Below the pieces are notes generated by a model. That model did no database searches and was not told the DNA's origin. It saw only the letters and a program-made list of their open reading frames with translations. From positions 18,731,936 through 18,795,935 of the forward strand of contig CAIIXF020000006.1 of assembly GCA_903813345.2 (NCBI GenBank): 64,000 nt of DNA. The letters are read 5' to 3'. Numbering within the stretch: position 1 is the stretch's first letter; each line of letters opens with the position of its first letter. A program made the translations under genes and the position numbers. Below are positions 1 through 64,000 of the stretch, one piece after another. This DNA comes from Owenia fusiformis (taxonomy: Eukaryota > Annelida > Polychaeta > Sabellida > Oweniidae).

Positions 1-849
1 TGAGCTGGCGTGCCAAGTTGAAGAGGTGAAAGACGTTGTGAAACAGAATGTGGTTAAGCTCGAGGACAGGGGAGCTTCAGTGGAAAACTTGACAGAGAAG
101 GGCGAGAACTTGAATAAACAGGTACCTGCCCTATATATTTCTTTACTGGTTCAGACTTACTGTTGATCGGATGGTTATTTCAAAAACGTAGAAAGGGAAA
201 GAGCTCCATGTAAGCGTATATATAAGGGTTTAAGAGTAGATGCTAGTCTAAATCTAGCTGAAAAGGTTATCTCTCGTTATTCTTAACCATGATTATGCCG
301 TTGATTTTGCTACCTTTCCAATAGTTTTTTGTGATTATGCTTTACCTAAAGATCCTCAGCTAAAGTGGGTTCCATCATCGGTTGTAATATAGCCAGGTGG
401 CGCAAATGTGATCTCATGAAATTCATCATAACGCCTAATTAACAGATAATAATCTCATAGCCATGTAAAACATAATGAAAATATTAATTTTTTTATTAAC
501 CATTCTTTTTCAGTCGGAAAGCTTCCACAAAACAACAAAGAATTTAAAGGAGGAGATAAGGCTACCCTGGTATAAAAAACTTTGGAGGTGGTGTCTCCCG
601 AACTGTTGTTGTTGCTTTCAAGTATGTTACAAATCTAAACTTTGTAACCCTTGTTGCGCACGCATGTGTTCATGTTGCATTGATGACGACACACGGAAAG
701 AACAATATGAACAATCCATGCAAAATGAAATGAAACCCTTGAAAAAAGGTCAACGAATAAAGAGGGGGATCGGAAAAGGTGTGGATGATATTAAAGAAGA
801 AGACATTGAACTGGCATTTAAGCAACACGCAGAGTCTGATAAAGTATGA
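1..849 (+). CDS. R-SNARE (synaptobrevin/VAMP-like) with cysteine-rich C-terminus, 3' part of gene
   Basis: Two exons: 2..121 (open at the window start) and 514..849, joined in phase 0; donor GTACCT at 122, acceptor after a TTCTTTTTCAG tract at 513. The first 40 residues plus about 16 of the second exon form a SNARE motif; LEDRGASVENL places an arginine where VAMPs have their zero-layer Arg, so an R-SNARE is likely. Known VAMPs then have a Trp-rich juxtamembrane stretch and one transmembrane helix. Here PWYKKLWRW is followed not by a helix but by 12 cysteines within 29 residues (592..678), then a 56-residue charged tail rich in Lys, Glu and Asp to the stop at 847..849. I infer membrane attachment by multiple S-acylation (as in SNAP-25, Ykt6 or cysteine-string protein) instead of tail-anchoring. 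The 5' exons lie outside the window. Family call fairly sure; the specific paralogue is unknown. Confidence 0.72.
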
Positions 850-1878
850 TCTATTACATACTACAATAGTTGACATAAATAATCAAATACAAGTATAAAC
901 AATTTAATCATAAAATCCTCCCATTGTTTATGAATATTTTTAAACGGGATAATCAGCAGATCATTTTGGAGGATATGTCTTGTATCTTTTAAGAATTCTC
1001 AAATGTAATTTTACTCAACCTTTTCAATACACGGATTGAGCAATGAAATATTGATAGCGAATATGACTGCTAGATGGATTACATGATTGTTTTGTATGCT
1101 TCTCAAAATATGGTCTTGGTGAATCCTTAACCCTTGAGCTGCTTTGCAATATATTCTCAAATAAAGAAATAAATGTGATGAATAAATAAATAAATACATA
1201 CGAAAATGACAATTAAACCAAAGCAATCGGCTCTTTAATTGTAACCCTACTGTCACCATCTTGCTTCATCAAGCCTCGGACCTATTCTCATGTGTGCATA
1301 TCGACATGGTGCGACCTGAACGAACTGCGATGGACGTATCGAAGACTGCTTATGAACGAAGTAGCTAATTATTTTAGACACATTTCCCGACCACAGCCAC
1401 AATTGCCCCATTTTACGACTTTTTATCGGACCTAAAATAGGTACGATCGATATTGTCGTCAGCTTGGCGGTCGGACGGCGTCTCTTTTCGGAAGTCATCT
1501 TGCATTCTGGTGGCCATTTCGGAAGTTCTTAGATAAATCTTGTCATCGCGATTACAGGAAAACCACTTGAACGATTTACTTCAAATTTTTACACATGTTA
1601 CATGATAAGACGTTCTAGAGCTGTGGAACTTATATGTGGCCATCTTAAAGTACGTCCTATCCGTTCGTACAAAGTTTAAGCCCGTTTTCGAGAATGTAGT
1701 GAGAACTAGTTTGGTGTGAGAGTAGAGTTAGAAAATGTTGATAAGCCTCTAAGTTCTGTAACACCTTCCCGGGCGTCAGAACATATCCATGAAATTCTTC
1801 AGAAGATCGTACGAAATTTAATCCACGCCAAGCTCGTTCTGGCTTGAGCAGTGTCGTCTGATGTACTTTTGATAATTA
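850..1878. other. 3' flank of the SNARE gene, no gene seen
   Basis: AT-rich sequence. No canonical AATAAA lies within 100 bases of the stop; the first clear AATAAA is at 1160..1165, followed by an AAATAAATAAATAAATAC run, so a roughly 330-base 3' UTR is possible. Short open frames here look like chance. Confidence 0.4.
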
Positions 1879-2708
1879 CAGGGTGGGCCAAAAAGCAATG
1901 GGAATGAAAAAAACATGGGATTTTACATGAATTTATTCAGTCAAGTTTATTGAGTGCAGCTATGCAACCTCGCTACTGCAATATGGAGGGAAAGGATGGG
2001 TATCGATATGGTGAACTTTTTGAACACACGTTTCTCTTAAACCAGTCATCAAAAAATTCTGAAAATTTTACACATCTTCAATTAAATGGTCATCTTTTGA
2101 ATGGTAACAATATAATTTGAAATAAATATATATACTTTTCCCTATATTGTTTTAGAAAACACATCAGACACTTCTTTTGCTCTTGGTATCATATGTTCGG
2201 AATGGACTGAAACATCTATCCGAACCTCATGGAACAAAATGACATAAACATAACATGTTTAGGTCTCTCAATATTGTAATTGTACAAAGGAAAGTTTGGT
2301 TGATTTAAAAAAAGTATCTTGTTAATGAAATAAAAGGTTTGTCTTATCTTTATCTATTTTGGGGGTTTTTGTTTTAATTTTTTGAATACTTTTTGTTAAA
2401 TCAACCAAAATTTCCTTTGTATAACTATAATATTGAGAGGTCTAGGAAAATGTTGTATGCTATTTTGTTCCAGCAAGCTTCGGAAAGATGTTTTATTTCA
2501 TTCTCAAGAATTGGTAAAAGGGAACGAAAAGTAATTGCCCTAAAAACAAAAAATGTTGACAAAAACCGTTATATAAAATATATATAAATAATTTTCGCAT
2601 CAAATTGTTGTCAATCAGTCAAAATTACATAAAGGACCGTGTTTTTTTACAGAATGTTTTCAATAATTGGTTAAAGAGAAAAACATGTCGATACCAATCC
2701 TTTTGGAT
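1879..2708. mobile_element. Palindromic (foldback) MITE, CAGGGTGGGCC family
   Basis: Starts with CAGGGTGGGCCAAAAAG immediately after TA (1877..1878). Arms face each other around about 2350: AAAGGAAAGTTTGGTTGAT near 2288 is matched inverted by ATCAACCAAAATTTCCTTT near 2401, and GGATGGGTATCGAT near 1995 is matched inverted by ATCGATACC-like sequence near 2690. The outer ~110 bases of the right arm are missing or too diverged to see, so the right end is approximate. No coding capacity. Confidence 0.6.
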
Positions 2709-3417
2709 TTTCACTTTTTGATTATCAAAGGTTACCATTACGCCTGCTTCTCAAATAAGTATAGCATACCTTTACTGTTGATTTTATAACATAGTGTCAC
2801 ATACTAATTTAATAATTTAATTGAAAATGAATTACCTTTAAAATGATATATTGAAGTCAATGAACCATATTGAACATAAATATTTTTATTCTGATTTAAA
2901 GTGGGGTATTGGATTTTTGGACCACCATGTCTATATAGTTCATTTACTTTTAGAAAATATTTAGTGCAGCTAGCTTCCTCCTTTGAATCGTCAGAATATA
3001 TGTTTCTCAATTTTGAACGTGGCCAAGGTAAAACTAATTTAAATCTGTTCAACTTTCTACTTACGTGCACATACGGGAAAGACAAAATGGGTTACGCTGT
3101 CCTTACTGTGTTATAGCCACATTTTATTAAGGACGGTACTGACGTAAATATCTCTAATGGACATTATGGACCTGTGCTATCCTGGGATGAGTAGCAATTG
3201 CTTGTACATTACAATTTACCACGTGATCATGACGTCTCCCTAATTACACACCCGAAGGTGGATTAACCTTTTGCGAGTATTTCTATAAAACATTGATATA
3301 ACTTATTTCGATTAATCACATTAATTTAACATTGTCTTACTATGTATTTACCATCATTGTTTCCGTATATGCATCCGATTGGTATTTCTATTTTCTACTC
3401 CACGTTGAATATCGGGA
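2709..3417. other. Intergenic, no gene seen
   Basis: AT-rich, with overlapping short open frames on both strands around 2804..3116 that have no recognisable similarity or codon character. No repeat recognised. Confidence 0.4.
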
Positions 3418-3425
3418 TATAAAAG
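3418..3425 (+). promoter_or_regulatory. Candidate TATA box (TATAAAAG)
   Basis: TATAAAAG with a well-formed 5' splice donor about 115 bases downstream. The implied start is around 3445..3452. The next plus-strand coding exon in the window is the neuropeptide precursor 10 kb away, so this may be a distal promoter of that gene or belong to a gene not visible here. Confidence 0.35.
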
Positions 3426-3448
3426 ACTTATTTTTTCACTCGCTGGCT

Positions 3449-3534
3449 ACAAACTTCGGCACAGGACAGTTGGCAGAAACAGTTTGTTAATCAATAGGGA
3501 CCGTCAACACCTTCAAGCAGAAAGTTTTGTCAAA
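3449..3534 (+). other. Candidate non-coding first exon
   Basis: About 85 bases between the TATAAAAG at 3418 and a GTAAGT donor at 3535..3540. It has no ATG, which fits a 5' UTR exon. The start is inferred only from TATA spacing. A pyrimidine-rich acceptor-like sequence ending CCGTAG at about 13671, just 5' of the neuropeptide ATG, could be its partner; nothing in the sequence proves this. Confidence 0.28.
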
Positions 3535-3540
3535 GTAAGT

Positions 3541-4184
3541 TTTAAACTCATATATGAAGTTAATTTAAATTGAGGAAATTGGGGATTGGTTTGGGGTCTT
3601 TATTTGATTTGATCTTTTTGGTGAGATTGTATCATGTCTTGGTTTTTAAATTAAATCAAATGAAATTGCATTTAAATATTATGTTGACTATTATGACTCA
3701 ACATGGTAATCGGAAAGTTTATTCATAGCAATACTCTAAGAAAACCAAACGTTGTTTTGTAAATTATATTTTTTCTTTTCTTGTATCTGAAAAATACAAA
3801 CTCATATCAAAATACAAACAAAATCATTTTCGACATTTAAAAGAAGTGAAATCATAAAAGTAATTTTGATAAACTCAGTTGTTGACGTTTATATGTGGAT
3901 TCAAAACATCCAGGTTGTCAGACAATTCAACTCATCCATTCTTGTTAATGTTCGTATTCTCAAAATTTTAATGATATGAGTATTTTTTATCACATTCTTG
4001 TAAGAAGAATAACTTTAAGATATACTCATTCTGTATTCTTCTAAACCAATATAACGATGTTCATATTTTGTAACATACAATGTACAGAGGTTATTTAATG
4101 GAAGGGATGGGATACGAATTTTATTCCGAAGGAAAATATGACATTGGCTAAGGAAAATATATTGACCGAGGGCAATAGCCATTC
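3541..4184. other. No gene seen
   Basis: AT-rich, probably intronic if the exon at 3449 is real. No repeat or coding signal recognised. Confidence 0.35.
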
Positions 4185-4254
4185 AGACACTATGGGTTCG
4201 AATGCAAATAAACGGTGTATATGAAAATTATGAAACTTTTTTTGGCCTAACCTG
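4185..4254 (-). repeat. Terminal fragment of the CAGGGTGGGCC repeat family
   Basis: On the minus strand this reads CAGGTTAGGCCAAAAAAAG and continues with GTATAC/GCATT-type sequence that matches the right end of the element at 6260..6440 (both contain GCAAATAAA followed by GTATATGAAAA on the plus strand). Only one end is present. Confidence 0.5.
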
Positions 4255-4554
4255 AGTCCATTTTCTAAAAATCAATTCTATTCCCAGTTTATTTCCCAGG
4301 TAAAACATGTCATTATGGAATAATTGTATAATATTCCCTGAAGTCAATGAATAACACTGGGGTGTTATTTACCGATCGAGAACATAAAATTCCATCTAGC
4401 AGTTTACTAAATATACAGATACAATAAGTGACTTCGTTGTTCACCAAAATCAAATTCATTGACTCAAAAACATATGAAAACATATTTAACAATCACGATC
4501 TGTAATCCATGTATACTCACTGGTGCATGTAGATTTTACATTATTAATTAGAAG

Positions 4555-5082
4555 ACAATGGGTATTATTATATACCCAATATGTAACACTAATCCTGATT
4601 GGTCAATACCTAGTCACGTGTTCCGAAATAGATTTACTATTTCCCTCGGAAAGTTATATTCCCTCAAATGTGACGTCAGCGGGAATATACATTTGAACTA
4701 TTGCCCGCTGACGTCACAATTGCAAGCTCTATTACCCTTGGAAACGTCTGCTCATCATCACTGCGCAGACGAAAGACAGAAAAATGGAGGATGAGCACAA
4801 ACACAAATCAACTCCGTTCACCATGACAGACGTGCGTGAACGATACAATATAAGCAACGTGTACAAAGTTCCCTAAGCTCAATACGTCTGTGTAATTTCA
4901 AGTGTTATGATAATCTATTCCGCGTGTTAAACGCGATTGAATTTGTCAAGTGAGAGTCTCAGAGGCAAAAATTTCTGTTGAGCATCTGATGACGTCACAG
5001 CTTATAATGCTAACAATGGACCCGGGGAGGGGGCTTTCTAAGCCTTTTTGGCCTTCGCAGAGGAAACGGGACAAGAGTCAGT
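4555..5082. repeat. Region with short perfect palindromes around TGACGTCA
   Basis: Contains GGGTATTATTATATACCC at 4561 (inverted repeat) and a 13-base perfect stem TGACGTCAGCGGG at 4671..4683 paired with CCCGCTGACGTCA at 4704..4716; a further TGACGTCA lies near 4989. TGACGTCA is also the consensus CRE site, but these copies sit in palindromic DNA similar to the neighbouring element (TTCCCTC repeats), so a repeat origin is more likely than a regulatory one. Confidence 0.4.
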
Positions 5083-5283
5083 ATAGGGTATATAATAAAA
5101 CAAATAGTGACTGCCTAATTTCGAGCAATAGTGTAAATGATTTCCCCTTGGGAATATCCTCTACAATATACTATTCCCTCAGCCTGCGGCTTCGGGAATA
5201 GTACATTGTAGAGGATATTCCCTCGGGGAAATAATTTACGCTATTGCCCTCAATGGCAGTCACTATTTGTATAATATCCTATG
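5083..5283. repeat. Near-perfect ~200-bp palindrome (foldback MITE)
   Basis: Two ~95-base arms face each other around a short loop at about 5182. AATAGTGACTGCC (about 5104) pairs with GGCAGTCACTATT (5254), and GAATATCCTCTACAATATAC (5151) pairs with GTACATTGTAGAGGATATTC (5201). Arms differ by a few substitutions. Non-coding. Confidence 0.75.
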
Positions 5284-5298
5284 CTTTACAGTCATATA

Positions 5299-5869
5299 CA
5301 GGGTGACACAAAAAATGACACCCACCCACATAGTGTTGCATAACTTTTTTGTCTGACTTGTTTTATGGCATGTTATAACTGGCATCCATGGTGCAACTCC
5401 ACAAGAAGTTTCAGATGCTTTATGAGCGTTACAAGATGTGTAGTCTATTCCTTTACAGGTACAGTACACCTGGATTTTACATAAAAAGTGACACCTCCTT
5501 TTGTAACATAATCTTGAAAAAAGAGTTATAATGATTTTGTCAATGACTACGATATCATTTTGTGACTAATTGATTGGACTTTCTTTCCCTGTAAGCACAA
5601 GCAAAATTTTTTAGTATTTACAAAGTTATGTTACAAAAGGTAGGTGGCATTTGCTGTGTAGAATTCAAGTGTGCCTGCAAAGGGATGGGCGATATTTAGA
5701 GCAAATCTTGTAACGCTCATAAAATTTGACCCCCTTGAGCAACACATCTGAAATTTCGAGAGGTGCTTTTGCAATATGTCTTCTTTAAATGTGTCAAAAG
5801 ACAAGTATATATGTTTATAGACAAAGAAGTTATGCAACGTAAGGTGGGTGTCATTTTTGTGTCACCCTG
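5299..5869. mobile_element. 571-bp MITE, CAGGGTGACAC termini, TA duplication
   Basis: Left end CAGGGTGACACAAAAAATGA; right end is its inverted copy ending TCATTTTTGTGTCACCCTG. TA flanks both ends (5297..5298 and 5870..5871). Similarity extends about 50 bases inwards (GTTGCATAACTT near each end). No transposase; TA duplication suggests Tc1/mariner-type mobilisation, which is inference. Confidence 0.78.
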
Positions 5870-5871
5870 TA

Positions 5872-6257
5872 CTTCAATATTTATCAGTAAATGAGAGGGA
5901 TCGATGCTAGTTTGATTTGAACCCAAAGGGGAATCAAGGGATGATTAAATATATTTATTTCACAAAAATAGCCCAATTGTACATCATTTTATCAAATTTT
6001 CAAATGAAAAATAACATTCATTGCATTGATTATTTGAAATTGTATAGTTACAAGTAATGACGCCATGTTACTACATTTTACTAGAACACTATCACAATAG
6101 GTAGTTGTACTAAACATGTTTAATAAGCCTTGTAGCTGATCCCAATTACATTCTCGCCTAAAAGAGGCGCTGTCAGATAAATGTTTAAGTGAGGACAATT
6201 TTATAACCCCTGGATAATATTACACGAGATAGGAGGTGAGATTCCTGCCGATATATC
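5872..6257. other. No gene seen
   Basis: Short AT-rich gap between two MITEs; nothing recognised. Confidence 0.4.
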
Positions 6258-6259
6258 TA

Positions 6260-6440
6260 CAGGGTGAACATAAAATGTCCATATTTTCTATTTGGCGATA
6301 ACTTCGAATTCTCTAAAAATCCAGACCACTTCCGCTGCTAAAATGTATTTTCTGAATAAGAAAAAGTGAACAGACCCAATGGGTCTAAATGCAAATAAAA
6401 GTTGTATATGAAAAATAAGAACGTTTCTTGGCCCACCCTG
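6260..6440. mobile_element. 181-bp MITE, CAGGGTG termini, TA duplication
   Basis: Left end CAGGGTGAACATAAAATGTCC-like, right end CTTGGCCCACCCTG, with TA on both sides (6258..6259, 6441..6442). Only the outer ~7 bases of the two ends match well, so it may be an internally deleted composite. Its right half matches the fragment at 4185..4254. Confidence 0.6.
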
Positions 6441-6442
6441 TA

Positions 6443-6866
6443 CATATCACCTGATTGATTCGGACTGTTATAGTTAGTTCCATTTAGCATATTTACAAGC
6501 GGGATTAAGGACAACTATAATTAATAGGGTAGAATACTCTTACCTTTCTAGGGAGGCAATACCATCTGACACGGTTGACCCAAGGGAAATTCTTAGTTCA
6601 GGTGAATACGTCAACAATTCAAATTTAGAACGATCGAGCATGTGTGAAGAGATCAGTATCATCAATTTCGTCACATAAAACGTTTTCTTGGTGGATTTAC
6701 ATGTATTTGAGGTTTTTAAGATAATTATTGTATAATCAATTGATAATCAAGCTGCGAAGATTGTTTAGGAATGTGTCATGTTCATTTATATTGGCCCGCT
6801 CGGTCTATTTGTTTTCGTTTTTCTGCTATAAACTATTCTTTACTTCATTTATCACCTTTTACTCAT
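6443..6866. other. No gene seen
   Basis: Unique-looking AT-rich spacer up to the TA target site of the large foldback element. Confidence 0.35.
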
Positions 6867-7499
6867 TACTCTAAGAGCGAGGAGGAAAATTCTTAATAAG
6901 TGGAGTATAGTTGGTTTGGCAGCATTTTCAGTTAGAGGGAAGTCTTGGATGAAAATTCTACCTAGGTGATAGCTTTACAGAGTGGTACATAATTCTTTTT
7001 TTTCAGGGGTTAGCCCCCCACCCCCCAAAAACACCCCTACCCCGGAAAATAATTTTTTCATCTTCAATAATTTTAGATATCTTGATGTTTTTAAGTTACA
7101 TACATAGACATTATATATATGAATCATTTGCAAAATAAATAATGCCAATCACTCCTACAGAATTTGAAAAATAGTAAAAAGTATGTACCCCAGGGGGCAA
7201 ATTCGTGACCCATTTTTTACTATTTAGAGCCTCACTTTTCAATCAGACACTGGAAGACATTGAACAATTTCATGTGAAGTGCCCAGTAGCAGGGCTATAA
7301 GCCCTGAAAGGTTCAAACTAATTGAATTAGTAGGAGCAGAGAAAAAAATTGTTGATTTTTTGAAAAATTTGACATTTTTGAGAGGGGTGATTTTGTGTAT
7401 GACTATAGCTGATGCCTATATTTCTCAGATCTATCCCTCTTTGATGATAAATATGGTTTTGAAGTATGGAACTAAGATGTAAAAAATAATTAAAATGGG

Positions 7500-8660
7500 T
7501 TTTAAGGAAGTTTCATGTTTTAAACAAGTTCAAAATTCCAAGAATTGTACAATATCAGGTCTGAATTTACAAATTTAAGGTAAGACCTTGGATGAGCCTT
7601 AGATTTTTTACATCTGTCCCCCTTTGGTGATATTTATGGCTTTGTTGTGTGGAACTAAGATGTACAAAATAATTTAGATGGTTTTTAAGAAGGTTTAAGG
7701 ATTTTAACAAGTTCAAATTTGAAGAATTGTACAATATCAGGTCTGAATTTACGAATTTCAGGAAAGACCTTTGGTGAGCCATATATTTTTCACATCTGTC
7801 CCTCTTTGATGATATTTATGGTTTTGTAGTGTGAAACTAATATGTAAGAAATAACCTAGATGGTGTTGAAGAAGGTTTAAGGAATTTAATGAGTCCAAAA
7901 TTTGAAGAATTGTATAATATCAGGTCTGAATTTACGAATTTAAGGTATGACCTTGGATGACCCTTATGTTTTTATATCTGTCCCTCTTTAATGATATTTA
8001 TGCTTTTAAAGTAACGAACTAAAATGTAAAATATAATTTAGATGAATTTTAAGAATGTTTAAAGATTTTAACAAGTTCAAAATTTGAAAAATTGTATAAT
8101 ATCCGGTCTGAATTTACGAATTTCAGGTAAGACCTTTGGTGAGCCATATATTGTTTACATCTGTCCCTCTTTGATGATATTTATGGTATTGTAGTGTGGA
8201 ACTAAGATGTAAAAAAACAATAAAGATGGATTTTAAGAAGGCTTAAGGATTTTCACATGTTCAAATTGGAAAAATTGTATAATATCCGGTCTGAATTTAC
8301 GAATTTCAGGTAAGACCTTTGGTGAGCCATATATTGTTTACATCTGTCCCTCTTTGATGATATGTATGGTATTGTAGTGTGGAACTAAGATGTAAAAAAA
8401 CAATAAAGATGGATGTTAAGAAGGTTTAAGGATTTTTACATGTTCAAAATTTGAAAAATTGTATACTATCCGGTCTGAATTTACGAATTTCAGGTAAGAC
8501 CTTTGGAGAGCCATATATTGTTTACATTTGTCCCTCTTTGAAGATATGTATGGTTTTGTAGTGTAGAACTAAGATGTAAAAAAACAATTAAGATGGATTT
8601 TAAGAAGGTTTAGTGATTTTCACATGTTCAAAATCTTGGCACATTGTACAATATTAATTC
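7500..8660 (+). repeat. Left-arm array of ~182-bp monomers
   Basis: Monomers start near 7541, 7733, 7906, 8088, 8271 and 8455, spaced 173-192 bases, plus a decayed copy near 8640. Each carries AATTGTAYAATATCMGGTCT followed by GAATTTACGAATTT and ATCTGTCCCTCTTTGATGAT. Copies diverge mainly by substitutions and small indels. Confidence 0.8.
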
Positions 8661-9087
8661 GGCAATTAACACTACATTTCAAGTATAACCTTGGTTGGCT
8701 CTAAACATTTAGAAAAAATTGTTGACATGGGGTCCCAATTTATAATTTTTCATGGGGACTTCACTTGAAAGAAAATATTTTTTTTTAAATAAAAAAACCA
8801 CTGTATTTATGCCCAGAAAGTACTCATGGTGAAATATATGACCGTCTAAAATCACTTGCCATACTGCACATGTACCTTTTTGAATATTTCTGGCTTATGT
8901 CATTCCTTTTCATGTCTGTTTGCTAATAATCCCCAAAGTGCACACTTAATTTCAGGAAAACTAAAGATTTCTACAATAATGTATTATTTTTCCATAAGAA
9001 TGGTTACCATTCTTATTATTTTGGGAGAATTTAAACATTTTTCACCCATTTTTGCTTTTTGAATCCATTATTACTTCATCAATTATT

Positions 9088-9333
9088 AACACATCATGAA
9101 TCTTTTTGGAGATATCGTATTTGAGATTGTAAGGAATAGATTGGTACATGAATTGTACACGTTGCTTGGTATTTTGTCACACCCATAGATCTGATTCTGC
9201 CTTTAAACTTAACACATCGTGAATCTTTTTGGAGAAATTGTGTTTGAGATTGTAAGGAATAGATTAGTACATGAACTGTACATGTTGCTTTTAATTTTGT
9301 CACACCCATAGATCTGATTCTGCCTTTAAACTT
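9088..9333. repeat. 123-bp direct duplication in the foldback core
   Basis: AACACATCATGAATCTTTTT at 9088 recurs as AACACATCGTGAATCTTTTT at 9211; both units end at GATTCTGCCTTTAAACTT. Two copies, about 90 percent alike by eye. Confidence 0.75.
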
Positions 9334-9339
9334 CCTTAA

Positions 9340-11490
9340 AACCCATTTAAATTATGTTTTACATCTAAGTTTCATACTACTAAACCATATATATCATCAT
9401 AGAGAGATACATACCTGAAATTCGTTATATTGTACAATTTGTCAAGTTTTGAACAGGTTTAAAACCCTAAACCTCCTTAAAACCCATCTAAATTATGTTT
9501 TACATCTTAGTTTCATACTACAAAACCATATTTGTTATCATAGAGAGATATATGTAAAAAACGAATAAGGGCCATTCACAGTTATACCTATAATTAATAA
9601 ATTCCAGACCTGTTATTATACAATTCTTCAATTTTTTATATTGTTTAAACCTTAAGCTTCTTTAAAACCTGTCTAAATTTTGTTTAACATCTTAGTTCAA
9701 CACTACTAAAGCATATATGTCATCAAAAAGGGATAGATGTAAAAAACATAAGGCTCACCTAAATACCCAATATTCATAAATGTCAGCTCTGATATTGTAC
9801 AATTCGTCAAAATTTGAACTTGTTTAAAACCTTAAACTTCTTTAAAACCTGTCTAAATTTTGTTTTACATCTTAGTTCAACACTACTAAAGCATATATGA
9901 CATCAAAAAGGGATAGATGTAAAAAACATAATACCTAAAATTCATTTATATCAGCTCTGATATTGTACAATTTGTAAAAATTTGAACTTATTTAAAACCT
10001 TAAACTTCTTTAAAACCCATCTTGATTCTTAGTTCAACACTACTAAATCATATATATCATCAAAAAGGGATAGATGTAAAAAATATAAGGGCCAAGCAAG
10101 GTTATACTTTAAATTCTTTAAATTCATTTAAAAATGTTAAAATTCATTTCAGATTTGATATTGTACAATAAGCCAAGATTTTGAACTTGTTTAAAATGTT
10201 AAGCTTCTTTAAAATCGATGTAAATTATGTTATACATATTTCCACACAACTAAACCAAATATATCATGAAAAGGGGATAGGTGTTAAAATCGTATGGACT
10301 AACCAACGTTATACTTGAAATTCATTCATTGCAGACCTGATATTGAACAATTCTTCAAATTAAAATCCTTAAACCTTCTTAAAATGCATCTAAATTATTT
10401 CTTACATCTTAGTCCCACACTACAAAACCATATATATCATCAAAGAGGGATAGGTGTAAAAAAATATAAGGCTCATCCAAGGTCTTACTTAAAATTTGCA
10501 AATTCAGACCTGATATTGTACAATTCTTCAAATTTGAACTTGTTATTAGAATCCTTAAACCTTCTAAAAATTCATCTAAACTATATTTTACATCTTAGTT
10601 CCATACCATAAAACTATAATTGTCATTAAAGAGGGACAGATGTAAAAAATAAAAGAGTCGTCCAAGGTCATACCTATAATTCGAAAATTCAGACCTGATA
10701 TTGTACAATTCTTCAAATTTTGGACTCATTGAAATCCCTAAACAGTCTTCAAAACCATCTAAACCATTTTTACATCTTAGTTCCACACTACAAAACAATA
10801 CATATCATCAAAGAGTGACAGATGTAAAAACATAAGAGCCATCCAAGGTCTTACCTGAAATTCGTAAATTCAGACCTGATATTGTACAATTCTTCAAATT
10901 TTGAACTAGTTAAAAATCCTTTAACCTTCTTAGAATTCATCTAGATTATATTTTACATCTTAGTTCCACACTATAAAACCATAAATACCATCAAAGAGGG
11001 AAAATTTAAAAGACATAAGGGTCATCCAAGGTCATACCTGAAATTCATAAATTCAGACCTGATATTGTACAATTCTTCAAATTTTCGACTCATTTAAAAT
11101 CCTTAAACTTTCTTCAAATCAATCTTAATTATTTTTTACTAATTAGTTTCACACTACAAAACCATACATATCATCCAAGAGGGACAAATGTAAAAAATAT
11201 AAGGCTCATCCAAGGTCTTACCTGAAATTCGTAAATTCAGACCTGATATTGTACAATTCTTCAAATTTTGAACTTGTTAAAATTCTTAAACCTTCTTAAA
11301 AACCATCTAAATTATTTTGTACATCTTAGTTCCATACTACAAAACCATAAATATCATCAAAGGGGGACAAATGTAAAAAATCTAAGGCTCATCCAAGGTC
11401 TTACCTAAAATTTGTATTTTCAGACCTGATATTGTACAATTCTTGGAATTTTGAACTTGTTTAAAACATGAAACTTCCTTAAAACCCATT
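9340..11490 (-). repeat. Right-arm array of ~182-bp monomers (inverted)
   Basis: The complement of the left-arm monomer, CAGACCTGATATTGTACAAT, recurs about every 180 bases from about 9430 to 11440, roughly 12 units. Units near the outer end are more alike and those near the core more decayed, as if the array grows or is homogenised from outside. Confidence 0.8.
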
Positions 11491-12370
11491 TTAATTATTT
11501 TTTACATCTTAGTTCCATACTTCTAAACCATATTTATCATCAAAGAGGGATAGATCTGGAAACCATAGGCATCAGCTATAGTCATACACAAAATCACCCC
11601 TCTCAAAAATGTCAAATTTTTCAAAAAATCAACAATTTTTTTCTCTGCTCCTACTGATTCAATTAGTTTGAACCTTTCAGGGCTTATAGCCCTGCTACTG
11701 GGCACTTCACATGGAATTTTTCAATGTCTTCCAGTGTCTGATTGAAAAGTGAGGCTCTAAATAGTAAGAAAGTGGGTCACGAATTTGCCCCCTGGGGTAC
11801 ATACTTTGTAGTATTTTCCAAATTCTGTAGGAGTGATTGGCATTATTTATTTTGCAAATGATTCATATATATAATGTCTATGTATGTAACTTACAAACAT
11901 CAAGATATCTAAAATTATTGAGAATGAAAAAATTATTTTCCGGGGGTGGGGTGTTTTTGGGGCGTGGGGGGCTAACCCCTGAAAAAAAAGAATTATGTAC
12001 CACTCTGTGAAGCTATCACCTAGGTAGAATTTTCATCCAAGACTTCCCTCTAACTGAAAATGCTGCCAAACCAACTATACTCCATTTATTAAGAATTGTC
12101 CTCCTCGCTCTTAGAGTACATCAGCTGATGCACGATTTAAATGTGATCGAAATTAGATAAGTTGTTTTTGGTTACTTTCACGATTGCACGGGATAGCATC
12201 TGTTTATTAGATATTTTAATATCGTCGTTTTTATGTTTCCCAGGTTATGTCATGCCATGTACATTATGTGCTTGTTGATTTCATGACAAAATTAATATCT
12301 AACCAGACGGTAAAAATAGTTTTATATATATGTCAGTTTTAATATGCTAAAGGACAATTCAGGATTCGTG

Positions 12371-12426
12371 CAGACAAAAAAAGCTGTGCAACATTGTGTG
12401 GGTACCATTTTTTACGTCACTCTGTA
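12371..12426. repeat. Relic terminus of the 5299..5869 MITE family
   Basis: GACAAAAAAAGCTGTGCAAC followed by TGTGTGGGTACCATTTTTTA and CGTCACTCTGTA matches the right end of the MITE at 5299..5869 with scattered substitutions. The other end is absent. Confidence 0.55.
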
Positions 12427-13610
12427 TAGTCAAAAATTAATCCATAAATTGATATCAGATATTGGGTATTGCTTTTCTAATTTTTGTTCGTGTCGCAACT
12501 CGTACTTCCTGAAAGTCATACAATCGTTTGACCAGGCTTGAAAACCTATTTCATTCTAATTATGTGGGTGGTCGTGTCATAATATCGGATCCCCTAATTA
12601 GAGAAAAGTATCGATGATTACCTCACATTTCCAAATGTAACGCGATAATTAATTAGTGTATCTTGTGAATAATATATTATTACTCCCGATAATTCACCGT
12701 AAACGAACCTAGAAATATATTTTTTCGATGAAATTAACGTTAATACGTTAGAAATGTTTTTATCAAAATCACGTTTTGGGTGTTCTTTATAGATTAGGTT
12801 GATCGACTTGTTAGCCTCTTGACATTAGAGTACACGATCCAACGAAATGTCAAAATTTTATTTTCATAGCCGATCTAAAGCTATTTAAAAACAGAAGTGC
12901 TTATTACAGAAACTTTTTGTATGTAATGGCTCATAGTAATGAAACTGAAAATTATAGAACGTGAATTAACGGCATGGCAAATACATCTTTATGATCATAT
13001 ATCATTCATTATACTCCCGTTGTTTTAGAAAACAGTTAACTTCTACTTCCATCCACTATCGACTATCTTATGTGAGCATTGTCATCAGTCACTTAGCTGT
13101 ATAAGCCAATGGATTTATAGTAAACAGATTCCATGTGCCTTTTTGGTATTGACATTTATTAAATAAATGTCCACCATTTCAACAAAAGAAACAAAAGATA
13201 TATGGATGAGATATCTTAAAACATTTTTTCAAAATTTCTAAGGTGAAAAAACTTTTCTATTGTGTCGTAGGTCACATCGGTTTAGTTAAGAATCGTGATA
13301 GAATTGCGTACATTCTATTTTATATTTGTTTTAAGAAATACTAAAATTAGCGTTTGGCTCTTTAACAAAGAAACGCATGCACCATGTGTGTACAATATAT
13401 AACTGTGATCTTCATAATGTTTACCTATTACGAACAAAAGAACAAAATTAAGATTCGAATACTGTATAATATATATAATTACTCATCCAATAGGAATACC
13501 CGGTAGATAACCATATGGATGGCCGATTGTCTTGTCATTGAGAGTAACTAGCGTCTTGGCAATACGTTTACGTTAACAACTAACATAGAACAACACCTAC
13601 GACATAAGTA
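12427..13610. other. Upstream flank of the neuropeptide gene
   Basis: AT-rich, no gene or repeat recognised. As the 5' flank of a neuropeptide gene it probably holds enhancer sites, but I cannot assign any by eye. Confidence 0.4.
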
Positions 13611-13648
13611 TATATATAAATGTTACTTTAATGTGCACAATATCAGTT
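13611..13648 (+). promoter_or_regulatory. Core promoter: TATA box and initiator
   Basis: TATATATAAA at 13611..13620 is followed by the initiator-like TCAGTT at 13643..13648. If the A at 13645 is +1, the TATA box lies at about -34 to -25, the canonical spacing. This gives an unspliced 5' UTR of 40 bases to the ATG at 13685. Alternatively the pyrimidine-rich stretch ending CCGTAG at about 13671 is a splice acceptor for a distal 5' exon. Confidence 0.55.
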
Positions 13649-13684
13649 TCAGGCTTGTTTCTCTGCCGTAGATAGGCTACAACC

Positions 13685-14666
13685 ATGGCTCGGAAAGAAC
13701 TATTCAGTATCTTCTGCATCTTGTTAATACCATGCATCATTCACTGTGAAAACGAAAAAACGGACTCGAATGCTATACAAAGCACAAAAACAGCGGAATC
13801 GAGGGTAGATGAATTAAAAGACACATTAGAAGATTTAAAAACTTTAGCAAAAGAAGAGGATAATGATATTATTTCGAGCGTTCAAGAGGACCCAGCAAAG
13901 AGGAACTGGAAGTCGGGACAGTTCTGGGGTAAACGTGGTGATGGTTGGAAATCTAATCAGTTCTGGGGCAAACGGGACGGGGATGATGAAGACAAAAGAG
14001 CTTGGAAATCTGGACAATTTTGGGGTAAAAGAGCGTGGAAGTCAGGACAGTTTTGGGGTAAACGTTCAGATGACGACGAGAAACGCGCTTGGAAATCTGG
14101 TCAATTTTGGGGGAAACGAGCCGGTGATGAGTTAGATAAGAGGAACTGGAAGAGTGGTCAGTTTTGGGGAAAACGTGACTGGAAATCAGGACAATTCTGG
14201 GGAAAGAGAGAAGATCCCGCCATCGAATATGAGGACAATCAAGACAAAAGAAATTGGAAATCCGGTCAATTTTGGGGAAAACGAGATATGGACGAAGACA
14301 AGCGTAAATGGAAAAGTGGACAATTTTGGGGAAAACGAAGCGTTGATAGTGAGAATACCAATGACGTGCAAGTAGATGATAGCATAGACAGTACTCATTC
14401 AATTGCGAAACGTTCCACCGATTGGAAAAGTGCTTCGTTATGGGGAAAACGAGATTGGAAGAGCGGCCAATTCTGGGGCAAAAGAGCATGGCAGAACCCG
14501 GGATCTTGGGGTAAAAGAGGGGATAGTTGGAAGGCGGGTAACTTCTGGGGAAAACGAGCTGACTCTTGGAAGAGCGGTAACTTCTGGGGCAAGAGGGATG
14601 CTGGCGAAGACGACGTCTTAGACACACTTATAACAGAGAGAGTTATGAAATACTTCAATAATGATA
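13685..14666 (+). CDS. W-X5-W-amide neuropeptide precursor (myoinhibitory peptide / allatostatin-B-like), main exon
   Basis: A prepropeptide of 327 residues up to a GTAAGT donor at 14667; without splicing the frame stops at 14698. The start is in ACCATGG context and opens with a hydrophobic signal peptide (about residues 1-21). An acidic spacer (22-71) is followed by 14 peptides between residues 74 and 304: nine copies of X-WKSGQFW-GKR (X = N, A, D or K) plus variants GDGWKSNQFW, STDWKSASLW, AWQNPGSW, GDSWKAGNFW and ADSWKSGNFW. Every unit has W-X5-W followed by GKR: Gly donates a C-terminal amide and Lys-Arg is the prohormone convertase site. Acidic spacers separate some units. The W-X5-8-W-amide pattern is that of myoinhibitory peptides, which in other protostomes modulate muscle, feeding and settlement through G-protein-coupled receptors. 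The family is inferred from the pattern. The codons of identical peptides differ between copies. Confidence 0.88.
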
Positions 14667-15520
14667 GTAAGTATGAATTAAGTTTACTTTGTGTGTGATT
14701 TCTATTTAAAAGTTCTCTTGTGTGAAAACCCATCAAGTCATGGATCAAATCAGTTAATTCGGATGAGAAGTCATATAAATAGCAAATCTCGGTTGGCTTC
14801 TTTCTTTAGTTCCGGATCCTGTCTTTTCCTTTAGTTTGCTTATACACAATTTGCTTGTATCTTGACTCCTTTTATCAATTAATTCAAGATACCTTGACGG
14901 CCGTTACCATATCTTCAAAATGGCTGACGAAAATTTTGAATTTGTTGATCTTATTTTCTTCAAATTGGGCTCTCAGCTTTATGTATTATAACGGATTTAG
15001 CAGGGATTTGCGTGTATGTACATACTTAATAACTAGCTAGATATAGGAATTATATATTCCTAAGAAAAAACAATCAGGGAATATAACGATTTTGATTAAA
15101 AGGATTCTAGGCCGTAACTTGAATTTTCACGCATGCGTGTTGGGAGCTTAGAACTGCAGAATACCGTTTAAAGTTCGAATAGTGAAATTTGTCTTTTTTA
15201 CCATTTGTTGTTATGTAGCCTGTGTCTGGGAAATAGATTTAGCCGTACATGTATTCGGAGAGGAAAATATACTTTTATTTTCAAAACTGATATCACTTAC
15301 TGTACTGTAATTGTTTTATTTTTTTTTAACATATTATTTATTTCCTTCAAAATCAAAAAATACACAAAATATCTACTACCAATCGCCATAGGCATTCTAG
15401 GTAGTTTAAATTACAATAGAGGAATAATTACATTAATCATAGATGGTTATTGGTAATGTGAGAGGTTGGGAGGGAGGGGGGGGGGGTTGTCACAAGATAC
15501 AAATGAGAATAACATTAATT
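14667..15520 (+). other. Intron of the neuropeptide gene, first part
   Basis: Begins with GTAAGT. AT-rich with a G homopolymer run near 15474..15486. Nothing coding recognised. Confidence 0.4.
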
Positions 15521-15901
15521 TTATGGAAACTTATAACGGGCCTGTACAAATTGCATCACTATATCTATCAGTATTTTCTGAGAATCAATAGTGAGTTCAT
15601 TTTCATAAATTAAATATTTGACCTGTTCTGTCTTACTAGAAATAAGTTGAGTATCAAACAATAAATTTTGTTCACGAAGTGCAGTCATCATTTTATGACG
15701 TTCATGGGTATGGCGAGGGCAGGTTAGAATGAAATGCTTTGTGTCTTCAGTAGAGCCACAGAGGCATTTGTTGTCAATTATTCCAGTAAAATTATGAGTA
15801 AAGAAATGGTCTTTAAGGGCAAAATCAACTCGAAGCCTATTTAGCAGTTTTTCGTTGGTTCTACTTAAAGGTGCAATAATTAGTGCAGAGGGGTCATTCA
15901 A
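15521..15901 (-). pseudogene. 3' fragment of a non-LTR retrotransposon reverse transcriptase ORF
   Basis: A 126-residue open frame whose central CLCGSTEDTKHFILTCP is the Cys-Cys-His-Cys motif found near the C-terminus of jockey/CR1/RTE-like ORF2 proteins (after the reverse transcriptase domain). Upstream sequence on the same strand (15902..16180) does not continue the frame, so the copy is 5'-truncated or broken. It lies in the proposed neuropeptide-gene intron, opposite in direction. Confidence 0.65.
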
Positions 15902-16481
15902 CGATCATGGACCAGTGTCAAAATATGTTTAAGTTTGGATATTTCATCAAGACTAACATCTATTTTTATTATCTACAAAGAAACCCTCTAGATAAACATT
16001 AAAAAAGATGTTAAACCAAATGTTGCCTTGATAGCTCAGAAAAAAGGAAAAAACTTTCCTATTTTCTCTACAGTCCTTATTGCCCCTTTAAGTTTAGTTT
16101 TGTAGTTGGTATGAAGTTTGAAATTGTTTTATTCATTTCCTCCTGAAACCAATACATCCTGGACCTCATCGTTCCATCTTGTGACAATATGATCTGAATT
16201 ATTAAGGCAATGTTGAGGCTGTTATAAATGGTGTGATAAAACTGCAATCAACATGTACAGTTGACCAACCAATATTCCTTACTATCTCAAATATATTATC
16301 TCCAAAAAGATCTATGACATGTTATGAATTGGTTATTTTGAGGATTCAAAGTGCCAAAATGGGGTAAATATGTTTAAATTCTCCAAAATAATTAAAATGG
16401 TAAGAAAAATAATTACATTATGAATGTATCTCTTCTACGAATCATTACTTTCCCTCAAATACACATCCTCCTAAGCAGGTG
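15902..16481. other. No gene seen (intronic)
   Basis: May include decayed upstream sequence of the retrotransposon fragment; no motif can be made out. Confidence 0.3.
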
Positions 16482-16686
16482 TCCAGAATCCATACCTCCT
16501 TCTTCCCCCTGCTATAAGCAGTTAGCATTTCCCCGATTAAGAACTCGCAATTTGATTGGCTGTCGCAACACTGCGACAGAAATCATGTATACGTCATCGG
16601 CGCATAATAAGATCACGTGATTCAGTTTAATCGGGCGCGTCCAACTTGGTTATAGCAGGGGGTAAAAAGAAAGAAGATATTCTGGA
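16482..16686. mobile_element. Small inverted-repeat element
   Basis: CCCCCTGCTATAA (about 16506) is matched inverted by TTATAGCAGGGGG (about 16650), and the flanking TCCAGAATC (16482) by an inverted ATTCTGGA (about 16679). About 200 bp in all, interior GC-richer and unique. No clear target duplication. Confidence 0.5.
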
Positions 16687-16719
16687 TTTTGAAGCCCTGT
16701 GATCGGAGGATGTCAAATA

Positions 16720-17363
16720 CAGGGTGTCCCGAAAGTATGCCCCCCCCCCCCCCTAGGCAGACATACACCAGTGCCGTCATAGTATGTGTCATATATCATT
16801 TTAAAGCTTATCCAAAGTTACATTGATTTGCCAAGTATCATGGTTCAACTCTCAAATGTGAAAAAATTACAGGCATTTCAAAATTTAGTGTTTGGCCAAA
16901 ATTAAGTTCAATTTTACCCCAAATCACTAGTCAATGTGTCCTCGCGGGCAATCTTAACAAGAGCAATTCTTTTCGGATCGGATCGATATTGAGTTGGAAA
17001 AAGAGAATGGTGAGGGTAGAAACTCTAAGGAAACTCTTCTAAAGTGCCTTAACAGGTTTTAAGAGGGTTATAAAATTCCACACCCCTATCTGAAGGGCTT
17101 TTAAGGTCATATCTGAAAAGAATTGCTGCTGTTAACATGGCCAAAGGGGGACTCATTGACTAGTAATGTGGTGTAAAATTGAATCTCATTTTGGCAAAAC
17201 ACTAATTTTTAAAATGACTGTAACTTTTTCCCATTTGGGAGTTAAACTATGATACTTGGCAATTCAATGTAACTTTGGATAAGCTTTAAAATGATATATG
17301 ACACATACTATGAGGACACTGGAATATGTCTGCCTAGGGGGGGCATACTTTCGGGACACCCTG
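16720..17363. mobile_element. 644-bp palindromic MITE, CAGGGTGTCCCG termini, TA duplication
   Basis: Left CAGGGTGTCCCGAAAGTATG, right CATACTTTCGGGACACCCTG, with TA on both sides (16718..16719, 17364..17365). Inverted similarity runs inward about 290 bases per arm (for example TTTAAAGCTTATCCAAAGTT versus AACTTTGGATAAGCTTTAAA), leaving a short centre. Copy of the CAGGGTG superfamily in this window; non-coding. Confidence 0.82.
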
Positions 17364-17528
17364 TACAGTATAGTCACGTACACAAATTGGGTATTTTTAG
17401 AAAATAGATATGACAAGGAATATTCTATTGTTTGAAACAATTCTCATCACTACATGCAACTAACTACTTGCTAGATTTGATTCTTTAAGGTAACACGTGT
17501 AGTAACTGTGTAACCTGTTTGATTTGTC

Positions 17529-18110
17529 AGTATCAAGCGAATGTAACGGCCGTATCTTTCGCATCTAAGATGGTGGACGGTTTAGTGTTGATTTCGACGA
17601 TATATTTTGTTTTCATCGAATTAAACCAAGTTGACGTAATGCTTTGATATTTGAACCATATCAGGCTTATATGACATGGAAACCCTGTAGTATGATCATT
17701 TGTTCATGTACCATGTGTAGGCATCACAGTTAACGACTTCCGACGCTTAAGAGAAGGTAATTGGGATTTTGGTTTTGCAGATGATAAGGTAACTGATATA
17801 CGGTGTTGCAGTAACGTTATGGGAGTTTATAATGGAGAGCTAAGATGTCCAGTTTCCGCGTATTGAAAACTAAAAATGACCGTTAACGCATAATACATTA
17901 CCAGTTACCTTCCCTTAAGCGGTGGAAGATATCGTTGAACTTTGGCGCCCAAGTACGATATATATGAACATCATACTACAGAGTTCCAATGTCATATAAT
18001 TTGGTTAGTAGTAGTTAGTTTAATTCAATGAAAACTGAAATATTGAAATAGATATTTACCGTCCGCCATCTTAGATGCGAAGGTTATGGCCGTTACCTTC
18101 GTTTGATACT
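17529..18110. mobile_element. 582-bp long-inverted-repeat element
   Basis: Starts AGTATCAAGCGAATGTAACG and ends with the inverted counterpart CGTTACCTTCGTTTGATACT. CATCTAAGATGGTGGACGGT (17561) pairs with ACCGTCCGCCATCTTAGATG (18058). A second inner pair is formed by CTTAAGAGAAGGTAA (about 17747) and TTACCTTCCCTTAAG (about 17905). No convincing target duplication. Non-coding. Confidence 0.7.
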
Positions 18111-20100
18111 AACCAGTGGCTTTTAGTATCTGATAGAGAGGCTCATATTACCAAGCATGGCTCCTCTAATCGTAATGGATCATGACCATCTATCAGTTTC
18201 GATTTATATATAGAATCTTGCCAGTTGCAATTCAAAATGAGGAAATAAGTATCAAAAGACTTTAAGAACGAACATGATGCTATATGGTTTATCGTGATAT
18301 TTCAGATCGAAATGATTTTAAAATAAAACCAGCTGCTTGGTGTTATATCAGACGTCTACGTGTCAACGTAACAGTTTTATTTCCTGTAACGCATGTCTAT
18401 ATCAACAATTGTGTCCCCTCTGGATTTTTTATCGGAATGTTGGTTAGAAAACAGCTTTGTTCACAAGACAAGAAATTGATAAATTTGCACTTTCGGATCA
18501 ATGATTTGCCCTACAGCCATTCTAGTTTTATCCCATAGCTTGCTGAATTGAACGATACATAAATTGACCGATGGCAGCGAATGGGCTTTATTAGGTATCG
18601 ATATTTCTGAATTTATATGTTTTTTGAAGATTTTTTGCCATTTTTATTGCGGTTGGTGTATGTCTTGTGTCAAGTACGTGATCGCTTTCTCATTATCTAT
18701 TCTTTAATTTGTATGTAGAAACAAAGGCTTGGCTTGATCAATAGGGTGGTTTATTTTTGGGACTTTTTTCTAATGAAGTAATTTAATTTAATGTAATTTG
18801 CCCAGTTGATCCCCTGGTAGAGGAAACCAAACAAATATCAGCAGTCGAATCATGTTACTTTGTGAGTGCTATAGGCATGGTGCTGTTGCTCTGTTCCGAT
18901 GTGGGATTTAAGCAGAAGTAGACATAATAGTCTTGCGTCAAGTCCCCAGTCCATCCCCTCCCTATTTATGTTCCTACGCAAAAGCATGTTCTATATCTGT
19001 TTTGATTGTCTCGGTGACTTATGGAATGATACCGATTTTCTGATATCCTGAATTTGCGTTGTCATTGAATAGATTTAGAAAGATTCAATACTTATTCAAC
19101 AACTTGTTTTCTTAATTGAGTTACATTGGAACATGTCGCTTCCTTTATTGGCCTTTATATTAAAAGTAATTCTACCTTCTTAAAGCCCCCCCCCCCACAT
19201 ATAAACGAATTCACTAAGCGTAATCTTGCGAATTCGATGGGAACGTAAATATGCGAACCGAAGCGCATCATTGCGCATGCTTCCGAAGCTTTCCGAGAGG
19301 ATACTTTCACATACGAACACCCCTGAACGGACATATGCTGAACTAAGTTTAGAGGTCACACGTAGCTTTTGATAAGTGATAATTAACACGTATGCATAGC
19401 ATTCATCATCAAGTGTTTGTGCCGAACAAATTAAGAAAATTGGTTCAAAAATAAGCGAGAAATGAACTTATCCATGCATCAAAATGGTTCAGAGATAAAT
19501 GGATTTTTAAGTTTTAGTTCTCATAGAAACCGATGGCACAATAATATTTAAAACATAACATAATCTTCCTTTAAGTTTAGCATATTTAGAAAAGATTAAC
19601 ATAGCATGTTTTTTTTTTCAAAGACTTTTATCTGAGATATTTTTGAAAAACTGACATCTTTTTCAAAAATGTTTTCTTCAAAGATCTCTAAAATAACTTA
19701 AAGTCATGATAATAAGTGAATGAATGATAAAAACATATTTTCAAACTTGGGGACTTTAAGGCCTGCAGAAGTATTCATTTGAGATTCTGTTTCCACACTA
19801 AATATACTCTCGATTACGTTTTGAAATTATGATGACCTACAGCGTGCAAAAATTGCAGCTGTTTTAAATGTTTTTACTTTTTATAAGATATGTGGTTTTC
19901 TATTTTCATGAACTCTCTATTTTGACAGATCAGAAACTCTAACATTGAGATTTAAAAAATACCAATGAAGTTATATTATCGTTTTCTCTTCTGTGTTATA
20001 TGTTTTTCTTATCGAAGAGTTTGAAAATAGCAAATTTATTTTGTGTTTGTCATCGAAATTATTTTGTCAATTTAACTCAATTTCCTTGTTTTCATTGCAG
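18111..20100. other. No gene seen (intronic)
   Basis: AT-rich. Holds a C run at about 19184..19195. An 84-residue open frame at 18284..18538 has no recognisable feature. Ends in a strong pyrimidine tract and TTGCAG. Confidence 0.35.
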
Positions 20101-20138
20101 TAGTTATTGCCGAGGAGGACCAGCCAATGTCAGTCTAA
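20101..20138 (+). CDS. Candidate alternative terminal exon of the neuropeptide gene
   Basis: Follows the best acceptor seen in the intron (TTTCCTTGTTTTCATTGCAG, ending at 20100). Joined to the donor at 14667 in phase 1 it adds IVIAEEDQPMSV and a stop at 20136..20138, for a 339-residue precursor. It is short, so phase agreement may be chance. It competes with the longer candidate at 26543. Confidence 0.35.
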
Positions 20139-20604
20139 ATTGCATTAGGGTTGCAATCTATTAATTTGATGGATTTGTGTCTCTTGGGAATCATGTAGTC
20201 GAACTCGTAGACTCAATTTATTTTTTGATTTTTGATACGATTTATCGAAGTCGATGTGAAGATCTGATTAAAAAGTCCGAATTGAGAAACTATACATTAT
20301 GGCCTTTGTGGTCACGCTAAAGATGGATAGATGCTTCCGTTTTCAAAGAGGATAGTCCAAGCTTGGGAATTCGATTAAAACAGATAAGTTAAAAAACTCA
20401 ATCTTGTTAACGTATATTCATTTTATAAGAAAATACCATTTAGGAAACTTCAAAATACAAATGTCATTCATCCATGGCCATTTCCTCGATTTTTCAATAT
20501 TCAATAAATGGCAAAAATGCGTGGCCTCATAGGTCAATTCGACCAAGGTTTTGACCTTTTTGAACTATTTTTGATTTAAGTCGACCCGATAATACCCTGA
20601 TTAT

Positions 20605-21587
20605 TATGGCTGGCCATCTAGACCAATGTATCGTCATACTTTTAACGCCGTAAAATCTACTTTTAACGCCGTGAAAAACGATTTTATACGCCGTAAAGAA
20701 TTACTTTTACGCCGTTAAAAACGATTTTTACGCCGTTAAAATTCATTTTGAACGGCGTCAAAAATAATTTTTAACGCCGTAAAAACGATTGTATACGCCG
20801 TAAAGAATTACTTTTTACGCCGTTAAAAACGATTTTGTACGCCGTCAAAACCGATTTTTACGCCGTTAAAAATTATTTTTTACGCCGTTAAAAATTATTT
20901 TTTACGCCGTTAAAAATTATTTTTTACGCCGTTAAAAATTACTTTTTACGCCGTTAAAAATTACTTTTTACGCCGTTAAAAATTACTTTTTACGCCGTTA
21001 AAAATTATTTTTTACGCCGTCAAAACTGATTATTTACGCCTTTCGAAATTGCGAACGTACAGAACATTGTTAATTATTTGCGAAAAAATGTTTAAACAAT
21101 GAAAACTCGATGTATATCAAATTCCCGAGATTTCCATACAACCAAATGCGTCTGGCAAATAAAAATTCCAATATAAATGATAAATGTGACATGTACAGTG
21201 ACAGAAAAATAGAGTTTTGGATTTATATCAATCAGTCTGTAAGTCGAACATACACGTTCGTTTGTTCAATGAATACCAGATTGTAACGCTGGTTTTAATT
21301 GGCTGCCAGCTATACTTTTTAACGGCGTACAAAATCGTTTTTAACGGCGTAAAAAGTAATTCTTTACGGCGTATAAAATCGTTTTTACGGCGTTAAAAAT
21401 TATTTTTTGACGCCGTTCAAAATGACTTTTTACGCGTACATAATTATTTTTGACGCCGTAAAAAATCAATTTTGACGGCGTACAAAATCGTTTTTAACGG
21501 CGTTAAAAGTAATTCTTTACGGCGTATAAAAATCGTTTTTACGGCGTTAAAAGTATGACGATACATTGGTCCAGATGGCCAGCCATA
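20605..21587. mobile_element. Foldback element built of ~21-bp ACGCCGT units
   Basis: Ends are inverted: TATGGCTGGCCATCT at 20605 and AGATGGCCAGCCATA ending 21587, with GATTAT directly repeated outside (20599..20604, 21588..21593). Next inward on both sides is ACCAATGTATCGTCATACTT. The left arm (20640..21050) is about 18 tandem units of the type TTTTTACGCCGTTAAAAATT; the right arm (21318..21555) is about nine units in inverse orientation (ACGGCGT), joined by ~260 bp of unique DNA. Many units are themselves part-palindromic. No coding capacity. Confidence 0.85.
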
Positions 21588-21593
21588 GATTAT

Positions 21594-22599
21594 CTTTAAT
21601 GCGCTTCCAAATATACCGATGGATTTGAAAATCCCATGGAAATTATTCCATCGCCAGAAGGGTCATCTGAAGGAAATTCGCCAATCATATGAACCGATTC
21701 ACGATCTGTATTTGATAAAAAATACAGTTGGATTGCAGAGATAGAACATATCCAATGGTCGTTGGGTTGATCGAATCCCGAATCTTTACTAATTGACGGA
21801 AGTAAAATAATTTCCCCCAGTCAAATATTTGTCCATTAGTCTGACATCAATCCGCCAGCCACAGTTTAAATACAGACGGAGGGGGCGCTGGAGAATTGAT
21901 GCAATTTTTTCCACTGAGCTTATCAAGACGGGAAAGTCTATCGCTTACGACAATATCAAACAACCAGAGGTACTCTTCAAATTGGAGACCTTGCCCGAAT
22001 GAGTCCAGAATAAGCATATTTTGTAATCAACAAAACTCAATTAGAGTCTATCTGAAGTTACAAATTGGCTTAAAGTATTCCAGTAGATTATAAGATTTGT
22101 TGACTTCACATATTGAGATCCCATATTATTTGACTTTTAATGTTAATGGCTCATCATTGCACGATTGAAGATCTGCAATCCAATGATATTTGAGACCTCG
22201 CCAGAAATTGAATATGACATGAATTATTATCAATAATAAAATTGTGATAATGAAATGATAATTTAACCCTTGATCTTTTCACTATTTGACCATTTTGTTA
22301 TTAGACGCTGGAGTCTATTGCTTTTGCCAGTTTTCTTATTCTTTCTTTCTCCCCTCGTTTTCTCAGCAACTAGAAGGACTTACTTAAACTATTTTACATG
22401 CTTAACTAGGGAAACTATCTGGGTTGTTGGGAAATAAGGTCAAATTTTAATCTAGGTCAAAGGTCAAGAACTAGGTCAAATCTTACATTTTCAACATTCT
22501 GTCATTTATCTTCGTCGTTATTTATCGTAAGTCTTAAATCTTTTTTTAAAAATGTACCTTAGAAAAAGCCAAATCAAGAGTGTGCATCCGTTTTTTGAT
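21594..22599. other. No gene seen (intronic)
   Basis: AT-rich, no repeat or coding signal beyond scattered AGGTCA-type words near 22438..22490, which belong to a low-complexity stretch. Confidence 0.35.
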
Positions 22600-22970
22600 T
22601 ACTCTTACCGATTTTGAGATATGGCTTTCTGAAAGTAGGTCAACACAAAAGGTTTTCCAAGTTCAATGTATGAGTTATGAGTGGAATTTTCCGAATCTGC
22701 AAACCAAATGTCTATCATAGTTTTTCCCTATTTTTGCGATTCTGACACCACACTTTGATGATATCCTTCAAAATTGTGTATACAGGTAGCAAAGATAGTG
22801 CTAATAGTGTTAGCCTTTTGCAATCAGAAAGTATTTTGACCCACTTTTGAGATATGGCGTCCGAGATGTAGGTCAAAATAAAATGTTCTCCAAATTCAAC
22901 GTTTGAGTTATGAAGTAAGGGTAGAATTTCCCCAGGAATCTGAATTTTCAAACCAAATTTCAATCCGACT
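22600..22970. repeat. Diverged two-copy tandem repeat, period ~243 bp
   Basis: TTTTGAGATATGGC near 22612 recurs near 22849; both are followed by GTAGGTCAA..., then TTTTCCAAGTTCAA or TTCTCCAAATTCAA, GTTTGAGTTATGA-like and AAACCAAAT. About 75 percent alike by eye. Confidence 0.5.
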
Positions 22971-23054
22971 TCCAGTTGAGATTCTACGTTATTTTGAAAT
23001 TCGCATTAGCCAGTATCTTCAATGCAGATCCATCGAATATACTTTCAAAAATTC

Positions 23055-23185
23055 CTACCTACCAACTCAGCTACTTACTCAACTACCTACTTAGCAACTT
23101 ACTCAATTACTTAATCATCTACTTACTCAGCTTCCTACTCAGTTACTTACTCAGCTCTTTAATCAACTATCTAGGTCAATCAATC
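23055..23185. repeat. Minisatellite of CTACTTACTCAG-type units
   Basis: About ten degenerate 12- to 13-base units (CTACTTACTCAA, CTTCCTACTCAG, CTTACTCAATTA and similar). The overlapping leucine-rich open frame at 22976..23194 is a by-product of this repeat. Confidence 0.7.
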
Positions 23186-23302
23186 TTAAATTGAACTTTG
23201 ATATTTTTATATCATATTATTTTATATTACATCAGATTATGTTATATTATTACCACCTTGCCGGGCCAGTTCTAGGGGTTTAAGTGCTAGTTTTTTTAGT
23301 GT

Positions 23303-23403
23303 CTCGATATTCTGTATTGGCACTCGACTTCGTCTCGTGCCAATACGGAATTTCTCGAGCGGAATATGTCCTGTATTGCACTTCAAATCATTCAATAACT
23401 TAT
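23303..23403. repeat. Hairpin repeat (copy 1 of 3)
   Basis: ATTCTGTATTGGCACTCGAC through CTCGAGCGGAATATGTCC and ATTGCACTTCAAATCATTCA recurs at 32589..32691 and 32798..32897. The core ATTCTGTATTGG pairs with CCAATACGGAAT. Confidence 0.65.
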
Positions 23404-24540
23404 ATTGTCAACATGCAATGTAAGTTAGCTTTTTTATGTACTTCAAGTATATGGTGGTGTTACATATATGATCCATCATCCATGTGTACATTTTATTTTA
23501 TTATGCTTATTAAGAATTTTTCTGTAACACCCCCCCCCCCCCCCCCCCCCCAGTAGCGTTCTTACTAGGCAGCTGCGACCGTACGGCGACCAGAAAAAGA
23601 ACGTAAACACAACACTCGCTACGTAAACGGAACAGGTAAAAAATGAAAATCTTAACCGTTTTTGAAGTTCCGTTTACGTAACAAAAGTGACAATAAAATA
23701 GACAATTCTGTTGTCTTCTGAACTATTTGTTAGCAATGACATGTGCATTTTCTTAGACATATGCTATTGATACGTGTTTGTGATAAAAAATGTGGTGGGA
23801 ATTCTGTCTACAACGCGTGAAATAAGGAAAAAATAAAAATTCGAGGTTCCGACATTTTGTTCCGCCACCGTGGCTGCGCAGTAAGGACTCCACTCCCGCT
23901 AGAACCCAGGAGGGTATACAGCTTTGTATAAGCAAAAGCTGAACTCGCAGGCACATGCGATAGCGATGTGACTACAAATGTAAATTAATCCTAGATAATA
24001 TGAGGTTTACTAGCACAATGAGACTGACATATTGGCCTAGTAACGCCTCTGATGTTTATAAAATAATGACATATTTATTAATAGTAACCTGCATTTCCTA
24101 ATGAAAACGTCATCTCAGTAAAACAAAATATAAAAAATAATAAAGAGAAATGTTCGTGGCGTCTTCCTTTTATATTTATTGTCATATCTCTTGAAAGCCC
24201 ATGGTATTGTTCACCAACTACTTTCTTCGACGTACCGTCAAAGTAACAACATGGATGTCCTTCCGGTTTTTTAGATTGATTGATCGATTGACACCTGGTC
24301 AATTTAGAAGCTTTAGAAGGCTCGAAGTTGAAGCAAAGATTTCACTTTAAGAAAAAATACTCTGGTGGTTAGGAATTTTATTTTCAAATAAAACCGTCAT
24401 TCACACATTAAATCACCACTTTTGTTACGTTGGCGAAATGTTTGTAAAAGTATGATTGGTTGGATGTGCTGCTGAATTTGAAAACCAAATACCTAGCCGC
24501 CAGTATATTCCTAATTGGACTTTTTGTACAACTGTTTTCA
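23404..24540. other. No gene seen; homopolymer and short shared repeat
   Basis: Contains a C run at about 23530..23552; an inverted pair GTAAACGGAAC (about 23621) and GTTCCGTTTAC (about 23665); and a 60-base segment at 23801..23862 that recurs at 41554..41622 (see separate entries). Nothing coding. Confidence 0.4.
23801..23862. repeat. Dispersed ~60-bp repeat, copy 1
   Basis: ATTCTGTCTACAACGCGTGA, then AATAAGGAAAAAA and GGTTCCGACATTTTGTT; matches 41554..41622 with one small indel and few substitutions. Nature unknown. Confidence 0.6.
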
Positions 24541-24917
24541 ATTTCAATTCAATTCAATTCAATTTATTTCATAATTCTTATATAATATACACCATAAAAA
24601 CAAGCCGCTAGACACCCTAGTGGGTATATGTTGCGGTTTAACAGAAATCATTAAAATGACATCTAGACTATATATAAAAGAAAACACTTATATTATGTTA
24701 CATGTAGGTATATAAAAATGGTATTAACAATTAATCTAAGGATGTACAATGTAAAAATGTTACAAAAATCAGGTACAAGTATAAAATCAACAGTATAGTA
24801 TGATATTGGTATTATACATTATCGAAAGATGAGAAGTTTTTTGCATGAAGATTTGAAAATATTTAGAGTGGAGCATTTTTTATATCATGTGGTAGAGCAT
24901 TCCAAAGATTAGGACCT

Positions 24918-25249
24918 CACTGGCGGATCTGGGGGGGGGGCCCAGGGGCCCGGCCCCCCCCCCCTTGGGTGGGCCCAGAAAAAAAAATTGTGCCCAAAAA
25001 AAATTTTGAGCCATAAAAGGCCTGAAGGCCCCAAAAAGTAGGCCTTTTTGGTCATAAATTGGCCTTCTAAGGCCTTATTTTTTAATTTTAGGCCAAATTT
25101 TGAAGAAAATGGGCCTCAAAATTTCAAAATTTGGGCCCACTTTTGGGTTTTAGGGGCCCAAAATTTTTTTCCGCGCAAGCGCGGACGTTTTTTTCTCAGA
25201 CCAGAAGTTTGGCCCCCCCCCCCCTTGTTGGTTCCCAGATCCGCCCCTG
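24918..25249. mobile_element. 332-bp MITE inserted in the retrotransposon
   Basis: Termini CACTGGCGGATCTGGG and inverted CCCAGATCCGCCCCTG, flanked by GACCT on each side (24913..24917 and 25250..25254). The interior is GC-rich and palindromic, with G and C runs and GGCCT/AGGCC repeats. It splits the retrotransposon frame and adds about 50 foreign residues to the 201-residue open frame at 25116..25721. Confidence 0.78.
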
Positions 25250-26260
25250 GACCTAGATAGCGAAGGGAAAGTTTAGAGCATTTAGGGATATGAAAATAAT
25301 ACAATTGTCTTGTGTAATGATGATGAATATTAATGTTGATATCAAACAAGTCTTGAAATAGATTTTTTGGAAGACTGGGGTGCTTATTAAAGATTTTGTA
25401 CATGAACTGACCAGTACAATATCTGTTGACATCAAAAATATTTAATATTTTAAGATCTTTAAATAAGGGAGCGGAGTGAGAAAGTCTATCCTTATTTAAA
25501 GCTAGCCTTAAGAATTGTTTCTGCAGTTTATGTAGACGATCATAAAATGATTTAAATGTGTTACCCCAGATTATGTTGCAATAATTTAATTGAGAGTGTA
25601 TCAATGAGTAGTAAATTGTTTTGAAACTGTCTATTTGAAGTAGATGTTTAATGTGATAAAGAGAACCAATGACGCGAGAAATCTTTGTTTCAACAGATTT
25701 TATGTGCTCTTTAAATTTCAAGTTTTTATCAATAATAATTCCAAGAAAGTCAATTTTTCCCGGAAATTTATGTTCTCATTGCGTATTTTGAGATTCAGAT
25801 TTGTTTGATTTTTTGGGGTCCAAATAGAATAGCATTGGTTTTGCCAATATTAAGTGAAAGTTTGTTTGCTTTTATCCAGTCATCTATTGAATTCAAGTTT
25901 GCATTAGTTCTAGTCATAAGTTCATTTAAATCATAATCACTATCAAGAAGATTGTTGTCATCAGCAAACATAATAAATTTTAGATTAGGGGCAACAAAAG
26001 GCAGATCATTTATGTAAAGAATAAATAATAGTGGTCCAAGTACCGAGCCCTGTGGAACACCACAATTTAGAGATGATTGTTTAGATTCATAATTGTTAAT
26101 GGTGACATATTGTTTGCGGTCTTTTAAATAGCTTTTCAAACCAGGACTTAGCTATTCCTCTGATGCCATAATATTCAAGTTTTCGTATCAAAATGTCATG
26201 ATTAATTGTGTCAAAGGCCTTGGAAAAATCTAATGTTATGCCAATGCTCGTTTTCCCCAA
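25250..26260 (-). pseudogene. Reverse transcriptase ORF fragment, frameshifted
   Basis: Read on the minus strand. Box A (GITLDFSKAFDTINHDIL, catalytic Asp) lies at about 26180..26235. A +1 shift near 26135 leads into the frame at 25795..26139 with GVPQGSVLGPLLFILYINDL (box B) and FADD (box C, the usual catalytic pair, in place of YADD). At least one more shift near 25750 leads to the C-terminal region at 25250..25721 (FLGIIID, SLIHSQLNYC, WG, LQKQFLRL). The protein cannot be made as it stands. The order of motifs is that of jockey/CR1-group LINE ORF2. Confidence 0.8.
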
Positions 26261-26265
26261 ATCAG

Positions 26266-26542
26266 TTGATTGCTTCGAGCCAAATTATAATTTGTTAGTC
26301 CTACCTTTCAGAAGGTGTAAATCGATAAAACAAAAATAATTGGAAGGTCATCTATGTTGTTACATAACGGTACCGAACCGTACGTCAAAATAACTAGATG
26401 GGAGTGTAGAGTGTGTTGCTTTTATACTTAGACAAATGGCAAATACCCGTATGTCGTATACTCCCTTGTTATATTGCATGGCTTCGGCCATTTTAAAATT
26501 AGTAACTTCTAGACTAAAACATGATTGATTATGTAATTTCAG
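26266..26542. other. Intron 3' end of the neuropeptide gene (proposed)
   Basis: Unique AT-rich DNA ending in GATTATGTAATTTCAG at 26542. Confidence 0.35.
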
Positions 26543-26625
26543 GTAATGACTGCCTGGATAGAAAGGAGCTTCAACAGTTCATAAACTGGCTCACTACCCT
26601 AGGTATGGCCGATATGGAACTTTGA
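26543..26625 (+). CDS. Candidate terminal exon of the neuropeptide gene
   Basis: After ATGTAATTTCAG. Joined in phase 1 to the donor at 14667, the split codon gives Ser and the frame runs 26 further residues (NDCLDRKELQQFINWLTTL then GMADMEL) to TGA at 26623..26625. The result is a 354-residue precursor with an amphipathic C-terminal segment. The composition is protein-like and the phase fits. The intron would be 11.9 kb and full of transposons. Not proven; intermediate exons are possible. Confidence 0.5.
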
Positions 26626-26764
26626 GCCGGGACTACTTTTATTATTTGAACCGGAATTACTTACCTAGCGAATCATCCTCCCTGGAAACGACCCTTGTAG
26701 CGCAACATACTTAGTAGTCGCCTACAAAAAGATTTGTCTTATGGACTAAAACGGACAGAAAACA

Positions 26765-26830
26765 CCAACATATCTCACGCATGTTCTAAGTTTTTGACCA
26801 ACATATCTCACGCATGTTTTAAGTTTTTGA
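26765..26830. repeat. 33-bp tandem duplication
   Basis: CCAACATATCTCACGCATGT at 26765 repeats at 26798, both followed by TYTAAGTTTTTGA. Confidence 0.75.
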
Positions 26831-27403
26831 CTAATACATAAAATATTTTCTTTATTCTATACAGTATGTGATAAATAACGCAATATGTTGGGGTCGTCCA
26901 AAACTAATTCTCTCAAAAATGCAAAGAAATATAGATCTGGACTTTCCAATATGCCATGGAAAAACAGTGAAATAATTTTTATCATAAATACCTATATTCT
27001 AAAAAAGGATTGTGAAATCATTTCGTGCAATAATTTACAATCAATCTCATAATCAAACCATGTTAGCAAAATAATGTGACGTATTAATTTAAAAATAAAA
27101 TTTTACAATTAAATGCATAAAGCACTACGTTGATCAGATCAAGGAGGACTGACCTTATTAGATGCAAATGTACATATTTATAGAAACTTGAATAAACTTA
27201 TATTTTTGTTTTCTAAACCACACGTGTCTATTGACATCGTTGAATAATTTAACATTTTGTATTATCGGTAAAACAATACACCCATGCGGTAATGGGGGTA
27301 TAGATATACACCCCCTTCACACACACACCCTCCTCTAAATGTAATAAAAGCTTTTAACATATTGTGTCAACTCGCGGTACAGAAGAGGAGATGTTGTTGA
27401 CAA
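26831..27403. other. No gene seen
   Basis: AT-rich, with a CACACACAC-like and CCCCC-rich patch near 27290..27335. Nothing coding. Confidence 0.35.
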
Positions 27404-28544
27404 ATACATAGGTAGTAAGCTAGGACACAAAAATGTTTTTACCAGTGAACAAATTGAAATTACTTGTTTCTTATGTATTTTTATGTGATACTTCAGAATT
27501 TTTTTGTCTGACGCGCTGTATCCGGGGCGAAAGTTGCCAAAGTGGGGTTTTTGACCCTAATATAGAAAATAACAGGGGGTACTTTATTATCCTTGAATAA
27601 CTTTTTCAGTTGATCCTTAATCATCACAATAACTTTACTGGAAGTTGGTAATATCATTCTTAATTAGTATGCAAAGTGTCAATGATCTGTCATTAATGGT
27701 TGTCATGGAAACCGTGATCTTTGTTGAAAAAGTCCATAATTTTGGTAAAACCTTTACCTCTACATCATATAGAATAGGCATTATTTTTCAAATCAACAGA
27801 TATCAGAACATGTTAGTACTCTAAAAGTTATCAGGACAGTTCAGACATTTGTTTAAATATAACGGATATTGTTATTCACATGATTGGTAAGTGTCAAAGA
27901 CCATACAATTACATAGGTGATCAAAAGTGGGCGTCGCCCTTAGAATAGTAGGTGATTACCATTCCCTATAAATACAGATTTTGAGTTGACTTGAGATACA
28001 ATTATAATGTACTTCTATTACCATAATCTATATCAAGCAATTCTGGTAGATACATATAAGTGTTGTAGGTATTACATCATGCTAGGGATTGAGGGGGGGG
28101 GTAAATGCGGGGGGGGGGTACATGGGGGTAGAGGTAACCAGCCTTATATAAAACTCATATTTAAAATTTTAGTTTCATGTGGTACATCTTTTGAATCTTG
28201 TTCTGATTTATCTCAATATATAGGATATTGCAATTTACATTATTGGAAAGTGTCAAAGACAATACAATTACAATACAAATGTGATCAAAGATGGGCTTTG
28301 CCCTCATAATGATAATAGATTACTACCATTTTCTATAAATATGGAGTTTAACTTATGAGGTACAATTATACTGAATTTCTATTACCTTAATTCATATTAA
28401 GCATTTCTGGAAAACACATTTAAGTCTTGATGTTATTCCATCAGGCTGGGGGGGGGTTCGAATGTGGGGAGGAGGGGGGGCAAAGCTAATCAGGCTTAGT
28501 TATAAATCTCATCAACATAATTTTGGATCTTATAGGGTATATCT

Positions 28545-29833
28545 TCTGGGTCATCTTCTGATTCTTCCCCTAGTGTTAAGATATCAACAATCTCTTGTGA
28601 GAGAATATCTATTGTTACCTACTGAACTTCCAAATTTTTTAGAATCATTAAGTTTCCAACCGTGCCCATCTGGTGCTGGAATATTAGGTTTTTCAAAATG
28701 GGCCATACGCCAGATAAGTGCCTGGTAGTTGGCTCTTGCTAAGTGATGCATTGGGGAGTCTTAACAAGGGGGAAGTAGACTAATATCTGTTCCTTCATTG
28801 TCAGTTATTGTTTTAGTATGGGGCCTAAACTTCTCTTTAAATAACACATATCTGGCTTAACACATATCTGGATTTGGGATATTTGAGGTTTCCCATACTA
28901 GTATTCAGGGTGTTTCATATGTATGCACCCCCTCTAAACTCATACATGTAGCATTGCCACCATATCATATTACATACCATTTTATGCCTTATGGAAAGTT
29001 ATGGAAAGTTACATAAGATTCCAGAATCCAGGGGTGTCACTGACAAAAGTTATAATCTATCAAAGATTGTGGGTACCGGTCATTTAGACGGCAATTTCTG
29101 GTGATTTTGAGGACAATTTAAAGGACAAATTTAGTGTCCGTATTGCACATTTCTTGCTATTGTCACCATGGCAGAGCTCAGTCCACATATCAGTGGCAGT
29201 TATGCACAAAGAGGTATAGACAGGATTCATGCAGTGGCTTATAGGGAGGTCAGGGACCATGGGCCCACCTTTATCACTATAATTGGGTAGCAGACAAAGT
29301 GAACAGATCACCAGACAGGCATAAAAATCCTTACAAAAGTGCTTATAAATGACCCCTTACCCACTTATTTTGTTGGATTGTATCTTTTTTCAGGGACACC
29401 TCTTGATTCTGAAACTTTCCAGTCCTATTTAACTTTTCATAAGGAACAAAATGCTATATAACATAATACGGTGGCAATGCTACATGTATGAGTTTAATGT
29501 ATGAGGTGCATACATATGAAACACCCTGTATATGGTATACACAAACTTTTCTACTTTACTGGTTGTTTCGTCATTTATGTCTGCTGAGAGTCCTAGTCCT
29601 TTGAATGTGTCTGTATGATTCTCTACCTTTGCCATTGTTTTGAAAGGTGTTACTTTGCCCCTCTGAACCATGGCACTTACAGTGTTACACCCAGTGAAAG
29701 TGTGAAGTGCTGGGAGGGCTTCACATATTTCGGTATGAAATGATGAGAAGAGGCTTGGCAGCAACTTAACCAAAGGGAAAAATATAAGAGTCCCAAAAGA
29801 TTGGAATGAGTTCTTGAAGAATGATGCAAACAA
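28545..29833 (-). pseudogene. Broken transposon-associated gene (GCDT-type repeat protein)
   Basis: Two minus-strand pieces separated by the MITE at 28916..29528. The 5' piece (29530..29760) reads ALPALHTFTGCNTVSAMVQR, GK and then KVEKFVYTIY. The 3' piece (28560..28870) reads ARYVLFKEKF, ...DISLLPPC, a stop, then ARANYQALIWRM and IPAPDGHGWKL. This order (LPALHxFTGCDTxS, FVxxLY, LPPC, RANYQxxIWR, PxPxGHGWK) is, from memory, that of a multi-copy uncharacterised protein family common in invertebrate genomes and presumed transposon-derived. It has in-frame stops as well as the insertion. Function unknown. Confidence 0.6.
28916..29528. mobile_element. 613-bp CAGGGTGTTTC MITE nested in the pseudogene
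   Basis: Left CAGGGTGTTTCATATGTATG, right CATACATATGAAACACCCTG. TA follows the right end (29529..29530); the left flank reads TATT, so the duplication is imperfect there. Inward match continues with CTCATACATGTAGCATTGCC and its complement. It splits the transposon-type gene between the FVYTIY and RYVLFKEKF segments. Confidence 0.75.
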
Positions 29834-29914
29834 GAAGCAACTATGCCAGTTAATGTTAAATGATTGGAAAATACCACAATATGCTAAGAAAATCCAAGGC
29901 CACGAAATGTACTA
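29770..29914 (+). pseudogene. Inverted fragment of the same transposon-associated gene
   Basis: On the plus strand the frame RVPKDWNEFLKNDANKKQLC continues to QYAKKIQGHEMY and a stop. It resembles the segment W-x-x-FL-x-N-x-x-NK-x-x-L, which lies N-terminal to the GCDT block in the same protein family (recollection, not a search). It is on the opposite strand from the adjoining GCDT piece, so an internal inversion or a head-to-head arrangement has occurred at about 29765. Confidence 0.45.
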
Positions 29915-30114
29915 ACTATGAGACACAAAATTATGTTGATGAGATTTATACCTAAGGCTGGCATAGCCCCCCCCCCACCCACCCATTCTATCCTCCCACT
30001 TCAAGACTTATATGTGTTTTCCAGAAATGCTTGATATGAATTACGGTAACAGATATACAGTATAATTGTATCTTATAAGTTAAACTCCATATTTAGAATT
30101 TAGAATAGAAATGT

Positions 30115-31489
30115 CAGGGAAATTGATTTAATTTCGAGGTGCTGGAAAGGTCAGGGGATGTTAAAATTGGGTCAGAAAGAGTCAAAAATGTCCGGGAATT
30201 TTGCAACAGTAGATATGTCAGGGAATTTTGTATCAATGTTGAAATATAATGTTCAAATACATTTTAGGCTATGACAGGATATCAATGAAATCCAAATAAC
30301 ATTCAGTTGTTTCCACTAATTGGAAATCTTTTCATTAGGGTTGATTGGATGACAATCTATCTGGTATTGTCTATTTGTAAGAACAGTGTGAACATTATAC
30401 TGAAACTGAACAATAAAGAATATACATATATATATATAGATGGTTCAATACAATGCTTTTCCTTGTAGTAAGTTAGTCTTAGGCCATTCAAAGTTAATTA
30501 TTGGTATATGTTTAATGTGTTGAGGGTTTAAACTGAGGAGGGTGGGTGGTGAAAATCAATAAAGATTCTTGGAACTCTTTTCTGTGTAAAACTGTATTTA
30601 TATTGAGAAGCTGTCTGTTCTACAGTCTGGTCTTACATCAGTCTATTCATCTGCCCATCTGTCAAGGCAATAACTCAAATATCAGTTCACAGATTTTGTT
30701 CAAACTTTATATACTGATGCTTTGGTCATATAGGGCCTCTGCTCAAAAAGACACTTTCACCATTTTTGGTTCAGATTAATTGTGCAGATGGGCACATGAC
30801 TCAAAAAGTTGCTATTTTCAGAAGAGGTATGATTCCTGATAACACAAATACTGATTATTTTATTTGGTATCATAGGACTATTCTGTATAGTGACGCTACT
30901 AGAGAAGGAATTTCTAGTATGGTGTCATGTCTTGGTGTAGATTTTCCCAAAGGGAGAAGACAATAGTAATGCCAGGTTATTGTTATCATATAATGTTAAC
31001 AATGATCAGTAGTTGACAAATCATAGTTTGAAATGCTTAGAATGCACCATTTACAATGTAAATTTTTAAAAATTTCGGAAGGTGAAACGCAGTATTCCCT
31101 TTTGGGTTTCGCTTCACTCATAGTGATGCAAACCCAAATAATTTCACCCCCCTTAACATTTACTGGGTACTCCCTGTACATGTATGTTTACCTTGAGCCT
31201 TATGCAATGTAAAATCTGTAAAATTAAAAATGTAATCTATCAGGAATAAATTGGTGAATAAGATGGCCTTTAGAAGTAATTTTAAGTTACCGGTATGAGA
31301 AAATGGTACTAAATGAGAACCCCAACATTTTTCATAATACGTCTTGTCTTAAATAATACAGTTGTTTGAGACTTTTTAGTAGGCTGGGCAAGACTTTCCT
31401 TTTTTGCCTGGAAATGTCAGGGATTTTCATTTTAAAAAAGGTGTATGAACCCTGTTATATAATGAAGGCAAACCCCACTTTTAAACTAA
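30115..31489. other. Foldback interior, unassigned
   Basis: AT-rich DNA with TATATATATA at 30427. A 66-residue plus-strand frame at 30766..30966 and a minus-strand frame at 30996..31181 have no recognised similarity; both may be remnants of the element's own genes. Confidence 0.3.
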
Positions 31490-32262
31490 AACTTTATATA
31501 TGAGTTTTATATAAGGCTGGTTACCTCTACCCCCCCCCCCCCCCCATATACTCCCCCCCCCCCCCCATTCCTAGCATGATGTAATACCTACAACACTTAT
31601 ATGTATCTTCCAGAATTGCTTGATATAGATTATGGTAATAGAAGTACATTATAATTGTATCTCAAGTCAACTTAAAATCTGTATTCATAGGGAATGGTAA
31701 TCACCTACTATTATAAGGGCGACGCCCACTTTTGATCACCTATGTAATTCTATGGTCTTTGACACTTACCAATCATGTGAATAACAATATCCATTATATT
31801 TAAACAAATGTCTGAACTGTCCTGATAATTTTTAGAGTACTAACATGTTCTGATATCTGTTGATTTGAAAAATAATGCCTTTTATATATGATGTAGAGGT
31901 AAAGGTTTTACCAAAACTATGGACTTTTTCAACAAAGATCATGGTTTCCATGACAACCATTAACGACAGATCATTGAAACTTTGCATACTAATTAAGAAT
32001 GATATTACCAACTTCCAGTAAAGTTATTATGATGATTAAGGATCAACTGAAAAAGTTATTCAAGGATAATAAAGTACCCCCTGTTATTTTCTATATTAGG
32101 GTCAAAAAAACCCACTTTGGCAACTTTCGCCCCGGATACGGCGCGTCAGACAAAAAAATTCTGAAGTATCACATAAAAATACATAAGGAACAAGTAATTT
32201 CAATTTGTTCACTGGTAAAAACATTTTTGTGTCCTAGCTTACTACCTAACATGTATCAGAGA

Positions 32263-32416
32263 TAGGAGATGCTCCCTAAGAAATATTCTGTATTCTCTGT
32301 ATTGCTACTGAGATTGTCCCTTTTGATCATCTCTGGAGCAATGCAGAAAATATAGGTACGGAGGGAACAATCTCAGTAGCAATACAGAGAATATTTCTTA
32401 GGGATTATCTCCTATA
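32263..32416. repeat. ~150-bp hairpin repeat
   Basis: Left arm GGAGAT...CTAAGAAATATTCT and TGTATTGCTACTGAGATTGT; right arm is the inverted ACAATCTCAGTAGCAATACA then AGAATATTTCTTAG and ATCTCCT. It abuts the right end of the big foldback. A piece of one arm recurs at 32763..32790. Confidence 0.7.
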
Positions 32417-32588
32417 GGTAAAATTTATTGGCCTAACATCATACGATTACCCTTTGCATTCAATCGACCTCACTTCTTAAAAGAGAGCTTCGTCTTCAAA
32501 AAGTTAGTAGTGTGTTAGTTGATAGTTTATAACTAGACATTGCGCGCATGGTATCATACGATGATTCGTTATAGAATGATGATTTGAA

Positions 32589-32691
32589 GTGCAATACGGG
32601 ATATATTCTGCTCTCGATATTCTGCATTGGCACTCAACTTCGTCTCGTTCCAATACAGAATTTCTCGAGCAGAATATATCCTGTATTGCAC
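32589..32691. repeat. Hairpin repeat (copy 2 of 3), complete palindrome
   Basis: GTGCAATACGGGATATATTC at 32589 pairs with GAATATATCCTGTATTGCAC ending 32691; the inner stem ATTCTGCATTGG pairs with CCAATACAGAAT. About 100 bp. Confidence 0.72.
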
Positions 32692-32762
32692 ATCCAATAC
32701 CTTATCTTATCGTATGATCTGTAAAATGAAGCCCTCTGATTGGTCAGTTCTTGTGCTGTACC

Positions 32763-32897
32763 AATTTGTATTGCTACTGAGATTGTCCCCGTTGTCTTGG
32801 TATTCTGTATTGGCACTCGACTTCGTCTCGTTCCAATACAGAATTTCTCGAGCAGAATATCCTCTATGGCACATCAAATCATTCAATACCTTGTATT
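32763..32897. repeat. Fragment of the 32263 hairpin joined to hairpin repeat copy 3
   Basis: TTGTATTGCTACTGAGATTG (32766) is an arm of the 32263 element; from 32798 ATTCTGTATTGGCACTCGAC to CAAATCATTCAATACCTTGT matches the copy at 23303. Clustered insertions of short hairpin repeats. Confidence 0.6.
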
Positions 32898-34109
32898 ATT
32901 GATCTATTCTCAACCAGAGTCTTTATTTGGTGTGAATTGTCATAGCATAATTACTACACTTATGGGACACTCTGTATATGTTGGGCACGGGTAGAAAAAT
33001 AAAAATGTTACAGATGGGAATATATTTTCAAAATACATTAAGAGAAAAGTACGTGTGCATGTAATATTTCGACCCCCGGTGATTACTCATTCGGCCAACT
33101 ATTATAAGCAGTACAAATGGGAGAACTAATCCATGGAGGACTTAAATTCTACACGTTTTATACGTACAAGTTTCTAAAAAGCGTGTAGCCTAACCTCCCT
33201 GATATTGATATAAAAATACATCAACAAGATGATACATACACTGTAGGTGGTAAAACCTACATTAGAATTTTCGTTTGAAAACATATTCAAAATTATAACT
33301 CCTCTGAAGTTATTTACGGTGTAAGTCTTTGTAACATTTCAAAAATGTATCTTTTCTCTCCGAACGCCTTGATGAAAACTTGTTTAAATTATCAATATAT
33401 TCAGCCATTTTTATACTTGAAACGATAATAATCGGTTTCGGAAAATCTCATATATTTCAAAGTGCGTCATTGTTCGATAACCATCTTCAACAAACGGAAT
33501 ATTTGTTTCAAAGAACTGTAATAAAACTCTTAATTAATGCTACTTATACCCGGTTCATATGTTGATAATTGACAGGTGGAGTAATATTAGCTTTTGTTCT
33601 GGGGATAAAGGCTTTAAATTACACGTCTGTGACCGGATCAAATCGACAAAATGGCTATAATTTTATCTGACATTTTTATCTTATCGTACAAATCTATGCA
33701 CAATTAGTCAAGTATAATACCGGGTGTATTCCGGTGAGAGATAAGTCAGGAAATGGTTTCGGAAGGATTCTTACAATAATAACCGTTGTTAAAGTGCTAT
33801 ATATTCATGCAGTACAATGCAGGTTGCACCAATCGGTGACATAATTGCATCAATTACAATGTATTACCACGTGTTTTAGTATATATTTGATGATTGGCAT
33901 TATGTATTTGATAACATGAAACTCTTGTACCGTACTAATTAGACCTCATTCTCAACTATATCATGCTTTTCTTCCAAACGCGAAGGTATATACTTGGTGT
34001 TAGCTTTCTGAATTGAAGATACACCTTTTTATAGAGGAGACAGCGATTGAGACTTGCATGTCTGATTAATCATATGCATCATATCACATGAGACGAATGC
34101 GACCTAACC
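32898..34109. other. No gene seen
   Basis: A 61-residue frame at 33380..33565 begins with a hydrophobic stretch but has no other support. No repeat recognised. Confidence 0.35.
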
Positions 34110-34620
34110 GTCAACTCAAAGCAACTCAACCAAGACAACTTATCCCAAGGACAACTTATCCGATAACTTATCTCCTAAACAACTCATCTAAGATACCTCA
34201 TCCCCATGGTAACTTAATCAATCTTGAAGGTGATTCATATGCAGGACAACTCATTCAAGATAACTCATCCCAAAACCCTAGGGCAACCCATTCAAGAAAA
34301 TTCAGCTCAAAATCCTAGGGCAACTCATCCAAGATTATTCATTCCAAAACACTAGGGCAATTCATTCAAGACGAATAACTTATTCCGGTGTGAAAGAAAT
34401 GATGGTCCTCTGGGGATTATGGTCCCCTTTCTAAACGGCCCTTGCTGGCCCTGATTGTGTATAAGATAATAAGGGAAAGAGTTGTATTTAGGTCACCATA
34501 TACATCAATGGAGAGTAGGACCATAATTTGATAGGACCTCCTACCCTTTTACACCGGTACAACTCATCCAAGATAACTTATCCCCATGACAACTCGTTCT
34601 TGAATTCATCTCCAGGATAG
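34110..34620. repeat. Degenerate array of AACTCATCCAAGAT-type units, interrupted by a MITE
   Basis: Roughly 14- to 30-base units around CAACTCATCCAAGA and TCCCAAAACCCTAGGGCAA run from about 34110 to 34384 and resume at 34558..34620 after the MITE. The 76-residue frame at 34088..34318 is a product of this repeat. Confidence 0.6.
34385..34557. mobile_element. ~173-bp MITE with CCGGTGTGAAAG termini, copy 1
   Basis: Begins CCGGTGTGAAAGAAATGATG and ends CTTTTACACCGG; inside, ATGGTCC on the left pairs with GGACCAT near 34519. About 90 percent identical by eye to the copy at 44199..44371. Sits inside the short-repeat array, so the target duplication cannot be told from the repeat. Confidence 0.75.
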
Positions 34621-35267
34621 ATGTAAAAGAATCTTTATTTTAGACGCATATATTTGACCTTGACCTAACATTCGCGCATTTTTTATTTAGGGCGTTCCCA
34701 GAGATATATCCCAGAGAGAGTTCCTGCTGTCAGTTGGTTTCAGCTCATGTTGGTCATCCAAATTCCTGATGAAACTGCATGTAGTGAAACCGGGATGTGA
34801 TCTTAAGACTATATGAGAAAAATTGAATTCAAATCTCGGTATTGGAGCTTGGGTGTCGTACGAGAAGATATACAGTTGAGAGTTGGTAGATTAACTAGAC
34901 TAATCTGATAAGGAGGTCCGGTGCATCATGATAAACCATGACATTCATTTTTTTTAGTTATGATATGTCATAATATAGCTTTTTATATTTTTTGCTCCAC
35001 AAAGAGAGCCCAGATTTGAGATCATTCATTCACCTTAGATTTGAGATCATTCACCTGAGCTTGCATTTCATATTGTTAGGGGTAATTAATATAATTTAGA
35101 GTTTACACCTGTACCTGTGTTAATATCGAATGACAGTGACAATAGCATGTTTATTAGGAAATATATGGACGTTTGTTTGTTACATGCAGTGTCGTCATTA
35201 ACGCCCTTTTCCGACGTAGACTAGGCGGTCAGAGATCAGATTTAGCACCTGACCGGCAGAAGTTGCA
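34621..35267. other. No gene seen
   Basis: Contains CATCATGATAAACCATGACA at 34924..34945, a piece of the repeat at 48946..49143. Otherwise unique. Confidence 0.4.
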
Positions 35268-35270
35268 TAG

Positions 35271-37405
35271 TCACGCGGTAGTATCTCTTCGGGACGTATC
35301 GAAACCACTCCGTCCCGAAAAACCGTTAATTTGAATTTAAAACCTACCCCAGTGTTTGAAAATCAAGGATTGTTAGTCTCACACTTCACCGTTTTTCTTC
35401 AAACTTGTTCCGTACAAAGCTTCACAGAAATACCTTTCCGTCAATACATTGTTTTCGTGTACAAAGTACCTCGTTTTAGCGGCGTTTTGGTCCCCGGCTG
35501 TGAGATAAAGCAAATTTTCATAACTTTCAACTGTAAGTCAAGTTATCTCGCCAGTCTTTTACCCATTCTCGCTCATAATTTCAAAATGGACTCCCATTAC
35601 AACCTTCCATCGCTACGTCTTGATTTTTGGGCATCAAACGCAGCAGTTTCTAAATCATCCACACATCTCTTCAAATTTGACCAATACGTCCCGTCATCTT
35701 CCACTACGCCCCGCCGAGTCTATCACTATACACGTAGAGTTGCATTCTAAAACAATTTGTCCATCGATGTGTCCGTTTGTAGGTTGCCATTGTCGATTCT
35801 AAATACCAATCGGATTGTGTTTTAAGATTTACCCATTCTTGTCCATTTTCAATAAACCTATAATAGGGTGGTCCAAAATCTCCCTAAAATTTAGATTTCC
35901 CGATATTGCAATATAAAGATTTTAATTACTGAACAATTGAAAATATTTTTAAGAAACGTTTAAAGTGCCCTATCCTTGAAAAAATGTTAAAATGCGAAAG
36001 GATGAGTGATGTCAATTATATTATTTTCAGCATAACGTTAGAAACATGTATCATTTTATATGGTACACGTTTCATAATGTAATCCAATGGAATCATACAG
36101 AAGAAAGGTTGACACACAACAGTTAAAAAATCTTTATATTACATTATCAGACCAAGTCAGTAGATGTTGTTTATATACCAATTAGTGTTGTATGATGATG
36201 CATTCTTTATATGAATCTAGAAATGTTTTTGTGCCAATATTGCTCAATTTTGATAACATTTCCGTTATTTTGAAATTAAGCGTGGCAAAGTTTCCCGACG
36301 GATTTAGCTAAAAAAAATTGGTGCCTGTAGGGTTATTGAAAATCATACATGATGAAGAAAAAATACATATCCTGAAATACAACAGTTTAATTTTGAGTTA
36401 TAAAACATTTATGAAAACGGCATATTTGTCAAAATTACCAAAACTTCAAGTGAGACGCGTGGCAAAATTTCCCAGGGGTCTAGAGTGGAAATATTTGTAC
36501 CAAGAGTCAATTTGTAACTAGAATCTATCAGATGACAGATTTTTGGAAAATTTTGCAGATTTGGACAACCCTAACCTATAACTTTGTTGAACCTGAAGAA
36601 ACGTATCAACTTTTTGTTAAATAAAGATAGCAAATTCAGCTGTCTACTGTACCTAACTTGTACTTTTTGCTAGTTCTCAGATTGATGGATATTCTGTCGT
36701 ATGACATGCGACAAACATATCAATTCTCATGGGTTTACATGGGAATGTCGATTTTCAAAAATTCATCAGATTTATCATCCATTTCCGATCTATTGTAATT
36801 GAGGAAAAACATCAAGAAAATTTGGAGGTATTGGGAATAAAGTCAAGTTATATTTCCGTCAATTTTATAAATATTTCCCCCGCAGGTTATGTAGATAAAA
36901 ATTACACAACGATGAACAAAATGTTTTAGAATACAACTCCACGTTTGTAGTCATAAACTCGGCGGGGCGTAGTGGAAGGTGACGGGACGTATTGGTCAAA
37001 TTTTAAGAGATGTGTGGATGATTTAGAAATTGCTGCGTTTGATGCCCAAAAATCAAAACGTAGCGATGGAAGGTTGTAATGGGAGTCCATTCTGAAATTA
37101 TGAGCGAGAATGGGTAAAAGACTGGCGAGATAACTTGACTTACAGTTGAAAGTTATGAAAATTTGCTTTATCTCACAGCTGGGGACCAAAACGCCGCTAA
37201 AACGAGGTACTTTGTACACAAAAACAATGTATCGACTGAAAGGTATTTCTGTGAAGCTTTGTACGGAACAAGTTTGAAGAAAAACGGTGAAGTGTGAGAC
37301 TCACAATCCTTGATTTTCAAACACTGGGGTAGGTTTTAAATTCAAATTAACGGTTTTTCGGGACGGAGTGGTTTCGATACGTCCCGAAGAGATACTACCG
37401 CGTGA
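35271..37405. mobile_element. 2.1-kb long terminal-inverted-repeat element
   Basis: Starts TCACGCGGTAGTATCTCTTC and ends GAAGAGATACTACCGCGTGA; TAG lies on both sides (35268..35270 and 37406..37408). The arms, 35271..35757 and about 36920..37405, are nearly identical over ~485 bases. Each arm carries an open frame directed inward: 139 residues at 35331..35750 (+) and 97 residues at 36926..37219 (-), the same sequence with a few replacements. The frame has no recognised domain. The ~1160-bp interior is unique and AT-rich. No transposase seen. Confidence 0.8.
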
Positions 37406-37530
37406 TAGTTACCCATAATATTGCCCGTCTTTTTAACAAGTATATTTGTCGTGTGTCGTTTTCTTCACGTGTTGGGATCGAACGGTCTGTCCACCGTGTG
37501 AAAGCATGCTATTTTTCATAAAAAGACTAA

Positions 37531-37914
37531 GCTTGTATTCGCGAATGCAAATAGCGGCTACCGGCTACCGGGTTGATTGTACATAATTTGATGGCAAACT
37601 CATTTAAATATGAATAGTACCTGGCGTGCGTCCCATTCGTTGCCAGCTCTCGCCCAAGACCCAGTAACTGAGCTAAATAACAATCTAATCTGGTATTAAA
37701 GCAGCAACTAACACCGACTATCGAGGTGTTCGGAATCGTAAATAGCGGAAATACACCTGGCGCATGTGCATAGACACAAAACACATTTTAAGTTTGTTTG
37801 ATCATGTGACAATGGCATAAAAGTCACGAGATCACTGTTAGTCGACAAACAGGTTGTTCGATATATTGCAACTTCAAACTGACGGACTAATTAATGCTAT
37901 TTGCGAATACAAGC
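37531..37914. mobile_element. Small element with 19-bp inverted ends
   Basis: GCTTGTATTCGC and AAATAGC (37531..37555, with six extra bases GAATGC between) match inverted GCTATTTGCGAATACAAGC at 37896..37914. The interior is unique. No target duplication seen. Confidence 0.45.
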
Positions 37915-38639
37915 GAAGAAAACTTCACAAATGGTTTTTAACGCAAACAGCATATTGAGGGGTTGTATTGTGGTTATCCACAAAAAGTAGTGGTTGGGTT
38001 AATGTGTATCTGGAAATGTAAAGTAATTGATAAGTAATTCCTGGAATCTCATTCACGCTTTAATCATAAATTCACTATAGTTTTGCCAAGGGACTGTTTT
38101 CGAAAATGTCAAAGATTTTATGAGTATTGTCTACATGATAATATAAAAGACCGTAAAGCACAATATTTCAATTCAAATTGAATGTGTGTTCCATGGCTTT
38201 TCTTGTTTGAAAACCGATTGGGAATAGGCATATATAGACTTATGGTTGCTATAGTAACCAAAACAACGAAATGCGGGGCAGATTTGTTTACGTCACAAAT
38301 TTTCAAAGTATATTAAATCTTTCTTGTAGCATTATATATTATTTACTTTCCAGGTATATTGTTTCCACAAATACAATTCATAAAACAGTCTTAAAGTCCC
38401 ATTTTTATGAAAATATGCTAAACACAATGTCCATCTTTAGCTACACAATTCTCATGCCTGGCCACCCATTCTCTGAACACACTTTCAAAGCCATTCTTGT
38501 TCATTTCAAGAAGTCTGATTAAGACGTGTTATCTGATTTCATCTGTTCTTGCAAATTCATTTCCCCTCAAGTCACGCAAATATATTAATATGTGCGAGTA
38601 GTATTTGTGAACTACTGAAGGGCGTACAGGGCGACTCTT
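37915..38639. other. No gene seen
   Basis: AT-rich, nothing recognised. Confidence 0.35.
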
Positions 38640-38727
38640 TACACGTTGCTAGAGTATCCGCGTATATTGAGTATGACCGGTTCTAAGCTTACGAGTGTGA
38701 CCGTATTTCTGTTCCTATAAACAGACG
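38640..38727 (+). pseudogene. Plus-strand copy of the segment coded at 39420..39573
   Basis: On the plus strand ARVSAYIEYDRF, stop, AYECDRISVPINRR, ending at a GTGAGT donor at 38728. It matches the minus-strand frame below (TRVSTYMEYDRFFGYEYD); 36 aligned bases starting CTAGAGTATCCGCG differ at only three positions. The in-frame stop suggests it is not functional, although it could be a 5' UTR exon. Confidence 0.45.
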
Positions 38728-39404
38728 AGGTGAGTACTTGCTTTTTATGAACACTTTCGAACGTTTTCTTTTTATCCTACTTGGTCAATGAATGATACTT
38801 GGTATACTTATAATGCCAGGCATATCACAAGGGGCCTTAATCAAGAGAAAACGTATTAATATTAGATTGAAGCCGTAAAATCCTAGTTTCCAGCATCTTT
38901 GATCAGTTTTTGTGTAACACAACGCAACTCCGAAGATGTATAATATATAGCTAGATCTACGAATTAGTCATAAATATTTTGAATAATTTAGCCTGCTCTG
39001 TCCAAATATGATACATCTTTGAATTTTTGAGAATACGAATGTCACTGGTGCCCCATTATTGGAGAATACGGTTGTGAAATGTCTTCCATGACATTTCACA
39101 AGCGTATCCTCTGGGAAAAGATAAATCCTTCTCTTGCTCACTCTACGGGGGATCATATAAACTGAGATTTGGAGATCTTGCTCAGGTTAGCCATAAAAAG
39201 GTTTGGGATTTGTTTTTTTCTACTGTGATATTAATGATTTGGCTCTAAGGCGAGAAATCTGTACTTTCTGATTGATATTCCATTATGAACAGTTACATTG
39301 CTCAAATAGCTCATGTTTAACATTTCTTTGTTACATTACTATTAAATACAGCATAAACTATATTCAACAAACACAATTTCAAAAAGGATAATATAGAAGT
39401 TAAC
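38728..39404. other. No gene seen
   Basis: Spacer between the two facing copies; nothing recognised. Confidence 0.35.
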
Positions 39405-39405
39405 C

Positions 39406-39411
39406 TTTATT
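39406..39411 (-). terminator. Candidate poly(A) signal AATAAA (minus strand)
   Basis: TTTATT on the plus strand, 9 bases past the TAA at 39420..39422 of the minus-strand frame. Confidence 0.35.
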
Positions 39412-39419
39412 TTCCATTT

Positions 39420-39573
39420 TTAAGCAGCTGTGCCTCTCATGACTTTCCAAAACAGGTCATATTCGTAGCCAAAGAACCGGTCATACTCCATATACGTGGA
39501 AACTCTAGTAGCCCGTGCTTTAGCAATAAATGAGTCAACAGCAATGGACACGCCTTGAACTACCTCTGTCCTT
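39420..39573 (-). CDS. Candidate terminal exon of an unrecognised minus-strand gene
   Basis: Open frame ending in TAA and AATAAA. From about 39565 it reads EVVQGVSIAVDSFIAKARAT, then RVSTYMEYDRFFGYEYDLFW and KVMRGTAA. The composition (balanced, aromatic, helical) is protein-like, and a diverged copy lies at 38640..38727. I do not recognise the family. Possible acceptors are ACTATAG (exon from 39572) or GGACAG (exon from 39562); the latter would match in phase the exon at 50084..50159. The pyrimidine tract is poor. The 5' boundary coincides with the start of the 525-bp tandem duplication. It could instead be part of a repeat family. Confidence 0.38.
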
Positions 39574-40623
39574 GATCTATAGTTTGCCGTGAGGATTATC
39601 AAATAATGAGATTAAACTTAACACCAACCCTTCTGTATCAAACAGTTTATTTCAAATTTAACAAGTAATAAAACACTATTCGCAGGATAACCTTCATTTT
39701 ATCTTGTTTGCCAAACTCCTCTAATAACGATTTTCTAAAATGGGTGGGAGTGTTTGAAATAGGTCCGATTCGAAGTTCCAATAACGACATGAATAAAATA
39801 CAAAATCAGATATTAAACAATTGAGTCGCTCTTTACTTTATTGACCATGATTCATTTACACCGTATTAGCTTTCGTTGAAACTGTTAAGAACATCAGTTA
39901 TTTAATACCATTCATCAATTTCAAAATAAAATCGGTCGTTTTGGAATGAAATGATGCAAACGAACTTCAGAAAACAGTTGTAAGTTTAGGAAATTCCTAG
40001 CTTTAATCACCGGACTTTCTACAGATCACGTAAGTAAAGATTGATTTTAAAAATCCCAAAGTAACGCCAAGCATCCTTTTTTTAATTCTAATTGTGGCGA
40101 TCTATAGTTTGCCGTGAGGATTATCAAATAATGAGATTAAACTTAACACCAACCCTTCTGTATCAAACAGTTTATTTCAAATTTAACAAGTAATAAAACA
40201 CTATTCGCAGGATAACCTTCATTTTATCTTGTTTGCCAAACTCCTCTAATAACGATTTTCTAAAATGGGTGGGAGTGTTTGAAATAGGTCCGATTCGAAG
40301 TTCCAATAACGACATGAATAAAATACAAAATCAGATATTAAACAATTGAGTCGCTCTTTACTTTATTGACCATGATTCATTTACACCGTATTAGCTTTCG
40401 TTGAAACTGTTAAGAACATCAGTTATTTAATACCATTCATCAATTTCAAAATAAAATCGGTCGTTTTGGAATGAAATGATGCAAACGAACTTCAGAAAAC
40501 AGTTGTAAGTTTAGGAAATTCCTAGCTTTAATCACCGGACTTTCTACAGATCACGTAAGTAAAGATTGATTTTAAAAATCCCAAAGTAACGCCAAGCATC
40601 CTTTTTTTAATTCTAATTGTGGC
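39574..40623. repeat. Perfect-looking 525-bp tandem duplication
   Basis: GATCTATAGTTTGCCGTGAG at 39574 recurs at 40099; the copies 39574..40098 and 40099..40623 look identical wherever I compared them. AT-rich, non-coding. Either a very recent duplication or an assembly artefact. Confidence 0.85.
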
Positions 40624-41553
40624 TCGGTCTTAACAAGACATTATGAGCCAATTTTACAGTTTATATACATATTGGCGTTCGTTATCATTACCCGGTCTGT
40701 TATTTTCAGTTTTGGTGAATCAATAAATAACCTGAAGAAACAGGACAAATCTCAGATCTATAATAAGTCATTATTCGTCTTCTTGGATTTAAAGGTTTGT
40801 TAATCTTTGTAACTAACATTTGATTAAGTAATTGTATCTCAAGAAAGTTGTGGAATCTATAATGTTAGATCAACACTTGGAAGTGTTAAATTGAATAAGT
40901 ATTGTTTTCATCATGGTTGACATATCCAACTGTTATATACACAATGCATTACATTGCATATTTCACCTCGATATCGTCTAATGTGTCATCCTCATATCGT
41001 GTTCCTTATTCGTTCATGGTATCGTGTTGAACTTGAAAACCATCGTATCGATTATCCCATACCCATTTATTACATACGGCCCATCCATGTTGTGTTTCAT
41101 CTTTTTATCCCCCTCCAAGTAACAGGTTTTAGCAAGTTGTTCGAAAGGACTTTTGAGGGAAATGTATACAACAGCTGTTTATTAAAAATTGTCTGACATC
41201 AGAGATTGCGCGTTGTTATAAGCTAGAACCTTCCACTAAAATATACCCTTTGCATTCGTTCGACTTCGTGACAGAATTCTAGGAACTGATAGAAGGCTGT
41301 CACCAATTCCGATCTTTCCGTTTTTAAAACAGAAATGAACTGATAGAAGACCATGACTTGGCCGTGGTGACCGTGGTGGCCTCACATGATGTGGGAGGAC
41401 GGGGCGTGTATAGTGATATATAATAGTTTTATGCAAATGAAACCCCCTTTCTGTACTGCTAGTGACGTCAGTTCCAAGAAGTTAGGCAATCATGACATGA
41501 AACGTGATAAGATGTTATTTATACAGGCTTGTGCAAAGCACAGAAAATTGGTC
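40624..41553. other. No gene seen
   Basis: GAACTGATAGAAG occurs twice (about 41286 and 41337). Overlapping open frames on both strands have no recognised similarity. Confidence 0.35.
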
Positions 41554-41622
41554 ATTCTGTCTACAACGCGTGAAATAAGGAAAAAAGAAAAATCGTACCT
41601 TCGACGTTCCGACATTTTGTTA
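41554..41622. repeat. Dispersed ~60-bp repeat, copy 2
   Basis: Matches 23801..23862 (ATTCTGTCTACAACGCGTGA to GTTCCGACATTTTGTT). It lies in overlapping frames on both strands, a 118-residue frame at 41386..41742 (+) and a 114-residue frame at 41490..41834 (-); neither has a recognised domain. Confidence 0.6.
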
Positions 41623-41742
41623 CCAAGACGAACCGTTTCGGTAACCAGCGTAATCGAGCGGATCGCCAGTGCTATTGAGGGATGGTTTCGGAACGCATTT
41701 ACATCACATCCATTAAAGATGTTCAATGCTTTAAGAACATAA

Positions 41743-44198
41743 TAAATTACGGTTAGATAATGTAACAGAATAAAGCGATTCGCTACGAATAGAGTGAATA
41801 ATACCCATTGCCCGGCCCCAATGTCTTTCATCAAAGTAAACCATTCTGATCATTACTCATGTACCATGATACGATAGCAGTTTCTCTTTTATTCCATTTG
41901 CAACAATATTGAGAATTGAAACTTTAAATAAGTCAGGATATTTGAAGCGGAATACTTCATTACTTACTATGTCCTAAATCAGTTCAGACCAAAAAGGTCT
42001 AGGTGTATCCTGATAAATCTAAAATGAGTTTTGCGGTTTTACGTCGGAAAACAAACAGTGATTTAGGCAAACAATATTGGGATAGAAGTGGTTCTTAACC
42101 TGTGACTAAAAAAAAAATATATTGAATAAAGTGGCAACAATGCGCTTGTTGATTCAACGACACTTGCAAATTCACGCAATGCCTTTGATCCAAATCGAAT
42201 TGAAGATCAAGAGCAGCTAAAGTCGCCTTGAAGCCGTGATTTTATATGTTTACTCCCCGGGGGGTTTACTCAAGACAAATAAACAAATATGTTGACAACA
42301 AATCTTGAAATATCTGCTTAATTCTACAAAATTCGAAATGTTGGGAGAGCAAGAGCTCGTGACACACTGTGGTCCATAATTCAATTTGAATCAGTTGGTA
42401 AAAACGTCGTATATCTCGAATGGTGATGCCAACCTCTTACGAAGGATAGAAAGCTCATTTTACACTTCTTCTACGGGTAATGCCTAATCCTACGACAGCG
42501 AAGGAGCGGATATCGTAGCAGCCGAGAAGGCCCGGAGAGAAGGTCAGTCGATTTCGTCAGTTTACTTACTTGGGTTTTGGACGAACAAGGAATTGCCCTG
42601 AAAACTAGAGGCTAGAGGTCATTACTCCATTATATGTTCTTGAAAAGGGTGCGGTATTGTACAACGTACCCCTCTATAAGTTTGGCAACCTAATGTCCCC
42701 CTTTGGGTCGCTTACCAAGGCTTGTTCTATGTTTGCTGATTAAGATTTGTCATCTGAACTTTTGTAATTTAGCGACAAAATTAAGATTGAAACAACAGAT
42801 TTTGATGAAGACTTCAGGTGGCGAAACTTACGGAGGTGAGTGTATATAATGTGATGATATCCAAAAGTTGCAAAGACCTTCGGCACAAATACCAACATTG
42901 AACGGCACCAGATAGTAACGCAGATGCGAGTAGGTAGTTAACAGATTCACCACCAGGTGGCTCGTTCGGGTCAGATAGCATGGCGGGTATAGTAGAAAGT
43001 TCCCTTTAAGTTAAATTACATCTATTTGCGTGGTTCAATTTTCATATAACCCTTATGTATCTAATAGTTATGCAAATTAAAATATGTCCAGTAAAAGAAA
43101 ATGTTATCTGTCCAATACAAGAAAAAATAATTCACTTTTTGTGATTTTCTAACATGGGGTCTATGGGGAATCAACCCGAACAAGAAGTCACATTTTCAAA
43201 AAAAATTAAATTTTCAAAGTTGATAGACAATTTTCGAAACCATATTTCTAGATGTACATTGACATCGCTTTGACTGAATTTTAAATATTAATGACGTAAA
43301 TCAAGATTATTTCTACTCGCATGTAGTCTATTAACCACCCTCTTCAAAATTCGAGTCCACACGAACTAACACATGTTTCGAGGCTCGAGCTTAATATGGT
43401 AATGTCATAACAGTTTCGCCTGGAGCCAGAAACTTTTATTTTCATCACATTCTTAAATTAGCAATTTATATTCATATAGAAAATGTTGACACGATTTTCA
43501 TTTGGACATGTACTGCATCACATATAACGATAACTTCGTTTACGTCCGTTTCGTGATATCCAAATAATATGGAAAAAAGTGAAATGATTAGCAGCAAGTG
43601 ATGCTTACACGATATCATAGACTACAATAGCTTAATATTTATAGCTAATAATTCATTGTCTATGTATAGTTGGATTAAGATCGAATTACTGAAAACAGAC
43701 AAAAGTCTATGAAACAGGGTAAGTGAATCATTTGCACGTTTTTATGTGTCTAGCATAACATGTATCAATAACATTGCAATTTATATTTCTTTTAAGCCGG
43801 CTGTGATACCCCCCCCCCCACTCCCCTCCTTACGCCTCACAGTCAATTGAACTTGAACGGGGTAGTAAAAATTAATGCAAAATATAATCGATGTAACAAT
43901 TCCACATCCACCGCCCTTCATGCATGTTATCATATAAACGAAGATGTGAAATTAAACTACAAAAAAGGCTATGCCGATTTTCTCGAGATCTCATTTAATC
44001 GCTGAGCATTCTAATCTTTATGTGAATTTGACCTTTTATTTGGAAATCAAATATGTTCACTTCAAAAAACGCCTAACCCTCCTCCTTGTAAAGGCGATTT
44101 GACTGCCTATAATATAATTTTAAATAATGTGGGATCGCCACTAAGAATTTGCAATTTAGAAACTTCAATTGAACGACCGCTGTTCAGAAATCAGATAG
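41743..44198. other. No gene seen
   Basis: AT-rich. A GTGAGT donor-like site at 42836 follows a short purine-rich stretch, and a GTAAGT lies near 43714; neither has a clear partner. C run near 43809..43819. Confidence 0.3.
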
Positions 44199-44372
44199 CC
44201 GGTGTGAAAGAAATAATGGTCCCCCAGGGATTATGGTCCCCTTTCTTAATGGCCCTTACTGGCCCTGATTGCGTATAAAATAATGAGGGAAAGAGTTGTA
44301 TTGAGGTCACCATATAAATCAATTTAGAGTAGGACCATAATTTGATAGGACCTCCTACCCTTTTACACCTGG
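44199..44372. mobile_element. ~174-bp MITE with CCGGTGTGAAAG termini, copy 2
   Basis: CCGGTGTGAAAGAAATAATG at the left, CTTTTACACCTGG at the right; flanked by TCAGATA on both sides (about 44191..44197 and 44373..44379), possibly 8 bases with one mismatch. An 8-bp duplication is typical of hAT elements; the superfamily is inference. Partner of 34385..34557. Confidence 0.78.
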
Positions 44373-47300
44373 TCAGATATGTAATTCTACAGAAAATGAT
44401 CAATTTGAGACATTTCTTGAAGCTGCTCGTTGGCCTGTGTTTTTGTCATGTTTGTCATGTTCTGGAGGTCGTATATCTCCGGTTTCCTTTAATAAGTATT
44501 GTTTCTGGCATAGTTCTGAGTCATTGTAAAGTGATATATGATTAATACATATGATATTATAATAAGTGAAATAACAGTGCTACAAGTGTTACAAATTAAG
44601 TATTGTTATTTGTTACCCCACCAATATTATATTAATACCCCCCCCCTCCCCCTCCACTGGCCAAGATCAGGGCAAGGCAAATGTAAATAGGCGAGCAAAA
44701 GGTCAGAGGGATATTTTGGACTCCATCTCTACAGTTTAACTTGAAAAAACGTCTAAAATCTGTTCATATATTTCCTTTAAAATTTTGGTGGGGCAATTGT
44801 TGCCTCGCCTGCATACCTCATACTCGTTTCCCAGTTTGATTTTCAACCACATGAACACATCATACCTTGGAAGTCCAAGATGGCATACTTGGCTACGTCC
44901 GTGACCTTACCTTTACCAATAATCTTGATTCAAAATCGTTGCTGATGACATTTTAGTCTGACTTTCTTCTTCGTTGTTCTCTTGGCATTTTGCATAGCTT
45001 ATATCTATTAAATAGAATGACTTTTTTCACCAACAAAAAGTGGAAATATATTGCTATCCCCGCTTTTGGGACCGTTGTTAGCCGTTCGGCGTTTAAAACA
45101 AATAAATACACTTTTGCAATTTCAATTTCAACCAGGTAGTAGTGACATTTTGCCGTGTTAAGTGCCCTGCTGTACGCTATATCGTGTGTAAGACATTTAG
45201 CATTGGAGGATAAACAAAGGATAAACAAAGGATAACAAAATCACATTCGAATTTAACAAACAATAATGCCTAACTGAGAATGTGCAAATAATAAAAAATT
45301 AAATACAAGCATCTGCTTTTACATGTACATATGCAATGGGTATATAAATATTATTCAAATGATTTACACGACAATTGATGAAGGCAAAATGTTTACAAAA
45401 TGCTTGAAGATAGAACTACAAAGACGACATCTTTCCTTCCAGGCTTAATAATAATTGCGGTTACATCTTTGGCCATTATGTTCAAATTACCTGACACAGA
45501 ACGTAAAATTAACATTAATCACGACTAAACGTCAAATTAAATTCTAACTTTTTAAACTTTAAGAACTTAATTATTTCCTCTAGTACTCTTGTACAGTTTG
45601 GAACTATGGGCCATTGTTTTGTTTATACCAAGGGGTTAAATTGTGCAATTATCGCTTCGCCATAACCCAACTATTAGAAAATGCCTCCAGAGAGGATGCG
45701 TTTAAATGATAAAAAGAACTTGAAAGTTTAATATTTGGGGTATATGCCCTGTGATGGGATCAACATTACCTTCCTCTTTTGTTATCCCACTGAACGTAGT
45801 ACGTGAGGGTAATAGAGAAGCCGTCCGTTGACGACGATGTGGTGATACCACTAAGTTGACGAAATATCATCCCACAGGTGAGACATGTAAGATGTGCATA
45901 AGAAATACGCCTTTCAACCCCAAGGCACCGAGGAAAGTCATACGCCTAATTACTACCATCATGAGAAATCGTGGCCTTCTATTAGCTTCTCTGTAGAATA
46001 TATTTCTCGTTGAAGGCAGAAAGATGTGATGGGTATCAGAATGGATTACTACTGTACTGTACTGTAAGAAAAAGACCTATTAAGCAAACGCAACAAAAAG
46101 ATAATGTCGTACTGGTTCCCGCATTAAAGCAATGTGGAGAAAATTTCTTCAAAAGGGTCGAAATCGGAAACAATAATAAAAACAATAAATATTTTTGTAT
46201 TGACTATTTAATTCTGATTTTTTATTGATGACTGTTCCTTTATTGAACAAAATTTGACGGGTGAACAAAAGCTACAATATAATATTACTAAACTTGGAAC
46301 GTCGTTTCTGCTTTACTCACAATGTTACATCATCATATTTGCATTCAAAATAGTTCATTTAGTGTCATCAAAATGCTTATAAATAAAATACTATTACATA
46401 CAATATTTCCCCTCGGTTGAACCTAGTTCTGGCACACTCAAAACATTTTGATAAGGCCTTTGGAACTTGACTCAATACCCATTCTTTAAATGACTCTTTC
46501 AATACGTACGCCATGCCTTATCTTTCTAAGATTTGATTGAAGTCGGGTTAAGTCATATTTCTATACCATTAGGTGTGTATATATATATCATTTTTATATT
46601 GTATTCATTCTTCGATAATTCCACGCAAAGTGATTTCAAAGTTTGAAAAGTTGAGCATATGAATTTTTTTCACTGGAGGGTCTGAAAACGTCTCTAAGCA
46701 AGCACATCAAGGATCATGGAGAAAATAAGACGTAGCATTACTGCCCGGGTAGAATGGAATTGCAATCAAATATTTGGAACAATGGAATTGTATCGACCCC
46801 ATTTTCCATCGATTAAACATAATCGGAACGGGATTTTAGAAAATGTTTACTCTATCAATATATTGTTTTCATAATTTCAATTGTTATGCCCACCTGACAA
46901 AATGTTTCCTACGAGAATTACATGTTCTTTTATTCTTACTAAGGATTTGAACATTCATAATTCCATTTATAATTGTTCAAACGTAATAGGTACAACCCTG
47001 TATTATTTCTGCTTTTGTCGTAATTATATAAAAGTGTTGTTGATGTTAAAGAGCGTTTCATTCATGCTACATGGAAACTAGATTATCACACCAAAATACC
47101 AAGTAAACGCAGGTTGGCCTATCCTTTGAAGTTATTCAGTTCTTGATTTCTCAAATCATTTTCAACTAATAGGAGCTCTGTATGGATCGTTGTATATCGT
47201 AAGTAAGACATAAATAGTATTATTCTCATAAAAAGTTTAGATTACATTTCACAAAATAAAGCGATATGAAGTGAACCTATTTTAGATCTTGATAAATTCC

Positions 47301-48945
47301 TATTATATTGGTGTTAATGTCAAAATATATATTAACTAAACAGATGAAAAGTGAGCTCAAAGAAAGTTGCCTTAATACGAAGTTAATTCAAATGCTGGAA
47401 AAATTAACTGATTGAATAGGCCAGAAAAATCATATGTTTGTCTGTGTCATAAAACACATCGTAAAAGATGTTAACTGACTAATGGCTTGGTCATGTTTTT
47501 GACATATGGTGGAAAAAACGTTTGGTTTTATGAGTTTAACATCCTTTTAGCCGTTGGTTATGTGTAAAACATCTATCACCGCACAGGTTAAATTCAATTA
47601 AACAGTAGCAACCATGTTCATCAAATAAAAATAACATTGAAATGATATAAAAAAGTAATAAAATTCAAAAATCAAAAACACTTCAAATTTAAGTCCAGGC
47701 TGACACCCAACATTTTTACGCTCTTTCCCTTAAAACGCTAATCAAAATGTCCTTCGTCAAAACCAATAATCCGTATTAAAACTATGCCAGTAGCATATCC
47801 TAAAATAAGAAGAGAAGACAAAAAGAAGTCATTGTAACAGGTCACGAGTGTTCAAACAAAAACTCGGGCAATCAATCAACATGCACTCGAATTCATCAGC
47901 AAGAAGAGAGAATGTACGTGTAGGTTCTTGGGTCTCGTGTTCCTACATTGGATTCACTTTTATCACATCTTTCTGTTGTACATCTCGCAACATGATCTGA
48001 TATAAGAAAACTTGGTTCGTGTTCTGATTGTATGAGTTACAACATATCAATCACAAGGTATATTTATCGCCCCCAATGTCCGTACGTTCATTATAGGTAT
48101 CATGTGTACTCTGATGTCAAACGCGCAGTGATTACTGCCCGTACTGAGTCTAGCTTACAGAGAAGGCTTTGGACCATCCTTCAAGAATCCCCACAAATGA
48201 ACAATTGTTGCATACTCTTCCGAGTGATGCTTATTCAAAGAGACGTCAAAATGATTTATATCAAAGAGGCACTATCACGACAATAATGCTCTATGACACC
48301 GGTTGACACAACCCTGGTGTCAAATACCAGTCGTGTCACATTTAATTCAGATATATGTTTTCTAAAACTATCAATTACATGTTTGAATTCTTTAATTTTT
48401 ATACACGAACAACGTCGATTCTATCGCTTTTTGATTATTTCCGCCTGTGTGCCTTTATTTTTAGCTCTATACAGGGAATATTGTGCCCATTATAATTGCA
48501 TTTATAGTTAGGGTGGGACTCGTGTATTTTCGGCTTCAAGGCAATCTATATCGCATTTAAGGAAATGTGTATTTTCAACGCTGAGACTGGTCGTCTGCAC
48601 GCAATTTGATTCACAGCTTCATTCCAAATCAGGAGGTTTAGTATTTTCATTCCTTTACGTGAAATGCAGTGGAATAAAATGACATTAGTAGAGAACAGTA
48701 GAAAAAGTTAAATTAACAATATGATTGTACTGAAATGAAAGAACAATATATACATATTTCGGATACTTAATAGAAGAGTTCAAATCTTTTACATTACCAA
48801 CGTGATCTAAATCAAGGTAGGTAATACGATATTTGGACGATTTGGATTTTGGAAAAACTAAAAATGTGAATAAAACAGATTGATCTAATAGTTTAGTCAT
48901 TTAAACGGCATACGTTTATTACCTTTTAATTTAATCAGGAAGCGT
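44373..48945. other. No gene seen
   Basis: AT-rich DNA with a C-rich run at about 44639..44654, a three-copy GGATAAACAAA run at about 45205..45235 and a TATATATATAT patch near 46577. Open frames such as 48032..48286 (+) and 44953..45228 (-) show no recognised similarity or splice support. Confidence 0.35.
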
Positions 48946-49143
48946 GAGATATAAAAGAGTAAAATAGTATATCTAATGGTAAGTCTCTCGAGTAGCGTTT
49001 GTGACATCATGATAAACCATGACATCTCATTTCTTCTCAGCCCTGAGATATAAAAGAGTAAAATAGTATATCTAATGGTAAGTCTCTCGAGTAGCGTTTG
49101 TGACATCATGATAAACCATGACATCTCATTTCTTCTCAGCCCT
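48946..49143. repeat. 99-bp tandem duplication, part of an inverted pair
   Basis: GAGATATAAAAGAGTAAAAT at 48946 repeats at 49045; each unit ends GACATCTCATTTCTTCTCAG then CCCTG. The second unit continues into TTTCAGGTGAAACAGAAAGA. This end is repeated inverted at 50236..50307. Confidence 0.8.
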
Positions 49144-49144
49144 G

Positions 49145-50083
49145 GGATGTTTCAGGTGAAACAGAAAGATGCTATGAGTATCAGCATGCGTTTGTGATAG
49201 GAAATAGAAAGTGAACATCTGTAAATCCGTGAGGCTTCTCCCTCGGGACTTACTGGGACACGATTGATTTTACTACTTCATGTAACTTCCACAAAAATAA
49301 AAAGCACGTTAATGCCTCTTTCACATTTGATTACGACGACCGCACAGCGGCTATAGCTTTCCAAAATCGAGAGTTTGCAGCAAAAAAATATAGGGATAGG
49401 TTAAATCATACTTTCTGTATTGTAAAATATGCAACTTGGGGACGTCTAAAACGGTTAAGTGTAAAAACTCATCAAACTCTAGAAAAGGTTTTTCATAAAC
49501 TATTCATGAGTTTTCCTTTTGTGTAGCACTATCAATTAAAAAACAGATGTCCACCTCGTAATTGAATATCCAAGTGTTTTGGAATAATTAAAACCAAAAT
49601 ATGTAGAGACAAACTGACAAGTGCTCACTCCAACAAAAAGAAGCCATATTTTGATAATGATGGTGTTAATTTATGATGTCATTTATGTGATGTCAAACTG
49701 TCTAAGTGTCATGGTGGCCTGATTATCGAGATATGAAGGCACTGTGACTTGACCATAAGGTATCATTATCCAATATACGAATAGAATTGTGATCAGATTA
49801 TCTAGATATATGTGACACTGTGACCTGATTATAAGATAGGAATATCACTGTGACCTGATTATGAAGATAAGATATGGTATTGTAAATTAAAATGTAAAAT
49901 AGAATCTAATATTACTTCAAAGTAGTGAAGTTCATGTTATCGAACAGCTTGAATCAGAGACATTATATTGTTTTATATCTCTCTGCTTGAATTGAGTGTG
50001 CTCGTGTAACGCTTGTTGAAGCAGTGATCTTAGATAATCTCATAATTCGCGATGGATCAAAAAATTAGGATCAGTTTACTTAC
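49145..50083. other. No gene seen
   Basis: Includes degenerate repeats of CACTGTGACCTGATTAT (about 49738..49870, three to four copies). Nothing coding. Confidence 0.4.
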
Positions 50084-50159
50084 CATTCAAGTATTCCAAT
50101 TTGGCAGTAATTTGTCGATTAAGAGATTTGTGTGTGTTGACTTGTCCAAGGATAGAAAG
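50084..50159 (-). CDS. Candidate internal exon of an unrecognised minus-strand gene
   Basis: On the minus strand, acceptor CAGTTTACAG and donor GTAAGT (ACTTAC at 50078..50083) enclose 76 bases that are open throughout: LSILGQVNTHKSLNRQITAK then LEYLN plus one base of the next codon. The sequence looks like an amphipathic helix of a real protein. Joined to an acceptor at 39562 it would read on in frame to the terminal segment at 39420, but that link spans 10 kb and is unproven. Family not recognised. Confidence 0.4.
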
Positions 50160-50235
50160 CTGTAAACTGACACGAATTGATAATTAAAAGTACATACTTG
50201 GCTCAATTTGTTACCTTGGTTGGGTCTAGATCATT

Positions 50236-50307
50236 CTGATACATAGCATCTTTCTGTTTCACATGAAACAGGGCTGAGAAGAAATGAGATGTCATGGTTT
50301 ATCATGA
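50236..50307. repeat. Inverted partner of the 48946 repeat
   Basis: TAGCATCTTTCTGTTTCAC then CAGGGCTGAGAAGAAATGAG and ATGTCATGGTTTATCATGAT is the complement of 49097..49185. With 48946..49185 it brackets about 1.05 kb as a possible foldback element, which includes the exon candidate at 50084. Confidence 0.65.
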
Positions 50308-51200
50308 TGGGTCTGGATAAAAAAAACATTTTCGACTAACGTCACCTACACCCACATGACCTTGATCTCATCGTGTGACGTTGACGGCATACCAAACGTA
50401 AACGTTTTGACTAAAAGTTAACATGATCCGACTTCGTCATATACTCTTGGTGGATCGATCGTGTTTCTTTGAGTAAAATCGTTCTCCGTCTGTGAAACGA
50501 TTTGCAGGACTGAATCGCCCAATAGCAGACCACACACTCGTTGCATTTGATACTAGACTTAAACTTAAAATAAAAAGTTGCATACAATAAACTCGTGCGT
50601 GATTTCAATGAGTCTGGTGCTTTAACAATTAAGTATTAGTAATCGCTATTTGCAATATTGGTGGTCTAGTTTTTTATCATTATTTCAAATGCTGGTTGAT
50701 TATGACGTTTTGTTATTTTCTGAATATTATTAACTTCCAAGGCACGAATTGAATCAGTTGGGTACATCAATAGTTGCGTGTTCTAGAGATCGATTCATTA
50801 GTCTGAATTGAACAGATATCGTGCAGATAATTAGGAAAAGTTCGATGTGCGTTACTGCATTGAGTAATCGTGATGATACCGAGTAGAAATAAATAATTGA
50901 TAATAAAATACCAAAATCCCCATATATGTGCCACAATATTGATAATTATCATTTGGATAAAGTTAACATCCTTAGGTGGCCAAAACTATATGAAAATCAA
51001 CTCTTCGATTCAACATTTTTGAAGGAAATCAAAAGGGGAACGCAAAAAGCAGACAGCACTTTAAAAATGGGAAGATGTGCATTATTGATACGACATGATG
51101 TAACTATCACCATGGTCCCTGATCATGACTAATATACAATCAAAACAAGGTATTTCCCTGGGAAAGAACAGATAAAGTGTTCACCTGATGTTTTCTACAG
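50308..51200. other. No gene seen
   Basis: AT-rich; a 68-residue frame at 50926..51132 has no splice support or similarity. Ends in ATGTTTTCTACAG. Confidence 0.35.
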
Positions 51201-51362
51201 GTTAATGGAAGTTGCGGCATCAGGGATGATCGGAGAAAAGATATGAAAGTGAAACGAAAATCAAGGTTAAAATTTTCTAATTCCAGAAACAGTGGGTCTT
51301 TTTGTTGGATTGATGATACAGAAGCTGGTGAGAGGAACGAGGCAGAATCTATGTTAAAATTG
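51201..51362 (+). CDS. Candidate internal exon of an unrecognised plus-strand gene
   Basis: 162 bases (54 codons, phase 0 at both ends) between acceptor TGATGTTTTCTACAG and donor GTAAGT at 51363. It reads VNGSCGIRDDRRKDMKVKRK, then a Lys/Arg/Ser-rich part and SFCWIDDTEAGERNEAESML. The first half is strongly basic, the second acidic. No domain recognised. The minus strand is also open here (51140..51436), so the call rests on the splice sites. No partner exon was found. Confidence 0.38.
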
Positions 51363-51368
51363 GTAAGT

Positions 51369-54300
51369 ATTCGATTAAGCTTATGAATAGTACTACTGAT
51401 AAAAAGCTGATCCTTTACTATATGATGGCGTCTCATTCAGGAGAGGGAGAAGGTCAAATCAAATGATGTAATATATTAGGTTAGTTTACCATGCGCGTTA
51501 ACTCGACGAAGTTATAAACTCAGACGAATGCAAGGGGTAGGGTTGTTGGGCTTGGAGAGTGGTCATATGTTTATTGTGTGTAAGGTGGGAGAACTCGTTT
51601 TTCATTAATATAAGAAAATAATAAGTTGCTGCAGCATTCACATTTTTGAACAGCATGACAATAAAATACACGTATACGAACTCCACATAAATTGGCTTAC
51701 AATTATTTTACTATATCAACCTCATTGCATGAGAATTCTAATTTTTCGGTTATTTCAAGCTGAATATTTTATCAAACATTTACCCTGTCAGGGTAAATTG
51801 GTTTGATCTTGTGGCAGTATATGTTTTTGGTGGCAAACATTGTGGGAATACGTCGTTAATGATAGCTTTGTTTTACACCTGTCAGGTCTAATTACATTCC
51901 ACAGTTACGTAAGTGCCACTGTCGTAATGTTTCCAATACCAAAATACATTCTTTGCCAAATACCTGGGGGAAAATATGATAGAGATATCATGATCTGAAA
52001 TTGAGAAAATGAAACAAAATGGAAAATTTAAAAGCACAAAAAATCATCTTTATTTTTCGACCATTTCGGATTTTTGCTTCCATTCAAAATTGGCCATGGG
52101 TATAAATTGATAAAAATCAAAAGTCTCACATAAAGTGAACGAGCAGACCAATCAACTCTCAGTTAATATACTTTTATTTGTAAATATCATAATTGATTGT
52201 TTTCAAAACATGATTGTAATCGTTATCTTATCTCATGCTAATGAGATTAGTAATGTTCGTCAATGCATCATATTTACAGTCAAACGCATAATATCATGAA
52301 AATCTAGCCAAATCGGCTAAATTTTAGCCATTTCCTAGGGCTGTGCATTGGAGTGTAATCACTATACTTAGACACGTCTGGTCAATGATATTGCAATTAA
52401 ATTGACAGAAAATATGATTAACTTTTATTTTCAATTCAATTATAAGTATCTCATTTTAATAGGCTAATCGTCGTGGAGGTCCAAGAGCTCGAATATCCAA
52501 GAGGTTATTGTTATTTCTAGGGTCACTGATTGATAATATTTCATTTTGGTGATAAAATGAAATTCTTTACCGACATTCATTATCAGATCAAATTAATGGA
52601 TGTTGTGCTAAAAAGATTTCTATATAAAATTTCGAAATTCCTTCCATGTCGACATTCCCTCAAAGACGTCACGGTCGGTGAAAACCAAATATGTTACTCT
52701 TGCATGGATATCACGTGACAACCAGAGAAATATAATAACAGGTTTATATGTCTCTGGTTAAACTAACTTCATCATCGCGTATCTTGACAAAGAGTGAACT
52801 AAGAAAGAAGCAGGAACATATACTAACGCCTAAAGAAAATGCTTAACTTTATTTTAAATTATGAGAGAAATTGCGATGAATATCCCGGGATGAATATTAG
52901 CCTCTATCAGACGACATTTCGTCTGCGCTCTAAGAGTTGTTGGTATCATACATCAGTGTCACTTGTCACATTCTATAAAATAACATTTAAATAAACATCA
53001 TCTCTTATTGATTCTTCATAATAGTATCATTTTAAGACTACAATTATAAAGATGCCACTTGGTCCCAATAGCCCCAGGAAAAGTAAAACTTTCGAAATGG
53101 AAATTCTAAAATAGGTAGATCCATAGACAAATATTCACACTTGTCGATCTCGAATGAGCATCATTTAAACCAAAACGTGAGGCTAGGTGAGTTGTATCTA
53201 CTTCTACGGTTAATAGGGGTTATGGTGTTGTTTTGTTCTTCTAATGTCGTCTTTTATGATTTCTCATCTCTTGACTTGGTCTCATAGGGATGAGACTTTA
53301 GCAAGACACCGTCTCAAGTTTTATTTGTATAATGGAACGACTTGTTGACAATCTAGGGCGTCTCACTTACCCGAAACTCAGCTTCACGTATGTCAACATG
53401 TAAAGCGTCGTTATCAATTATTGTAATACACATATTAAGTACTAATCTTATTAGATACAAATGTAGGATCGTGTTTACTAGTTTTACATTTCAAATAAAC
53501 GTATTTGAGTCCAAAATGACATATAATCGCATTAATCCGCGATGTCAATCGTCATAGGTTCCCATTAATCGCCACATGAGCTGCATTAAATGTCGTAATA
53601 TATGTAGCTTTTTATACAAATTGGAAATAGCAAAATGACATCCAAATTGTTAAACCACATGTGAATTATCGTTAGAACATTATATTTAAGTGGAGCATCG
53701 ATAATGTTTCTGAATTAAATTTGACCAGTACGTTGTAAAATTTATTTTTCTATTATCTTAATGATAGTCGATGACGCATCATCATTCGTGTTATTCTGTT
53801 ATTAGCGAGATGGTTTCATTTGCGATTGCATGGGACTGTCACTTGGATAAAATCGCTACGCTATAAGGTACGTAAGCAGACGCCTTTTATAATATTAATT
53901 AATTGACCTTTCACATATTCCCTTTTAGTAAGGAATTTAATAAAAAATTAAGGAAATTAGTAATTTCAGGTTTTATTTATTTAGGTTTTTCTAAAGGAAA
54001 ATGCTATATATTTTCTGACATTTTCTCCATTCATTTAAAAATAAATTGCGGTTTGTTAAAATGTCTGATTATGAACTGGATTTTTGTTTGGTGTGATTGT
54101 GGTTTTCGAAAACGATGTTAAAGGTTTAAAGTATGCTATTATGTCACTATAACATGTGGTTACATATTGTTATAGTCAGCTTTTGTGACTGGCGCGATCG
54201 GCATTGATATTAAACGTCGACGTTCCGCGTCCATTCTGATACTCAGACCATCTCTGCTATGCACAAGAAGGACACTGAGAGAAGGCTGTGATATCTCACG

Positions 54301-56505
54301 ATGTTCCGCGTCTGTGATAAATTGTTATTACATTTTTGTAATAACAACTTTGATGTGACATTCTATCATGTTACTGCATGTGTAATGCCAGGATGTTTTT
54401 GCGTTTCAAGTGTTGCTCTTTGTGCATTTCAATCGTCTTGTTTTGGTATGAGAGGATTACTTTGTTTGCATTTTCAAAGACGTGACACTGTTGTTTGTTT
54501 ACATACATATATTTTTGTTTTTTGCGTGGCTATGCATGTTTCAGCATCTTTATCCATCATTAAATGTTCAGCTATTTTAACCTTACATTGAGAAGTTTAA
54601 TGTGGTACATCTTAAGCTTACGCTATCTTTTTTTAACATACTTTGGCTTGTGTAATATATGGAGAGTTATTATACGGAGGAACTTACAAAGGAGCTCGAT
54701 GCAAGCCCCGGGGTTAGAATTTTGATTCCAGTTTTACAAACGCCATTGTCAAGTGGTGTATTGTATTTTCAAAGATATGGCGTTAATGTTTGACTTGAAG
54801 CTTTCTACGATTTGTAATTGTTTACATTTTACGAAGTTCTTTGTACCCCAGATGATGCCTTTGAGCTTTGAAATGCCGATGGTAAGTTTTGTTTATTTCA
54901 AACGTCATCGTCAGTTGTCAGTTGTTGTATAGTGTTAAGTGTGTGATAAGTACCTCCACTTTAGTACACTCTCACATTCTCATGCCCCTCCTGTTATCTT
55001 TGGCCTGGATATTTTATGGAAATATAGATTAGAAACAATCATATGTACTTCACAGTTTAAGTGACATTTAAACATCTGGTGAAATGACCCCCTAGTTACG
55101 CCGTTTCGCTTTGACTTATTTGACCTTGACCTATCTAATGAAAAAAACGTTCTTTCGATTCATACTGAAATTGATATCATTTGCAAAATAAAATTCAAAA
55201 GATTCAGGTATTACGGTTGGTAGCTTGATATTCTAGTGTCCCGAGTGAAGATGCATTTCATTTCGCCACGGGGGTGTAACGGCCAGACTAAGTGAACAAT
55301 GTCTCATGCCCGTAACTAGAATTACACATATGACGTAGTCTAACGCTTCTTTCAAGGAAATCTTCAGGGGCATTTCTGCATATGACAGTGTACAAATACG
55401 ATTAACTTTTCTTCTTGGTTTCCTTTAACATTTCAATTTATTTTCAATATATAAGAACACAAACATTAGATTTGACATTTCTCTAATGGGTTATTTGGCC
55501 CTGATCCTTCTATTGTGTTTTCAACAATTCCTTGTGCTTCCTAGACTGCTAAAGCCCCATCATGACACGACAGTCTTATCAGAAAATAACGTGTATATAT
55601 TTTCATTATATCAAAATATAATAAGTGTAGTGACTGGCCCCTCGACTCTGCGTCTCGTGTTACGTCTAAGATCAATATCCCCCACACGCAAAACTTCAGG
55701 GTGTTCACTCTTAAAACGCAAAATAGAGTGTGATAGAGTGAAATCGGCGGGTAATAAAATATACATACATGTTGCGGATACTCCCAATTGCATAGAAATG
55801 TAAGAAGATCGGATACTTTAATCAATTTTTCGAGAGAATATCATGAAATAAGTATGACCAAAAGGAATAGTTTCAGGATGTGTATCCTTATAAAAGATAA
55901 TAAAACAGTGTTTGACATTTCATTTCTTATCTCCAGTTCAATTGTGTTGATATCAAAATTCAATTCAAATTCATATTTTCTTTTCTTCAAATACTGTTAG
56001 GCATATAATCACATTAAAAATAGATTAAAGGTATGTTTTACAAAATCTTTTGAACTGATCTGGTTGAGTACTGGAAAAATCCCGAACGGATAACAGTAAA
56101 CGTGGTAAGTCCCTAACTTATATCAAACAATAATATTATCAAAGAACGAAGTCTGATGAAAAGTAGATCAAAGCAGATTTATGTATAAGTTGTGATAAGT
56201 TTCGTAAACTACAATCAGTTGATTGATTTCAAATGATAAGTTGTTAAACTAGCAATCTTATAATACCAGGGTAGGGATGAAAGCGTGGCGGGTCTCCATT
56301 GACCAACAGAGACCCACACCGGGAAAGTTTGTAAGAAACTGTGAAACTTCAGCGACAACTGGTTCCCTATGGTTCGTAATTAGTCTCTGGTGTTTGTAAT
56401 TGGGTTTCTTAAAGACAATAAGCCGTTAGATTGCTATTGTGAAGACCCGTGATATGACAGTGATATTTTATACAAAAAGTTTGCAAGTGTCAAACCAAAC
56501 CAGAC
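51369..56505. other. No gene seen
   Basis: AT-rich. Weak signals only: a 30-base open stretch between a CCCCAG acceptor and GTAAGT at about 54878; a GTGAGT near 53186; and a 105-residue frame at 55486..55803 with a signal-peptide-like start but a comparable frame on the other strand. None can be supported. Confidence 0.35.
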
Positions 56506-56513
56506 TATAAAAC
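56506..56513 (+). promoter_or_regulatory. Candidate TATA box (TATAAAAC)
   Basis: TATAAAAC about 107 bases upstream of the ATG of the exon candidate at 56620. No clear initiator. Confidence 0.22.
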
Positions 56514-56619
56514 TAAAGCTTACATCTGGTTTAGCCATTTAAAAGACAAACGTCAGAGTGGAAAGACCTATAGGGAAAAATAAGGATATTACGTGGACTT
56601 TTATTGATGATCTTATACA

Positions 56620-56679
56620 ATGACATCCAAAACAATGATAACGAGAAAGCTCACTAAGTCCATAAAACTCGCTGAAAAA
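56620..56679 (+). CDS. Candidate first coding exon
   Basis: ATG to a GTAAGT donor at 56680: 20 codons in phase 0, MTSKTMITRKLTKSIKLAEK. Basic and helix-like; no family recognised. Supported only by the TATA-like sequence upstream and the donor. It may be chance. Confidence 0.25.
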
Positions 56680-57128
56680 GTAAGTTATTTATTGTTTACT
56701 ACAACGGTTGTCATTTGACATTTATGTTTATTTGAACCTTAAAAGATGCTTTTGAATGCGTTTATTTCTTCAAAACACAATTATAGGCCAAGGTCAAGTT
56801 AAGTGAGAAATGGCTTTTGATTCATTGACAAATAAACTTTATTTTCGTTGTAATTTCAATTATGAATCGTTGATGCGATTGGCATTCACTTAAAAAATAC
56901 TTTCACTTATTCATTGGGGCAACTCTGCAAGAAACATCTGCCTCTTCGTTTAATTTGGCGGTTTTTTAAGTGATGCTTGTCGGAATCCATCTGGTAAGTG
57001 CAACTTTAAGATAAAGAGACAACATTTAATTTCAAGATATCAGCATTCACTTTTATATTTCACTGATAACTGTTATGTAATAATGTCATCGAAACGTCAA
57101 AGGTTTATATTGTTTTGAATGTGCGTGG

Positions 57129-57181
57129 CTAGTCTTGCTTCAAGACCCTGGACTATCTATAGGGTCTTGAAGCAAGACTAG
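57129..57181. repeat. Perfect 21-bp inverted repeat hairpin
   Basis: CTAGTCTTGCTTCAAGACCC plus T at 57129..57149 and its exact complement at 57161..57181 around an 11-base loop. GTGCGT occurs outside each arm. Too short for a typical animal miRNA precursor; more likely a tiny palindromic repeat. Confidence 0.8.
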
Positions 57182-60100
57182 TGCGTTGCTATTTACGTTG
57201 CCCAATTTCGAATAATGAAATGAAAAAAGCATTTGTGGAGATTCTGTGGACTGCCAGAATTTTTCTGTCCATTAATAAAAAATGTATATGACTCTGGCTC
57301 ATTCTGGCTTTCCCTGCCTCACACTTTTATGTTGACATGTTTATGAGTTTTGATAAGTCAGTCAATGTATTATGTCAATAGCAAACTATATTGACGGTTT
57401 AGATTTTGAAAGTTTTGATCTGGGCTTATAGTTAGTGATAATCATGGTTATGCAAGTGTGTGTGCCTTGACATCTACTTGAGATAGTTCACTAAAGGCGA
57501 TCATGCCGTATGCATTTGTTTTTTAACAGCATGGTATGTTCTTTTTACTTTTGATTAAGGAAATGCAAGTACATTACAAAACTAGCAACTGGGTAACAAG
57601 AATAGAAACAAATGCTAATTGAGGATACCATTTAAATAACCTAAATTAAACGAATTGGTAATAATTAATTAAACATGTACATGTGATTTAACAATGTCAG
57701 GGATAAGTGAATGAACTATTAAACCCAGCAGAGTTCTCATTGGAAATGTGATATCCACTGGGGTAAGTACGGGATTTATCCCCATGTTTCTTTGCTGTTA
57801 AAACGACCACCAACTAAAAAATTGGGTCCATTTACAGTGTTTTATCCATACCTGATTGCAATTATCAAAATCAAAATAAAAGTGCTAATATGACGTGCAC
57901 GGACCTGGGGACAATTCGGGAAATACGGGGTAATCTCAGCTTTAAGCGTTAATATCTGCCTTATTTAAAAAGCTAACTATGTGCATTATATATCATTTTG
58001 AAGTATTTTTTATTCGCATTTCACTGAAATTATTTTTCAATAGAAAGTGTGATAGGATCTACCATAATTTTGAAGTTAAATGTACTCCGACATCGTCAAA
58101 TACGCTGTAAGACGTAACATTTCACGCTTGCACGGTTCGTTGAAATCGGGATAACTTTTGTAATACTGATCAGAATTTTACTAAAATTTCACATTTTATT
58201 CATTGAAACATGTGCTTTTATGACGTCACAATTGCCTAGCGGCTACAGTTCAAATCGTCTTATATGAACGCTTTTAAGATTTTCAAAATTGTGTAAGGTT
58301 TTGAAGGCGAAGGAGACTAGCAATAAGTTTACCTTTATTTAACCTTCTAATTTACGTCTGATTTCAAAAAAAATTTAACTGCACAATATTGTCATGGCGA
58401 AATTTACAAAACAATAACCGATTTCTTTATTTTTCAAATAATAAGAGAATAAGAGTTGCTTTTAGAGACTTGAAAAAATGTAACGCATCGATTATTTACC
58501 ACAAATCCCATACAAATCAATTTTTACTAACGCCCCGAGTGGACTTCCTGACCGTTTTTCAAAAATCAAAAACATTTTAGAAATATTGTCCTCGAGATCT
58601 TCTTACTCTGTTAATTTTACCAGGATTGAATAAGAATAAAGCATCTTATTTTTATGTTGACTAAACTTGACAAAATGTAACGCTTGTCGTTTTTGACGTT
58701 ATAATGCTGATTGCGCCCTATACTGCCCATTGTATTGTTTTGGTATTTTGACGCCATAATGTTACTCTAATTGTCCCCAGTTTCGTGCGACGTGTATATA
58801 TTAATTTCTGCATTATGAATATTTGGGCTTGATTGTTATGATTTCGTAATGTGATTTAAGAAATAAATTGTATGAATCCATTAACAATCTCCAGGTCTGT
58901 CCCTAAATAGCTAGATTTCTTTTTATCCTAGTGGGAAAGGTGATCGTTAAATCGGTGTAAAATTGACTCCCACGGTTCCAATAAAACAGTTATAAAATCT
59001 CAAGGTATGCAGAAAAAGTCTCAAAATGAGCCTTGTTAAGGTGATTGCGCCCTTTTGAGTTATTATTAAGTATACTAAAGGCGTTGACTTTCTTAAGAAT
59101 AATCAACAGATAATGCTCATGTGTATCAATAATACGACAATTAATAACACAAAACTGCCAAAGTCCTTTATGATGTCTGATGTCTGAGGCAATGATTTTA
59201 AAGTTGGCAAGTTATCATTGCTATATTGGGATAAGTGAGCATTGGTAGATAAGTGAAATTTGATTGATTTATTACGAGAAAGATCCCTTACAAAGAATCT
59301 CACCACTCACTTTCCTCATAATTACTCTTACAGACTATTAAACCACTTATCATTCAATTTTTCAATTCATTAGCCTTTTTGCATAACAACAACAACACTA
59401 AAGGTATTTTTCCTTTGAAAAATATAGCTTGGAATTATTTTGATGGGCATGTTGTGAGATTCTGTGAGGTTTTGTAGCGCCGATATGAGAAATGTGATTG
59501 GCATTATGGTATCCTAAACCGTTTAAGCCGTTACATCCAACCACTTATAATCCTATTTATTGGGCAAGCGTAGATAGACACGTCAATAGTTCTTGGGATA
59601 ATCGTTCATATATTCCTATATGTACACAATTATCTCCCGGGTATTTATATAATTTATCGTAAGTATTTACATTAATGATTTAGCCTTAAGTGGAAAGTTG
59701 TAAGGCTGCAAATTAGAGAATAAAATTCACGGTTATTGCACGGGAATTGAAATAAAAACTCGCTTCCATTAGGAATACGCCTCACAGCACACGAATCGTA
59801 AAAACATACTTAGCATTCATGGCATTTGTCAATTAATTTAATGCAAGCGAAAATATATGTCAACTATAAATGGGGCAAGAATGCTGTTGATTCAATCTAA
59901 TCCACGCTGAAATGTCCAATAAATGAAAGATTTCATCACGTGACCTAATAAAGTTCCCATTCTTATATTTGATTGTGGCATAATCGGATAAAGGGCCATT
60001 TAGAATTAAAGAAATATTAAACCGTACGCTGATAATAAGCTTCTAAAGGACGTATTCAAATCAAATATAATCATATTAAATTTCCTGAAAGCGCTTAAAT

Positions 60101-60309
60101 TCAAATCTCAGATCATGAGAGACACGCATTCTTATTAGGGGACCTTTAACAGAACAACATCGGATGAAAAATATTAGGAAATTTGCGGAAACTGGAAGAA
60201 AATGTTTATCAGTATTTGCTAGAAGCACATTAAATGAAGCATTTAATTGTGGTGATCAAGAGAACAGACGATAAAAACAAGTGGTCTGAATGATTCATAG
60301 ATAGTGACG
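57182..60309. other. No gene seen
   Basis: AT-rich. GTAAGT sites near 57763 and 59660 lack exon context. Nothing recognised. Confidence 0.35.
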
Positions 60310-60447
60310 ATAAATTCGCCATTAAACGTTGTGACCCAACGGTGTTTGTACACTGGGGTGAGAACAACAAACACACATTGTACTACATTCTTTGTATTAC
60401 AACACATATTGTACAACACTCACGGACATTAACACCACAACTATAAA
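60310..60447 (+). other. Possible 5' UTR exon before a GTAAGT donor
   Basis: CA-rich stretch (ACAACAAACACACATTG, ACACCACAACTATAAAG) without ATG, ending at GTAAGT at 60448. Composition differs from the flanks. No TATA box in place. Weak. Confidence 0.2.
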
Positions 60448-60453
60448 GGTAAG

Positions 60454-61933
60454 TGATACTTCAATTGTGTTATATAATCAGACATGATCATAAAGGCATT
60501 TATTTGAAGACATGTTAAGTTCGGATTTTATGACAAGAGAATGCAATGTGAAATCAATAACGGCTATTAACAAATTGTTCTTTCGTCATAGCTCTATAAT
60601 ATGGTTTCACAGGGAGTATCCTCCACATCGTTTTTTAACATTTCATCATCAGATAGAATTACCAATTCCATGGTTTGTGCATGTGATCCATTGTCTTTGT
60701 CGTGAACGTTTCGTATAGTCGCAATATTGTCGAAATGTTTCTGATTTGGTCTCTGGAATGTCAAAAGTTGTGATTTGTTCGAAAAGCTGCTCCAGTATTA
60801 CAGTACGTCAAGCGCGATTCTGTCCGCATCGTTACCCCTTTCCAGGGTTGTTTTGCCGTCTTTGACTTATTCTCAGTCGATGTCCTTTTTCGGGTCACTT
60901 GCCAAATATTATTCCGACTCAGATTCTAGTCTGTCTCTACCATGAGTTGACGGACTAGTTGCAATGGCTTCATCCAAATCATATATAGGGTTTCGTTTTG
61001 TGAAGGAAGGATTAACATTACATTGTGATGCTTTTCTCGAAGCTCGGGGCGACAAATTGTGAAATGTTTCTCCAAAGTATATCACAAATAGATTGCATGA
61101 TTTAACCAGGTTCCAAAAGGTCCAGTCAACAGAAGGTAAACTGACATAATTGATCATCGTGGCACCATGGGGTAACGCTTAATATATTCTCAAGACCCAC
61201 GGATGGATATGATTTAAGACTACTAAGGTGAGGATAATCCAATAGAAAGAAGGAAGGTGGCATGATAACACGTCATATAAAATGCTCGGAGATAGTAATT
61301 CAATAGTCCAGGATATAAACACCTCTGGTAAGGTAGGAAATCAATCAGTGTTGCATCGATCGTCACCTTTTTAAGAGTAAAGAGCTAATGCAGTAGTATG
61401 ACGGTGGAGTATTTAGTATCTGACACATCAAAGGTCTTTTCTGTTTGATTTTTTACGATTTTTGACGGTAATGAAACCGATGAAACATTGCTTGAATAAA
61501 CATTGGGATGAATGATGGGGTGACGCCTTCATTGGACAAATAGCCATTCAACAAAGGTACTAAGATGTACTGCGAATGGACGGTATGACTTTTGACTTTG
61601 GATCCGTTCCACTGAGAAATACGTCAATGGTACACATATTAACGAGCTAATCATTTAGAAGATCCGGGTCCGGAGGAACCTAAGTTTACTTTAACTTAAT
61701 TGATTGAAGTTTGATATATCTTGGGTATAAAAACATTTTTCAATTGATACAAAAACTTATAAGACATCATAGTGTGAAAATTATTTCAAGTTGGTTTGTA
61801 TAGTCTACAAACACAACATTTTTCAATGTTCAACAGTACTTGAACTCCAGGAGTTTTAGGCCTTTAACCTTCACTAAATCACTAAATATATATTTGATCA
61901 TTAAATCGTCGCGTTTATTTCATATTTGCATTC
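60454..61933. other. No gene seen
   Basis: An 82-residue minus-strand frame at 60909..61157 has no recognised similarity. Confidence 0.3.
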
Positions 61934-64000
61934 ATTAATTGTAATTGTAATTGTAAAATTTATTATAGTGTCTTGGGTAAAATTATACATAAAATATCAA
62001 TTAAAACGAACCCCGGGCCGACATCGGCCTATAAGACACCTGTCTTATCTATATAGAACCCGCTCCCTGGTCCTGAGCATTTGGCCACAGGCCCTGGCAA
62101 CGTATAGGTAGATTCCAGGCTCACTCATAAGTATTTTAAATTGTTCTTCGTGATTTTCTGGAAATAATGTTAATTTAGATGTCACTTTATGCAACATATC
62201 ACGCCTTAACACATCATATTCACTACAGTCCATTATAACATGCTGTTCATCCTCTACGAGTGGGACCTCTTCATTGCAAATCACACAATGTCTATCTTGG
62301 ACAGCCAGGCGTTCATATCTGCCCGTTTCAATTCGGATTGGGGCGACTCCACAGCGTAAAGATGCAAATGCCCTTCTATCCAATAATGATAGACTAGATT
62401 TAAGATAGGGCTCGCAGTCGCACTTGTCTTTAAACGTTCTATAAGTTCTAAGTTTGTTCCGTTGGTTTGGATCACGGCGGTTGTCATTCCACAAATTGGC
62501 TCTCCATGCATTTAATCGAATGGTTTTCAGCGTGTGCAGGACAGATTCCAATGGAGAATCGAACCCCAAATCAAGATCAGCTGTCAAGATCCTGTTAAGG
62601 TTAAAAAACCAGTTCGCCTTAGCACGTGATACACCCACTGTTAAATTCCAATCGAAAATGCGTCTTGTTATTCGATCCGTGTTCAAAGAAAGACATCTGT
62701 CCCGGTATTTGACGGCAACCGTAATTTGGCGTACGTAGGGTGCAGTCCAACCCATCTCGGCAGATACTGCTGCATTAGGTGCGTATTTACCAAGTCCCAG
62801 GAAAACTCGACATGCACGGTGGAAAACTGCATTAATTGAGGAATGTTCTTTTAGGCCCCATACCTCAGAGCCGTATTCTAAAATAGGACGTACTAAACTA
62901 TTATACAACTGAGTATAGCATTCGTATGGTATGCCACCCATAGACTTGTACTTTGCTATTAGTAAACCTAGTGCCCTGCTACCTGCCGCTGCTACAGACT
63001 TGGCCATTTCGGAATAGTCCATGAACTCATTCAACCAAAGACCAAGGTATTTATACCGGTCAACAACAGTAATCTGGTGGGCCATATACCGAAAAACGGT
63101 ATTAGTTCTCGGAATACGCCTCGGTCGATAGTGCACAATGTTCGTTTTCTTAATATTTACGGAAAGACGCCATTTGTTACACCAAATGTTTAGTTCATCA
63201 AGCATACGTTGAATTCCATCTTCTGTACTAGATATTAACGCAACGTCGTCGGCATATAGAAGTATTGATATTTCCTCGCCGTTAACATTAACACCCTTGT
63301 GCAATGACTTAATGGTGTCGGATAAATCATTCACATATATATTGAACATAAGGCAAGATGTGAGGCACCCCTGTTTTAAACCATAGTTAATAGGAAAATA
63401 ATCCGTGAAAAATCCATTGATATTGATGCAGCTCTTCACTTCCCGATATAAAGCGCGAAGAGCACCCATATAGTCACCGTTGATGTTAACTCCAAGTTGG
63501 GCAAGTTTACACCATAAGAGCGTTCGATCGACCCTGTCGTAGGCCTTCTCCGCGTCAACGTAGCAAATAAACGTGCTTTGGCCCCCCTTGATACGATTTT
63601 CGACAATAGAAGACAAACTATATATGTGATCAATGCAACTTTTGCCGCTCATAAAACCATTTTGTTCGTCGTCTATTAAACCATGTTCGAGGCAGAACGA
63701 TGACAATCTGTCGTTTAAAATCCAGCAGTATAATTTGCACACAGCTGACGATAAAGTAATCCCTCGATATGTCAGCGGTTCATTCGGTATGGTGCTTGAG
63801 CCTTTTGAGATGGGTATTTTAACGCAATTATTCCACATTGATGGAGTAATCCTAGATTTGAAACAGTAGTTGAAGAACGACGTGAAAAATCTCTTAGACT
63901 GTACCGATAATAAAACCTCCATTGGTATACGATCCATTCCTGGTGCCTTTCCTCGTTTAGCAGCGTGTAATGCGTTTTCAACTTCCTGTTGTGAAATATC
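61934..64000 (-). mobile_element. Non-LTR retrotransposon, 3' part, continues past the window
   Basis: Minus-strand LINE: open reverse transcriptase frame from the window edge to 62045, a short 3' UTR of about 80 bases and a tail of AATTAC units (61936..61955). No frameshift or stop in about 1.95 kb, so it is young or recently active. The 5' part is outside the window. Confidence 0.85.
62045..64000 (-). CDS. Reverse transcriptase ORF of a LINE, open to the window end
   Basis: 651 residues are visible; the frame is already open at 64000, and a Met at 63937 is internal. Read from that Met, box A (YVDAEKAYDRVDR) is near residue 127, box B (GLKQGCLTSCLMFNIYVNDL) at 186-205 and the catalytic YADD at 228-231. 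The thumb region follows (RYKYLGLWLNEF, PILEYGSEVWG). Near the C-terminus is a C-X2-C-X11-H-X4-C motif (Cys551, Cys554, His566, Cys571). Just 5' of the Met the protein reads AAKRGKAPGMDRIP, the conserved GK-x-PG-x-D-x-I/V-P start of LINE reverse transcriptases. The endonuclease domain is expected beyond the window. It makes cDNA from its own RNA by target-primed reverse transcription. The clade is not certain. Confidence 0.88.
   Translation of the reverse strand, partial: DISQQEVENALHAAKRGKAPGMDRIPMEVLLSVQSKRFFTSFFNYCFKSRITPSMWNNCVKIPISKGSSTIPNEPLTYRGITLSSAVCKLYCWILNDRLSSFCLEHGLIDDEQNGFMSGKSCIDHIYSLSSIVENRIKGGQSTFICYVDAEKAYDRVDRTLLWCKLAQLGVNINGDYMGALRALYREVKSCININGFFTDYFPINYGLKQGCLTSCLMFNIYVNDLSDTIKSLHKGVNVNGEEISILLYADDVALISSTEDGIQRMLDELNIWCNKWRLSVNIKKTNIVHYRPRRIPRTNTVFRYMAHQITVVDRYKYLGLWLNEFMDYSEMAKSVAAAGSRALGLLIAKYKSMGGIPYECYTQLYNSLVRPILEYGSEVWGLKEHSSINAVFHRACRVFLGLGKYAPNAAVSAEMGWTAPYVRQITVAVKYRDRCLSLNTDRITRRIFDWNLTVGVSRAKANWFFNLNRILTADLDLGFDSPLESVLHTLKTIRLNAWRANLWNDNRRDPNQRNKLRTYRTFKDKCDCEPYLKSSLSLLDRRAFASLRCGVAPIRIETGRYERLAVQDRHCVICNEEVPLVEDEQHVIMDCSEYDVLRRDMLHKVTSKLTLFPENHEEQFKILMSEPGIYLYVARACGQMLRTRERVLYR

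Follow-up and report, generated by a model that had tools for sequence, protein, structure and literature searches.

The locus at the start of the DNA analysed here (a 64 kb stretch of the Owenia fusiformis genome, referred to as the window) raises the question of what takes the place of the membrane helix in an R-SNARE, and whether it could hold the protein on a membrane. It is disputed whether the transmembrane helix of a v-SNARE is active in fusion-pore opening or a mere anchor. A syb2-CSP fusion was reportedly made by Zhou et al. in 2013, under a title that is said to claim full support of release, and was reportedly tested again by Chang et al. and Dhara et al. in 2016. The debate has so far been argued with this engineered R-SNARE bearing the CSP Cys string, which supports release according to one group and gives little support according to others (PMC4972536, PMC5641348). 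In chromaffin cells, syb2-CSP is described as reaching 21% of wild-type secretion with slowed pores (PMC4972536, PMC5641348). If a natural R-SNARE shared this build, evolution would have set up the test itself, and the membrane and partners it uses would indicate where anchoring by lipid is enough for an R-SNARE.

Two exons of an R-SNARE gene

A plus-strand gene is already underway at the window start, with its upstream exons beyond the window. Exon A supplies 40 residues in a frame that is open from base 2; joined in phase 0 to exon B, it gives 151 C-terminal residues of an R-SNARE. The features read are the following:

2..121, plus strand: 3' part of exon A, R-SNARE layers −6 to +4, with the Arg of layer 0 as codon 23 (68..70)
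122..513, plus strand: putative phase-0 intron of 392 bases, donor CAG/GTACCT, pyrimidine-rich acceptor TTCTTTTTCAG
514..849, plus strand: exon B, 111 codons and the stop TGA
514..558, plus strand: start of exon B, end of the SNARE motif with layers +5 Ser, +6 Phe, +7 Thr and +8 Leu
559..591, plus strand: linker RLPWYKKLWRW, containing Trp and Lys/Arg
592..678, plus strand: Cys block CLPNCCCCFQVCYKSKLCNPCCARMCSCC, 12 Cys in 29 residues at the usual place of the transmembrane helix
679..849, plus strand: hydrophilic C-terminal tail of 56 residues (14 acidic, 12 basic) plus TGA
1160..1194, plus strand: five AATAAA hexamers, plausible polyadenylation signals by consensus match only, in AT-rich surroundings

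The AATAAA cluster lies approx. 310–345 bases past the stop at 849. As predicted from the genomic sequence, the two exons encode the C-terminal 151 residues of an R-SNARE of VAMP4/8/7 type.

The original prediction had taken the exon at 514 to be spliced to 2..121 and had pointed to the Pfam Synaptobrevin model (PF00957) as a check. Exon A alone already reached 28.8 bits with this model (cut-off 26.4), and the joined exons were assigned 45.5 bits over residues 5–56. Nine decoy joins, hand-picked among the best-scoring acceptors of the blastp and ungapped tests (9 out of 2387 alternatives), gave 28.6–38.6 bits, and the retained intron gave 28.9 bits. A chance continuation thus gains at most about 10 bits over exon A, compared to 17 bits for the real join.

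In the ungapped test, the 15 residues past the junction were scored against VAMP2, 4, 7 and 8. Acceptor 514 ranked first out of 2388 AG sites followed by 15 open codons, with a score of 79 versus 42 for the next site and a mean of −47 for the others. Its continuation was also first when 49570 open 15-codon stretches taken from the two strands were ranked. Gapped blastp gave a less clear picture. Acceptor 514 tied for first place with VAMP8 (40.4 bits), led by 0.8 bits with VAMP4, was fifth with VAMP7, had no reported match with VAMP2, and lay outside the top eight by summed score. Gapped blastp separates this acceptor poorly because exon A alignments and gaps dominate the scores. The ungapped and Pfam controls, both of which favour 514, were adopted once the gapped outcome was known.

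The donor at 122 scores 6.5 and is exceeded at 112 out of 3597 GT sites; the pyrimidine fraction of the acceptor at 514 is equalled or exceeded at 22 out of 1431 YAG sites, itself included. Behind 47 strong acceptor-like sites, no stop-ended open frame is longer than exon B, which has 111 codons compared to 76 for the next, in a count in which one frame runs off the sequence end. Matches to PDB entries lengthen across the junction, the best being VAMP4 (E 3.4e-5) followed by VAMP8 and VAMP7. When four VAMPs were compared with the whole window by tblastn, exon A was detected with E 3.5e-6 for VAMP4 and 0.008 for VAMP2. Taken on these sequence tests, the join of 2..121 to 514..849 is very likely correct.

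The residues at layers −6 to +8 of the joined protein are L V V V N L R V L G L S F T L, with Arg residue 23 at layer 0. At equal spacing, the corresponding layers of VAMP2 are T V V M N V R L L A L A F A L, and the Asn at layer −2 is common to both proteins. All 15 layers are acceptable, with hydrophobic heptad layers and Arg at 0; layer −7 and everything N-terminal to it fall outside the window. Together with the Pfam score, this fits the earlier claim of an intact R-SNARE helix with a zero-layer Arg.

A cysteine block at the place of the membrane helix

The count of 12 Cys in 29 residues at 592..678, on which the original prediction was built, is exact. The next densest 29-residue stretch in all six frames of the 64 kb window contains seven Cys. 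The leading Cys of the block at 592..678 lies 44 residues past the zero layer, compared to 39 for the start of the helix in VAMP2, and the linker in between retains the aromatic-basic character of VAMP linkers. The block is interrupted by Lys, Pro and Asn and is presumably less hydrophobic than the CSP string, a point against reading it as an acylated anchor.

It had further been claimed that the encoded protein has no transmembrane helix, and no transmembrane-like stretch was detected in the 151 residues. The highest 19-residue hydropathy was 0.74, compared to 3.0–3.8 for four human VAMPs. A simple Hessa energy sum for membrane insertion gave +11.2, compared to −3.0 to −8.3 for these four VAMPs. 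The number of 56 charged residues given earlier was wrong, as 56 is the length of the tail, and 26 of its residues are charged. The hydrophilic character of the C-terminus stands nonetheless, and it would be cytosolic if the Cys block is an acylated anchor. The protein ends in AESDKV, which contains no CAAX prenylation motif; the terminal DKV may be a weak class III PDZ-like pattern.

Exon B alone had no Pfam family match. Its best PDB match, BIN1 (E 0.78, located in the tail), was taken as chance. AlphaFold modelled exon B alone, as a single sequence, with a pLDDT of 49.

A downstream exon adding a transmembrane helix had been named as the finding that would speak against the helix-free reading, and it was sought behind acceptors between 850 and 13600. 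With strict limits, hydrophobic-helix terminal exons numbered zero on the plus strand and zero on the minus-strand control. Under relaxed limits, three plus-strand candidates were obtained compared to five on the control, so that nothing exceeded control level. Read-through of the stop would add seven residues before the next stop.

These tests support the SNARE motif, the joining of the two exons, the block of Cys and the lack of a transmembrane helix in the open frame, and the architecture is a real and unusual variant of an R-SNARE. A dense Cys cluster at the helix position would most simply be read as belonging to an acylated helix-free R-SNARE.

Lipid anchoring and competing readings

Compared to VAMP4, VAMP8 (endobrevin) and VAMP7, which gave the best PDB matches, the Owenia protein likewise has a SNARE motif with a layer-0 Arg and an aromatic-basic linker; where these proteins carry one hydrophobic helix and few further residues, it carries the Cys block and the 56-residue tail. 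Syntaxin 11 and SNAP25/23 are Q-SNAREs. They are described as SNAREs without a transmembrane helix that bear S-acylated Cys clusters (PMC4049605, PMC7247313). In syntaxin 11, the C-terminal Cys are reported to be S-acylated, and the protein needs them to bind membranes in NK cells (PMC4049605); SNAP25 is S-acylated at CGLCVCPC (PMC7247313). These clusters are smaller, with five predicted Cys in syntaxin 11 and four in CGLCVCPC, compared to 12 here. SNAP25 and CSP are also reported to contain the zDHHC17-binding motif [VIAP][VIT]XXQP (PMC7247313). This motif, which marks zDHHC17 substrates and not every acylated protein, had no match in the 151 residues, and its lack counts against the lipid-anchor reading.

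Among R-SNAREs, Ykt6 is similar in being lipid-anchored and lacking a transmembrane helix (PMC6464585). It differs by its CAAX end with one farnesylated and one palmitoylated Cys (PMC6464585), compared to 12 Cys and no CAAX here. Ykt6 also has an N-terminal longin domain, and tomosyn has N-terminal WD40 repeats. Tomosyn, too, combines an R-SNARE motif with the lack of a membrane anchor (PMC8377282). Both comparisons refer to the C-terminal part of the protein, as the N-terminal exons lie outside the window. In design the protein resembles syb2-CSP, in which a Cys string that can be acylated stands behind the R-SNARE motif where the helix would be. The syb2-CSP fusion is man-made, whereas the Owenia protein has a motif of VAMP4/8/7 type, its own Cys block and its own tail. 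Among the matches listed from the openly licensed SNARE literature, no title or abstract mentioned a natural Cys-string R-SNARE, which is weak evidence of novelty. The search covered Cys-rich, acylated or helix-free R-SNAREs, helix-free syntaxins, SNARE sets and SNARE evolution in molluscs, annelids and other Lophotrochozoa, lipid-anchored synaptobrevin and S-acylated SNAREs. Relatives were also sought by pattern among viral contigs (3 matching stretches) and genome contigs (73 matching stretches), none of which was confirmed; neither collection suits an animal gene, and this outcome has no bearing on conservation.

On balance, we favour a natural lipid-anchored R-SNARE of VAMP4/8/7 type in which S-acylated Cys would replace the transmembrane helix. 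Several S-acylated Cys beside the linker rich in Trp and Lys would keep the protein at a membrane from the cytosolic side, and tail-anchored insertion would not be needed. As its intact layers suggest, the R-SNARE helix would zipper with three Q-SNARE helices, and zippering would pull on a single leaflet through the bundle of acyl chains. The 56-residue hydrophilic C-terminus would remain cytosolic. De-acylation may free the protein from the membrane, as was proposed for Ykt6. What stood of the original prediction is the SNARE helix, the Cys block in place of the membrane helix and the hydrophilic C-terminus; acylation, reversibility and different membrane dynamics, as well as the membrane side and fusion activity, are what we infer from them.

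A more far-reaching version is put forward only tentatively and is rather doubtful. It describes a fusion-competent, reversibly membrane-bound v-SNARE, with a multi-acylated Cys string instead of the helix, that is conserved in some protostome lineage and would be a natural counterpart of syb2-CSP. If it is true, at least one physiological fusion step would do without a v-SNARE helix that spans the membrane. Engineered lipid-anchored syb2 supports exocytosis poorly (PMC4972536), so that an R-SNARE held by lipids is not necessarily an efficient fusogen; this counts against the favoured reading itself.

The main functional rival, which we regard as rather unlikely, is that of an inhibitory decoy. 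Such a protein would fill the R position without driving fusion, similar to tomosyn, and the Cys block would concentrate it at the membrane. It is consistent with the description of tomosyn complexes, formed by an R-SNARE motif without a membrane anchor, as not fusogenic (PMC8377282), and with the secretion of just 21% that lipid-anchored syb2 restored in chromaffin cells (PMC4972536). The same construct nevertheless lifted secretion above that of the double knock-out (PMC4972536), and the stretch from the SNARE helix to the Cys is only five residues longer here than in VAMP2 and would probably still transmit force. If the protein is expressed and fuses membranes, nature would have used the syb2-CSP design. 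Should it block fusion instead, it would be a decoy with an anchor, and tomosyn its counterpart without one.

An alternative isoform is conceivable because donor-like sites lie inside exon B, where nine have a positive score. Three of them are ahead of the Cys block (570, 588 and 591, best score 5.6), and another, located in the tail at 779, scores 9.2 compared to 6.5 for the donor used. The main transcript might skip the Cys block through another donor or another terminal exon with a transmembrane helix, and the form read here would be a minor one or a decaying gene copy, for which the little codon-position bias of exon B would also speak. We consider this distinctly unlikely, given that no transmembrane-like terminal exon was found above control between 850 and 13600 and that exon B is open over 111 codons with AATAAA signals downstream. 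The tblastn comparison of the four VAMPs with the whole window likewise gave only weak matches besides exon A. The best of these (E 0.015), a VAMP2-helix-like match at 44626–44549 on the minus strand, was rejected, as it lies on the wrong strand and contains a stop.

We regard it as very improbable that the protein is a soluble SNARE regulator whose Cys bind metal or form disulphides in a module of their own: CxxC-like spacing and paired CC would suit such a module, acylation of the Cys is itself a prediction and the low pLDDT of the exon B model decides neither way, but exon B lacks a Pfam family and a PDB relative, its run of four consecutive Cys close to Trp and Lys resembles acylated strings, and the reducing cytosol argues against disulphides.

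Neighbourhood of the gene in the window

Downstream of the lipid-anchored R-SNARE candidate, a neuropeptide precursor is encoded at 13676–14695 on the plus strand. It contains 14 W-X5-W-GKR units, nine of which are WKSGQFWGKR, and matched no Pfam family at E values up to 0.1. By resemblance only, it looks like a precursor of the myoinhibitory peptide/allatostatin-B type. In the literature on this family, the motif is given as W-X6-W-amide, compared to W-X5-W here. The family is described as being without direct deuterostome orthologues (PMC8557429), which would point to a protostome animal, as the lophotrochozoan focus of the original prediction does, but no further.

Remains of retrotransposons were found on the minus strand as two reverse transcriptase frames. 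One extends from 62048 to 64000 and is open to the window end (RVT_1, 109.5 bits), and the other is located at 25798–26151 (RVT_1, 45.9 bits).

Several repeats were also observed. Tandem arrays with units of mostly approx. 183 nt occupy 7422–8634 and 9277–11567 within a large inverted repeat, the arms of which (6867–7720 and 11264–12118) are approx. 96% complementary; the whole resembles a satellite-bearing mobile element. An array of 22-nt units with ACGCCGT at 20640–21596 is followed by units in opposite orientation. Two further long inverted repeats, 27409–28118/31538–32248 and 35271–35772/36904–37405, have arms with 96–98% complementarity and are, by appearance, terminal repeats of mobile elements. 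Finally, two direct duplications with 100% identity were detected, one of 99 nt in tandem at 48945–49142 and one of 300 nt with a spacing of 525 at 39574–40398.
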